Source: Gonapodya prolifera JEL478 (taxonomy: Eukaryota; Monoblepharomycota; Monoblepharidomycetes; Monoblepharidales; Gonapodyaceae). Taken from it: 64,000 nt of DNA. The stretch is taken from NCBI GenBank assembly GCA_001574975.1, contig KQ965808.1, positions 124,001 through 188,000 on the forward strand. Reading direction: 5' to 3'. Shown here piece by piece: positions 1-64,000 of this stretch; position 1 is the first letter of the stretch, and every line of letters begins with the position of its first letter. The notes under the pieces were generated by a model. The model did not search any database. It was not told the origin of the DNA and was given only the letters and a program-made list of their open reading frames with translations. Position numbers and translations under genes: made by a program.

Positions 1-281
1 CTCTGAGAAAAGTGAAGCGATGAAATGGAGCAAAATGGGGTGGGGGTGGGGAGACATATTGGATTCCTTCACCGCATCAGAAGATGCAAAATGCAGCAAA
101 CTTTTCTGTATTATAGCCTTCGAATTTAAACACGTGTAAAAGAATAAATGCACCAACTATATCAGTTGTTGAGTGGGGAAATATCGAACATTGAATAACC
201 ATTTGAGCCCCAGCGACCGAGCGCGTTATACACAGAGCAATTGGCCGGCTCGACAAAGACAGAGTATCATAAAAGAGACAT

Positions 282-2672
282 TTAATTTTCGCGAAGTAGA
301 ACCCTCTCCGTCGAATCCTTGTCGCTCTTTTGTAAAGCGTCCAATTGTGATGGAACAAGAGGTTTCAAATCCATAAACATGCCGCTCTGTAACAGATCTC
401 CATTTCCACCAGGACCGCGGACATCTACAACCGCAGTTTTGGGCGAGGTGAAAACTTGGCTGGTCATCACTCTCGAGTGGTGGGTCAGGGAGACAGATCT
501 TTGAGCAAACGCGGATGTAGAGGAGGGACCCGCGGGGCCAAGGTAGGTCCTGTGCAGGTCTGGAGCCACAGAGTCCAGGTTCAGTATATCAACAGGGCTG
601 AGTAAAAAGGGCAATTAAGTTTGTAGTTGACAATTTTAAGACAAAGTTAACGTGACACTCACATATACCCAAATTGGCCCGTTGTGAGCTGAAGAATTCA
701 AGAGATTTTCATGAAAACAAAAGAAGAGATCGAATTGCGAGGACAAGCTCACGTTTTTTGCCGAAGCCCAGCCATCTCTAAACACCATTGCGAGCGCGAT
801 TCCGTTTTCAGGCAGCGCAAAGAGCTCATCGTCTTGCGTCGGCGTAAACTGCGAGTCATCACCGTACAGTCGGTTGTGAAATGGTGCATGGAGTCCCTCT
901 TTGGGAAGTTGGCAAACACTTACTGGTACGAGTACAAACAACGGCTCTCCGGGATACGGCACGCCTGTTTGAGCGCTGTTTGGGTCCATGTTACACAGTT
1001 TGGCGGCGTAATTGTAGAACCACTAGCGTTATCAGCGGATCCCAGATCAGGTCAGATGCGATAACGAATCGTTTGACGAGGGTGCGGAATTACCCACGTG
1101 GTTGACGACGGTATGTGAATCTGGCGGATTCACGTCCAGACTTCCGGGGAGTTCGGGCGCACCGACTGCTTTTGATGTCGACGCAGGAGCGAAGAACTTG
1201 GTTCCTGGAACCGTGAGCTGGATGAGCTGGGGTGTTGATACCAGAGACTTCGAGCTCGAATCCGAGACAGCGACAGAGCCAGCGTTTGCGTGCGTGCTGG
1301 AAAGAGTAGTCGCTGACACCGAGAGGAGGTCGCTGTGGGGGAGTGTCCCCGCAGTGGGTGGCGCGAGAACACTTGAAGGGACGATTGATAGTGTTGGTGG
1401 CGGAAGTGATTTGGGAAACGCGTCTTGGTGGGTTTGTTCGACCGCAGAGCCGAGGGTCGACTTTGATGGTGAGGTAGGGAATGGCGGTTCGTATGTGGGT
1501 ACTGTGGTGGGGTGCGGAGAGGTGGACGGATCCGCATTTGCAGACAGCAGGCTTTTGCCTTGCGCGGGCTCGCGGTTTGATGATTTCGCTCTACGTGCGG
1601 GTATCAAGCGCAGTCAGAGATTTCGCAACATGAATACCAAATATGTGGTGCGAACCTTTTCTTGAGGAAGTATGCCGCAAGACCGACTGCCAGGGCGATG
1701 ACGGCTGCCAGCGCACCAGCAGTCGCCCCGGCGATGATTCCTACGTTCTGTCCACCTCCGTTTGCTGGGGATTGTGATGTTGTGTCTACCTTTAGGGCTT
1801 GATGTGATGTACGCGTAAGAATTACATCTGCGACGTGTCTTGGTAAGACATGAGACTGTTTTCCTCACAAGTGGGGAGGCAGGCCAGGACGGTAGCATTC
1901 CATGCGGTGCCATTATTGCAAGTGCATCCGATCTCCGGTGTACTATTCCAACTGCAACACAATTGATAGCCGGTGGTGCGTCAACATGTGGATCAGCAAA
2001 CATGCGGGAGGCGGGCAAAACTTCAACCAATTGATTAAAGACGCGCTGAGATCAATGCGAACTTACTATGAGTTTGGCGAGCAGCACTGGCCCAACTCGC
2101 CTACTGCTGTCCATCCCGATCTGCAAGCGCACTGCTGAAAAGTGTTGGGGATTGTGCCCCACGGGCAATCGGTAGGTGTCGAGTTTGCTCCAAAGCAGCT
2201 AGCGTTGTCCGATGATATATTGTGGACAAATGAAAATGAGGGACAGTGTGCTTCGGAAGATCTTTGCGGCTAGCCTCTCACGTGGCGTAGGTTGCATTCC
2301 AAGTCGTTTCAGCCTTGCACGCACATACACCGGTAGTCTTGTTCCAGCTGTGCGTTTTCATTGCGGTAAAGGTTGCCTGAGTAAACTATCAACGACGATA
2401 TAGCGAAGAGACCGTTCACTCACTCTGAATTCGGGGAGCAACACGTTCCATTCGAAGCCGGATGGTACCCAGTGATGCAGTTGCATTTTCCAGCGCCATC
2501 GTCGACAGTTCCAAAGGGGCAGGTCTGAGATGCGAAAGTGGGATCGCAATCTTAGGATGGATGGTGGTGGGAGTCACTCTGAGACCCGACCCACTTGAAC
2601 GAGGGAGATGGATACAAGGGCCGTGGCAATGGGCGAAGAGAAAAACCTTCTTCTGGCTGTTTTGACTGCCAT
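282..2672 (-). CDS. Secreted-Cys-module / transmembrane / SH3 protein
   Basis: Eleven exons, with introns read from GT..AG sites and a spliced length of 1620 nt (539 aa). Exons: 2672-2595, 2524-2424, 2347-2282, 2198-2067, 1951-1869, 1785-1656, 1590-1098, 1022-924, 848-753, 688-663, 597-282. The N-terminus is a signal peptide (MAVKTARRRFFSSPIATALV..). Two eight-cysteine modules follow (about residues 27-153), each reading CPxGT..CxC..G..CCSPNS..WN.T..CxC..WNAT..C. Exons 2-3 and 4-5 each encode one module. A glycine-rich stretch leads into one membrane helix (GIIAGATAGALAAVIALAVG, about 165-185) and a KKR stop-transfer. A Ser/Thr/Pro-rich cytoplasmic tail follows, then an SH3 domain (about 362-436: TPTQDDELFAL, GWASAKN, TGQFGYIPVDIL). 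SH3 domains bind proline-rich ligands; fungal Sho1 is a membrane-SH3 sensor, but this topology differs. A surface sensor/adaptor role is inference. It is divergently transcribed from VPS18. Confidence 0.85.
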
Positions 2673-3008
2673 CAGACCCGGTGTCCCCGGGGGGAAGAAG
2701 ACGAAAGAAGTCGACGTTTTTCCCTTGCTGTGGCCAGGTAGAGGGACGAGCGCCCAGTCAAGTGAGCACATGCTTACATAACTTGCCTGAAAACGACTCG
2801 TAGTTTGTCGTGGGATACATAACGATTTGTAATGGCGCAAGCTGTGTTTGCACTTGGTGTCTCAAGAGGTTTCGGGTTAGTTGAAACTGCTCTCCAAAAT
2901 AATACTGTGAAAGCATTTCATTTATGAAATGACGAAGAATATAATATCAAAGGATTGGTCTCTGAGTTGTGTGGTACTTCAGAGCCCGCGACCAAGAAAC
3001 AGAGGGCC
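2673..3008. promoter_or_regulatory. Divergent intergenic region, SH3 protein / VPS18
   Basis: This 336-nt gap separates the start codons of two divergently transcribed genes and must contain both promoters. I see no convincing TATA box or named site; the part next to VPS18 is AT-rich (about 2890-2955). An in-frame upstream ATG for the SH3 gene exists at 2838-2840, so its start could be longer, but the start at 2672 gives a clean signal peptide. Confidence 0.5.
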
Positions 3009-6000
3009 ATGTCCCTCTTTGACGCGATCGAAGGCGACCCCGAACCCCGTTCGCGAGGGCCCTACGGCCGACCCATATCTGTCGCGGACTCTTTCGACCT
3101 CTCTACCACAGCACGCGGCCTTCAGTTGCCCATCGGTGGGCAGGGGGTCGATGGACTCGGAGGGCTCGCAGGCGGATCGCCCGTGTTGCCCTCGCTCGAA
3201 CTCGTAGCAAATGCAGCTGGTGGCGGTACGGGACGGCTGGAACAGGTTCCCGTGTTCGCGCTGGATCCCGTGCAGTTTGCATTTCCGGGGGAGCTCGTGG
3301 CGGTCGCAGTGGCGAACAATATCCTGGCTGCAGCAGTAGATGTGAATGGAGTGGGTCATAGACTATTGCGGATTGACCTGTCCAAGTCGGCGGGGGAGCG
3401 GGATGCCGTTGAAGGTGTGTTGACATTTGACATGTGTTTGGAACGAACGATTCTGTAGTTCTTGGACCGAATCTCCTGTTTTATTTACTAAACGCTTGGA
3501 TTCGATACGAAGATGGTATTGAATTGGGTTGGAGTTCCCTCTGAACGTTCCTGTTTGGCTAGCACGTGTATGCCTCAGCCATAACCAGCTTTCATTATCG
3601 CCGACGAGTTTCTCACCTTCACTCTCTCTTCACACAGAAATCGATGTCTTCCCTACACGCCCTCCCAACGCATCATCAGCAACCTCATCCTCCGCCCCAC
3701 CCATCAACAAAGTTCGCGGCATGTATTTCGACCACTTTGGAAGGCACCTCCTCATAACAACAACGTTGGGCGACGTGTATTATCTGTTCGCAGGGTGGAA
3801 GCGAGCAAGGATGATGATTAAGCTCAGAGTGAGTCACTACCGCCGTTTCGTAAACGAATTACACCACAACCGTCCGGCTCACTTCCCAGGGCCTCCACGT
3901 ACACGCCGTCTCGTTCCCGCCACCATACCCTCCACCACCACCCTCACCTTCACCGTCCTACCTCGCTCGAAACTCCCCCACAACTGGCCCCACCCTCCTC
4001 GCCACCCGTTCGGGCAAACTTTTCGAAGTGGACTTCCGCGCAGACGCCGAGCGCGGGAAGGAGGAGCGGTATCTCAAGCAAGTCTGGATTGCGGAGTCAG
4101 ACCCGGGATCGGCGGATGCGGGGGAGGAGGGAATGGGCGTTACAGGTGTTCGTTGGGAATGGGCACAAGTACCGGAGCCGTCAACTGGAACTGACGCCGC
4201 CCCGTCCAATACCCAAGCCCACCCTACCGCCATCGTTCTACTTAGTACCCGCCGTGACCTCTTCGCCTTCGCGGGCGCGGTGCCACCCTACCACGCGGAC
4301 CCTACCGGGGCACAATCGACCTTACTGGGCGTGTTCTCCAATGACCCCGTAGCGACCCTCGAAGTGAACCAACCACCTGGATCACCCACTTCCCAGCCCC
4401 CGCCTCGCGCCCCGGCACTTTCCGTGTACCGCCCACCCGACGACGCACCAGACGGGTCTGGCCCTGCACCGGCGGAGCGGTTCGCGTGGGGAACACAGGC
4501 GGGCGTGATGGTCGGGGTGCTGGATCTCGCGGACGCCAAGAACCCGGTGAAGGAGGCTGAACTTGTGCCGTACCCGCCGTCGGACCTGTTGGGGACAGCG
4601 GCGCCGAGCGCGCCGTCGGCCCAGCCTGCGGATTCTAACGCCCCCAAGCCGACTCCGCCCACACCTATATCTGTCCTCTGTGCAGCCGTTCATGTGCTTC
4701 TCCTTTACCCGCGCCGCATCACCGCTTGCTCCGCTTTGTCCCTCGCTCCCACTTGGACAGCTGTTCTGCCCACACCGGCAAACTCCACGCCCACGACACC
4801 ACCTGCGCTCCACCTGGCCTGCGACACCTCTGCGGGAACTTTCTGGGTCCCGCTACGCCCTTCTCTTGTCGAACTCCTCGCGACCGACGAGCGCCGTGAC
4901 GAATGGCTCGCCCTGCTCCAGCGGGGCAAGTTCTCCTCTGCTACCCGAGCAGCACGAACTGAAGTGCAGAGAAGAGCCGTCGCCAGAGCTGAAGGGGAGG
5001 CTAAGTGGGAAGAGGGAAAGTACGGGGAGGCAGCGGCGAGTTGGGCGGGAGCGGATGTGGGGGTGGAAGAGGTGGCTGTGAGGTTGTGGAGTGTTGGCGA
5101 GAAGGATGGGTTGAGAGTATTTTTGGAAGGAAGGTTGGAAGGTGCAAGAAAGAGCGTACGTAGTGTCGTTTCGGGTGTCGATGTCAGAGACATACTTTCC
5201 GCTCGACTAGGACGTCATCCAAAAAGTCTTACTCTGCACCTGGCTCACCGAACTCTACTTAGATCGCCTCGATTCCATCCCACCTCCTCCCCCCTCATCC
5301 TCAACAGACCCATCCCACCCTTACGTTGCCGCTCAGACGTCACTCCTCTCCTTCCTCCACCACAACCTCGCCTCGCTGGACGTGCCCACCACGTTCCAGC
5401 TCATACAGTCACATTCCCACCCGGCCCTCTACCTTTCGTTTGCCCGTCTCGTCGGAGATTGGGATCGGGCACTTGCCCACTTGGTTTCGGAGAAGCAGTG
5501 GGATGAGGCTGTGGATATGTTGACGACGAAGGTCCCCCTTGGACGAGCTGCGGACCTATCGTACAAGTACAGTGCAGAACTCATGAGTGAGCGACCATCT
5601 GACACGGTAGCTGGGTGGATACGTATGGGTGGGGGAGTAAACCCGAAGCATCTTGTTCCAGCCATGGTGAGGTATGATGTAGAGAGGTCGACAAAGACGA
5701 AGGAAGTTGGAGTGGACAGCAAAGGTGATAAGGGTGAGGCTCACCAAGGAGTTCGGTACTTGAGGTTTGTGGTGGACAAGCTGGGTAACAAGGATGCTGC
5801 GGTGCACAATTATCTTGTTGCGTTGTATGTCGCGAGGGCTGGTGAAGTGGGGGAAGAGACGAGTGGGATACTGGAATTTTTACGAGGGGTGAGTGATTGT
5901 TTAATATTCGTGCTCATTAAATACCGTGACGATGTGTCAAGCAATCTTCCCAGCATCGGACTCCACACTACGACCTCCATTATGCCCTCCGTCTCTGCAG

Positions 6001-7191
6001 CCAATCTGGTCTGGTCTCTTCGTGCGTCGCCATCTGTCAATCTGTCGGACTTTGGGAAGAAGCTGTTGATCTCGCGCTCGCCAGCGGGCGGGTTTCCGAG
6101 GCTGAGGAATGTGCGGATAAAGCCAGGGCAGGACGAGGCGTGGTCCTAGGCAAGACGGGATTGTTAGACGAAGAAGATGGGGAGGAAGATGAAGATACAA
6201 AGGAGTTGAGGAGGAAGATGTGGTTGAAGATTGCGCGGCACGTGGTGGACGAGAAGAAGGACATCAAAAGGTGGGTATGGAGATGATGACCATGACTTCC
6301 GTCCCTTTATTTGTTTCACTAATGAACTGCTATCCCCTTCAGTGCTATCGATCTTGTCAAAAAGTCCTCCGACCTGCTCAAACTTGCCGACATCCTCCCA
6401 TTTTTCCCTGACTTTGTGCTCATCGACGACTTCAAGGACGAGATCTGCGCTGCTTTGGAAGAGTATAATGTCCACATCGAGCGACTGCGGAGGGAGATGG
6501 ACGAGGCCACGCGGGCGGCGGAGAGTATACGTTTGGATGTGAGAGCGTTGAGGAATAGGTGAGAGTACTGTGGTCGCACGTTAACAACGTATCATTTTGT
6601 GTGCTGATGGGAGTGCCTTTGAAGATACGTTGTCATCCAGCCCAATGAGAAGTGTTATATGTGCGCCGACCCACTCATGCTGAGGCAGTTTTACGTTTTT
6701 CCCTGTGGACACTCGTTCCACGCTGATTGTCTTATTCGTGAGGTACGTGGCACCCATGTTATGACCTGTTCTCATTAATGTACGTTCGTATATTCATCCA
6801 TTTTTTCTTCGCCTTCCCAAAACAAAAGATCACGAAAGAACTCTCTCCCCGCATGGTTCGCCGTATCCGCGACCTTCAGGACCGGATCACCAAGGTCCAC
6901 CAGCGTGTCGTGCAGAACTCATCCACTTCCGGACCCGGTGCTGGCAAACCACCGTCTTCAGCTGCCGCTGCCTCGTCTGCCCCGACGCCATCTTCGACGT
7001 CGTCTTCCTCAGCCGCCGCCACTGCCCAGCACAAGAAGAACATGACGGAGCTGTCGCACCTGAGGGACGAGTTAGACGATGTTGTGGCCGGAGAGTGCAT
7101 GCTTTGTGGCGAAGTAATGATTCGGACGGTTGACAGGGCATTCGTGGATGAGGAGAGGGAGAGCGAGGCACTGGAGGCATGGGAGACGTAG
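3009..7191 (+). CDS. VPS18: Vacuolar protein sorting protein VPS18 (PEP3)
   Basis: Core subunit of the HOPS/CORVET tethering complexes, which drive endosome-vacuole fusion. Eight exons (3009-3414, 3638-3828, 3890-5155, 5211-5888, 5954-6270, 6343-6558, 6625-6742, 6829-7191) give 1184 aa with every junction in frame. The N-terminal beta-propeller shows the family signatures PVFALDPVQF, VAVAVANNIL, HRLLRIDL and KVRGMYFDHFGRHLLITTT. A clathrin-type alpha-solenoid follows, with SHPALYLSFARLVGDWDRAL, HYDLHYALRLC and the conserved block AIDLVKKSSDLLKLADILPF. The C-terminal RING-H2 has CYMCADPL, CGHSFHADC (about residues 1035-1060) and the distant second half CMLCGEVMI (about 1160); the Ser/Ala-rich spacer between them is typical of Vps18. 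Length matches fungal Vps18, slightly enlarged by Pro/Ala-rich inserts in the propeller. The start MSLFDAIEG at 3009 is the first in-frame ATG. Confidence 0.95.
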
Positions 7192-7464
7192 GCAAAGGAG
7201 AATGGCAACCAGGCAGGGTGGGGAAAGTGTCGCTGCTTCATTTCATTTTGGGAACGTGAGCAACGAGAATTACTACGGACTTTTCTTATTTCGACTCTTC
7301 TTTGGGTCATAGGTCGCGAAATTACAATTTACCACATAGTTCCTGTTAGTTGAACTTTGACCAGTGGTCGTTACTCATTTCACTCTGGCTTGTGGTCCTT
7401 GGTTGTTGCCTGTTGTAACGAGTCACCTAATCAAACAATGGAGGAGCACTCAGAGCCGCGCGAA

Positions 7465-8436
7465 TTAACTCACTGACTTGGCAATGCGAAAGTCAGTCCC
7501 CAAGGTAGTCCGCGTTGCTTCGTCTACTTCCGACCGGAGTTTGACGAGGTCGGAAAGTTCTTCTGTCGTCATGTGAGCTGACCAACAGATGAAGATTTGT
7601 CAAGCCAAGTCCTGTTGTGCATTAGCGACTTTACTCACCGTCGAGTTCCTACGCTCAACATTGTTGTGCAAGTACAACTGCAATTAGATCATTCCAGTCG
7701 GGACAGGCCTTGACGACCACCAACCTGCATCACTTTCGTCAATACTTCCATCACGGAGGACCTTCGTGTTCCCTTGTGTTCCACATCAATCATTTCCCCT
7801 GCTCTTGCCAGTCCCTCCCTGACTTTCTCGTGGCCCTCTTTGAGGTGGACAACATCTAGGGGTGTGCCGGAGGCGGCGAGGATATCAAGTTTCGGGTAGA
7901 GTACACACTCCTCGGCGATTGTATGGAGAGAAACGAGATGAGTGTCTAGTGGGCAATGCGTTAATGCTGGGAGTACTATGGATGGTACTTCATTAGAATA
8001 CTCCACACTCAATGAGGATCCCGCGCTTCTTGTCCTCGTCGCGCTCATTCTGGAACTTTTTGCAGAGCTCTCTGATGGCGCTTGAGATCAAATCAACTCG
8101 ATAAGTTCTCAGATACCTTTCCAGAGGGTGAAGCCGCCTCACTTGTGTTCCGCAATAATGACTTCATCGATGGGTCTGACATCGGAATCGTCGAGAACCT
8201 GGATCGGACATCATTGGGTTGCGGCTCGAGTATATGTAAAAGCTGCAAGGGAGACTCGCATCATTTGCCATTCCACCGAAAGACTCGAGAGTTCGCTTGA
8301 CAGTGTCAGCACCAGAAGCTCTCGATGACACGCATCGCAGGGGAATTCGAAGAATAGATGCAGTCGATGGAAATGGAATCTGTGACATCAAGCCAAGAAC
8401 GTGGCGGGAAAGAAGTACTGTGTTCGTTCTGTTCAT
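7465..8436 (-). CDS. HHE (hemerythrin-like) protein, copy A
   Basis: Paralogue of the adjacent gene at 8632-9883. The HHE cation-binding helices are visible: SLHTIAEECVLYPKLD, VVHLKEGHEKVREGL and, after a 10-nt microexon (7648-7639), ELDAHMTTEELSDLVKLR. The His/Glu residues of these helices would form the di-iron or other metal site. The N-terminus from 8436 (MNRTNTVLLSRHVLGLMSQ..) is basic, hydroxylated and acid-poor, so it looks like a mitochondrial presequence. The join between this first exon and the next (near 8200-8245) is unresolved because the frames do not meet at an obvious splice pair. The protein ends right after DFRIAKS and lacks the THVPTRPHPSAPD tail of copy B, so it is C-terminally short by about 45 residues. 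It converges on VPS18, with 273 nt between stops. Confidence 0.7.
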
Positions 8437-8631
8437 GGTTCGTTGTGCGGTAGTTGTGCGTTCAGGTGCATAATTTCATGTTTCATTTATATAATTGAAA
8501 AGCAAACTATGCATTTATCGACCGGAGATGAAAGGTTTATGCAGCTTCTATTCAGTTGTAGAATGCAGAAGATTGTTTCAAGCAGCCCCTGGGGACTGCT
8601 GTTGGCACATCCATCACGCTCCTACAACCCG

Positions 8632-9883
8632 TCACTGGATTCGTCTTTCCGCAAAATCCTTGCCCATATCACGAACTCTGTCAAGCATGGCTGCAGGGAG
8701 TCCAGCTACAGTGCATAAAATCTGAGTTAGTTTTATCGATTCTAAAATGTATTTTATCAACTCACCCATGAACTCCTTGAGTCCTCCCGTATCCGGAGCT
8801 GACGGGTGGGGCCTGGTAGGTACGTGCTGTAAAGGTGGGGAATTTTGGATGAGGCGGTATTGCAACAACCACCACGTCATGCGCACCGTCTTGGCAAAGC
8901 TGAACTCCAGGCCGAGCCTTTTCCTGGTGGCATCGTCCATTTTCTTTTGGACTCGAACGAGGTCAGACTGCTCTTCTGTTTTCATGTGCTCTGCAATGCA
9001 ACCGAAATGTCAGATTCAAGATGTCACGTCAACTCATGTTTTCATTCATACTTCCTCACCTTCGAGATCCTGCAACAGTAAAATAAAAAATAAAACATAC
9101 ACCTTAAGTCAGAGATAACATCACTCTTTCCTGCCGAATATCATACCAACCTTCATAACCCCCGCCAACATTTTCTCGACACTCGCGCTCTTTTCACCCT
9201 TCCCTTTGCTTGACATCATCTCATCCACGTGGTACAGCCCATTTTTGATCTTTTGGTGTCCCCCTCGCAAGTTTCCCACGTCTATTCTAGACTCCGACGC
9301 CGAGAGGGAATCGAGGACTGGGTATAGGATCATTTCCTCGGCGGCGGAATGGAGGGCTACCTCGCGGATGACTACGAGAGAGGACAAAAGCAATCAGAGT
9401 GCTGTCTATGAAGGCGACTCACATGATATTTTAACGGTCCACTCACATTCATTCACAATGGCCTCCTTCTTGATCTCGTCCACTTCCTTTTGGTACCTGT
9501 CGTAGAGCTCCCTTATCGACCTAGTTCCCATCCATCAAATATTTTAGACCTTGAGAACGGCTCGTATATCGGGAGTTTCGGGACCAGCTAACTCACTGGT
9601 GGTCTGTAACGATGAGCTCATCAATTCCCCGCACTTTGTCCACGACCTTTTTCCGTCGATAATCGCGCTGAGCCACGTAAATGTGTGCCACAGTTGCTGC
9701 TCTCACCTGTTTGACCTTGTCCTTGGCCTTCTGCGCGTCCCCGCTAACACGTTCAACAGGCGACTCGGAGTTCACCTGTCGGACGATGGCAAAGGGAATC
9801 GATTTCCACGCAGGAGTGACGCAAAGGACACGAGGAGCGACGAGCACTGGTCCACGAAACGCGAGCTTGGAGATGGCAGGCAT
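8632..9883 (-). CDS. HHE (hemerythrin-like) protein, copy B, probably mitochondrial
   Basis: Seven exons (9883-9597, 9520-9447, 9371-9151, 9069-9060, 8990-8887, 8826-8766, 8705-8632) sum to 831 nt, 276 aa. The N-terminus MPAISKLAFRGPVLVAPRVL is an amphipathic, Arg/Lys-rich presequence, which suggests mitochondrial import. The HHE domain covers about residues 90-215: VTDHQSIRELYDRYQKEV, EVALHSAAEEMILYPVLD, NLRGGHQKIKNGLYHVDEM and DLEEHMKTEEQSDLV supply the His/Glu ligands. The C-terminal THVPTRPHPSAPDTG motif is typical of fungal and bacterial HHE proteins of this class. Exon 4 is only 10 nt (GATCTCGAAG). Function in metal binding, oxygen or redox sensing is known only at family level. Confidence 0.85.
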
Positions 9884-10856
9884 GTGTGGTTGGATGTTGG
9901 GGAGCGAGCGGATGGATAGGGCTAAGCTCGGCTAAACTCAAAATTCTCAGTATCCGAAAGGAAATGGGTGCGTCATATTTTGAATGCACCTTCCAGGATC
10001 CAAAACAAGTGCATTAAACAAGCGGAGAGATCAAGGACAAGTTTCGTTTCTCTAAGCCCCACGTTTAGTAAAGACGCCCGGATTTCCCTTGATTTGGGAC
10101 CAAAGTCCGAGAGTATGTTAAGGCTTCTCATGGTTTCGGACACGAAAGTTATGAGCCACGGGGATTCCTCGGAGTATGCGTACCGCGTTGGCTCTACTTG
10201 TTGTTTGGTGGCGAATGGTGATGTTGTATTTGTGATCACTGTAGGCAACATCAGACCTCTCCGCGGCCCAAAAAGGTTGACTTGCTCATCCTTTGAAATT
10301 GTTACTCCTAGAGGCATCATCTCTACAGAAGATTTTGCGGCTACTCAAAGCTCACAAGGACTATTCTTCATAACCACCACAGTTGCGCTTCCGTTAGTGG
10401 TATAATGGGCAGGAAAACACAGTCTGAATTGAAATGTACAGTACGACTTCACCACGGACGCGGAGGCAAAGTGGCATGTTGGACGCCCTTAACTTTTGTG
10501 TATTTTTGATTCGCTGGTGTGCGTCCTTACTCGTCTTACCATCAACCGACAATAAATAGTATCAATCCGGCTACATATCAGAGCTAGACGTGGGTGGTCA
10601 ATTGCTCAAACGCGATTGAGATCTGTCCTGTATGGCACTTTCTTCCCTCATTTCAGTTTTCAAACATCGTACAGTGCTTTACTCGCCAAAGCAACATTCC
10701 ACATACCCCCCAATGCCCTTCACTTCATTTTACCCCCTCCTCTTCGGATCCGTCGCCCTCTCGCCCTCTTCCTCCCCATCGTCAATGGCACGAAACCCAG
10801 GAGGTAAGTTCTTGCGTTCGTTGTAGCGAGTCTGCGCACCCATTTGCTGAACGACG
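9884..10856. other. Unassigned 1-kb stretch
   Basis: Two overlapping open frames of 115-145 codons lie here on opposite strands (9968-10405 plus; 9973-10320 minus). Neither has a recognisable motif, and I could not attach either to spliced neighbours. They may be fragments of an unrecognised gene or chance. Upstream sequence of HHE copy B must also lie here. Confidence 0.4.
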
Positions 10857-11189
10857 TCAGCACCGCGTGGCGGTAATTGTTTGGTGGTCGAGGGGGACGG
10901 CGGGTGCTGGGCGGAGTGATGTTCCTATTACATTCGGCAAACATATGGCGGAGAAAACATTGACACCACATACAGGACTTTCCAATGCGGCTTGGATATG
11001 CTCTGGTATCGCGTCATTGTCTTTTGGGGCGTGTTCATCGACAAAGGACTTGGGCGATGGATGACCTGCAGTTCCGTGTTTGTCCTTGGGAAGGTCGGAC
11101 AGAGGCATCAGTTGGAAAAACTGTGGTGAAGCGATGGGCAATCGTGCTTTGTAAAAACGCCCTCGAAGAATTGCGGCGAGGGTAGACAT
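10857..11189 (-). CDS. Hypothetical small protein
   Basis: Open frame of 110 codons starting MSTLAAILRGRFYKARLPIA, basic and free of acids like an organelle presequence, then a hydrophilic stretch (PLSDLPKDKHGTAGHPSPK, FVDEHAPKDNDAIPEHIQAA). A good donor (GTATGTGG) follows the codons for LESP at about 10975, so the real protein probably splices there rather than running to the stop. I could not find the next exon with confidence, and upstream frames on the same strand (to 11494) may be further exons. No family recognised. Confidence 0.3.
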   Translation of the reverse strand: MSTLAAILRGRFYKARLPIASPQFFQLMPLSDLPKDKHGTAGHPSPKSFVDEHAPKDNDAIPEHIQAALESPVCGVNVFSAICLPNVIGTSLRPAPAVPLDHQTITATRC

Positions 11190-11600
11190 AGGAAACTCGG
11201 GATTGAATTCTGTAGCCGGTTGCGCGCTTGAATGGTCGCTTGGCCAAACTATTTATCCGTTCTTTTTGCAAGTTCTCATTCCATATCAAGTAATTGAATT
11301 GCGGCTGACCTTCCAATAATTACATCAACATCGGTGTTGTACCCTGAAGTCCGCGGTGTACCGAGGTGGAACAGTGGATCACACATTTGTGACAACCATC
11401 CAGGTATGTATACTGCGAAGGCCGAACCACCAACAGTAATCAATTGGAAGGTTGACTCCGATGGATGTTTATCTATAGCGGATGAACCTAACATACAGGG
11501 CTACACATAGCTGGAACAGCTGATTCGTAATACACTGATCGCTCGCCATAAAGCCCACGTCCATGACCAGAACGTCCAGGCATAGCCGCACAACGCTTTT
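11190..11600. other. Intergenic or unresolved sequence
   Basis: Minus-strand open frames (11276-11494 and neighbours) have GT..AG-like boundaries but no recognisable motif. I see no RNA gene and no clear repeat. Confidence 0.3.
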
Positions 11601-12750
11601 TTGGTCTACAGAATGCTGTGTGCTCGATTCGGACGTTTGTGCGTGTGGCTTGTGAGGGCTTGTGTGGTAACCGCAGGTACCTTTCGCTTTCTGCTTATCC
11701 CCTGCCAGACTCTATCTGGCTCGGTCAAGGCCACTGCACACCCACCTCCACACTCCTCGAAGTCGCCACACTCGACTTCCCCACTGACCCCACTCCCGCC
11801 GTCCACCTCCAAGCTCCCCACTTCGAATCACTGGGAGTCGGACAACGACGAGCCCGGAAAGACGACTGCCCCGTCGTCGCCCGAATATTAGGACGAAGGC
11901 AAGATATACACGTGCCCGTACAAGGGGTGCGGGAGATCGGCCAGGAGAGCCCATAATATTGCGAGCCATATCGCGACATGAGTTTGGAACGTGGAGAGGT
12001 GTGCCGAGTATTGACTGACGTTGCTATGTATAAGGTGGTCGGTGGTCGTTTCCACGGGGTGTCACTGCACCTCGCTACGACGGAACTCTAAAGTCACATG
12101 GACGAACGGCCGCACCTCTGCGAGGACTGCAAAATGGCTCTCGGGCGCAAACATGATCTTTCCCGGTACGTCCCCCGTTCTCCCCTACCCTTTCCCACCC
12201 TTTCACTAAAGTATATATCACCCCAGTACCACACCCTCCTCCGCAACCGGACACGAGCGAATCCACAGCCGGGTCCAACCGCAAAGCGGATGAATATGAT
12301 CTGTCCAACAAACCCGCCCTTGAAAGTCTCAGCCATGCAAAATTTATCTCAAAGGCAAACCATACTCTTCGTATGTAAAATTGTACTCTAAATATTCCGA
12401 CCCCACTGCCCAATTGTCCGTCAAATCTCAAACTCTTCCGAAAACGACACCAGGCCGCACCTTCACTTGAACAAACCTCGCGTTCATGAACTCCGCTTGG
12501 TCGCTTTCCCACGCCACGGGTGCGTCGCTTGATGGACCGTCTGTGAAGCGCGCGGCGTCAGAGCAGGAACAGGCAGGACAGGAGGGAGAATCCGGTTCCT
12601 GTCAAGGTCGACTGGGATCGAACGCACCGACAACCTCGTACTCCAACACTCCCCCACCTCCCATCCCCGCCTCTCTCCTCCCACTCCCAACTTTCACATC
12701 CAAGGGACCGGTCTTCATTCTCAGCGACCCCATCCCGGTGTCAGACTGAG
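11601..12750 (+). pseudogene. Decayed C2H2 zinc-finger transcription factor
   Basis: Two adjacent C2H2 fingers can be read. Finger 1 is YTCPYKGCGRSARRAHNIAS-H-IAT with its second His in the next exon; finger 2 begins ERPHLCEDCKMALGRKHDLS and would be completed by H-ERI-H. The linker HMDERPH matches the usual TGEKP-type linker. Three lesions sit at critical points. An in-frame TAG lies just before finger 1 (after SPEY, at 11888-11890). The donor expected after the codons for IA-T reads ATGAGT instead of GTGAGT (about 11977). The acceptor expected just before the HERIH codons reads GG instead of AG (about 12260). Upstream Ser/Pro-rich (11700-11887) and downstream sequence (12486-12750) look like the low-complexity flanks usual in fungal regulators. 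Confidence 0.65.
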
Positions 12751-12916
12751 TCGCCGCAGCTGAGACAAAAGGGTACGGCGGCATCGCGTTGGGATCGTCG
12801 AAAGGGTCGGCGGGCGTTGGTGGGAGACCGGTGGACTAGGTTAGTTTGTGGATCTGTGGGGTTGGTGTCAACGTGCAAAGGATACGAAAGGGGTCGGACC
12901 TGGACGGGAGTGCGTT

Positions 12917-13877
12917 CTAATTAAAATATACCTCACAGCTGCAGTGAACAGACACCTGAGCCGACGGTGGGACAGCAAACCAAGAAAATGGAAATACTGG
13001 TGATAGGGGGATGAATCCGATCTGGTTCGAGATGATATTAGTACTGCTGGTGCACGCGGAGGTACTGATGACATTCAGACGCCCAAAAGAGAAAGCACTC
13101 ACCCGAGGAATCCACAGCCCAACTGTCGCCGTGCCACGCGGTTTGAACGTGAACCAGCGTCCGCGCGCATCTGGCTCTCGAGGAGTGGTGGACGAGTTCT
13201 CCGCCCCGTCGTGATTCACGTTGAGAATAATGGTGGCAACCTGGACTCCAGTGTGGACGAGGAACAGGTCCTGCCACGCCCAATATTGTCCAATGATTCC
13301 ACTTGGAACCCTTGCTATCATCATTCCAAGGTAAAATCCCCCGAGAATGATTCCAAGGACCTGACTGGCTCATAGCGAACGGTTTTATGAGGTCGTTAAC
13401 CGCGGTTCCCCACCCAACGAGAAGGCAGAAGAACTGAAACAAAGGAAACATGTTTGCCCTCATGAGTCCCTGCGCGAGTACTGCTACCATGAGGACACCG
13501 AACTGGAACAACAACAAGGTTCGCTGAGGCCACACGTCGCCCGCGGGGATGTACAGGAGCATTCCGACGGAGAACCCGCCCTGGACGAGTGCCTGAAGGG
13601 ATCCAGTCGAGGATTCCGGGGCCCCGAAGTAGTCTCGCAGAGTCGGCATGATGGGTTGGAGGAAGTAATTGTTCTGAACGCTGACGCAGCCGGCGAAGGC
13701 GAGGATGAGGTTTAGAGTCATGCAGATGCCAGGAGGCGTGTCCTGTGCATGTCAAGGCTCCGCGATGGAGCTCTCCTTGTCCCCGATTTCGGCATGCTCT
13801 GTGGTCGGCGCGATTGGCGTCTCCACCTTCTCCTCCTCGGCAGGGGCAATAAAGCGCTTCTCCTTCTCCTGCTCCAT
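12917..13877 (-). pseudogene. Decayed MFS (DHA1-type) transporter, N-terminal half
   Basis: From 13877 a hydrophilic N-terminus reads MEQEKEKRFIAPAEEEKVET and continues to ESSIAEP. An in-frame TGA follows, after which the same frame continues into transmembrane helix 1 (CMTLNLILAFAGCVSVQNNY). Helices 2-4 follow: LQPIMPTLRDYFGAPESSTG, LQALVQGGFSVGMLLYIPAGD and PLFQFFCLLVGWGTAVNDL. Near 13370 the frame shifts; the loop that normally holds a basic RGR-type motif is missing, and VLGIILGGFYLGMMIARVPS continues in another frame. After TIILN (about 13230) nothing of the C-terminal six helices is recognisable. The family resembles bacterial-type drug-efflux MFS carriers, so transfer from bacteria is possible but unproven. 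Confidence 0.7.
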
Positions 13878-14057
13878 AATAGTACCAGCACTCTACCGCG
13901 TGCAGCTTCTTCTTTGCGATGGCGGCCATTTTGTGACAAGATTCCTCGGCAACGCTCGACTCAACCTCGGCATCGAAAAAGCTCCGGACCTGCGGACCGA
14001 CACCAACGCCCGACCCCTGAGAGTCCCCCAAAAATGGCAGTGTTTGCGCAACTACAG

Positions 14058-15704
14058 TTATGGAACTGCTACGAGGAGAGCGTTATATGATACCATTTGG
14101 TCCATTCCACCAAATGCGAAGTCCACTTTTATGTACTCGGCAAGCCCTTCGTCCAACGTTTCTTGCCCATCGTCCTCCTCCCCCTCCTCCTCCTCGTCTT
14201 CCTCTCCGTCATCGTCCACTTCTCGACGGCATTCAGATCGTGCAGCGCGGCGGTCACGGCCTCCTCGTTTATCTTTGCCTCCGCGCCGGTCTCCCCCCTT
14301 CCGAGACTTTCCATGGTTCTTCCACTCGCTCTGTTTTGCTGGCATGACTCGACTTTCTCGGGGTTGCGCGTTTTTGAGACTTGTGAAGGGAGGGAGCCCC
14401 AGCCGCTTCCTTCGTTTCCGCTCCTCCACACCCGCCGCGATCCAGACGTGAACCTCGGAGAAGCCAGCGTCCTCCAGCGCCTCCTTGAGCTCCAAAAGTG
14501 TATACACACGAAATCGGTAGGTGAAGGCTCGTGGTAAGGACGAGCCGTCCGGGAATGAGAAGGATAGTTCGATTCGGACCGTGGATGTGAGTGGGTCGTA
14601 CGGTAGTTGCGTGAAGGTGTACTGCCGGGTACGGTATGAAATCAGTAATTTGGAGCAAGTAGGTGCCACGTGATCAGAGCCGCGAGAACTTACGGTGAAA
14701 TCTGGGAACTTCCTCTGGAATAATCGCGCAGTAGACGTCAAAGTAGCTCCTCGGTTCCCATTATCTCGATTGCGTCCGACATTGTTATCCCTTCTTGCGA
14801 ACGCGTCTCGGGTGGAGAAGTCTGTGCCCAACTGCTCTTGATTGCTGGAGTCATCTGAATCCTCTTGGTCTGCACCTCCCCGTCCACTCGAGTCCTCCTC
14901 CTCCTGAATGTCTGATTCTCCAACTGCAGTCGTAACGCTGCTTCCGCCAAACATGTCGATCATAAGAACCCCCCCGAGGTCTCCCGGGCCGGTGGGTTTC
15001 CTCAGTCCGTACTTTCGACACACTGTGAGGTATTCAACAAGTTGCAACCTTCTATGGAAGAAAAACATTGCGTAGTTGAAACTGCAGATAATGTCCGCTC
15101 GCGGTATCGCGGAAACGCCTGCTTTATGCTTGGGCTTTCCAGAATGCCCTCGCTGTCCGACGGCAAGTACGTCCCCAACCAGAAGTTCTACTCGTTCAAC
15201 TTCGGGACCAGCTTCTTCATCCACCTTGGTTCCCCCCAAGGTTTGGCCCATCCGCTCTTGCGCGTACCGAACCACTTCAGGGTCAATGTCCACACCGAAA
15301 GCTCTCCTCCCAACGTGAGACTTGCACCAGTGCCTCGAAATCTGAGCAGTTCCACAAAAGTCCTCTCGAAGAATGAGTGGCGTGCGGGAATGCGCTCCAT
15401 CGGGGTCGGGGTCCGAGTCTTCATCATCCTCTGAACTCCCCGCTTCGGATTCCGTCACATCCCCGTAGCTAGGGGGTTCCTTCCGCCGTCTCGGCATCTG
15501 TGCTACCTCCGCGTAGAACTTTTCCATGTTGCGAACTTCCTCTCGCGGGGACTGGACGGCCCGGTGGTAGATGTCGTACTTGTCAACAGTTGCCGCCATC
15601 GAGGAGGACGGGGCGAAGCCATCCGAACCGTGATTGGATGAAGCCTTAAGGCCCATCTCCGTGCTCCCTCGCGACTTTGTCGATTGCTGTTTTTTCTTGG
15701 GCAT
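14058..15704 (-). CDS. Class I SAM-dependent methyltransferase, fungal
   Basis: Open across 548 codons, but a consensus intron (14693-14622, 72 nt, stop-free and in frame) probably splits it, leaving 524 aa. Rossmann-type motifs: ILREDFCGTAQISRHWCKS (motif I region), AFGVDIDPEVVRYAQERM (acidic ribose-binding loop), VELLVGDVLAV and RADIICSFNYAMFFFHRR (motif IV/V region). Then comes a second subdomain with YDPLTSTVRIELSFSFPDG and TYRFRVYTLLELKEALEDAG. Acidic Ser/Asp-rich inserts (about 90-115 and 275-310) and a Lys/Arg-rich then Glu-rich stretch near the C-terminus enlarge it. The substrate is unknown. The N-terminus MPKKKQQSTKSRG is strongly basic, so nuclear or nucleolar location is possible. 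Confidence 0.8.
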   Translation of the reverse strand: MPKKKQQSTKSRGSTEMGLKASSNHGSDGFAPSSSMAATVDKYDIYHRAVQSPREEVRNMEKFYAEVAQMPRRRKEPPSYGDVTESEAGSSEDDEDSDPDPDGAHSRTPLILREDFCGTAQISRHWCKSHVGRRAFGVDIDPEVVRYAQERMGQTLGGTKVDEEAGPEVERVELLVGDVLAVGQRGHSGKPKHKAGVSAIPRADIICSFNYAMFFFHRRLQLVEYLTVCRKYGLRKPTGPGDLGGVLMIDMFGGSSVTTAVGESDIQEEEDSSGRGGADQEDSDDSSNQEQLGTDFSTRDAFARRDNNVGRNRDNGNRGATLTSTARLFQRKFPDFTVSSRGSDHVAPTCSKLLISYRTRQYTFTQLPYDPLTSTVRIELSFSFPDGSSLPRAFTYRFRVYTLLELKEALEDAGFSEVHVWIAAGVEERKRRKRLGLPPFTSLKNAQPRESRVMPAKQSEWKNHGKSRKGGDRRGGKDKRGGRDRRAARSECRREVDDDGEEDEEEEGEEDDGQETLDEGLAEYIKVDFAFGGMDQMVSYNALLVAVP

Positions 15705-15879
15705 GGATCGTTTGGACAGTTGGCTGCCTCGGTTTTCTTTCCAATTGTCAGTACTTCACCCCAAAACCAGTAGATGAAAAACCCAGTCGCTCCTATCGCA
15801 ACGTATCTTCGACCCCGTATAAGATGACAGGTGATTGGAGGTACGGATATGAAGAAATCAATAAAAAAGTGAAATAATA

Positions 15880-16511
15880 GAGAGTTTGCGCAAAGCCAAA
15901 ATTTACCGTAAATTTTACTGTAGAGCCTCTGTGGCGCAGTCCCGAGTAAATTTTGACGGTGAAAATATACCCTGGGATGGCCCCACAGGAGATTCAATAT
16001 CCTCGACAATTTTCTCGTCGATTTNACGCAGAATCTCACAATCTGCGCCGCAATCGGAGAGAATGGATTACAGAGGTCAGTTCTACCGTCCCGTGTGAAG
16101 TTTTACCTCTCCCTCGTCGCTGTNTTGACATCCACCCGACTAAATCTGTCACAGAACAAGTTAGATTAACAAAATAACTGTCTCAGAGCATCGATCCTTA
16201 CCGGAAATGATAAAATAATCCGCATCGCTCAATGATTCCAGGTCCAGCGGTTCCAATGTGAGACTCCGGATTGAGGGCGGCNNNNNNNNNNNNNNNNNNN
16301 NNNNNNNNNNNNNNNNNNNNNNNNNNAGTGATGCGTCCTCCTCAGCTGTATCTGCTTCCACTGCCATGGGATGGTATCGCAGCATATTGGTGTGGTATTG
16401 AGGGACGGCGCACAGTACATTTCTTATGATGCGCAAACTAAAATGTACTCAATAATTCCTCGTGTGCCTCAGTAAACTTTACGGTAAAGTTTTTTTTTTG
16501 CGCAAACTCTC
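15880..16511. mobile_element. TA-flanked element with terminal inverted repeats (MITE-like)
   Basis: The left end begins GAGAGTTTGCGCAAA (15880) and the right end is its exact reverse complement ending at 16511. Similarity continues inward for about 45 nt (a TTTACCGTAAA.TTTACTG-type block on both sides). Both ends abut TA (15878-15879, 16512-16513), as expected for Tc1/mariner-like target duplication. About 630 nt long, interrupted by 45 N and two single N, with no transposase frame visible. It lies between the methyltransferase and a tRNA gene. Confidence 0.65.
16282..16326. other. Assembly gap (45 N)
   Basis: Run of N inside the inverted-repeat element; single N also at 16025 and 16123. 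The gap size may be arbitrary. Confidence 0.95.
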
Positions 16512-16554
16512 TAATATACGCAAAATGCTTCATTTCTGGAATGAGCGATAGAGG

Positions 16555-16627
16555 GTCTGCTTAGCGCAGTGGTTAGCGCGTCTGCTTTACACGCAGAAGG
16601 TCGTGAGTTCAATCCTCACAGTGGACA
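16555..16627 (+). tRNA. tRNA-Val (anticodon UAC)
   Basis: A full cloverleaf can be drawn. Acceptor strand GTCTGCT pairs with AGTGGAC (two G-U pairs). D-stem is GCGC/GCGC with loop AGTGGTTA. Anticodon stem is TCTGC/GCAGA with loop TTTACAC, so the anticodon is TAC. T-stem is GTGAG/CTCAC with loop TTCAATC, and the discriminator is A. The gene has no intron. A run of five T (16629-16633) follows as the RNA polymerase III terminator. A-box-like TAGCGCAGTGG and B-box-like GTTCAATCC are in place. Confidence 0.93.
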
Positions 16628-17176
16628 CTTTTTGTCTTGTGGTGTGTTCGGGACTCCTTTTGGGTTGTGGGATGTCAATTGGGAGGGTCTTCGCTTTGCC
16701 GGCCGGAACCAAGCCGGAGCACAGACCATACTCCGTTGATCTGCTGCCACCCGTGACTTGTGTTCACCACCTGGGAACACTGTCTCTGTTGGGGCACGCC
16801 TGGATTGCCGGACTTGGTCTCTGCCTGCCTTCCACACCCTATGGCCTGCGTGAGCGAGGAGAAGGCGGGAGTAGCAGTTGTCTAAGCAACCTTCGCAGAT
16901 ATAACACGGACGTGGTGTTCCTGGAAGGCACAGAAGCGTACAGCCAAATGGCAAAGCTTACTTCATAAATTGCACTGCAACGGTGAAATCATTTGAAGTG
17001 CTCACAGCTGGCCCTCATGCTTTATGCAATTTTGTGTGGGGATTCATAATCGTTCCTTCAAAACTAACTTAAGAAACCTTCATTGAAAACAACCCAGCGA
17101 CGAGATGACACATGGACGATTGTGGCAGCAAGCGATAGCAAAGCTCCACCATTCCACTGGCTCCTTTTCCTTATCG
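16628..17176. other. Intergenic, tRNA-Val to thioesterase
   Basis: Apart from the tRNA terminator I see no feature. A 121-codon plus-strand open frame here overlaps the tRNA itself and has no motif, so it is not annotated. An alternative upstream ATG of the thioesterase lies at 17105. Confidence 0.4.
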
Positions 17177-19202
17177 ATGATTCGTCTTAGAAGGGCTTCT
17201 CTTCGGTTTTCCAACGTCGAATTTATCTGTCAACGATCCTTCAGCTCAACCCCTCCCCCTTCCCGCCCCACCGATGGTGTAACGGGAAACGGGGAAGCGC
17301 TGACGCCCCACTCTTGGAAGAAATACACCCAACATCCGTTTCGAGCATCGAGCGCGAGCATCGCCCGTTACCTTGGAGATTTCAACCCGACCAAGGTCGA
17401 ACAGAAGACAATAACTCCGCTCACTCCCCGACGAATGAAGGACTCTTACATATCAGATGTCATTCCGTTTCAGTCTAACCCTGCGGTGCTGGAAGACTAT
17501 CTCAACCCGTACGGGGGAATTCGCATTGGGAAGCTCCTCGAGGACATTGACGCGTTCAGCGGTGCGATTGCGTACAAGCACCTTGGAGGGCTCAGTGGGG
17601 CAGAGCTTCCTACTGTAGTGACCGCTTCCGTGGAGCGATTGGATATGGTGGGGAAAGTGTCGGTGAGTTTGTCTGCATACGGTTTTCAGCCGATTGGTCC
17701 AACTAAAATTTCGATAACCTTGCTCGCACTATTGAGCCGGACTTGGACTTGATGCTCAGTGGAAATGTCACCTGGGTCGGTCGCAGGTAAAGCAATTTGC
17801 AATTAGCGACCAACGTCTTAGGGTCACACGAAACCGGTTTATGGAAACAGTTCAATCGAGATTTCTGTGCGACTCGAATCAATCCAGGGTCAAGGAAAGC
17901 CGCCGAGCTTGTGCCTTCTCACCAGATTTGTTATGGTGCAGTTTGAAATGTTTCGATGCTCGCGGCTCGAGCTCAATATTATCATCTTGATTACGGGATC
18001 AACAAATTAGGTTGCTCGAAACCGTGAGCGTCAAAGCTATTATGGGTTTGCGCCCACGTTGTCCTTTCGCGTGATACTTATATTTCTGTTTCTAGCTGCC
18101 ACTGGGAAGTCTGCCCCAGTAAACCCGCTCGTCTTAGAGACTGACGAAGAACGGCGGATCTTTGCAGAAGGAGAAGGTACGTTGGCTTACGGCTCCACAA
18201 GAGTATTCGCATCTTTTGGGCGACGATGGAAGGTCTCTCGATAATCCAAGGCATTATTTCTGTGCTTCTCCGAGGAATGCAGCGGGCTACAACGTAAAGT
18301 GGTAGCTGATAAATTCCACTTTACCAGACCACAAGGCTTCTCGCCTTCTTCTCACCCAGACTGACGTCTTCAAGACGCCACCAACACCGGAAGAATCCGC
18401 GGTTGTTCACAAACTTTGTCTCGAAGGCGCTGCTCAGCGTCAACTTACTCAGTTGCCAAGTGGTTCTCACCATGGGAGACTCGTTCTGATGTCAGAAACT
18501 GTTACGGACAGTGTAAAAGTGACGTATCCAAGTGACAGGTGAGCAGAGTGATCGCTCTTTATAAATCACACCAAAGGGTCGTCCACGAAACCTGACTTTT
18601 TAGAAACATGCACGGGAAGATTTTCGGAGGCTTCCTAATGAGCCAAGCGTTTGAACTCGCTTATGGTACGTGAAGTCGGGTGTCGTTCTCCCAAATCCCT
18701 GCCGCGCTACAACCGCACATTCCGTTCACCATTACAGCAACCGCGTGGAGCTTTACACGAAACAGACCATTGTTTCTCTCTCTGGATGACGTTTTGTTCC
18801 TCCATCCTGTCGAAATCGGCAGTGTTCTCGAGTTCCGGGCCCAAGTTACATACGCACCTCCGCCAGAAACGAAGAAGTCTGACGGCACATCGTTCAAGAG
18901 CTTTGTTGTTTCCGTGCGGTGTGATGTGATCGAGCCAGCAGAAGGTGATTTACCATATTTGTTGCGTTCACCAAATCGTCTAATTTGTAATCTCCACCTG
19001 CGAAGGAACGAGAAAGACCACCAACACTTTCTCCTTCATCTTCACCTCTTCTGACGCAAAGAATGCACATCTTCAGCCTCCAATACTTCGTCCTGAGACG
19101 TTTCTCGAGGCCATAGAGTTCATCGATGGAAAGAGACGCTGGGAAGCAGGTTGGAAACACACAAACGAGGCTCTTGAAAGTTCGAGGGTAGCTGAGTGGT
19201 AG
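17177..19202 (+). CDS. Acyl-CoA thioesterase, ACOT9-type (double hotdog), mitochondrial
   Basis: Multi-exon gene. The start MIRLRRASLRFSNVEFICQR at 17177 gives a classic mitochondrial presequence; an in-frame ATG at 17105 would add 24 residues. The first hotdog domain shows ISDVIPFQSNPAVLEDYLN, YGGIRIGKLLEDIDAFSGAI, LPTVVTASVERLDMV and LMLSGNVTWVGRS followed by SSIEISVRLESI. The second shows NMHGKIFGGFLMSQAFELAY, RPLFLSLDDVLFLHPVEIGS and LEFRAQVTYAP. It ends with ILRPETFLEAIEFIDGKRRW and a short hydrophilic tail to the TAG at 19200-19202. ACOT9-type enzymes hydrolyse acyl-CoA to free acid and CoA in mitochondria. About six introns are needed; I placed the main ones (after GKVS, after VGRS, after TYPSDR, after FELAY, after IEPAEG) but not every boundary precisely. 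Confidence 0.85.
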
Positions 19203-19295
19203 GAGCTTACAGCAGCGAGTTTTACTCGTATGAGGGTGAATGTTGCATATCAGTTGAAACGTAAACTTTATAATTTACTTGAACCTCTCGCCATT

Positions 19296-20667
19296 ATGGA
19301 ATCAGAATCTGACCCCAATCGTCTCATCTCCCCAAAGAAAAGCTCATTGGCCGCGCGATGTACCTCAATACCAGAGATTTTGTGCTGCATACTTCATTTT
19401 GTGGACAAATCAATGCCGAAGCTGGGTCAATTTGCTCTCGTTTGGTGAGTGAATCAGCCTTCCATTCACCGTTGCTCATCCCTCAAATTCTTTTCGTTGA
19501 TGGCTCTCGTGGTTCAGCAAGGCGTGGCATGGGTCGACAACAATCGCTAGTTGGCGGACTGTTGCAATCCGTGAAACCTACGACAAATTACTCAAATATG
19601 AGTACACCAGCCACTTGGTGGCCTGGTCCGTCGTTTAACGCCGCTATAATGCTCTTGGCCCGGAAAGGAAGTCGCTGGTGCGACCTCTGGTCGTGGACAT
19701 TCAACCTCGGGGGCTCCGCGAGGACGACATTGGAGAGGCGCTTTCTTTCCTAGAAGCGATCACCCCGTCAGTGAAGTCCTTCTCGTACTGCGACGGATTG
19801 GGTGGAAATTTGGCCACGTGGCTTCCAGTGATACAAAACGTTTACTGCCCACAAAGCACCTACCTTCGAAAGCTTGACCTGGGGCTCGGGAAGGAGCAGG
19901 ATGATTTCCTCGTCGACGCCATTTTAGGGAAGCTCGACACTTGACGCACCTCTCACTGGGTAATGTGGGAGAGTCACTATCATTTCCCAGCCTCGGCGGT
20001 TTGAAGGATTCTCTCCGCGAATTACGCCTGACCACACGATGTAGGAAGTCGGTCTTAAGTGCAGATGTGTATCAAAGCATTGCGACTCTTTCGAATCTCC
20101 GAAGCCTTGGGGTTTTTGGTGATGTTGATAACATTTTTCATCGAGCGAGGAAGTTGAAGTATCTGCGACAGATCATGCAGAATGGCCTCGGAGTTCGGCT
20201 ACGACCAGTTTCGCCTCGCATTTCAAGAAAACCTCCTTCCAGTGATCCGACGCTCTGATCACTTGCAGCTCAGGGTTCTGAACCTTTCACATGCTAATTG
20301 CTCTGACATCAATTTTGATGAACATCTCGCGAAATTTTGCCCCCAATTGGAAGTCTTGAAACTCAATAACTGCGAGATTGAAGAAGCTTCTACCATCATC
20401 TATTTCCTCCTGAAACTGGGACGCCTGAGAAAATTGAAATTGGAAGAAAATTGAATCAAATCGACGGATCGAGGTACTGCGCGCGTTGTTCAGCATCTTC
20501 TGACCAGTCGTGACCCGACACATTTCGTGGCTGATGATGACGTTATGGAGGACTTGGGACAATTGCTAGATGCAAAATATTCTAGTTGTGGACTCCACAC
20601 GGATGTTGATGCCAAGAATTGCAGATTTTGTGCGCGGGAACACCTTGAGTTAACGGACAAAGACTGA
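19296..20667 (+). pseudogene. F-box / leucine-rich-repeat protein, copy 1 (frame-broken)
   Basis: MESESDPNRLISPKKSS leads into an F-box (ARCTSIPEILCCILHFVDKS, then FALVW at a splice donor). The next exon carries the family block with a Trp (WHGSTTIASW-like, near 19520). LRR-type segments follow: LREDDIGEALSFLEAITPSV, YLRKLDLGLG, LTHLSLGNVGESLSFPSL, LRELRLTT, LRSLGVFGDV, LQLRVLNLSHANCSD and LEVLKLNNCEIEEAS. Reading them requires frame changes near 19940 and 20190-20260, and near 20455, that are not explained by introns. The C-terminus carries a NCRFCARE motif shared with copy 4. F-box proteins normally recruit substrates to SCF ubiquitin ligases. It is broken or the assembly has indels. Confidence 0.6.
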
Positions 20668-21022
20668 ACAGTTGATACTGTTTCAATCCCCAATATAAGT
20701 AATGCGTTTCCAGATGTTAACTAGACGAGTTGTGGCTCCTTGCTGGGCGGAAGGCATCTTCGACTAGACAACGTATCTAAATTACTGCTGCCACTGCTAC
20801 TGCTAGCTCAGCACCCAAAGTACAGTACCCAATAATTCAACCTCATGAATGCTGGCGTGAATTTATGTTCGTAAGCGATCAAGAGCCGTTGATTTGCAAA
20901 AATTGCGACGTCCCAAGTTTACACAAAGTAGCGCCAATGTACTATAACAAACGGTATATTCTATTCCAAGTACACGTCGACATGACCAACACAGGGTGCA
21001 GAGCTGCTGCGCAACGTCAATG
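20668..21022. other. Intergenic, convergent ends
   Basis: Lies between the 3' ends of an F-box/LRR copy (plus) and an unrecognised gene (minus). I see nothing assignable. Confidence 0.4.
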
Positions 21023-23446
21023 TCACAATCCGACCACCATCCCATAGCCACCTCCAAGCGCCGCATATCTCGCCAAAGTACTTTCCTCGGTCTTATCCTG
21101 GGTGCCCTTCGAGGTCGGTCCATCAGGCTCGCCACTGACCAACTCAGACCACACAGCTCTCGCCTCACTCGCGAGCCATCGCCACCGTGGGTCGTCGCGA
21201 AGGCTCGGATACCCGGAAAACTTGGAATCCCCCTCCCCTGTGCCCACAGACCCGAGAGAACCCTCCCTCGACGAGGGTCCACCCGTTGCTCCACCCCGTC
21301 GGACACTCCCCCTCCGGATGACCTCCCTCAAACGCCCACCCACCCCAACACGCCGGCGAATCTCTTCTTCGACACGCTTGCGCCGGGCAATCTCCAGGGC
21401 AACGAAGTGGGCTGCCGAGCGGGGACGGAGGACTTGGGAGGGAGGGGCCCAGGTGACGAGGAAGTGCAGGGTGGCGGAGGCGACAAGGCGACCAGAGAGA
21501 GTGAAGAAAGACAGCTAAATAGCAGTGATCACAGGTTCAGAGCGCAAATCGTTATGGTATGAAGAATGCGCAAAATCGCTTGCCGCTTCAGTTTACATAC
21601 CTGAGCACCGCCAACACCACCCTGAGCGTCTCTCACAAGGGCACGCCATCGTAAAACTGTCTGTCGTTCTTTCTTCGGAGGTGGATCGCTTCCATCCCCA
21701 GCACTGGCACCTTCTCCTCCCACATCGGTCCCAGGTTCCGTTGCAGCCCGACTATCACGATTTTCGTCCCCATCAGGTCCCTCTTCGCCGTGGTCCCCGT
21801 AAAATCCCACGTGTACGCTGACTATACCACCCATTGCGGGAACAACGTCGGGCAGAACTGCTGGAGGGTTCAGCAGACTCGGCGGCTTGTCAGACGGTTG
21901 GGTGGCGGAAGTAGTAGATGTATCGGCAGAGGTAGATGCAGGGGGAAGAGAAATAGTGCGGGCGAGAAGAGCGTTCCTGGACAATAGTATCAATTTGTGA
22001 CGCTCAACGGGTCCGAGTTGCGAAAGTACCGCCAAACCACTTACATAGGAATGCCAACCTCGGTCATACAGACTATCCACGTCCGAGAGTCCCAGGCTGC
22101 CTCTCGTACCCAGTCCTCCTTTGATTTCGGTTCTCCTTCCACCTCACGTTCGGTTGGTGTACCACCAACGACACACCACCCCTCGGCACGCCCGCTGTAC
22201 TCGCCCCACCCATCGCCTTCCACACCGCTAGATGACCACGGTGCCCATGGGTCCACTGCCCGGCGGACAAGGCCTAGGGAGACACAGGGAGGGCTGAGAA
22301 AGAGGGATGGTGCAAGGTCGAAAGGAGCGGAGGGGGAGGGAGTGGGGGCGGCCAGAGTGGGAGAAGAGTTTGCGGAAGGCGCGGTATAGGAAAGTGACCG
22401 GGCGTGTGGAGATGGGGGCACAGGCAAGGAGACGGCTGGAACAGAGGATGGGCGAATGGGAGGAGGTGAAGGTGCCGGTCCAGGAAGCGCCTGCGTGCTT
22501 GGTGATGTTGCAGTAGACGACGCAGGGGTTTGTATAGACACCGATGCGCCTGACGCTCGAACGGGTTCAGGAGATCCGACGACTCCGTTTGCGGTCCCGC
22601 TATCATTGACTCCGGATCCGGCCACGTCAACCACCGAAGTTTCACTTGGAGCCCCTGGTAGAGCGCCACTGGCTACGCCCAGCTCTGGTCTTGGGTGAGC
22701 ATTCCATAGGGCGTTCAGAACAGGCGGAGGAGGAGTGGATGTTTTTGTGGAGACGTTCGGGCGTTGGAGGGTGACAGTAAGGTGAGCAAGAAGAGGTCCC
22801 AGAGTATCCTGAGCTCCATTCACGGGAGGCTCTGGAGATTCCGTAACGGTTCTTGCCTCTCGCACCTCCAACAGAACGACCCGTTCGTCCAACTCTGCTT
22901 CAAGATCTCCTTCCGCCGCGAACCCGTCCAGTCCCACTACGTGCACCAGCACTGCCTGTTTAGCAAAACGAGAGACATGCTTCCGCACCATTTCGGCGCG
23001 GGACGATGTCGAGAGGAGGTTTTCTGCCTCAGATGGCACCAAAGCCGGTTGTGAGGGAGACACGTCCTGCCCATCTTCAGTCCCTTCCCCCTCCGCATAA
23101 GCTTCTTTACTTTGCTCTGTATCTTCAGCTCTCACAACGGCGACTACACGCTCTCCTTCCGGTGCCAACTCGACAGGGCCGAACGTCCTTCCTCGGTGGG
23201 TGAATGTTGCCGACACGGAAAGGATTCGCACGGATGGGAGCGCGCTAGGGAGAACAGAAAGGGCCGTCGATGCGATGTAGGATGAGATGTAGGTGCCTGG
23301 ATGGGGGGGGATGGGTCCGGAAAGTTATGGGTGAATGGAGGGGAATCGCAGAAGACGAGGAAGTGCAGACCATTTTTGTGGGCGAAACACGGATTCAGAG
23401 GAACGAGGAAGGTGGTGGGTGGAGGATGCGACGGTCGAGGGAACAT
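21023..23446 (-). CDS. Unrecognised protein, proline/serine-rich with one hydrophobic segment
   Basis: I do not recognise the family. From 23446 the N-terminal part includes FLVPLNPCFAHKNGLHFLVF. After a run of eight C on the coding strand (23303-23310) the downstream frame continues as HPGTYISSYIASTALSVLPS and SVRILSVSATFTHRGRTFG. That is one frame away, so either the homopolymer is miscalled or an intron is hidden. A long Pro/Ser/Ala-rich middle (about 200 residues) follows, then EDWVREAAWDSRTWIVCMTE. An intron starts at GTAAGTGG near 22040, and the next exon begins ALLARTISLPP. A further intron at GTATGTAAAC (about 21600) precedes a last exon with LSFFTLSGRLVASATLHFLV (possible membrane helix) and an Arg/Glu-rich stretch EIARRKRVEEEIRRRVG. 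It ends at 21023. Confidence 0.55.
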
Positions 23447-23772
23447 GAAGTCTTCACTCGGAGAAAGGTATGCTGTATCTAAATCTTAAGTTCTCAAGTG
23501 ACATAAAAATTTCAATTTACAATACTATGCCTCGAAAATCGATATTCAAGAGACTAAAGCTTGGTACTTAAATATATACAGGTCCCTTCATTTGACACGC
23601 AAATCATGCTGATGCCCCAAAATGTCTTCGTCGGACTGATCATGGTCCATTCACCCTGGAAGACTTCGTGTAATTTTCCCCACAAAACCTGCATTCCGAT
23701 CGCTCTTCGATCTCCGTGTGCTCACCACATACAGGACAGTCCAATTATAGAGGATCAAGCGCTTCCAACACG
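23447..23772. other. Intergenic
   Basis: AT-rich sequence between an unrecognised gene and an F-box/LRR copy, both on minus. Contains TAAATATATACA near 23569-23580; no supported feature. Confidence 0.4.
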
Positions 23773-25280
23773 TTATCGCCTGCATAAAATGCAATCGGAT
23801 GCTTTTTCCACGAGGATGTGCCGCAAAGCGAAGTAAGTCCCGTTAGAAAAAGGTTCGAACTCATTGCCATGAATAGCAATGATCTGGAGCTTTGGCAAAG
23901 CCAAAAACATATACAACATAATTGAGATGTCTGTGATTTTGCAGTCTTGGAGCCAAAGTTTTATCAAATTGGGGCAAAGCTGACTGAGCGTATTGACGAA
24001 CGCCGAATCTGAGCAATCGTTCGACGATATGTCCATGGATTCTAAGTGCATCAAGCGAACATTACCAAGGAGTGGAACAATCGCTTCCGCTGTAACGGTG
24101 GGAGCCTGTCGTGTGTTGTAGAATACTCTGGAAAGTGATGGAAGCCGATGGAAGTTGTATTGCATAAGCGGTTACAGCTATAAATAGACTAGAGGCGTAC
24201 GCTAGACAGAAACGAAAAACACGAATCTTGAAAAGAAGTTAGGAGCGAATATGAACGTCCCGAAACCGAAAGCGATCCCACCTCGCCCCGAATGAGTCCG
24301 TCTACAACCGCAAATGTCAGATCGCGTGAAATAAGACACAGTTCCAAAAGGTGGGTTTGTGAAAGCGATACCCACGAGTGTAAATGTTGTAACGTCCTAG
24401 TAACATCTGATCCCGACCGAAGGCCATGAACCTGAAGACTCTTCAAGTTGCACAAACTTGAAATCTTTCGAAAAAGCACCACACTGAAAGGTGTCGGTGA
24501 ATCAGAGGATGTGTGAACATACAAAACTTCAATCGAATCCTTAAGAGACGGATGCCTCGGAATCACGAGTTTGGAAGTCATGTTGCAAAGCCTGAACGAG
24601 ACCAAGTTTGGTGTCTTCTCCAGAACCTTTTCCACCTTTGGTCGTCTTCGTCACCCCTTAGAATGAAATCCACCTTTTGGAGGGCACTCCTTGTGATCGC
24701 CTCTGCGATAACGGGAATCCAATCTTCGAATTCCAATCCATCTGCGCGATGGAAGATGCTTTATGCTGATGCCGCGACGGCTTTAAAGAACTGAATCTCT
24801 TCTCCTTCTAGTGTTTTCGGAAAGTTGGGAAGGATGATATGGATGTTGAAAGGCTGCACGAGAACCTTGCTTTCTTGTCGCAGAGCACGGTAACGCCGAA
24901 GTATAAGAGGCACATCATCCACGCCGTCATTATCGTTCTTTCGAATTTCCATATCCCTCCAACCAGCGATCGTCGCAGGTCGGTACCAAGATTTGCTGCA
25001 AGGAATTCGCAGCGGACGTGACAACGCGCTAAGCGTATTGAGAACGGAATGCGAACTCTGAACAGATGCTTCAGACACACCAAACCAGCACATATCGGCC
25101 CAGATTTATGCCCATATCTTCAACATGGGCGAAGATGCAGCCCAAGATCTCCGGCACCGAGGTACATCGAGATGCCACTGAGAGATAGGGAGAGTTCACA
25201 CACGGCGAGTCGGTGGATGCCGTCTGGGATCGTAGTGTTAGGAGAAGGTTATGTAGCTGGATTACAACGTGTCTGGAACC
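23773..25280 (-). pseudogene. F-box / leucine-rich-repeat protein, copy 2 (probably broken)
   Basis: Reads on minus from an F-box (SRCTSVPEILGCIFAHVEDM, YVLVW at a splice donor, near 25090-25160). The family block SKSWYRPATIAGWRDMEIRK and ILRRYRALRQESKVLVQPF (near 24850-25000) follows. LRR-type segments come next: VLEKTPNLVSFRLCNM, LKSLQVHGL, LMHLESMDISSNDCSDS and LIKLWLQDCKITDIS. It ends at 23773. I found no ATG in frame immediately before the F-box, and the segments lie in several frames, so it is probably a pseudogene. Its 5' side abuts the eL24 promoter. Confidence 0.55.
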
Positions 25281-25471
25281 GGACACGTCAATAAGCGCTA
25301 AGTAAATCGATGCACCTTTGATATCTTCTCGACAGTTCGGCCAGAAGAACAAATGTTCGGGAGATTGTTGCGAGATTATGTTGTTGGAAGCTGGCGATCC
25401 GTGCAAAGGCAGTTTGCCACTTTTCTGGTGCACGCACGACACACATCCATCCATCGAGAACCGCGGTCGCA

Positions 25472-26829
25472 ATGAAGTGAGAATCGAACGGTGTGGCGAA
25501 GAGATGGAATGGAGGACGTGGAAGTGTTGATGGGCGTATTGGGCAAGGGAGAGACAGTGGTGTTGCGAGAATCAATCCCCAACCGCACGGAAGGAAAGGG
25601 CGAAGAAGGGGAGGACCGAAGAAATATCCACGGAGCAGGGGGAGATGCTGAGTGATGCTTGGTCGCCAAAGTCTCAGTCTCTCTGCTGACATGGCAAACC
25701 AACCGAAAGGGTCGAACTCTGCAACTTCTCCGGCTACAAGATCCACCCGGGACACGGGAAGATCTATGTCCGGACCGACAACAGGGTGCGTTACCCTGGA
25801 CTTCATCTTCCCCTCCCGATGCTCGCTGACACCCTGCGTGCAGTCGTACCGTTTCATCAACGGAAAGTCCGAGTCCTACTTCCTCCAGAAACTGAAGCCC
25901 TCCAAACTCGACTGGACTGTCGTTTTCCGCCGCCTCCACAAGAAGGGTATCACTGAGGAGACCACCAAGAAGAGAGTGAAGAGGACTGGTGTGTATTTGT
26001 GAATGAAACCTGGGCGAAGGATTCAGCGTGAACGCTGGGACGAGAGACTGCAGGGATCTGGCAGCGGCAGTCAACTGTTGTCCCTGGCTTGCGGTGACGT
26101 GATGCTGCGAGCTTTTGTGTGTTCGTGAAAATAGTGGCGAATGCGATGAGCTGTCGCGGAAGCCGACAACGGCATGGAGCACCAGACTCTCTATCCAAGT
26201 TGTGCGAGCTGCAGGAAGGATGTACCGTTGGAACAACCTGCGAAGGAGTGAACCCATGATCCAAACTACTGGGATCGATTCTGACATTTAACATTGCCTC
26301 TTCGCTCCATCTCCCCTCCCCACTCGCAGTGAAGTACCAACGCGACATCGTTGGTGCTTCTCTTGAGGCAATCCGCGCCAAGCGCAACATGAAGCCTGAG
26401 GTCCGGGAAGCTGAGCGCAAGAAGGCCGTCCAGGAGGCGAAGGACAAGAAGAGAAAGGAACAGGAGGAGAAGAAGAAGGTCAAGGCCAAGGTAAGCTTTC
26501 TCCTACAGGGATGGACTCGGCGGAAATGTTCTCTCGACCTGTGGATGGACCTTGGATCGTAGAACTACATTTATGAACTCTCAGATTTTGCCCACATGAC
26601 GGACACGCGACACAGAGCGATGGATTGGCGAAAGGGCGGAAAGTAATTCCGTCATTCACCGCGTTACCTTCATTTGCGATTCGTTGCGTCCCATGTCTCA
26701 CCACATGCTAATCGGCTTCCCTCGTTGCAGACCGCTGCCCCCACCAAGGGTGCCAAATCCGCCCAGCCCAAGATTTCGAAGATGCAGGCGAAAGGTGCTC
26801 CCGCGAAAGTTTCGGCCAAATCTCGTTGA
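25472..26829 (+). CDS. RPL24: 60S ribosomal protein eL24
   Basis: Five exons: 25472-25476, 25710-25785, 25844-25988, 26330-26490, 26731-26829. Together they give 161 aa (human eL24 is 157). The first exon is only five nucleotides (ATGAA); it joins in phase to give [19 protein letters not shown], exactly the conserved eL24 N-terminus. Downstream come [38 protein letters not shown] and [19 protein letters not shown], then a Lys/Arg/Glu-rich helix ([19 protein letters not shown]) and a basic tail ending AKVSAKSR. Component of the large ribosomal subunit at the subunit interface. The first intron is long (233 nt), as is common in fungal ribosomal-protein genes. Confidence 0.95.
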
Positions 26830-27020
26830 GGGCGTGTAGTGGTGGAGTGTGTGAGGATTGTGGATTGAGTCAATATATTGCACGTATTCGAACAATTTCC
26901 TGGTGTTCGCCCGATGGTTAAAGCAGTACTTTGCCGTGAAGTCTAAAGCTTATAAAAGAATTCGCATGTGCCCGCTCCACGGTGCCACGATGTGAATTCG
27001 AATTGATCCAAGGCAATCGC

Positions 27021-28181
27021 ATGGCAGTTTTGGCAATCGGTGCCCGATGCACCTTTTTGCCCGAGATTCTGACCCGAATTCTGGATTGCATCGGTACGGA
27101 CGCTCTTGTGTGGTGAGTCCGATCACTGATTCCTGTGTTCCATGAGCGAAAGCCCCTCCTGACGTTGCGAAATACAGGGTAGTCGATCTTGGTATGGTCC
27201 AGTGACGTGCCGAATGTGGAGGGACATCCAAATTGGCACCGAATCGGATGGAGAACTCGATGATCTCCCCACCTTCATTGCTCTGTATGGGCGTCTCAGC
27301 CATCGCTCTAAGACGCTGGCTCGACCGGAAAGGGTCAAAATCGGACACCATGCTCCTAGCGAGTGTGACTGCGATATCTGTCGCTTCGAAGCAACTGTGG
27401 CACACACTGTTCGCCATTGGGTGGTGAATTTCCCTTCGAAAGCTAACAACGCCTATTTCAACGATCGACACGTCAGCGCGAACGGAGATTGTGACAACTT
27501 TGGTACTCTCTCTGGAAAATGACGCGGACAACGAATGGCTCGACTTGTTCCTTTGCCGTATTCCAAACCTCGAAACGCTTGTACTTAAAGATGTACAGCC
27601 CAATCTCAAACTCGAGAGTATTTCGTGCTTGAAACGACTGCGAAAGCTGTCAATTGATTTGGGTTTGGGGCGCGGTCTAAGTGAAACTCTTTATCAGGGT
27701 ATCGGATCTTGTTGCGCTCTGAAGGAGTTCTCCTTGATTGAACAGTGACGACAATATTTTTCGAAGCTATCAGAGCTTGGCGAACGGTCATGCATATACT
27801 CACCCGCCTCAACTTAGACCTTTCCCTTGGAAGCACCAATCTCAGAAGTTCACCATTTCTTTCTTTATGTCTTCCATTAATTCACATGACTGGTCCTCAA
27901 CTTCGCTCTCTTGAGCTGTCGGTCAGTTCTACTATCTCCTTTGACGTGGCACAAAAACTCCATCAAAACTGTCCCCAACTGGAGGAATTATGCATCGGGG
28001 GCGGTCCTACTATTTCCGTAGACGGCATCACTTTCCTTGTCATTGGCATGAGGAATCTCCGCAATTCCCTTCAACGGTGTCGTTGTCGGCATATGACCCT
28101 ACGACGTCAAAGGCACTTTTGAAGTTGGCGTTAAGCGAGCGAACTGTTCCCTTGATCCTTCACTCAAAGTTGTTTGAATGA
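27021..28181 (+). pseudogene. F-box / leucine-rich-repeat protein, copy 3 (broken)
   Basis: MAVLAIGARCTFLPEILTRI is a clear F-box start; DCIGTDALVW ends at a donor (GTGAGTCC). After the intron SWYGPVTCRMWRDIQIGTES matches the family block, followed by a Cys-containing insert (ECDCDICRFEA). LRR-type segments follow in other frames: WLDLFLCRIPNLETLVLKD, LKRLRKLSIDLGLGRG, QLRSLELSVSSTISFDVAQK and CPQLEELCIGGGP. Stops and frame changes near 27450-27520 and 27747 are not explained by introns. Upstream of 27021 no promoter feature is clear. Confidence 0.55.
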
Positions 28182-28559
28182 AGCACTGTCCTTATGTACC
28201 CGGCGCAGGAAATCACGTTACGGAGCTCGACAGACATTTTTAATGTACCTGTTCATCGGAAGGTTTTTCGCCTGAGTCAATGTGATTGTATCAAGTGGAC
28301 GCTGTGGAGGATGGAAGGAAGTTTAGCGCTTATCAGATGGTGAATTCCGACTGCCTCGTATTCGCTGTCCTTCATTGGATTAGCGCCGATTAATTGCTAC
28401 TTTCATTCGGCATGACACATTTCTGAACTATTGACTGCAATCCGATACCATTGTTTTGTACTTGAGAAAATAAGGCAGAGAGCCGACCATGAGGTCGTTG
28501 TGGCGGTGTGCAGTTGTACTTGAAGCAGATACTTCTCCCCCGAAACCTACTTCGTGAGG
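28182..28559. other. Intergenic, 5' of the IPT-ankyrin gene
   Basis: No supported feature. It must hold the promoter of the gene starting at 28560; no TATA box or named site recognised. Confidence 0.4.
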
Positions 28560-30806
28560 ATGTCGTCGCAATCGAATGATGGCCTTTCCATCGACGCTTC
28601 CGATCTATCCGGAAACTTCTCCTCGTCGGTCCCTGAAGATTCGCCCACGCTCATTTCGGGTCTCAGTGTGGAAGAACTTCGAAAGCGCGGAATCGAAGCT
28701 TTTCAGGTCATCCGGGCGCCGAAGCTCTATCCATACTTCATTCGCGTGGACTGGATCATAAAAGACAGCGCTAAAACGTACCTCTGCAACTTTCTGGAGG
28801 TAAAGTCATTGGTCCCTGAATGATCTGATAAACAAACTAATACACTACTGAATTCAATCCGGTAATCAGTGCCCAAATGGTCAGAACCATAGAGGCAAAG
28901 GGTGGAAAGGTAGGAGCCTCTTCTCTGAATATGAAAATGTCCAAGACTTCAAGCTGGCTTTACAAAACTCTGGTAATATGTAACAGAGAACCATCACGAC
29001 AATTTCAGGTGAGGCGTCTGAATAATTGCTTTTCGTATTAGATCTGCTAACTCGTATCTTCTCTTCAGAACCCATCTGTGGTATGGCAGTCATCTTTTCA
29101 AGTCCCCGACTTTTGACCTAACCAGCAATGACATGCGAAATGCCCGACAGGGATCACCATAATCTTGGAGTCAACCCCAGAAGAAACAGGAAAGCAGAGC
29201 AGAGTAACCAGGAGAGTCGGCTACGAAACGGCACCCCCGAAAGACAGGTCGGCGGTGGGAGTTTAGTCGATCGCAGAAGAACGCGCACATACGGTGAGCG
29301 TGTCGAAAAATTGGAAACTCCTTGACGAGTCCTTCATAGCGCGGGTCCGCTTCACAGATTCGGCGAGCAGAAACCCGTCTTCTTCAACAGTGCACAACGG
29401 ATTGATATCACCCTCCGGCTCTGACCGCCTCGAACTGCCAGCAATTCGGTTTACTGATACCTCCGGGGTCGATGGATTCCTTGAACAAGTTCCCAATTTT
29501 GACAACCACGTGGACCTTCAACCCCTTCCGCTCTTATTGCCCGTCCCCTCCAATCCTCCCACACCGCCTTCTTTACATTCAGGTGCGTTCCTTTGAACTT
29601 CATTCGTCGTTCTTACTGACTGATGTTGAGCTTCACAGCTGGTAGCACGGCAAGTCCACCTCATAATATTTTGCTCCAATTGGGTGTAAGCGGGGCGATA
29701 TCACCATCCAACGGGACACCGTCGTGTAAGTGCGAATGCTTGAACTGTCTGGGTCTTTTGTGAACCCGATTCTTGTGGATTACAGGCATCATTGGTAAAC
29801 TCGATCCAAACCGATCTGACATGAACTCCAGAACATTTGTTGTAATTACTGGAGCGGGTTTCGATCGTGGGTACATGCAGTGTTTCCTAACATTTCCTGA
29901 AGCTAAATATTCCTCCTGGTGAACTTTAACGAATTGCCCATGGACAGCTGATACGGCAGTCTATTTTGGTCTTGTTCGATGCGACACGGTTGTTTGGCGT
30001 TCACCAAATCGCATCGAGGCACTGTCTCCGATCTGGGGCTCAGAAGGCACTGTCGAGGTGCTCGTTGTGAATGGAAGGGGACACAATTCAGTCCCCGTCA
30101 ACGTCGGCGACAACGTCTTCGAATTCTATAGCTATGACCTACTTGCTGCGCTCGTGAATCGGCTTACCGGTGAGTGGTTGCAATTTGACGTGATGAATGC
30201 GTTGACACGAGATGCGTGTTCAAGACCAAAATGTTCGGCTTCAAAACAAACTTATCTCCCTTGAAAGTACCTACCAGCAAAGCGTACAGATATCGGTCGC
30301 GCAAGCACTTGAAGTACTTCTTACCACCAATATGGATGGTTTCAATGCTTTTCATCAAGTGATAATGTCCAAAGACGTGGCCAAAGCTCGCGAATTCCTA
30401 GATGCCGCCAAAGATCACGTCGTGAACTCCCGTACAAAAGACGGACGAACATCACTTCACATTGCGGTAGAGCAAGGTTGGACTGAAGGAGTTCGAATTC
30501 TGCTTGCAGGTAGAGTCAAATCTGAAGCCTTAAATTATATTCTACTCCAAGTCACCTTCTCTTGTTGAAGCTGGGGGAGATCGCTCTCTTACGGACAGTA
30601 AGGGGAACACTCCATATGCGTTGGCACGAGAGAGTGGTCTTCACGAAATTGCACGCCTCTTGGCTCCATCTTCGGGCGAACGCTCAACGGGTCCGCTGGG
30701 TCCACGCCCTGTGGAGCAGGCTGTTGGTGCTCCGGAGTGTGGGCCTGAAAGAGGCTTTACTAGCATTTCTGTGAACACAGGTGGGAGATTTGTGGGAGCA
30801 TTGTGA
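28560..30806 (+). CDS. IPT/TIG and ankyrin-repeat regulator, MGA2/SPT23-like
   Basis: The first exon reads MSSQSNDGLSIDASDLSG, then a conserved-looking block LYPYFIRVDWIIKDSAKTYL similar to the region before the IPT domain in fungal Mga2/Spt23. Short exons and introns follow (28800-29330). A Ser/Pro-rich linker (RFTDSASRNPSSSTVHNGL.., LPVPSNPPTPPSLHSG) leads to an IPT/TIG domain around 29790-30120 (FVVITGAGFDRG, TAVYFGLVRCDTVVWRSPNR, GTVEVLVVNGRG). A helical stretch and about two ankyrin repeats (30340-30660: KDGRTSLHIAVEQGWTEGVR, SKGNTPYALARESGLHEIAR) follow. Mga2/Spt23 are ER-anchored sensors of membrane saturation. Here the frame ends soon after the ankyrins with no C-terminal membrane helix, so either the anchor exon is missed or the protein is soluble. 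Exon boundaries in the first half are approximate. Confidence 0.65.
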
Positions 30807-30813
30807 AGTGATC

Positions 30814-32807
30814 ATGAGTAATCACATCGCCTCTTGGCGCTACAAGCACTTACAAGAGTCGAGACTGGAAGTACTGACTATGGTATTAGTCAAGCTTTCG
30901 CCGCACTTCCTCTTCCGTCGCAAGAGATTTCTCTCCGGAAATCTATTTTCTCTCGACGGAGAGCACCCTCGAACTTGACGGGAGCTCCCGTTCTCGCATC
31001 CGCCTCTATTGAGCTTCACGTATTTGAGCCCGAGGAAGACAAGTACATCAAATTGTCTGAAGATCTTCGATTGGAGATCGTTGGTATCGACAAATCTTGC
31101 GAATACTATCTTCGGGTTGATCAACCTGCCCCACAAGAAAGCTCGTCCGCGCAGAAATCATCAAGTGAGTGACGCGACAACCATTCTCCTTGACGGTTAT
31201 AATATTGAGCCAAACTGCTCTTTTCCAGAACCGTACTCTGCCTCAAAAAATTTCGGCAATATGAAGGACAGAATTTTGCATGCCATCGGACTGAGCGACG
31301 GGAACCCTTTGATTATTCAGGAGCTTTCACAATCCCTCAATCCAGTGTTTCGAGCCGACTCGGCTTCTTTGACGGTGAATGTCATGGACGAGACGACAGA
31401 TGATAGCCGATACCAAGCGCTCAGGTTTGATTTCAAGAACGACTCGTCGCCCTTCTGGAGCCGATTCTGCGATCTCATGGTGAGTGACGTCCAGTCCTCT
31501 TTTGACAATGGTTTTGGAGGTTAACCGTTCCTGTCGTCTAGTTCGAGTCCGCTGCTCGGACAGCAGACTCGCGAGCGTCTAAAGCTATTATGGACGTCAG
31601 CACGGCGCCACCATCAAAGCCTTTTTTGGCGCAAGCTTTTACTGACGCTACCGTCGTAATGAATGAAGATCGCGCTATGTCAGACGGCGATGATGCGGAC
31701 GATATCCAATCGTTTAATTCTTCCACAGCACTCCTTCGAATTCAGCCTGACAATTTATCGAGTGGTGGCTACCAAATTTTTCAACTCGCCAAATCGAAAG
31801 ACTGGTCTTTGGCTCTCACCCCCGGTGAACTGCGTCTCTTTGAGCATGTCGATTCATTTGACGGTGGAATTAGAACAACCACCTTCAAACTTGTTCGCCA
31901 GGTTTCTTTGCCTTCGATATCCCAATCGGGGGGCATGCATGTCGAACGGTCAGACCTTTCTTCTGTGCCGGAAAGTTCCCGCTCGGAATTCGCACTTTGC
32001 TTCAATGATAAAACTGCCTTTTTGGTCCGAAAAGAGCGTCCCCAGATCGTCCTCGTCGTGAATACGGAGCGAGGATCCCTTGAAGACGAATGCTTCATTC
32101 CTGCATCATCACCCATCATAAGCATGGCAGCGTTCCCTCCCAAATATGGTCACACGTCCACACGAATTCTCGTTCTCATTGAGAGGGCGATTTTACACGT
32201 GGACACGACAGAATCTTTAGACAATAGGATCTTGGATAAGCTGGAATTCCCTTCTCCACGGGCAGAGACTATGACAGCATTTGGAACTGATATCAACGGT
32301 CGTGTTGCTGTGGGGACATCAACGGGCGAGATAGGAATGTTTGGAGGAGTTCCTGGCGAATATCAGTCTGTGGTACCTCCTCTTGGCCCCCCTGCGAAAT
32401 CCGTCACCTTCTCCGAAGACGGCAACCATTTGGTAGCCACGTTCACGTCCTTCGTAATCGTGGTTGATCTTTCCAGACCAGACTCAACGCCAACACGGGT
32501 GCACCTTCGACCAGAGCAAGTGGTCATTGTCGCTACACAAGAGCCCTCATTTGACCTATCCTTCACCTTGGCTTGCCTGAGCGCCAGTGGGCGATACGTC
32601 GCTTCCGCTTCCGGAAGTTATTTGTTTGTGTGGGATGTAGCGAAGGCGGCGAGGGGTATCCTGGAGCCTTGTCACATCAAGGACATGGGTGGGCGCATTG
32701 TAGCCCAGGAGTTTAGGCATGGTGGCGATGGTGGCGACGGTGAAGACTTGGTCGTTATGCTGGAGGACCAACTCAAAATTGTCCGAAATCTGGGATATCG
32801 TCGCTGA
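30814..32807 (+). CDS. VID27-like protein
   Basis: The C-terminal beta-propeller part matches the VID27 pattern: FELALCFNDKTAFLV-like and LEDECFIPASSPIISMAAFP segments, TAFGTDINGRVAVGTSTGEI, PPLGPPAKSVTFSEDGNHLV, ATFTSFVIVVDL, LACLSASGRYVASASGSYLF and VWDVAKAARG. Upstream, a PH-like region (ASIELHVFEPEEDKYIKLSE, LRLEIVGIDKSCEYYLRVD), an intron (about 31166-31228) and a second exon (KPYSASKNFGNMKDRILHAI) lead into the last exon after an intron near 31483-31541. The 5' end is uncertain: the ATG at 30814 is the first plausible one but lies in a different frame from the PH-like exon, so a small intron near 30870-30950 is needed. VID27 proteins are conserved fungal/plant cytosolic factors of unclear role. 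Only 7 nt separate this ATG from the stop of the gene upstream. Confidence 0.7.
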
Positions 32808-33249
32808 AGCATGATGCCGGGACCTAACGTCGCGGAATTACGGCGACATCCGTGTCTTGACGTGGGTGGAATAGTACAGGATTAACCCCAAACGCTTTAG
32901 TAATACGGGATTGTAATTCGATGGTTAACGTTCCGGTTGTGTGCATGAAGTTATAATGAGATTTTGGCTTTCCTTCGTACTTGAACGTGTTGGTCGCAAT
33001 GACTGTGATGGAGATATTTATGGTTAATGTTTTTTGTCATACTTTGTTAGCAAGCAGGGCACTGCGACCTATCGTCGCAATTTAGCCTTACAGCTTTTCC
33101 CGAGATGTACGGTTCGATAGATAAAAATGTGATTATTCTATACATCCAAAGTCACAGATAATTAGTTCCGTTTTGTCCAAGTCCGCATGTCGGAAGGTTT
33201 ATAAAAACACCCCTCGAAGTAAGACACCGTGTAACCCTCTCGTCCAATA
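32808..33249. other. Intergenic, convergent 3' ends
   Basis: AT-rich 442 nt between the VID27-like gene (plus) and the CE18 deacetylase (minus). No feature beyond presumed 3' UTRs and poly(A) sites. Confidence 0.4.
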
Positions 33250-36200
33250 TTAAGCAGTCACCCAAGGGAATCCACCCTGGAGCGGAATGGTTGTAGATCC
33301 TCCCGCCGACGTAGAAACCCACACCGTGACGGGGTCATTGCCCACTTTCTCAGTAGTCCACGATCCACTGCCGGGGGAGAATCCGGGAGGAAGAGTGACA
33401 CCAACTTTGCAAGATCCACCCGTGGAAACAGTGACCGAGGAGAGGTAGCCGTTCGCAACGTTGAATGTAGTGGCGATGCCGCATGATTCTCGGGCTTCAC
33501 GTTCTCTGTTATGTGAGAATGCCAAAAAGGTTATTCCGGAATCGAGGTTGAGCACTGACAGATCGGTGCCTTACCTGTAGAGCTGTGCCAGGTCGTCCAT
33601 CTTGAAGCTGGGTCAAAGTATGTTCATTCACACGATTCCATTATGACTAGTCGCGACCAAATTGACAAACTCACCCTTGCAAAGGCCACGTCACGAGTGC
33701 CAAGTACTTTGAAACAATGTACTCCACCCATTGTTGAAGAATACCCAGCTTCCCCGTCTTGCCGCCCACAGTGACGGTTGGTTGGTCTGAGTTGCGAAGA
33801 TTGGCTTGGTGGAACCTGCAAGGCGCGCAATGTCACCATTGAGAACCGAAAGCAGACGTACACAAACTCGATCCTCATGCTACTCACATGTGTGGGTCAT
33901 GTCTCAGTCCCAACAGCACAGGCACAAGCCTCTGGGCCTCTCTCGCCAGAATCTGGTCCCAGTTCGAGGTTCCCAACTGCGCCGCGTAAATCGAGTTGTA
34001 AATCTGCACGTTCTGATCCACCGTGTCGGACGTGTAGTAAACCTCGGTGGGGTAGCGCGGAATCACGTGGAAACCGTCGTAGTTGGAACTGGCCGGGGTT
34101 GAGAGCCACTCAACGTATCGGTTTGAGGGAACGAGGTTGGAGCGGGAGTTGTCACCAACAGCCGTGACGATGCCGTGGGAAGTGAGGGCCGCGAGGACGT
34201 CGCCGTTGAATAAACCTCCAATGTCGCAGCAATAGTGGTCGTCACCTTGCAACCCTTTACATCGGAACATTGCACGCACCTGAAATCGCTGGTGTGACGA
34301 TGGACGCTCCCGACCACCACGCCTTGCCGACCAACCCCAGCTTCTGGGCCATCATCACATTGACTTCGATCTCGTTCTTGATGTCGTACGTGGTGGCCTC
34401 GTTCAGGTCCTCGTGCGTGAAGGTGTGCGTTAGCCAGTTGACACGGTTCTGGTTGGCATCGGAGGCGGTGAAGAAGGCGAAGAGTGGGTCTAGAGGGTTG
34501 GGTGGGGTTGGAAGAGCAAGGTATTGTTAATACGACGTGACTGATAGAAGTGAACTGGTTTAATTTGATACGCACCACTTGCCAAACTCGTCCACGCCGT
34601 TGAGAAACTCGCGGGCCACCTGTTCGTTCCTGTACCTAGAGGCTTTATGTAATTCAAGTCGACGTGTCGCTCTTTGAAGCGCCGCATGAAGTCAACAATC
34701 AGCGCAAGGTTGCGAGGGAACTTGCGAATGGAAACACTTACCAGTGTCAATATCAATGAGGAGAGGAGAGGCAATTTTATCGAGGATTCCGTTTCCGTTG
34801 AAGGCGAACTATATCGGTGTTGTTTCTCAATAAGCATGTGCCCCTGATCTTTTCCTTCAGTCCCACTCAATCAAACTCACCTCCAATTTAAACGACGACC
34901 CTATTCCCCAACGCCAACGCAAACCTCCATCAACACCATGCAACAAAATTGTCTCTACTTCAAACTCACCAGCAGGCAGCCTCGAATTCAAATCGTCCTG
35001 CCAAGCGAACAGTGCCGTGATGTCCTCGGGACGCGCGCGGAATGTGACGGCGGCGTTGAAGTAGTTTTCGGTGTTCAGGCTTTGTCAAGTGTTCGGTGTT
35101 GAAGGCGGGGTGCGCGCAAGGGTTAATGGTTGATGGGGTACGTCGTGGGTGGCGGAGGAGAGAGTCACGTTGTGCCCGAACCAAGTGAAGAGCAACACCG
35201 GCAGGCACTCACAACAAATCATCAACCTGGGGTTGGAACACCACCCTCCTATTCCCCTGGAACACACCACGGGTACCCCACTGGATCCAGACGTGGTTGA
35301 TCAGGAGGGAGGTTGTTGACCTTTCACGGAGCGCGCAGCTTTGTCAGTACCAGCATCCAACCTCCAACCCCCTCCCCCTCCCCCTCCCCTCCCCCNNNNN
35401 NNNNNNNNNNNNNNNNNNNNNNNNNNNNNNNNNNNNNNNNNNNNNNNNNNNNNNNNNNNNNNNNNNNNNNNNNNNNNNNNNNNNNNNNNNNNNNNNNNNN
35501 NNNNNNNNNNNNNCCCGGGCCACCCCTGGGCCACCCCCGAACCAAAACGCACCCGCTCGTATCAACCGTCGCCCCACCCACCAACCCCGTTAAGCTTGCA
35601 AACGCCGGCGCGAACGTGACGCTCTCTGTCGCGCCCGACCCTGTCCCGGACGTGCCGTCGGCGGATGTGGGTGCCCCGCCGAGGACGACCCGGCGGATGG
35701 AGTAGGTGGTTTCGTAGGTTGTGAGCTGGGGATGAAGGGAGGTGGGGGGGGTGAGGAGTGAGGAGTGAGGGAAGTGGGGGACAGGGCGGAGATGAAAGGG
35801 GAACGTACAGCATTCGCTTGATCCGCGCTCAGTGTATTAATAGCCGCTTGGGTCGTGAACACGATCAAACTTGTTTGCCGTTTCGGTTTTGAACACACCA
35901 CATCTCGTCAGTATCACACCACCTCACCCCAACTCCTGCCCCCTCCTCCGCAACACCCGGCAACACGCACCTATACTTTGGCGCCCCATTCCCGTCCACA
36001 ACACTTCCCGGCGCGCCGACGAACACGTCGTATGGAATTCCGTAGGAGCGGAGGCCGAGGATTGCCGCGGCTAGGGGTTGGGGGGTTTGGGTGGGACGAG
36101 GAGAGGGTTGGGTGAGACGATGGGCGAGCAAGAGCAGGAGCAGGCAAGGATGCAACACACCTTCATAAGTCCCCCCCGCCACGGTTATGATCATCACGCG

Positions 36201-37728
36201 GTGACCCAGGGAGAATGTCTTGGCGTTGGGTAGGGCGGTGGTTGTTTGCTTGAGCGTGGTGGTCGTGGAGGAGGTGGCAAGGGTTGTGGATGTGGAGGAG
36301 AGGGATGTGGATGTTGTGCGGGCGGTGGTGGAGGTGAGGCTGGGGAGAGGGTGGGTCGGAAGGGTGAGATAAACGAGGGAGGAGGTGACACCAATCGGGA
36401 ATATGGGGAAGAGGGCTCACGTCGTGGACGCTTTCGTCGTCGTCACCACTGTAGTGCTCTGCGTCTGCGTCTGCGTCTGCGTCACCGTGGCCGTCGTCGT
36501 CGCTTTTGTCAGCGTCGCCGTACTCGCCACCGTCGTAGACTGCGCAGCCGTAGCCGTCGTCGTCGACGTCCTTGCTGCAGGTGTAGTACTGGCCGCCTGG
36601 ACCGTGGCAGTTGTTGTCGGTGTGGCGAGCGCCGCGGTGGTTGAGGTGCCCTGTCCTTTGGTGGTGGTAGCAGCAGCAGGTGCGGTGGTTGACGTCACCG
36701 GTTTGGCGGTGGTGGTGGCAGCGGCGAGGAGGGTCGTGGTGGTGATGCGACGGGTCGTTGTGGAGGCGGGGAGGAACTGTGGGATGGGAGAATGGGGAAC
36801 GTGGTGTAAGTGAAGTCACATGGTGCACAATGACTATCCCACTGTTTCATTCGCCTCCTCCGGGATTATATCACCGCGCTCTGCTATGACTCTCCCTCTC
36901 CGCGGGGTAATTTGCCTCCATCGGACTACTCGGTCAGCACTTCACGCTTAGGCTTTGATGTACGCTCCGCGGTTCATTCGCCTCTGGCGGACGTATCGAT
37001 GTGTATTCGCGCTTCACGTAGGATCATTCGCCTCCGGCAGGAAAAAACGCTCTGCGCTGTGTCATTCGCGCTCCGCGCAGATAATGCGCCTCCGGCGGTC
37101 GCCTCGGTCAGCGCTATCGCGCTGAGGCCTCGGCGACCTCGCACCGTTCGCTACGCTCACTCCGCGCGTTTGACCACTCACATCGGTACACCCCGTATCA
37201 TTCCAATACTTCCAAACCACGGTATACGAAGGCATGTCCCCCCAACTCATAACCTTTTTATTCACAAGAGTCAGTCCATACGCGGAGACGAGGTTTGGAC
37301 AAATGACCGAGTCCGAGTCGAGAAGCGAGTCGCAGTCGTAGTTTGTCCATGTGTTTCGCGTGGCCGTGACTGTGAGTTTTCCCCATGACCTGCGGTGGTT
37401 GTAGGGTTGTGAATGGGCGGTGAGTGGTTGAGTGGTGGGTGGTGGGCGGGCGGGCTGAGTAAGGTGTTTCTCCGCCGTCACCAGCCCAGGCAGCACACCG
37501 CGCAGGCCCCAGCGCCAGGCAGCAACTGCACACTCACCCGCCGCTGCTCTCCGGGTAGACTGGGCCGTACGTGGCCTGCTGCGTGTTGCACCACTGGGTC
37601 CGTGTCTGCGTCTGCCGCTCCCGCAGCGGTGCCGCGGTGGCCGGAGCGAGTGCGAGTGCGAGGAAGAGGCCAAGGACAGCACAGAGCAAAGGTGACGAAA
37701 GCGTCCGCGGCGGAGTGTGAGAGCGCAT
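33250..37728 (-). CDS. Secreted CE18 polysaccharide deacetylase (Agd3-like)
   Basis: Starts at 37728 with a signal peptide (MRSHTPPRTLSSPLLCAVLG, then LFLALALAPATA). An N-terminal Cys/Trp-rich module follows (RTQWCNTQQATYGPVYPES, LTVTATRNTWTNYDCDSLLD, WKYWNDTGCTD) that may bind carbohydrate. A long Ser/Thr-rich linker (36700-36270), likely O-glycosylated, leads to the catalytic part on many short exons: FSLGHRVMIITVAGGTYE, ILGLRSYGIPYDVFVGAPGS, TYSIRRVVLGGAP, HVWIQWGTRGVFQGNRRVVF, SPLLIDIDTG, WLTHTFTHEDLNEATTYDI, TAVGDNSRSNLVPSNRYVEW, DGFHVIPRYPTEVYYTSD and LRHDPHMFHQANLRN. A C-terminal beta-rich domain ends at GGFPWVTA. The HTFTHEDL histidines are the family metal ligands. In Aspergillus fumigatus Agd3 deacetylates galactosaminogalactan. 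The N-gap lies in or beside an intron. Confidence 0.85.
35396..35513. other. Assembly gap (118 N)
   Basis: Run of N flanked by C/T-rich low-complexity sequence inside the CE18 gene, probably an intron that could not be assembled. Confidence 0.95.
36849..37170. repeat. Cluster of GC-rich palindromic short repeats
   Basis: Repeated variants of (A)TTCGCCTCCGGCGG-type and CGCTCCGCG-type words occur at about 36849, 36907, 36971, 37024, 37062 and 37086. The strongest hairpin is 37099-37136, with outer TCGCC/GGCGA and inner TCAGCGC/GCGCTGA arms. The cluster lies inside an intron of the CE18 gene, between the N-terminal module and the Ser/Thr linker. Confidence 0.6.
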
Positions 37729-38380
37729 GATTGCGTTCGGCGTACTGTGCGTGTTCTATTCGGGATGCGGTGCCCGGGTGTTCGCGTTCCGGCGAGCGGG
37801 CGAGGGAGCGAGTGAGGGAGACGGCGTCTGCGCTGGTCTGCCGAGAGTGCGAGCGTGCGAGAGTGGGAGATGCGCCCGCTGCGTGCGTGTGTCTTTATAC
37901 GTGGATATTCCTTCCTGATCTGGAATAGATTCCGATGCTGCGGCCGAGCCTGAGTGGGCTTCTCAGTACCTTCCCGTTTCGGTGTTATTCCATTTCCATA
38001 CAGAGTGTCTGCTTATCAGACACACCTGCACGTCTGGAAAACCAGTCATTGCGGTGGTTGAATTCGTGCTGCAAGTCCGTATAACGTGACCAGCTCGAGT
38101 AATGTGTACGCACACGTACGTCTGGGAATCGGCAAGAGCTTGCACGTAAACCATCGCGACCTGCGAAAACGAAAGCGATGAAAACCACTTTGTTCTGCAT
38201 GAGCGACATGCCCTGTTGACTGCTCCGCTCCCATCGAGGAACAAGGCGTTTTGTTGTTGTTTTGCCTTCCCTGACCCCACCACGTCTCCAGTTATGGAAT
38301 GTTCTAGCCCACCACCCAACTTCGTCCGTCATCTAGGAAAAGTGTCCGCGCTACGTACCCAAAAATACATGCACTAAACG
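37729..38380. other. Intergenic, 5' of CE18
   Basis: Holds the CE18 promoter; no TATA box recognised. A 118-codon minus-strand open frame (37963-38319) has no recognisable motif and I leave it unassigned. Confidence 0.35.
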
Positions 38381-39482
38381 TTATGTGAAAGCCTGTAGGC
38401 GATTGATTCGCGGAATCGGATGCGGCTTCTTCTCGCCTTGGAAATCGGGAGGAGGAGGAGGAGTTCCTGCACCAAGTTGTCCTTGTAAGTGATGCCGGAT
38501 GATCGCAGCAGCTTCCTGGGGACTTCTCTTGAACTGTTCCTCGAGGAAGTTTGCTGGGGAAGGCGCATGGGCGAGGACGACAGAAGAATTTACCATTCCT
38601 TGGAGACGCCGGAGCCATCAACTTGCGAGCTCCTTTCCATCGAGACAGCTCTCCGACCCGCTTGGGTTCGTGCCGCCGCCAGAAGGAGCGTCAAAACATA
38701 ATCAACAGTGACAGAGATCTCGTCTGCGCTGTGCTTATGTTCCAAGTGGTATTGCTTTGTACGCCGGATCATGTTGGTTTCATGTGACGAATTAACTTCA
38801 GGACCCGGACCCGGACCCGGACCCCTCGGAAGGACAGCCCGCACGCACCAGTCCAGTTGCGCTTCTATAGCGCTTCGTGCAGGTCGAAACAGCGCATTTG
38901 AACGGTTTCAAGACTTGAGAAACGTTGGGGCCTCGTCTCATTGTTGGGCCAGAAAGGGAAGGAGCGGACGCAGCTGCGGCCTTGTTTTGGTCAGGGTTGT
39001 AAGTATGCTCCTGGGAGTGCATGCCTTTCGCTGAGGTTGCATCTGGATGGTTGTACTTCTGGAGTACATACTCCGAGTGAATTTCCATTCGGTCGCCAAC
39101 AGTCTGGTCACGTTGTCCCCACCAGGTGGTTCCGCATACCGCCGTCGCTACGTTTCATCATGCTGCACCCCTCATATGTACATCGAAAATTGGATCCTCC
39201 AAGACGTATAGCGCGTCCTTCGAAAGCGAGCCGGGTCTTTTTGGGTCTCATATGTTGCTTGCCAGCGGGAGTACTATCCGTTAATCGATCGTCCTCTTCC
39301 ATCTCCGCATCCAGTTCTGTTGCTAAGAGGCCTCCCATCTCCTGTAGATCTTCTCTAGAGGGCAACGAGACATCTGTCGCGGAGGTTGCTGATGTCTGTG
39401 GTGATTGATTGGTCTCCGCGCGTCCCGCAACTCAATGCAGCACGCCGACATCAATCGCAAAGTTGGAGTCCTTGTTCGCCAT
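38381..39482 (-). CDS. SFP1-like C2H2 zinc-finger protein
   Basis: Two separated C2H2 fingers resemble the widely spaced pair of fungal Sfp1-type regulators. Finger 1 (near 39110-39190) reads FRCTYEGCSMMKRSDGGMRN-H and is followed by a splice donor. Finger 2 reads KPFKCAVSTCTKRYRSATGL; its His residues come after an intron (about 38848-38760) as QYHLEHKH, a typical Sfp1-type second half. An acidic N-terminal exon (SREDLQEMGGLLATELDAEM, EEDDRLTD) and a C-terminal exon (NFLEEQFKRSPQEAAAIIRH, PPPPPDFQGEKK) complete it to the stop at 38381. The start is uncertain; ATGs at 39488 and 39482 (MANKDSNFAID) need one intron to join the acidic exon. Sfp1 controls ribosome-biogenesis genes in yeast; the role here is inference. 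Confidence 0.6.
38801..38824. repeat. (GGACCC)4 tandem repeat
   Basis: Four perfect copies of GGACCC inside the intron that splits finger 2 of the SFP1-like gene. Microsatellite; no function implied. Confidence 0.9.
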
Positions 39483-39879
39483 TTTCATTGCCAAATTGTA
39501 ACAAGACTGGCACTGCCCCAGTTCTGGACCGAGAGTTGGCGGAACTCAAGCTGGCGCAAGCCCCGTAGCGCAAAAGGGTGAGCCGTGGGTGAATCCCGCT
39601 CACTCAGACACGTTTCGGGAAAGGACTGGAGATCTCGATTGGCGGAAAAAGACTTGATCCCCGCGGGGGAACGAAATCAAAACGATGCTGCGGTCGTTTC
39701 ACAAACACTTACATATTTCCAGATCTCGAAGGGCTTTTGTGGATGGCTGACGTGCATGGTTTTATTTCATTTCAATTCACCGTTGTATTTCTACTTCTAC
39801 GACACCATTTCTGTTCTTCTTCACGTTTAATTCACAGTTTCATTCAAAATAAATAAATAATTTCCCCTTATGCACTCAT

Positions 39880-41137
39880 TCACTTCGCACCCGGGTCCGC
39901 TGCAAACCCAATACCCGCCGCCTTCATCCTGTTCGTGTACTGGTTCGGATCCGTCACGTCACCGGACACACCCGTTGGCGGAATGTGAAGGAACGTGAGC
40001 CACGAGATTCCCTGTTGCTCCATGAATTTGGTGAGAGTCGTGTCCTGGCCGCCGTTGGGAGAGGTAGGGCTGGTGGCCGCGGCGAACTCAGTCAGCACGA
40101 TGGAGTAGCTGGCTGCGTTGAGATCTTTGGCGGCATCAGAAGCCCCTTGGGCGCCCCAGTAGCCTGTATCGATGTGACGTAACCATGTGAGCGAGATGAC
40201 GGGATAAAGATTGAACGTCAGGGACCACGCACCGTGAATTGCAATAGCTTCATTGGTCCACTTGTGGTTCGCGTTCCCGAAAACTGTCTGACTGAACGAC
40301 TGAGCATCCTTCACCGCACCAGCCGCGGACGTTCCTCCGCCAATTGAAGCATATGTGAAGAGCAGGACGGGGGTTGCTGGCGCAGCGGCGCGAATGATCT
40401 TTTAGCAGTCGGCCATCATGCTCACAGCGCCGGGGCTCTGGGTCGAAGAGAGGTACGAAGGACTCCATTGGACGGGCTCGTTGTGGATCTCGTAGAGAAC
40501 GTGGGTCTGTTATGGAGAAGTGCAAAGGCGTCATCAAAATGAATCGAAGATCATGGTACACGATCGACAGAGTACGAACCTCAGTTGCGTAGCAACCGGC
40601 GTAGAACTTCCAGAATTCACGGGCGTAAGCAAGGTTGTACTTTCCGTTGTTGACACCGTTTGCTGTTGTGTAAGATACGGCTATCCTCCACTACATGGAT
40701 CATGAACTCACCGAGGACAATCACGACGTACATGTTTGCAGCCTTCGTGCTCGCCACGATAATGTCGACTCTCGAAGCGGCATACCCTGGCTTTTTGCTA
40801 CCAGCGGCAGGGTACTTAGGGTCGAAAGTTTCGGCGTACTGAATCATTCATTGAACGGAAGTGGTGTCAGTCCCAATACAAAATGCAGACGCGAACGTGT
40901 ACTCACCAAGTGTACTGCATTGAAATTGAGCGTCCTCATCTTGGCGATGTTCGCCGCAGGGACGGCATCAGTCCACTCTGTCGACGTGAACGGACCACGA
41001 AGAGGAACGCCAGTGTCCGCCACGAATGTCTTGCCATTGAGTTTAGGACGGCCGCGCACAGCGGAGGACGCCGCTGCAAGGGCGAGTACAGAAGCAAGAA
41101 GAAGCTTGGCGAAACTGTTGCGGTGGAAGTACACCAT
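39880..41137 (-). CDS. Secreted GH5-type glycoside hydrolase, with in-frame stop
   Basis: Begins at 41137 with a signal peptide (MVYFHRNSFAKLLLASVLAL AAASSAVRG). The (beta/alpha)8 segments read GKTFVADTGVPLRGPFTSTE, NIAKMRTLNFNAVHL, VDIIVASTKAANMYVVIVLG, NLAYAREFWKFYAG, THVLYEIHNEPVQWSPSYLS, TPVLLFTYASIGG, AIAIHGYWGAQGAS and SYSIVLTEFAAA. The NEP glutamate fits the GH5 acid/base and the TEF glutamate the nucleophile. Five or so introns. Between the two catalytic strands, after MMADC, an in-frame TAA lies at 40392-40394; no GT..AG pair removes it. It is either a recent nonsense allele or a base-call error. Substrate probably cellulose or a related beta-glucan/mannan, by family only. The stop is at 39880. 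Confidence 0.7.
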
Positions 41138-41719
41138 CGGGCCTTGGAGACGTGATGAGCGGCGTTGGGGTGGAGAGCTTTAAATAGAGCGCTTGTGCGG
41201 CGATATTTGGAAGGGGGGCAATGCGGAGACGTGTCGCAAGAATCCTGACGACCTGGTGCAAAAACAATAGCTACCTCACGACGGAAAGCTACCTCGTGAA
41301 GGCGGGGAAGATTCGCCATGATCGATCCCCTACGCCATATCGTCCCAGGCTTGGAGACTCTGCTGTAAAGGATGTGGTGGGCAGCCCCGGACTCTTTCGG
41401 GTGGCCGCTCCGGACGCGGAGAGCTGCGCGATCGCTAAAATGTCTGTAATGCAAGGGTGTTTGCCGGACTGCACGTTCCACCCTTCTGGACAATCAATTA
41501 CCTGAGGACAACCCTCAACCCCACGCTCAACCCCACGAGTCTCAATCCCTTCTCCTTGTCATAGTGCCGATAAACCAGGGGACGGACGACGAAAGCGGCC
41601 GTATAATAAATTATTTGAATACGCGGTGACCAAGGCAAAGGTCACCAATTCCTCCACTCCGTCTTCTTCAACTTTACAAATCCTGTCAACATGAATTTCA
41701 ATACTTAGATAAATGGCTA
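41138..41719. other. Intergenic
   Basis: Between the start of the GH5 gene and the end of MYND copy A. I see nothing assignable apart from the 3' sequence of MYND copy A, which resembles that of copy B (GACTCTTTGATA block). Confidence 0.4.
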
Positions 41720-42984
41720 TCAAAGAGTCCTTGACGTGCCTTGAGTAGGGCTGTTTCTACAGTTCCAATAGCAGTTGACAAACCGACCCCTTCTTTCCAC
41801 CTGCAGCTCTTCAAAGTCCGGCAAACCGTTTTTCCCACAGACCGGTTTGTGCCACTTCCAATGTGCGCGCTGGCATTCCGGAGAGCAGTATCGGACGCAC
41901 TTGCAACCCTTGCAGAGACGGAGGTTGGCGAGATCCTCGTGCTCCTGGCCGATTTCGCCAACGCTTCTCCAAGGTACATCGCGAGCGGAAGGTTTGCGCT
42001 TGTTCACCCGCATGTGTTTCCTGCAGTTGAAAGCTCCACATATGTAGACGGGAGTAATGGAGGACTTGATGGGAGTTCCGGGATGTGCTATTTCATTCTG
42101 TATATGACGAAGGACGCTAGTGTTTTTTGAGATAGATATTCGCGGAGAAGGAATGAACTGTCCCGGTGTTGCACGTGCAACCAATTCTTTGTGCTCAGCC
42201 AGACGCTTGTCCATAACGTTAACCTCGACACTCCACTCCTGGAGAAATTCTATGTATCGATCATGAAGTGACAGTTTTCTCACAATGGAAGTGACATGTG
42301 ATGGAGAAGGTGGATCCCAGAAGTATTGCGAGACAGAATGGTACATCCCACTGTCGTATTCTGCTGCATCATGTATCCCAAGTTCTGTGTTCACCAAACC
42401 CTGCCACCTGTGCATCAAGATGCTGAAATCAGCGACATCATCCAGATGTTTCAGGTCCTCAAAGAGGCTGAGGTGGAGGTCGGGGTCTCCGTCCCAAAAG
42501 AAGTGGACCATTAGCAAGATAGTGAAGGCCCTCCGAACAAGACCTTTTTCTTTGTCGCTCATTTGCGTCCACTGAGAGCCACACAGCGCCTTCCACCTCA
42601 TTATTCGCACCACCAAGAGTCCAAACTCAGAAAGCATGTATGTGAGGAAAGATGGTGTTACCCCTAGTCGCACGATTGCTGTCCTAACCGCCCTGGCGCG
42701 CGTGTCTCCCATACCACCCGCGAATACTGCTCGCCTGAGAACGCCTGAGTAAACATCAGCACAGTAATTGCACGAAACGACGTGATGGAAGATAGCAAAG
42801 AGTTCGTGAGAGCTCCAAATGAGGATTCCGCGATCGAATATGAGAATATGATGTCGGCCTTTGTGCTACAATCCTCGGGATGGAACTCTTCGCTCATCAC
42901 GTCGTGCCAGCTCACGTGCTCACAGAGAAGACGTGCGAGCTCGTCTGCGGCGCTGCTGTTGGCGTCAAAGGAGGCAAGATCCAT
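41720..42984 (-). CDS. MYND zinc-finger protein, copy A
   Basis: Starts MDLASFDANSSAADELARLL at 42984. A long alpha-helical region follows (SHELFAIFHHVVSCNYCADV, DKEKGLVRRAFTILLMVHFF, HDRYIEFLQEWSVEVN). A C-terminal MYND finger reads LRLCKGCKCVRYCSPECQRA, HWKWHKPVCG, with the Cys/His pattern complete, and a CxxC-like pair (YICGAFNCRKH) upstream. MYND fingers mediate protein-protein contacts. Near 42835 the N-terminal frame (ADIIFS) and the downstream frame (GILIWSSHEL) do not meet, while copy B reads straight through there. So one frameshift is present, or an undetected small intron or base error. Tandem duplicate of the next gene, with similarity extending into both flanks. Confidence 0.65.
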
Positions 42985-43477
42985 CTCTGATTGGTGACGA
43001 ACGGTTCAGGATCCTCAGCCCGTCGGAATGTGTTGATTGAAATGTTATCAGAGTCAGGCAGCCAAAGGAACTTCTTCCACCGAGTGACAACAGGTTGCAG
43101 CACGATTGTGACGAATGTAATGTCCGACGTCAGCGGAAGCGTGGAGGGACGCCGCTGGAAGCAAATGAACTTTTAATCTTTGGTGCCCTTTGCACCTCAC
43201 CATTGTGTGGCACATTCCTTGCCGGTTGTCTCTCATCGTTCATTTACTTGCTGCAAGAGGGGCTCTCCAAAGAGAGGTACGTCGCAATATACGCTTGAGA
43301 CGAATTCACAAGAGGAGACGAGTAAGACGCCAACATTTCATTCAAGCTAACGAGTCAATTGTAATACACCCTCGCCGTCCGTCCAGAACTCTGCAAGTCC
43401 CGTCAATAAAGAATTTTAATACTTTGAGTACGTGCGTGGTTATCAAAGAGTCTTTGAAGAGGCTCGAGTATGCCAGG

Positions 43478-44920
43478 TCATACAATTATTCCACGGATGG
43501 CCGACGACAAACCGTTCCTGCTTTCTTCCAGCCCTCTCCAACCTGTGTCCAAATCTGGCGCATCTTCTTTACCACAAAAAGGCTTGTGCCACTGTGCGCT
43601 GAGACATTCACGGGAGCAGTATCGAACACTCTTGCAACCACTGCAGAGACGGAGGTTGGCCTGGTATTCCATACCACAGAGAACGTATATCTGAGCTGCC
43701 TTGAAAAGAGCGGGAGGTCTATCCTTGTTGATCCGCCGCATTCCCGTGTTACAATTCTCGCCTCTGGATATAAAGACACGCTCTCTACAGAACTCATTCG
43801 TAGCTCCAGGATCTACCATCTCCATACGCATCGCAGTAAAGACAATTGCGTTTGGTGACAGGGGCGTTAACTGAGAAGCCTGAATGAATTGCTCCCGTAG
43901 TGTCGTACAATTAACTTTGAATTCTGCGCGATTCTCGGGCATTTTGTCCACCTCGGGACTCCACTCTTGGAGAAAATCCGTGTATCGGTCATGATCTAGC
44001 AGCTTCCTCACAATTCAGTCCGATATGATGGTGAAGGAGCATCCATAAAGTAGTGCACGATACAGTGGTGAAGTTCAATGTTGATATCCGCGGTCGCATA
44101 CACCCTGGGCTCCAAATCCGACAAGCCCTCCCATTCGAGCATCAAAATGCTGAAAATCCGCCAAATCGTCGAGATGCTTTGGGTTCTCCAAAAGACCTCG
44201 ACGAAGGTCTGGGTGTCGATCCAAAAGAACTGCACCATTTGCAGGATTGAGAAGGCCTTACGAATGAGAGCCTTTTCGTTGTCGTTCACTTGCTTCCACT
44301 GGGTGTTGGATGATGCAACTTGGCGACTGTGACTCACCTAACGATCAGATTAGATGTTCGTTGCATGGGCGTTTGACAAGGCAGGGCGTTGGGTGATTCA
44401 TTTGCGTTGGATACGTCGGACTCAGTAGTGACTCAAGCGGCCTATATATAAAACTAAGATGTACAAGAGCGAACAGAACACACATCGTACTACAAGATAA
44501 GTAACCTACGACTACAACTAAGGTCCGCGTACGCTAGAACCAACACTGGGACCAACACAGCGCCTTAACCCTCATCATTTGCCCCAGCAAGTGCCCAAAC
44601 TCGGTATGCATGTATCTCATGAACGGCAACGTCGCACCCATGCGCGCAATTGCTAAAGTGACCTTTTCATGCTTCCAGCATACCACTCGCATAAGAACGC
44701 CTGCGTACACATCCGCGCAGCAATTACATGAAACGGCGTGGTGGAAGATAGCGATGAGTTCGTGAGGGTTCCAAAGGAGAATTCCGTCCTTGAATATCAT
44801 ATCGGCCTTGGTGTCGCATACCTCTGGATCGATCACGTCGATCCCACTCACGTGCTTTCTTTGAAGGCTCGCCAGCTCGTCTGAGGGACTGCTGCAGGAG
44901 TCAAGTGGGGAATGGTCCAT
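43478..44920 (-). pseudogene. MYND zinc-finger protein, copy B, interrupted by a solo LTR
   Basis: The N-terminal part from 44920 (MDHSPLDSCSSPSDELASLQ, GILLWNPHELIAIFHHAVSC, MRVKALCWSQ) stops at the LTR. The second part resumes on the other side (QWKQVNDNEKALIRKAFSIL) and runs through HDRYTDFLQEWSPEVDK to a MYND finger (LRLCSGCKSVRYCSRECLSA, QWHKPFCGK). The layout is co-linear with copy A. A frame change also lies between the two C-terminal segments (near 44010), where RTEL ends and RKLLDHDRY begins. The finger has QWHK where copy A has WKWHK, so the spacing inside the finger is shorter by two residues. Host gene inactivated by insertion, or spliced around it; I favour the first. Confidence 0.7.
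44304..44545 (+). mobile_element. Solo LTR of a retrotransposon
   Basis: A 242-bp element begins TGTTGG and ends CCAACA, the usual TG..CA LTR ends as an inverted repeat. It is flanked by a perfect 5-bp target duplication CTGGG (44299-44303 and 44546-44550). A TATA-like box (CTATATATAAAAC) lies at 44442-44454. No internal region is present, as expected after LTR-LTR recombination. Family (Ty1/copia or Ty3/gypsy) cannot be told from the LTR alone. The intact target duplication suggests a fairly recent insertion. Confidence 0.85.
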
Positions 44921-45043
44921 CCCTGTTTGCGCGGAACTGTTCGGGATCCTCCGTCCGACAGAATGTGTCGATTGATTTGTGGCATGCTTTGACGCCCTCG
45001 GGCGGCCGAAGAAGAAACTTAGCATCAAGCAAGAACGAGTCAC

Positions 45044-45492
45044 AGCTCAGTCGTGACTGTTCCAACGTCCAAAGTCAGTGTGATAGCGGAAGGGGGGGGG
45101 GTGGCGGGACTGGAAGCAAATGAACTTGAAATCAATGATTCTTGTGTTACATTGTTTGTGCAATTGTTTTGACAGGCCTCCCAATTGTTTTGACAGGTCT
45201 TCATCTGACCAAAAATGTGCACGAAGCTTATCTTATACTCGGCTACCTGAAAGAGACAGTTCAGTCCCAAAATATTAGACAGAGTAACATCAATTTATTG
45301 CGTATTGTACATATATGTACCCCGTCCCCAGTCAAAATTCAGGAAAAGAGGCTGAATTCTACAACTTGCAAAGCATTCAGAAGCATTCGTGAAGGGTGGA
45401 GTTGGTCGATACAACGTCTGTGGCGCAGAGCTGTCCTTGCGGCCTGACCCAACATTCGGGACCCTCCGCTCTTTTCCTGCGAGATTACCACG
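45044..45492. other. Divergent intergenic region, MYND copy B / TPR-J gene
   Basis: Contains sequence related to the upstream flank of MYND copy A (CTGGAAGCAAATGAACTT block near 45108), a direct repeat of CAATTGTTTTGACAGG (45159 and 45183) and an AT-rich part with TACATATATGTA (45307-45318). Promoters of both genes should lie here. Confidence 0.5.
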
Positions 45493-48400
45493 ATGTCCGC
45501 CCCTGCGACCGAATCACGGAGCGATGCTCCGGAAATCAGTGAAATGGAGGTCCCGCCGAACGAATCGCGCCATGATTCCACCAGGCGTGCAAACGGTCAA
45601 CCAGGAAACAGCAACAGGGGAGGGTTTGGACGAGGCGGGAGGGGGCGAGGTCGAGGTGGACCGCCTTTTCAGATGAATGGATCGGCCGGAGCGAGTTGGA
45701 TGGGCGGAGGCGGCTTCGCGAGGCACTCGGCGGGTGGTCAAGCAGGAGCAAACACTGGTGGTTTCGGTGGAGTCCGCGTGGGACCAAACGGTCACTTTGC
45801 ACCAGGTCCTTCTCCGTTTGACTTCACATTCCGCAGTGGAGCCGCGTCCGCGCAGCAGGTACCTGTGTTCGGACAACCATCGTTCCCCGGGGTTGGGATG
45901 CCTTTCGTACACGGTGGAGTATTTGTGTACCCGGGTGGGCCGAACCCGTTTGCGATGGATCAAGGGAAGCGGCAACAGCCGTTTATGTTCGCTCCCCCAC
46001 CGAGTCCAGGCAGTGGGATGGGAGCGACTCAAGGAATGCATCGGGCGCCTCCCAGGTCTCCACCTGCGCACGCGGGTCCCGGAACCCCACCTGGGAGGAC
46101 GCAGGCAAAATTTCACCGAGATTTTAAAGTTCCTAAACCTCACAGCTCTCCGCCCGGAGCATCGGCGGCCGGAAAGGATTCGGCAATGGCAGATGCGGAA
46201 ACCATCCCCGATTCTGTACCAACAGCGCCGATCGACCCACAAACACCGAGCCAGCAAGAACGGCGACCTACGCCGGCGCAGAGGACGGATGGCGCTCAAG
46301 ATGGGCGTGGATTCGCATCTCCCGCCTTGGCACCCCCAGCAGCACCCACGTTTGGGTTCTCATTCACCGCGCCACCCACGCAGGCGCAGCAACCAGCATA
46401 CTACCCAGAATCGAAGAGTTCCGAACCGGACCCTTCGAACTTCAACCCCTTCGCGAAGTCCAATATCTCTGCACCGACTTCTACGTTTCCTCCTCCGGCG
46501 GCTCCCCCATCTGCCCCACCTGAACCGCCTCCAACGTTCTCCCCTAATACCCCCACAAGCGCTCCGCCTGTCCCACCGGCATCAACTCCGCCACCCGCTT
46601 CACCCTTTGGACCAGATCCGACTCCGCCCGCCGTGCGTCAGAATACCAGTAATGAGCGACCACCACCAGTTTGGATTTCGCCGTTCGCCTCACGTGCACG
46701 CCCTGTGGAACTGAGCCAAGTGTTTCGGGGCCCTGGTCATCGGAGTTCGTCTCCGTCGCCTGCGAATCCCTTGCGATTTACACCGGGGAAGCCGACTCCA
46801 ACCAAGACATCGGCCACGGCCGCGCCTCGCCCGGCCAGCCCTGTGTCGTCCCCGTCGCCCACCAAAAAGCGACGGCCTGAACGCTCAAATACCCGCGGCG
46901 ATCGATCTGGTACGGGTGGAATGGACGCGGACCCCAGCATCTTTGCAGTTCCTGGATCCTTCCCTTCCTCACCTCCAACCTCCCCAGCACGTTCGACCCC
47001 AGGGACTTCCTTCTTCTTCGTAGGATCCCCGCTGTCATCCCGCCCGAGGTCTCCGTCGGACGTGACCGACATGGACGACGGGTACGAGACTGCTCGTGAG
47101 GATAACATTCCGTCTGCGGCGCGTTATGCTGAGGTAGACGACGACGACGAGCGCGCAAGAACTCCAACCAAGGAAAGACCGAGGGGGAAGGGAAAAAATC
47201 GACCGGTGCCAGCGCAAGAGGAAGACTCGGAGTCGGAGCAGGATGTGCAGCCTGAACCTGCGTCGCAGGAGTCCCGGGGAATGGATTGGTCGACGCCGGC
47301 GACGTCGCCTCCACCTACACCTCAGGCTGGCGGAAACCCGTTCTCCTTCTTTGTGGCTCCGCCTCCTGGTGCTACGAAGACCGCTGCAGCATCAGCCCCA
47401 CCGGACCGGGAGCGTCCAGCACTGTTCTCCTTCGGTCCTGGATCTTCCCGGGTCCCAATGCCCCCCGTCAAAGAGGACTTCGACTTTGCCTTCCCGCTTG
47501 GAGCACGGCCAGACCCCGTAAATCCCCCCAACCCAGTTCCCTCTCCTGCGGAGAATGGTTCATCGGCGGGATTCGCGTTTGCCTTTTCACCGCCGTCACC
47601 TGCTGCACCACAACCTCCACGTGACTTTATTCCTCGTGGACGACGGGAGCAAACCCCAGTAAGATCACCAACTCCGCCGCCGTGGTCCCCCGGAGTCTCA
47701 CCCGACCGCGTAGCCGGGCGAAATTTGAAGGATCCCAAGCCGAAATCTAGCAGAGCTGCCGGTGCCCGTGTTGAGCGGAGCAAGCACGGTCTCGGGGATT
47801 CGGGGCCTCACGTTGCTGGCGCGGCTGCTGCGGCGGGCGGGGAGTTCGCCACTGCGTCGCGTCCCGCAGGTTCTACGTCGAGTAAGCGGAAGGAGGGCCG
47901 TTACACTGCGTTGTCGACGGCATCGGAAAGGGGTGATGCAATGGATATGGAAAAGGAGAAGAGCGCAAGGGAGAGGGATAAGGCAGAAGCGACGGGGCTG
48001 AAGGATGAGGGGAATCGGCACTACAGAGCTGCGCGATACGCAGAGGCAAGGAATTGTTATGAAAAAGCGGCAAGTGAGTGGTACCCGTGCTCTGCTTCGT
48101 TACGATATAGTGGGTTTAACTTCCCCTACCGTGAATATCGTTCAAACCAGCCCTGCACCCAACACCACTACTGCACCTCAACATGTCCGCCGTTTTGTTG
48201 AAGCTGCGAAAACCCGAACTTGCGCTTGCACAAGCCCGATCGGCTTTGGAATCCGACTCGCTCTTGGAGAAGGCGTACTCAAGAGCGACACGAGCGTGTG
48301 TTGATATGGGGAAGTGGGATGAAGCTGCCGGATGGGCGCAGAAGGGAAGACGGGCTGTCCAAAAGGCGATCGAAGAGTTCGGTGAGATGGATTCATCGGG

Positions 48401-50093
48401 GTCGAAGCCGAGGGGCCATTTCCTCGAGCCGGAAGCAACCCGGGTGGAGAGGGTTGTGCCCCATGTAATGAGTGCCGTCCGGTGCACTGGCAGGAGGGAG
48501 TACGATCAAGCGTCGAAAGCCATCGACTCCGCAGTGGCGGGAGTACTCGGAAAGGAGGCATCCGGAGGGATGAAAGATCCAAACAGCGATTTAGTGCCGA
48601 TTCCACTGAGGCTCTTCAGGGCGCAGCTCATGCTCGCCCAGTGTCGATATGCGGAACTTGCGAAGGTGTGCACGATCGAGACCACACGCATTTTGGGTGA
48701 TGGCGTTGTCGGTATTCCCGACCCTCGGTGGCACCTCTTGTCCGCTCTGTGCGTCTTCCTCGCAGACGCCGTGGACAGCGACGGTGCTCGTGCTGTCGCC
48801 ATGCTGCGGGGATTGTGTGTGGACCATCCCGAGTTGAAGGAGGCGAGGGAAGCTCTGGATGTTGTCTCGAAGGTGGTGGAGGAGAGGGAGAAGGCGAGGC
48901 GGCTCCACTCGGCGGGTGATGGAGAGGGAGCGCGGAAGCGGTGGGAGGCTTGTTTGGAAGTGTTATGGTCCTGGGCTCGTGGTCAAGGAAGGGGAGCCGT
49001 CTATGGCGAAGGTTTCTGGTGGAAGGAGGAAGGAGGGATCGGGGAGGACGGGACGTGGAAAGCGAAGGCTTGGAGGGGAGGTGCTGTTGGTGGGAAGCTC
49101 GAAGGAAATTTGGGAGCTGGGGTGAGTTCCTTTTGGCGCCTTGTGCATTTTTTGGCATCAAAGTTCATTGGTTATCTGTGTTTCCCGCACAGCGCGATGC
49201 TCCTACAACCATCCGCCACTCGACCTCCGCATTACGGCTTCTTTCTCTCGTCGCCACACGAAATGTCCTTCACTTTTCGGCGCTTTCGGCAACGAACACA
49301 AGCTTGAGGACTTTCCAGCACCGCGCTACGTTCGTCAAGGTCGTGGCCAGGCGCGCACAGGCGTACAAGGATGTCGGAAGGGTCGAGGAGAGCAAAGTAG
49401 ATTGGGAGTGGTGCGTTGAGTTGGAGGAGAAAGGGAGCGAGAAGTGGAACGGTGAGTGCTTGTGTGGTCTTGTGGTTCGCAATGGTGCATAGAAAGCTAA
49501 AATGCGTTTGTATCATCGTTGATTCTGCAGAGTACAACAGACACCTGAATGCTATTCTGAGCCTTCTTCTCACCGAACCCGCGGCCCGGCCTAACCCATT
49601 CACCATACTCGGTGTGACAAGGAACTCCACCGCGGCCGACATTCGCAAAGCCTTCCGAAAGTTGGCGTTGCAATGGCACCCGGACAAGGCCAAGCCGGAA
49701 CACCGTGAAGAAGCCGAGCGACAGTTCAAAGATGTCAATTGGGCCAATGAGGTGTTGACCGACCCTGGAAAGAGGGCAGACTGGGAAAGGAGTGAGAGAG
49801 AGGCGGAGAGGGAGAAGGAGCGGGCGGCCAACTCGAGAGCCGGCAGGACTGGTACGTCGGACTGGTCAAAGCCGATGCGTTCGTGGGGTGCAGGTGCGGG
49901 AAGGGGAGCTGGACCTTCCCCTGGGGGGGGAGCAGGTGCTCGACAGTCCAATGGGTACGGAGGATACAAATACAACGGATACACACCATCTTCAGGGGCC
50001 GGTGGGTATGAATACGGAAGGGGATACACCAGCTACGGAGCTGGTGATGGAAGGCGACCTGCAGGAGGAAGAGATTCCTGGTGGGGGCCATGA
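45493..50093 (+). CDS. TPR and J-domain co-chaperone with long low-complexity N-terminus
   Basis: Exon 1 (45493 to about 48073) encodes some 860 residues. An RGG-type box ([20 protein letters not shown]) comes first, then long Pro/Ser/Ala-rich sequence with scattered Phe ([25 protein letters not shown]) and Ser-Pro sites. It ends in a Lys/Glu-rich helix and the first TPR ([20 protein letters not shown]). Later exons carry more TPRs ([80 protein letters not shown]). A J domain follows (about 49585-49800: [40 protein letters not shown]) with the HPD triad intact, and a Gly/Tyr-rich tail ([20 protein letters not shown]). TPR-J architecture matches DNAJC7/TPR2-type co-chaperones that pass clients between Hsp70 and Hsp90. 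The N-terminal extension is not part of that family. Confidence 0.85.
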
Positions 50094-50269
50094 GGGGTTT
50101 TCAAAAGGGGAGCGTTGCTTGCAAGAAGATATCAAGATTATTTTAATGTATTCTAGCATAATCAAATGCATCACATCACGTCACAACACAATTGAATTTA
50201 TTATATCTGAATCGGATTTTCTGCTCAGGTCATTCGTGCACCATTCAAATCGAATTGTCAGTCAAATCC

Positions 50270-51668
50270 ATGGCAGCGGCCGACAGCATCGCGCGACGGC
50301 GATCACGGCCACTCTCCCCCGCTGAAATTTGCTCGTCGGTCGTGGAGATAACGGAACGGATCATGCATTGTTATTCGTCGACATACGAAGAAACCCTGGA
50401 CGCTATGCGCTTGTCTGGTGATACTTGCCTTGGAGGCGTGCTATCTTTGGGTGACTAGTCGATCGAGTGCGCATATTCCCACAGTCAGCAAGTCGTGGTT
50501 CGCACCCGCAACAGCTGCAAGCTGGGAACATGTTTCGATAGGCTGGTTGGAAGGTCAAGCGCCAGACAAGGCCCAACTTGCTATTCGCCGGTACAAAGCA
50601 TTTAGCGAGCAAATCAAGTCCTTCGTCCGACCACTGTCGATTGAAGTCACACCTCTCAACTTGGATAAGAGTCACCATTTCGACCTTGTCCGCTTTCTTT
50701 CATCAGTTGGCGCGTGTGTGCAACATCTTTTCAGTCTACAGCGGCCAGGGGCTCGACCTTCTACCTATTATTACTGCCATATGTCGACCAGAGATCTTAC
50801 TCAAACTGGACGTAACCGCAAAGTCCGCCACAAAAGTTCCATTGATCGACGGTATACTTGGATGTACCAAGAATCTGTCGCATCTTGAGATTGACAGCTA
50901 TATCTCACCATCATTCGGCAATTTATGTCGACAGAAACGTCTTCGTTCACTTCGTATGGTTCTATCGGAGCCAGGTGACAGAAAAATGAAACAATTACCT
51001 ATCAAAATTTACGAGGATGTAGTGGGACTGGACACTCTTAAGAGTCTTCATATTTTTGGCGATCGAAGTGGAGCCCAGTGGTCTGATAAGATTGATTGCT
51101 TGACGAAGCTAAACCAGAAACTCGAGAGCTTTGGCTTTAATGGATGGAAACGTCCTTTTGCAGACGGCATCGAGCCATTATTGAAAGAAATTGGTCGCAA
51201 TTTTCATGTTCCATACCTGGACTCAGTGGATCTTTCAACGGCAAATGCAATCGAGGCAATCGCTACATTGTGCCCTCACCTTGAAGAAGTGCAGCTCTTG
51301 GATTGTGAGTTTGATCCAATCACTTCTGTGATGTTCTTCTTGATTCTTCCGAACATACCTGCGGCAAGCTCTGCCACGACTAATCTCACATTTTGATGAC
51401 CGAGCTGTGCTTGTTTTGAAACAGCTGCTGGTCAACCGTACACGTCCTGTCATGAGCTATTACTGGGAATGTTGGAGATGACGGAAAACTACTGCAGTCA
51501 CCGCAAGGAACATATACAGAATCGAACAATCAGGAAACCTGTAAATTTTGTGGTAACTTTCTTGAGGAATCAGATGGAGATTGGCAGTTGAAAGAGGTTA
51601 ATCATTTCCGTGATAGTACTAGTGTTGGAGAATATGACTGGTTCCAATTTGCAATGCGAACTATGTAA
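50270..51668 (+). pseudogene. F-box / leucine-rich-repeat protein, copy 4 (one frame break)
   Basis: MAAADSIARRRSRPLSPAEI and an F-box-like helix region lead to the family block VSKSWFAPATAASWEHVSIG and QLAIRRYKAFSEQIKSFVRP. The frame then changes near 50735 (CVQHLFS to VYSGQGLDLLPII), with no intron signals. LRR-type segments continue without interruption for about 200 codons: NLSHLEIDSYISPSFGNL, RLRSLRMVLSEPG, TLKSLHIFGDRSG, LESFGFNGWKRPF, YLDSVDLSTANAIEAIATLC and HLEEVQLLDCEFDP. The 3' part, in another frame, has ETCKFCGNFLEESDGDWQLK, a C-terminal CxFC motif shared with copy 1. It is the best preserved of the four copies. Confidence 0.6.
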
Positions 51669-52069
51669 TGTGTTCCTTTGCAATGCATCGATTACAAGTT
51701 TTGCTTTGAGCTACATTGACTTCTGGTCCACAAAGAAAAATGCAAAAACTCTTCCTGCAGTCTTCAATGCTTCTGGTAATGACGTCCGGACAATGAATGT
51801 TCGAATCGGCTATTTATTATTTAGTCGAACCAATCCCCGTCCTGGCCTCTGACAAACGAAGTGTGCGGCGAACTCGGTGCAACTACTTTCATATTAATTG
51901 GATCGTGCTAAATCGTAGATTTTGTATATGGTCGACGGCACATAATAACTGTGAACCATTAATGTTGATTTGTAGAGAAAAAATAACATTTACTTCCCAA
52001 CCCAACAGGATTTCCTCTACTACAAAACAGCGTTTTCAAACTGGCAAAGCATATCTCTCCCACAGGTGT
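51669..52069. other. Intergenic, convergent 3' ends
   Basis: AT-rich 400 nt between F-box copy 4 and the CsbD-like gene. No supported feature. Confidence 0.4.
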
Positions 52070-53092
52070 TTACTCTTCCGGAAGCTTGCCGCCTTGAAGA
52101 TCCATGTCAACTGCCGCCGGCACTTTCCTCTCCGCCACCGTTGCGTTGCCCTCATCAGTCTTGGTCACCGCCCAGTCGTCATAGGCGCGTGCAGCTTCTC
52201 TCTCCGCCTCCACTGACGCCTGTTGGGGCACGACCGGGGGTACCATCGACGTGAGACCAGGACCTGGCCCTCCCGCTCCCGCAAGCGCCGCACCTTCCTT
52301 GAATGTCGACACCTGCGACTTGAGGGGCACGTCGAGCGTGTAGTGTGATGGGTCCGAGTGGTCCACCTCAAAGGGCACGTTGGGTGGAAGGTGCGCGTTC
52401 GGAGAAGTGTGGACGTTGACCACGCGGACGGGCTGTGGGCCGCTCGGCGTGTTACGCTTGTCGTAGTGAACAGTAATGAGCGTCGCTGGGTCGGTTGAAG
52501 GCATCGTCACGTCGATGCGACCAACGGGAGACGTGGTGTTGACATTCTTGGGCTCTGGGGGCACCTTCAGCAGCAGAGTGGGCCCTGAATCAGCCGTTGC
52601 AGCAGGAATGTACGATGCGTTTTCCGACGTCGGGTTTGGCGGGATGGATGTGGTGATGTTGCTGGTTCCACCTGGGCGATTGAGTTCGCGGTCCGCCTCA
52701 TGGCTCGACGGGTCGTACTGTCCACGCTCCTGAAGCTTGGCGGCCTCGATCCTGGCCTCGCCTTCGGCCTTGAGAAAGCGGCCTTTGTTGACGAGGTCGG
52801 GTGTGCTGAAAGCGTTCCCGAGAGCCTCCTTTGATGCCGAAACGCAACACACGAACATTGAATCCAATCAGTCTCAGGATAACCCATTGTACGAGAAAAG
52901 CAGCAAAGCACAGACCTGTAGCGTGCCAGAGACCTTCTCCATCGTCCCTCCTATCGTCGACGGCTCGGGAACAGGCTCGACGAGCGAAATGGCAGGCGAG
53001 TAGGTATTATCGGCGTCGCGGAACTGAGAGGTTGCTCGGCCATCGTGCGCGGGGTCAGGCGTAAGCGTGTCGGTTGTCTTGTTGGATGCCAT
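52070..53092 (-). CDS. CsbD-like stress protein with C-terminal extension
   Basis: The first exon starts MASNKTTDTLTPDPAHDGRA at 53092 and ends at GTMEKVSGTLQ. After a short intron the second exon reads SASKEALGNAFSTPDLVNKG, RFLKAEGEARIEAAKLQERG. This is the CsbD-type repeat (K-x-x-G..KE..GN....L...G...EG.AE) found in bacterial general-stress and fungal small stress proteins. About 230 further residues follow, without recognised domain: PTLLLKVPPEPKNVNTTSPV, PATLITVHYDKRN, VRVVNVHTSPNAHLPPNVPF and an acidic end (DEGNATVAERKVPAAVD). The extension is longer than typical CsbD proteins. Shares a 339-nt divergent promoter region with the RING gene. Confidence 0.7.
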
Positions 53093-53431
53093 TTTGAGTG
53101 GCTGCGGTTGAAAGGCTCGGCTTTATGTGTTCCATGATGCTGCACTGACGTCAATGATATGGACTCAGCGCACCCCAAAAAACAACAGAGCAGTTAGAAA
53201 ACATTTGACGTAGCGATAACAGACTACCACGTATAGGAAACTGCTTTTACTTGAAGACATCATCCGTTTACGGTCAACAAAGAACATTGCGTTGTAGATA
53301 CCCATATTTCAAATGCAAGGCGTCAAGACGAAGGACAATTATCTGGAGCGCAGGTTTGATACATATGTGACTTCGAGTCTGACTTGACTTTCATTCTACT
53401 GCGGCCGGCATCGAGTCACCATTCCAAAAGC
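53093..53431. promoter_or_regulatory. Divergent intergenic region, CsbD-like / RING gene
   Basis: 339 nt between divergent starts. Contains TGACGTCA (53148-53155), a perfect palindrome identical to a CRE/bZIP site, 56 nt upstream of the CsbD-like ATG. This fits a stress-responsive promoter, but binding is inference. Confidence 0.5.
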
Positions 53432-54953
53432 ATGAACGGAGCCACGACGACCAGCGACTCTCCGAAACGTCTGCCGACGACCGAATCCACTCCAAGCTCA
53501 AGATTTCTCCCGGAAAAACCCATGTCAGGCCAAGGGAACGCGGCAACCACCTCAGTCCACGCAACTTCTGAAGGCTCAAGCGCGTCAGTGTCGCGAGGAG
53601 TAAACGTCTGCTACATATGTCTGTCCAAAGTGAAGCTCAGAGGTAGTGCGCCAATTTTCAATCCTGGTGGGCTTCCTTTGCTCACTGCGGGGGGTTATCG
53701 TGAGTCAACGAAGTTTTGACCTGCCCGAGTTCTCTTTCAGGTTGCGGACACCAGTTGCACTTGACATGCTTCGACGATGTCATTGCAAAGAACATGAAAC
53801 AATGCGGAGTCTGCAAGAAGGTGAGGCCGTCTTGCTTGAATCGTGCAAAAAACTTTGTATTACACTCCAATCCTGAAAGGAGTACCCAAACGTAGCTCTG
53901 GCAGCTCCTTCTCGAGAAACAATTACGGAGAGGTTTCGTCAGCTCCCGCGACCTCCGGTAGCCCGTGCATTGCCTCCATATCCACCACTAGGCGCTTCGC
54001 TCCTTGGGCTCGACCTAACCAGCTGTGGCACAGGACGTGATAGAGCAGGACGTGATAGAGCAGGACGGGCTCGCATTCACAGTCAAGTACGCAGACATCC
54101 TTTACGACGAGAGAAAAGTTGTGCTCTTCGAAGCCAAGCTCAGACCCGTTGATGAAGCCGTCGTGCAGCCAGTGCTCAAAATTGATGAAGCCTCGCTTCG
54201 AGCCAGTAACACACCTTGGGACTCAACTGAGCGAACTGACATCGCAGCTCATCCTGCAAGTCTCACAATTACCCGCACTCCTGCCGAGACCGATACAGCA
54301 TCAAGGGTTCTGTACTGGAGATCCAGGAGGCGTCGTTCCGGCCCAGCGATGCACCGCCAGAGTCGACGGACCAAACTCACATCGCCGCGCTCCCTCCTAC
54401 ACTCACGGTTGATCGCACAGTAAGCGACGGTGGCTCAACTGCGTGTATACGCCGCCGCCCTGTGGTTCGTGAAATCATGCGAGTCCGTGCCGCTGATGCC
54501 ATCAAGGCCGCGGCTCAGAGCGCCGAAAGGTCCGCCTATGGTCAAGCCAAGGAGCTGCTTCAGCCTGTCAAGACCGACCTTGAGAACCTCGTTCTGGGTG
54601 CCAATGAAAACACTGCGGACCCTCTTCTCACGCCCAATGACGAAGCAACGCTGGCTGCCGAGCGTACCTACTACGCCCCGCTCATCGGAGACGTCACGAC
54701 TGCGATCAACCGGATGTCGTCCTACACGTCCTACGAGACGCACGGGGGCCGACATTGGGGCAACGAGGCGAGGACGTCCATGATGACGCAGCGATCGACG
54801 AACCCAAACACGACGGAAATGAGCGGGCATTACCAGACGAGGACGAGCAGGATGTATTCGGAGCAGAGTAACCAGTCGAGAAGACCATGGGGCAACGCAG
54901 GAGCAGGAGGGGTGACGGCGCCGCCGAATCTGGGTGTACCGCGACCATTCTGA
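53432..54953 (+). CDS. RING-finger protein of the vWA-RING family, apparently lacking the vWA domain
   Basis: MNGATTTSDSPKRLPTTEST starts a Ser/Thr-rich leader. The RING is split by introns: VNVCYICLSKVKLRG, CGHQLHLTCFDDVIAKNMKQ and CGVCKK. After a Pro-rich exon (FRQLPRPPVARALPPYPPLG) comes a segment like the region following the vWA in fungal vWA-RING proteins (LAFTVKYADILYDERKVVLF EAKLRP). Then comes the helical C-terminal block MRVRAADAIKAAAQSAERSA YGQAKELLQPV and a polar tail. The roughly 200-residue vWA (MIDAS DxSxS) expected between RING and the downstream block is not there. A perfect 15-bp tandem duplication (54031-54060) lies exactly at the junction and repeats VIEQD. Some downstream exon joins (54300-54440) are unresolved. 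RING proteins are usually E3 ubiquitin ligases. Confidence 0.6.
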
Positions 54954-55879
54954 GGNTGAGGGTGGTCGCGAGGTGACATTGCGAATGCGGCATTGGTTAA
55001 TATGGGATTGATGGTGACGAAGGTTCTTGCGACCGTGCGATAATCGTCAATTTCCTTGGATTGGGGCATATTTTGGGTTGCAGATCTTTCAACACGAGGG
55101 TGAATCGGATCGAGTAAAATCATGCTGAGCCGGGTATTGCACAGAAGTACTTCTTTGTAAGATTGATCACAATTCATGCTGAAAACATGTCAGAAAGATG
55201 ACGAACTTGTATTTTATCGGTAAATTTATGAGGTTGCTGCCAGATATCTTGTGTAGTGGGGGGCTGGTTGCTCCGAGCGGATCAAAGATGGTCTGACAAG
55301 GCCGAGACGCAGTCCTTTATAGATCAGTGGACGTATATTACTTTCGCAAAGCACAAGCAATCTCTCTTCGCTTCTTTTGCACCTTTCGCAATAGAATGTT
55401 GACAACGAAGGACGGTGCAACTCACATCTGTTTCGCAACAGGTCTTGGCGTCCTTCACGCAACAAGGAATTATTATTTTGATGATATTGTGGTGGTGGTA
55501 GTACATCTTCAAGAACGGCAGTCAACTTTAAACATCCTGTTTCCTGTTTCCTAACGCCCGTAAAAACTGGCGATTGTCGCCGCTCAACTGAAGAAAGTCG
55601 ACAACGACCACACAGTAAATCATTGCTATTCGTTTCTTTGAATGTAAAGATTTTGCAAATTTTGTCCGAAAGTTGCAATGGCGTTTGTTCCAATCGCCCC
55701 AGGTACCGGTTGACTTGCACTTGCCGAACTCTCACTTGATCAGTGCCAGGAAATTTGGTGCAGAGCTTTGGAGGACAGGATGTTATTGTAAATGACCTCG
55801 TTATCAATATACATCGGTTTATTGGTTGACCTCGCTCTATCGAATAATATAAACGTGCCAAGTCGCACGTGTTCAGACT
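54954..55879. other. Unassigned, contains a 211-codon minus-strand open frame and one copy of a diverged repeat
   Basis: The minus open frame 55226-55861 (start MARLYYSIERGQPINRCILI) is long for chance but shows no motif. Part of it overlaps a diverged repeat shared with 56390-56610. A single N is at 54956. I cannot decide whether it is a gene. Confidence 0.35.
55310..55560. repeat. Diverged direct repeat, copy 1
   Basis: Shares CTTCGCTTCTTT, GAATGTTGA, CGGTGCAACT(C/T)ACA and CAACTTTA..ACATCCTGTTT, in the same order and spacing, with copy 2 at about 56380-56610. Too diverged and short for me to assign to a transposon family. Confidence 0.45.
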
Positions 55880-56294
55880 TCAGCGGTTCCGCGACGTTGG
55901 AGGACCGACGGTGGTGCTATTTCGAAGGGTATGCACTTCTTCACGGAGGGCGGCACGCTCCTTGGTGAGCTGAGGGGTGTTGTGTGGTGAATATGTACCC
56001 TGACAATTTGTCAGCCGCCACTCACGTTGTCCTGAGTGGCCTGCAGCTGCTGAACAGTGTCTCGCATATGGTTGATTTGATTATTTTGCTCCGAAACGCC
56101 TCCCTGGATAATGGCTGGTGGGAGTCAGGATATTTCGGTTTAATTTGTGTGTTGCATTCATCAGCTGGTGAGTATGATGGATCACCAATAGCCTCTGCAC
56201 GTAAAAGCTCTACCGTTTGATTCCAGTACGCCTTCAATTCTTGAAAGAGTTGGTCCATAGTGATGGGTGCCGTTGTGGAAGGGATTTGTACCAT
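55880..56294 (-). CDS. Small coiled-coil protein
   Basis: Start at 56294 (MVQIPSTTAPITMDQLFQEL), then KAYWNQTVELLRAEAIGDPS. A splice near 56160-56105 leads to GGVSEQNNQINHMRDTVQQL QATQDN, then another intron to LTKERAALREEVHTLRN and a short tail to the stop at 55880. The heptad pattern (I/M/V/L at a and d) through the last 45 residues predicts a coiled coil. About 105 aa. Family not recognised; a small subunit of a larger complex is possible but unproven. Confidence 0.5.
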
Positions 56295-56379
56295 GAGATG
56301 CGATTGTACCCGGCGCTGCAGGGCGGAATTGAATGCTCCTGGGTGGGAAGGCTTGTCCCGAGTCAAACGGCTATATTTT

Positions 56380-56610
56380 GCTGGATAAATGGAGGTGTAT
56401 TCCCCTCGCAAAACGGAAGGAATGCCCTTCGCTTCTTTCGCAACGGAATGTTGATCACTAAGTCACGGTGCAACTTACACCTGCTTGCAGTCAGAACCGA
56501 CCCTGAACTCATTCGTGTGACGACAAACTGTTTCCCTCGGAGCACATTGTCGTGGCTATTAGTTTTATGTACACCACAACAACTCTCAACTTTACTGTAC
56601 ACATCCTGTT
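56380..56610. repeat. Diverged direct repeat, copy 2
   Basis: Partner of the repeat at 55310-55560, same orientation, about 0.8 kb downstream, with the coiled-coil gene lying between the copies. Confidence 0.45.
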
Positions 56611-56764
56611 TATAATTGTAAGTTGGCCTCGGCTTACAGCGAGATAAGACCATGTCGTCGGATGCTATGCTTCAATGATTTTCTATGTGGTTGTTCGAAG
56701 GCCTTGAATTCATTTCATTCAAGTCAACCCGAACCGACCTCGTCGAACCACCGATCGCACTCCA

Positions 56765-58603
56765 ATGGCCGATCGCGGACAACACACACCTGACGACCGC
56801 GTGAGCACTCGCCAACCCCACTCTTACTCGCTCGATTTCCCTCCTTCAACCACGTACCGCCCCGCCACCCTCCCCGTCGCTCCTGCACGTCTGCACAGCC
56901 CGAATGGATCATCGACACAGACGCGGGTGTCGACGATGCCGGTACGTTCCCGTTCCCTCCCCCCNCCCTCTTCCTCCTCCCACCCGACGTCGGCTCTCCT
57001 CTCTTGCCCGCTTCCCCCTGATCCTTCCCGCCATCCCCCTCCCTGGATTGTGTCCCACTTCCCAGTCGCGATCCTCACAGCCCTGCACCCACCCTCCACC
57101 CTCGTCCCGCACCGCCCGCGGATCGTGGCCATCACATGCGTGGACGGAAACGTGACACTCGCGCAGGCCGTGCGGAACGCAAAGACCCTCGCCCTCGTGT
57201 CGCGGCGGCGGTGGGTGGAACTCGAAACCCTCCACACCGACCGCGACCGCGAGTGTACTCCGGACCCTCCGCCCAAGATCTACGCCGGCTCCGACGGCCC
57301 GCTCGTGCGCGGGATGCACTCGGGCGAGCGGTGGGAGGGGCATGGGCGGGACGGGTTGGGGAATATATCCTACGAGGCAGCGGCGCATGGGTTTCGGGAT
57401 CTCGTGGAAGAAGCACAAAGGGAGGTGGCGGTGGAAAGGGAGCACGCAAGTGTGGCCATGGCGCGGATGGCGAGGGAAAGGCCGGGGGTGTACACGGTTG
57501 TTGCTGTGGGGCCGTTGACGTGAGTTGCGCCGTTTGTGCAGGGGGAGCGAGCGAGCGAGCGAGGAGTGACTGGAAACTGGACGTCGAGGGCTCACGTGCC
57601 GCTGCATCTCTGGTGTAGGAACCTGGCGCTCGCAGCGCGGCTCGACAGCGAGTTTCTGCACAACGTGAAGGCGGTGTACGTCATGGGCGGGTCAATTCTC
57701 GGCAAGGGCAATATATCACGAACGGCCGAGTTTAATTTCTGGTGGGATCCTGAAGCAGGTACGTCTCTCTGACTTCCCCCGATATCGCCCAAGACCCGCA
57801 CTGACTCCCATACCCGCTGCCGACGCGACAAGCCCACATCCTCTTCTCGTCCACGCCGCGTCCCATCGCCGTCCTTCCCTGGGAAACCACCCTGGAGCAC
57901 TCCTTCCCCTGGACCGTCAAGGACCGTCTCTCGGCCCAGACAGATAACGTCCTGTCACGGTTTCTTGGGGCAATTACGGCGCACAACGAACGGACAGCGG
58001 GGGCGCGGAAGAGGCCAGAAGAGGGAAAAGGGGCGTTGGCGGATGTGGTGCAGGAAGTGGTGCAGGAGGTGCAGGAGGTGCAGAGGACCGGACCGAGGAC
58101 GTACCATGAGCATACGGCGGGACATGGGCAGTTGGGTGGGAAGTTTAACATGTGTGGTGAGATAATCTCCCCAGACGTCAGTGCCTTCTTCTCTACTGCA
58201 CCACTGACCGTATCCACTTCGCTTAACACCCCCCACCCCCCACCCCCACCAATCCGAAACGCAATCGTCAATCGAGAAAAGACCTGTACGCCATCCTTGC
58301 CGCCCTGACTGAAACGACCGTGACCAAATCCTACGAGTGTCACATGGAGATCGAGCTGAGCGGGAAGCATTCTCGAGGAATGTGCTGTATTGGTGAGTCG
58401 TCTGCAATCCTTACGTGCGAGTGTACTCTGTCAAATGATCTTGAATACTCATGCAATATCCTTTGGGTTCCGCGCTCGGTTAATCTGAAGCGTGGTCGGA
58501 GCATCTCCAAGGCGGACTCACACCGAACGCGCGGATTGTGGTTGGAATGGACGACACGGTTGTGCAGCGGATTCTAGGTGCGGTGTTCGGTGGCAGCGAG
58601 TAG
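56765..58603 (+). CDS. Nucleoside hydrolase (IUNH family)
   Basis: The short first exon (MADRGQHTPDDR) splices to PEWIIDTDAGVDDA, the calcium-binding DTDxGxDDA signature. Further exons read RIVAITCVDGNVTLAQAVRN, KIYAGSDGPLVRG, TVVAVGPLT|NLALAARLD, VKAVYVMGGSILGKGNISRT and AEFNFWWDPEA. These correspond to the NG/GCxN, GPLTN and EFN(F)xxDPEA blocks of nucleoside N-ribohydrolases, with the second-half Asp present. The C-terminal part (HILFSSTPRPIAVLPWETTL, DLYAILAALTETTVTKS, GMDDTVVQRILGAVFGGSE) completes the fold. The enzyme splits nucleosides into base and ribose for salvage. An N is at 56965 inside an intron. Six or so introns; one insert (VVQEVVQEVQEVQ) is repetitive. Confidence 0.85.
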
Positions 58604-58822
58604 GAGGAGGTGTGATGTGTAGCTGGTGGCATGGGAATGGGGCATGGCAGTTCGGTGACCGCTACATGTAATTAAAAAAAGTGTGGGTTTATTATTGAAC
58701 ACACAACCATCGACAATGTAAGAAACAAATATCCAGTACCAAGTCTTTTGTACCCACTAAGCGCCCCGGTGCGTCGACAACAGCGTCAACCAATCCGCCC
58801 CTCCGCCGTCACTGATTCGCCC

Positions 58823-60352
58823 ATGTCTCACGCACGCGACGTCGAGTACGTGTCGCCCGACTTACTCAGTGGTGGAATCCATGGAAGCAGAGCGGCAATC
58901 GGCGACATGCTTAAATCGGCGGGAGACGTGAGTTGACACTTTTGATCCACACACCGACAGTCCTCCCACTCCACCACGACTCTCACTCTCCTCCCACTCT
59001 CGCGCTAGTCATCCGGCGGCCCCAAACGCCAATCAGGTCAGACGTCCCTCCTCTCATACGCAAAACCAACCGGTTATCTCCTCGCAGCATGTAACGCACA
59101 CACGCTACAACAATTTGAATTTGCGGTGTTCGCCCAACCAGAACTCCCCCCCGTGCCCGACAAACAGCGCGAGACTAAATTCCGTAAGTCCATCATCTCC
59201 GCGACCTCGTCCTCGTCGACCACGCTGCCCCCGCACCAGTCTTCGAATGCAAACGCTTCTCCGCCTGCGTTCCCACCAGCTACAACCTCACGACCGCATT
59301 CCGGCAAAGTGACCCCACGTTCCTCACCGTCGCCGACGAGCTGCGGATGGGGCAGCTGTCCTCCTCGAGCGTCGCCTTTCTGCGTGGTCTCGAACGCACA
59401 CCGCCAGGGGGGGCAGGGACGGAACCCAGCGTGATTTATTCCAGACGGGAGGAGGTCGATAGGGGGAATGGGCAGCGGATGAGGGAGATTAGGGCCGATG
59501 AGAGGGAGTTTGCTGTGAGCCCCCTGCACGTCTTTTGTGTTGTCCCGTTCCCGTTGTAATCACTCGACGGGGCGTAACGCCAGGCCACGGACTCCGGCGA
59601 TCAAGCCAACATCACGAAACTGCAATCGTCGTGCATCGCCCCGAGCACGCTGAAGCTCAAACAAGACTCACTGGAGATGATCATCAAGAACAAGAACCAG
59701 ACGCTCGTCAATAGAGCGTTGGGGAAGGTCGTCGGGTTCATGGAGGATAGCGGCTTGCCGATTGTTAGGTGGTGAGTGTGTGCCGTGGGGTCGGGTGGGG
59801 GGTGTGCGGTGTGCGGAGTTGTTGATGTGTGTGTGGTGGGAAAGTTTGATAGGTACGCGGGGGATATGGAGTTGGAGCAGGAGGAGTGGACGCTGGAACA
59901 GAATGGTGCGTGCTGATGCCTCCATTCTACTTGAGCCTCTCGTTTCATATCCCGTGTGGTGCTTGGACAGGCCAAGTCGTCGCCCGACGGAGACAGATCC
60001 CCCTCGCCCTCGCTTGGACCACCAGCGTGCACAAGGCGCAGGGGCAGACTTTGGATAGGCTCAAGGTGGATCGGAGGTCGGTATTGTGAGTTGGTGTGCC
60101 TTGAGGTTGCTCTTCCATGGAGCGAGTGCTGAACACGTTTGTGGCGGCATGTGTAGTGAGAAGGGCCGGGCGAACGTCTCGCTTTCGAGGGCTACTTCAT
60201 TGGATTCACTGCAAATGTTGAATTTCGACCCGAAGAAAGTCCAAGTAAGTGTGGGCTCCAAGTTCTCTTACTTTTGAACGTCTCCTGACAACGTGCTGGT
60301 GCAGTGTCATCCAAAGGTGGTGGCGTGGCACAAGAAAATGTTCGGGGAGTAA
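58823..60352 (+). pseudogene. PIF1-family DNA helicase, C-terminal fragment
   Basis: Recognisable from the motif III region (FAQPELPPVPDKQRETKF) onward: [152 protein letters not shown] and a C-terminal HPKVVAWHKKMFGE. Motifs IV-VI are present and splice cleanly. No Walker A loop or DExx motif is visible between the previous gene (58603) and here. The short N-terminus (MSHARDVEYVSPDLLSGG) may be a worn remnant of the motif II region. Without motif I it cannot be an active ATPase. It is not a Helitron as far as seen: no Rep motif and no hairpin end. Confidence 0.65.
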
Positions 60353-60480
60353 ATGTTATATGGAAGAAAGCGGTTGGTTTACATATGCTGCATTTGTCTT
60401 TTCTGCACTCGAAGTGCTTCAAATACTAGATCGGATTGTGTCCTCAACTTAGCTTCTTCCATCGATTCCCCCATTACGAG

Positions 60481-61499
60481 ATGAAATTTGCCGTCTTTGG
60501 AGGAACTCAAGGAGTCGGACTGGAGTGCGTACATCCATTTGCCTCTCCATCTCGTGGACGTTGACCAATCACGACATCACCACCTTTGGAACCTCAATCC
60601 TTCCCCACAACCCCGACCAAAGGTTCATCAAGCAAGCTCTGGACCTCAATCCAAAACCGTCTCTTCGTGTGCTGGCGCGGATTCCCGAAAAGATTCCCAA
60701 GGAGCTCCGCGAAAATAACAACTCCTACTTCAACATTATTGTCCAAGGCGATGTTCGAGACCAAGAGGCGGTGGATAGTGTCGTCGAGGGGACGAGCGTG
60801 GTCATTCTTTCGCTTGGTGAGTTGTGTGGGGGAGCGGTCTGGGTTGTGGCCGCGTTGAGTTACTCCTTACCAGACGCTGACGCGACGGTTGATGTTCCGC
60901 GACACATGCATAGGAGACACCCAAAATCCGAGGAACCCAGATGGTGAGAAGGCGCATCACAGCTATTGTGTGTTCCTGTCCCAATCTGGCCAGACCTCGT
61001 TCGCGTAGCGGCGCGCCCTACCGATACTTGCTCTGCCGGAACCCCTGTTGTGCTCCATGCCATTAAGAAGCACAACGTTCAAAAGCTCATCTGCGTCACC
61101 AGCTATGGTTGTGGAGATTCGTGGGCAGACGTTCCGTGGTAACTAGAGCTACATGTATCGTGGAAGGAGTCCTGTTGATTGGCCGAACCTTTATCCATGG
61201 GCACCTTCGTGTCGACCCGCAGGTGGCTCAAGCCGGTCTTGTGGTACTACATTGGAGCTCCTCTGAGAGACAAGGATATCCAAGAACAGCAGATCAAAGA
61301 CTCGGGAATTCCCTTTGTGATTGTCCGACCGGAGGGACTACGCAAGACACCAAGGACGGGAGTCTATCGCGTCGTGGAGCATGTTAGCGAACTTGATGGA
61401 TTGCCAAGAGCAGATGTGGCTGACTTTTGCCTCAAGCTGGCCACAGATGAGGCGGAATGGGGGAAATGGGTGGGAAAGACGCCCACGCTACTTGCATGA
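60481..61499 (+). CDS. NAD(P)-binding (NmrA-type) protein, copy 1
   Basis: MKFAVFGGTQGVGLE gives the Rossmann GGTxGxG dinucleotide loop, ending at a donor. Later exons read RFIKQALDLNPKPSLRVLAR, IIVQGDVRDQEAVDSVVEGT SVVILSLG, GTPVVLHAIKKHNVQKLICV TSYGCGDSWADVPW, LKPVLWYYIGAPLRDKDIQE QQIKDSGIPFVIVRPEGL and WGKWVGKTPTLLA. The pattern is that of atypical short-chain dehydrogenase / NmrA-like proteins; a strict YxxxK catalytic pair is not evident, so catalysis or redox sensing is open. Four introns. Tandem duplicate of the next gene. Confidence 0.8.
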
Positions 61500-61788
61500 A
61501 ATCTGGTAATGATTTATCTGTTTTACGAGAACCAGTCGCCTTATTGCCATTACTGTTGATGATGCAGGAAGTGTCATCGACCCGAAGAAAACTTCTGCAG
61601 GGTAGATATATTGAGGGAGGGTTTACGGTGACGTGATGCAGTCGGCACTTTTTGTTTGTACTCAAATGCCGAATGAAAGAGTTCCTGGTGAAAGGGGGAG
61701 TAATCAGTGTTGCGACAACCAACAGCCCAACAGCAGTGGAATTCAACCGCCCCGAATTCAGCCGAACACCACCACCAAACGCTTCGCG

Positions 61789-62802
61789 ATGAAATTCGCC
61801 GTCTTCGGGGGAACGCAAGGAGTCGGACTGGAGTGTGTACAAGCAAACATCGGATTTCTCTCTCCATCCGGTCGACATTGATTTGTGTCACCATCGACCC
61901 CGCGATCAATGTCCATCTTGTCCTGGGAATCCCATGAAAGGTTCGTCAAGCAAGCCCTCGACCTCGATCCCAAACCCTCTGTCCGTCTCCTGGCCCGAAC
62001 TCCATCAAAAGTCCCCGCTGAGCTCAGCGAAAACGTGAACGCGGCCTTCACGACCGTTGTCGAAGGCGACATCCGAAACCAGGAGGCAGTGGAAAGCGTC
62101 GTCGAAGGATCCAATGTTGTAATTCTGTCTCTTGGTAAGTTCCGTGATGGGATGTCAGTAGGTTGCTCGAAAAAATTGCTGACCTGGCGTACGTTCCGCG
62201 ATGTACAAGGTAACACCAAAAGCCCTCAGAATCCAGATGGTAGGAGCGCTTTTTGCGGACTCTTTGCGCACGAGTCGAAACCCTGCTCTCTCCCATTCAC
62301 GTACTAGCGAGGCGCCCTATTGATACTTGCTCGGTTGGAACTCCTGTCGTCCTCAATGCCATGAAGAAGCACAACATTCAAAAACTTATTTGTGTTACCA
62401 GCGCTGGTGTCGGTGACTCGTGGGCGGACGTTCCGTGGTACGTTGAGCCCTCTCTACTCCGAAGTTCGAATATCATCTCGACATTATATTTCTGGTGTCA
62501 TCTGCATCACCCCCCAAACCAAAAGGTGGATCAAGCCGGTGATATGGTACTTTATTGGAGCCGCTCTGAAAGACAAGGACATCCAAGAACAACAGATCAA
62601 AGATTCAGGAATCCCATTCGTGATCATTCGTCCGGGCGGACTTCAAAACGCCCCCAGGACTGGTATCTATCGCGTCGCGGAGCACATTGCCGAGCTTGGG
62701 AGGGTAGCGAGGGCGGATGTGGCGGACCTTTGTGTCAAGTTGGCGACGGACGAGGCGGAATGGGCCAAATGGGTGGGAAAGACGCCGACGCAGATTGTTT
62801 GA
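61789..62802 (+). CDS. NAD(P)-binding (NmrA-type) protein, copy 2
   Basis: Same exon structure and sequence blocks as copy 1: MKFAVFGGTQGVGLE, RFVKQALDLDPKPSVRLLAR, VEGDIRNQEAVESVVEGSNV VILSLG, GTPVVLNAMKKHNIQKLICV TSAGVGDSWADVPW, IKPVIWYFIGAALKDKDIQE QQIKDSGIPFVIIRPGGL and WAKWVGKTPTQIV. It differs from copy 1 in SAG for SYG in the active-site strand and GG for EG near the C-terminus, which may alter substrate choice. Spacing from copy 1 is 289 nt, so each probably has its own promoter. Confidence 0.8.
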
Positions 62803-63054
62803 GTTGAATGATTGATTTTCATGTGCCATATCAGAAATAGTATCGTTGCTGATGAACAATCCCGAGCTTCGTCTGATTTCTCAACGATGCGACAGGTAAT
62901 AATAAAATTGAAGTGACCCGAGCAAGTATGTATCAAACTGGCGACACCGATCGTTGGCGATTTGTAGGCTTAGCATCACTTTGAAGTAATCTCTATTCAT
63001 ATTTTTCTTCACAAAAATCTTGCAAAAGGAAGCCACCAAATGCCAATCAGCTAA

Positions 63055-64000
63055 CTAGTCGGACCGAGCTGGACTGTACGAGTTGACGAATTCTTTAATC
63101 GACTTCGAAAAGGACGAAAGAGCCCACTGAGCCGCCGAGTCTCCCAATATTTGATGAACCCTTGTGGTTGGGTGGACCTGTGTATACGTCAGCAGGCGGA
63201 TCACACACTTTGTGGAAATGCAACTCTTCTAGTCGTCACTCACGTCGTCCCAAAAGAAGTACGAAGACTCATTTGCAGTCGTGCTGCAGTTCTGCGAGGG
63301 GCCGACCTTACAATTTAAACCGCACGAATGAGTCGATTCCGAACACAACCGGCTCGAGGACGGTGCTTGTATAGCCCTCACCAAACACGCTCCCGAAACG
63401 TTCCCGAACCCATACTTGGACGCATTCGCATTCAGTGTCTGAAACGCCTCGAATGCATCAAGGTACCACAAGCGCGTCGACGTCGCGTTGACCAGATTAG
63501 TGGCCGCTCCGGTGGCGTTGATGGCTGTGGTGGCGTTGGTGGTGTTCGTGGCGTTAAGAGTTCCTGTGACGTCAAGAAGCTCGCGGTTGTGCAGCTCAAC
63601 AATGGCCGAGGCGGTGGCAGACAAAGCGATCCGGGAGATGGGTCCTTGTGATTGGATGAACGGCGTAGAATCTATTGGCTGGCAGTCAAGAAGGTGGAAT
63701 ACTCGTTTTCTAATTGGGAAGTGGCACGTTTTGCTCGCTGAGATCCACTCACTGGAAGGTTAACGACCACGAGATCCACAGGACGAGCAACTGTGACAAT
63801 CTTCTCTATGTTCTTCTTGATGTCGTCCACCACGTTCCCCGGGAGCGCTTCGGTGAGGGAGCCGTTTGCAAACGCCCTTAAGTAATCATTGGCTCCGATC
63901 TCCAAGATGTAAAGATAGGAGGCGTTCCCGGTGGCAAGCGCGGAAATCGGAGATTGTGAGAAGATGGATACTTGATCGTTGACGGAGGGAATGAGGACCT
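63055..64000 (-). CDS. GDSL/SGNH hydrolase, plant-type, 3' part
   Basis: The gene enters from beyond the right edge; its start is not in the window. Visible blocks: EIGANDYLRAFANGS (block III, GxND), VARPVDLVVVNLPVSG, AIVELHNRELLDVTG, STRLWYLDAFEAFQTLNANA SKYGFGN, and ANESSYFFWDD joined across an intron (63241-63182) to VHPTTRVHQILGDSAAQWAL, which completes the block V DxxH pair. An Asn/Thr-rich insert (TLNATNTTNATTAINATGAA) rich in N-x-T sequons suggests a glycosylated secreted or surface protein. Family members are esterases/lipases. It ends at 63055. Confidence 0.8.

Follow-up and report, generated by a model that had tools for sequence, protein, structure and literature searches.

Fus1 of Saccharomyces cerevisiae is encoded by a single gene and consists of an ectodomain, one membrane helix and a cytosolic SH3 domain. 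A comparable protein is predicted from the window analysed here, a 64,000-nucleotide stretch of the Gonapodya prolifera JEL478 genome: one helix, assigned by hydrophobicity, lies between the ectodomain and a cytosolic SH3 domain. Unlike Fus1, the window gene (labelled C78) has an ectodomain of cysteine modules, a W-element ahead of the SH3, a DVRGP tail and many related loci. Its modules resemble EGF-like, EB and TNFR-type modules in their CxCxxG hairpins and as disulfide-rich extracellular repeats, but form an eight-cysteine unit with CCSPNS and a conserved tryptophan that lies below every Pfam cut-off. The wider family seems, like the LRR receptor kinases and Toll-like receptors of plants, oomycetes and animals, to pair varied ectodomains, often LRR, with one cytosolic domain. 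It differs from them in that an SH3 replaces the kinase or TIR domain, and the window gene itself has no LRR (none in a Pfam scan of its protein).

According to a survey of 101 species, 49 of them fungi, LRR receptors are absent from fungi, the exceptions being five cases that carry no other domains (Soanes and Talbot 2010, PMC2939053). The same survey reports fungi to be without LRR-type pattern-recognition receptors (PMC2939053), and surface sensing of neighbours or hosts in fungi is an open question. A literature search of partial coverage, comprising mostly titles and the beginnings of abstracts, yielded no description of transmembrane SH3 receptors with LRR, or with the present module, in chytrids. 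For the window gene, the Fus1-type layout is already known; what appears to be new is an ectodomain module outside known families, together with its many relatives.

Gene model and protein layout

The window gene lies on the minus strand at 282-2672. Splice reconstruction from the sequence gave 11 exons (2672-2595, 2524-2424, 2347-2282, 2198-2067, 1951-1869, 1785-1656, 1590-1098, 1022-924, 848-753, 688-663 and 597-282) and a product of 539 aa. Its features are as follows.

2595..2672, minus strand: exon 1, start codon and signal peptide; open frame with phase-0 donor GTGGGT, signal peptide (hydrophobic N terminus) by eye
2424..2524, minus strand: exon 2, first half of module A (CPFGT..CNC..GYH..CCSPNS); splice model and module alignment
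2282..2347, minus strand: exon 3, second half of module A (W..CAC..W); the last module A cysteine codon, 2197-2195, is in exon 4
2067..2198, minus strand: exon 4, final cysteine of module A, linker and first half of module B (from 2170); splice model
1869..1951, minus strand: exon 5, second half of module B; last cysteine codon ends at 1879
1656..1785, minus strand: exon 6, stalk, membrane helix at about 1744-1664 and a KKR behind it; helix by hydrophobicity and the positive charges after it
1098..1590, minus strand: exon 7, Ser/Thr/Pro-rich cytosolic linker; fastest-evolving part of the gene
924..1022, minus strand: exon 8, first strand of the SH3, preceded by the WF..VPYPG element, whose W hardly varies among 11 aligned relatives
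576..947, minus strand: SH3 domain; profile matches, split by introns between VP and FTP, KN and LTT, and Y and IPV
282..597, minus strand: exon 11, end of SH3, tail and stop; splice model
486..500, minus strand: RSVSL tail peptide; in 5/5 module-SH3 genes, matching the wider Fus1 SH3 ligand motif R[ST]X[SW]L (PMC5417721)
411..425, minus strand: DVRGP tail motif; in 5/5 module-SH3 genes, common to other ectodomain classes

All 10 introns are GT-AG and 64-115 nt long, the exon end phases (0,2,2,2,1,2,0,0,0,2) are mutually compatible, and the frame runs uninterrupted to a TAA stop at 284-282. Other splice choices interrupted the reading frame and were rejected. The model was re-derived with the title and limits of the preliminary description already known, and thus not blind; an identical model was returned from the protein by a purpose-written spliced aligner, which is a program check rather than independent proof. 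The eleven-exon layout described earlier, with signal peptide, two modules, helix and SH3, was recovered in this way as phase-compatible and open, and paralogs carry the same order.

The predicted protein comprises a signal peptide, two eight-cysteine modules, a stalk, one helix followed by KKRAK, a Ser/Thr/Pro linker, the SH3 and a tail, with 16 cysteines in the ectodomain. A counterpart of the exon 4 linker, C(Y/F)G..PT(D/N)C, was read in the C53 and C102a paralogs. These features support a putative single-pass surface SH3 protein.

The eight-cysteine module and its paralogs

The alignment of 19 modules, the better-preserved of about 27, gave the consensus CPWGT..QCxC.TGWTP..GQCCSPNSYW....GCxCN.GT.WN....C, in which the last cysteine was assumed in 6/19 rows. 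The module tryptophan is invariant or nearly so in these 19 modules, while the N and T of WNxT vary. WNxT was therefore rejected as a family signature, and of the WNxT/WNAT signature proposed in the preliminary description only the W is conserved.

None of the 19 modules reached a Pfam cut-off, EGF-type families included. The weak partial matches were mostly to EGF-like hairpins and covered about half a module or less. The nearest sub-threshold scores were 21.5 bits against a cut-off of 23.7 for Colipase_C (one module), and 19.7 against 26.8 for RANK_CRD_2 (another module); cEGF gave 18.5 against 26.6. By number of modules matched, RANK_CRD_2 led with 9/19, followed by cEGF and EGF_Teneurin with 6/19 each. 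There was no NCBIfam match to the module. In the PDB, a single-module query found nothing up to E 10 and the best match to a module profile had only E 0.5. The two halves of the module align over 13 columns around CxCxxG with 61% probability, and from this likeness the module may consist of two EGF-like hairpins.

That the module belongs, in diverged form, to a known cysteine-rich family (EGF-like, EB or TNFR-type) and is not new is a serious possibility, to which we would assign somewhat less than an even chance. It draws on the sub-threshold matches to RANK_CRD_2, cEGF and, once, Colipase_C and on the half-to-half alignment; the failure of all 19 modules to reach a cut-off, the restriction of the matches to about half a module or less, and the lack of a solved relative speak against it. 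The earlier remark that no named domain with this pattern was known is supported by 19 modules with no Pfam family above cut-off, no NCBIfam match and no usefully scoring solved structure. Its putative newness as a family rests on limited searches. No relatives were found in plasmids or in bacterial and archaeal genomes; in viral contigs no module was found by sequence, and the one weak profile candidate was a CCSPNS-like stretch only. By their descriptions, fungal genomes make up little or nothing of these collections, so that absence from them says little.

A query with the module pair matched 29 stretches of the genome, window included, which we grouped into 13 genes or fragments; apart from the window gene there are twelve, spread over nine further contigs. 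Outside the window gene the module occurs mostly as doublets, including in genes without an SH3 match in the stretches read, and is therefore probably an extracellular unit. The module-SH3 set is limited to five genes with close pairs among them, namely the window gene, two on contig C102 (C102a and C102b), one on C30 and one on C166. The order of doublet, helix and SH3 is identical in the four further genes, with an incomplete doublet in C166. The C166 copy (L038, 5307-7356 and upstream) is a pseudogene, with a stop in the SH3 and the start of module A missing; by eye, it is adjoined by a frame resembling the end of a copia-type polyprotein. In C30 and C102b the helix is preceded by additional poly-Pro sequence and by a small cysteine domain of EB-like type (EB 21.9 bits, cut-off 24.3). 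A more distant SH3 match lies directly upstream of the C102a module gene (L039 3379-3513).

No SH3 match was found within the fetched stretches of the eight other module genes or fragments (two on C53, one on C33, one on C2, two on C138, one on C59 and one on C14). The C53 and C33 genes have poly-Pro linkers and cysteine-containing C-terminal domains, and these tails had no Pfam match. The C2 gene carries four modules, one of them partial, and six pieces of it gave one chance-level match only when compared with Pfam. The C14 locus is a damaged piece. In the second C138 gene (L045 4066-4412) the first module no longer has its CC pair, and this copy is probably decaying. The cysteine-rich C-terminal domain of C53 (L042 4066-4410, 5696-6043) recurs at C119:138807-139323 with 63-72% identity; weaker matches lie on C8, C32 and C44. 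A CCSPNS codon pattern had 51 matches in the genome versus 9 for a control pattern, 22 of them inside module genes and 29 outside; further module genes may exist among these 29 and at a weak match at C5:248784-248903.

Six of the 10 introns of the window gene coincide in phase and alignment column across the five models, and one more does so in the four whose start is intact; the paralog models were guided by the window protein, which biases them towards agreement, and the stalk of C30 and C102b was not reliably modelled. For the C102b-C30 pair, dN/dS was 0.127 in the ectodomain, 0.304 in the linker and 0.182 in the SH3 and tail; for C102a-C166 the corresponding values were 0.213, 0.443 and 0.105. 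The C78-C102a comparison, with dS near saturation, gave 0.13 overall and 0.108 in the ectodomain, and dS was largely saturated for the remaining gene pairs. The codon changes demonstrate purifying selection on the ectodomain and the SH3. Between C102b and C30 (L040, L041), dS was 0.126 in the SH3 and tail versus 0.548 in the ectodomain, as gene conversion could give.

The preliminary description attributed the spread of the module to tandem duplication of exon pairs 2-3 and 4-5. Pair 2-3 runs from phase 0 to 2 over 167 nt and pair 4-5 from phase 2 to 1 over 215 nt. Being asymmetric in phase, neither can be a frame-preserving intron-to-intron duplication unit, and this route was rejected as incompatible with the phases. 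Exon 3, exon 4 or the two together (2-2, 198 nt) are phase-symmetric and could be the duplication unit. The intron after CCSPNS is present in both window modules and in C2 modules 2 and 4, and absent in C53, C33, the first C138 gene and C59, a pattern that would fit an old intron lost in some genes.

In the module tree, the A modules of the SH3 genes group together (99/96), as do their B modules (95/96). The A and B labels are clustered, needing 3 changes on the tree as opposed to 6.8-6.9 when shuffled; so low a count came up in 3 and 0 of 500 shuffles. However, 0% of bootstrap trees place A and B on one side each, deep branches are weak, and in C33 the A and B modules each fall in the group of the other class. 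Modules of the same class share a mean identity of 59% across genes, versus 51% between A and B both within a gene and across genes. Since the classes group across genes and doublets occur in genes without SH3, the doublet is probably older than the window gene.

The SH3 domain and its recurrence in the genome

The SH3 piece of the window protein scored 22.4 bits against PF00018, with a cut-off of 22.9 and E 9e-5, and the whole protein 17 bits; a genome-wide SH3_1 search did not include it among its matches. A profile of 11 relatives, the window SH3 included, matches solved SH3 domains at E 6e-9, and the domain is accepted as a predicted SH3. The usual SH3 consensus at the first strand is ALYDY; the window SH3 reads VLVPF at this position. 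The residue after the conserved tryptophan is A in the window SH3 and A, S or G in 11/11 aligned SH3s, never aromatic. The groove of the window SH3, as predicted, is unusual.

The yeast Fus1 SH3 is set apart by cysteines at positions 37 and 54 (PMC5823434) and binds R[ST][ST]SL, or in a wider form R[ST]X[SW]L (PMC5417721). In our alignment, the window SH3 appears to be like Fus1 in having no aromatic at groove position 37 (A here, Cys in Fus1), and unlike it at the position equated with 54, which is I rather than Cys54. That position apparently reads C in L056, L057, L061 and L063, though the query used there ended in ACL, letters supplied from expectation; at three of these loci CLRL follows in frame past the query end.

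The RSVSL peptide of the window protein fits the wider Fus1 ligand motif. Its presence in all five module-SH3 genes suggests contact with the SH3 in cis or trans, a possible switch. Among 16 other SH3 loci, R.[VTA]S[LQRSM] followed the SH3 in six, versus 3.3 (maximum 8) in shuffles, three upstream and two antisense; with no enrichment there, RSVSL was rejected as a family-wide motif. An exact RTTSL was seen by eye in one L066 frame, just beyond the stretch counted.

The window SH3 query gave 117 genome matches up to E 3, which merged into 111 loci. Of these, 39 were at E<0.001, and the 72 weaker ones may include ordinary SH3 proteins. An LRR query gave 116 hits in the genome. LRR matches lay upstream on the same strand within 3.5 kb at 29/111 SH3 loci (13/39 at E<0.001), versus 6 downstream on the same strand, 0 upstream and 3 downstream on the opposite strand; with a query taken from a gene linked to SH3 and scoring limited to the best candidates, these counts are biased and are lower bounds.

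Beyond the module genes, 16 SH3 loci were read. The sample was non-random, with the first eight among the best matches (four in the LRR list) and the second eight without an LRR hit. A helix candidate followed by positive charges was present upstream of the SH3 in 13/16; the antisense strand gave 2/16 and shuffles 0.34 (maximum 2). No helix candidate was found at L058, L063 and L070, with a weaker stretch by eye at L063. By eye, the ectodomains are LRR (L056, L059, L061, L063), cysteine-rich (L062, L067) or Pro/Ser/Thr-rich (L065, L066, L068, L069, L071). The LRR of L061 was confirmed by Pfam (PF00560, 42 bits, cut-off 20.6). PQQ-like repeats were seen by eye upstream of the SH3 in L070, and the other loci read showed no clear ectodomain type.

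The cytosolic side is shared in several respects. The pre-SH3 element HWF...VPY.G recurs among the relatives, and an intron directly precedes the SH3 in the first eight loci, as found by a splice search guided by a relative. Exact DVRGP occurs in 4/16 loci; the form [DN][VI]RG[PL], widened after some loci had been inspected, is in the tail of 5/16; shuffles gave 0.07 (maximum 1), and the upstream and antisense controls gave 0 each. At the level of sequence, the SH3 end thus appears as a shared chassis behind differing ectodomains, LRR included, in many genes of this genome. This apparent recurrence behind other ectodomains is the larger finding and goes beyond what the preliminary description envisaged. 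The genome holds many putative LRR-helix-SH3 genes (e.g., L056, L059, L061, L063), contrary to the reported absence of LRR receptors from fungi.

Proposed role and alternatives

In our best reading, with a probability of about 0.6, the product of the window gene is a type I surface protein with a single membrane pass, either a receptor or an adhesin; its modules would bind ligand and its SH3 cassette would recruit cortical partners. The surface sensor or adhesin envisaged earlier is thus kept as a candidate role. The part order, the paralogs, the purifying selection and the recurring cassette belong to what can be read from the sequences themselves. Two disulfide-rich modules, each perhaps two EGF-like hairpins, would face the wall or the outside, where a wall polymer, a substrate or a matrix ligand may be what they bind. 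The cytosolic cassette, which many genes appear to place behind different ectodomains, would comprise the W-element, the unusual-groove SH3 and the DVRGP tail. Ligand contact or clustering might gather or free the SH3, which could then recruit cortical actin or polarity partners, and contact of the SH3 with the RSVSL tail, in cis or trans, might act as a switch.

It is rather unlikely that the protein is mainly a structural adhesin, in which the module would be a carbohydrate- or wall-binding unit and the SH3 only a cortex anchor with no signalling. The module is common to secreted-looking proteins with poly-Pro linkers and cysteine-containing C-terminal domains, a layout resembling that of carbohydrate-binding modules on linkers, and it has conserved aromatic positions. 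However, none of the module genes was seen joined to a known carbohydrate enzyme: neither the tails of C53 and C33 nor the C2 pieces had a useful Pfam match, in models that stop short of the ends of the C2, C138, C59 and C14 genes. A Fus1-type fusion or mating protein, whose SH3 would gather fusion machinery at contact sites, would account for the Fus1 layout, the unusual groove and a tail peptide fitting the Fus1 motif, but is improbable in view of the many SH3 loci with many ectodomains here versus the single Fus1 gene.

Beyond the surface receptor or adhesin proposed for the window gene, we tentatively suggest, with a confidence that stays below one half, a receptor repertoire of a flagellated fungus on a plan comparable to plant receptor kinases. 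The SH3 cassette would be constant and the ectodomains (LRR, eight-cysteine, other cysteine-rich, Pro/Ser-rich) exchanged, giving a class undescribed for fungi, into which a Fus1-type peptide switch might be built. If true, a zoosporic fungus would offer a concrete candidate sensing system in which the SH3 end stays constant and the ectodomains are exchangeable, and the eight-cysteine module would count as a new unit that receptors share with secreted-looking proteins.

Radial spoke and Chitin_synth_1 genes are present in the genome and point to a flagellated fungus. Within the window, the plus-strand neighbour of the module gene (4028-5506) encodes a Vps18/Pep3 propeller (PF05131); a VID27-like gene lies at 31590-32804 on the plus strand and a MYND-finger gene at 41723-42712 on the minus strand.
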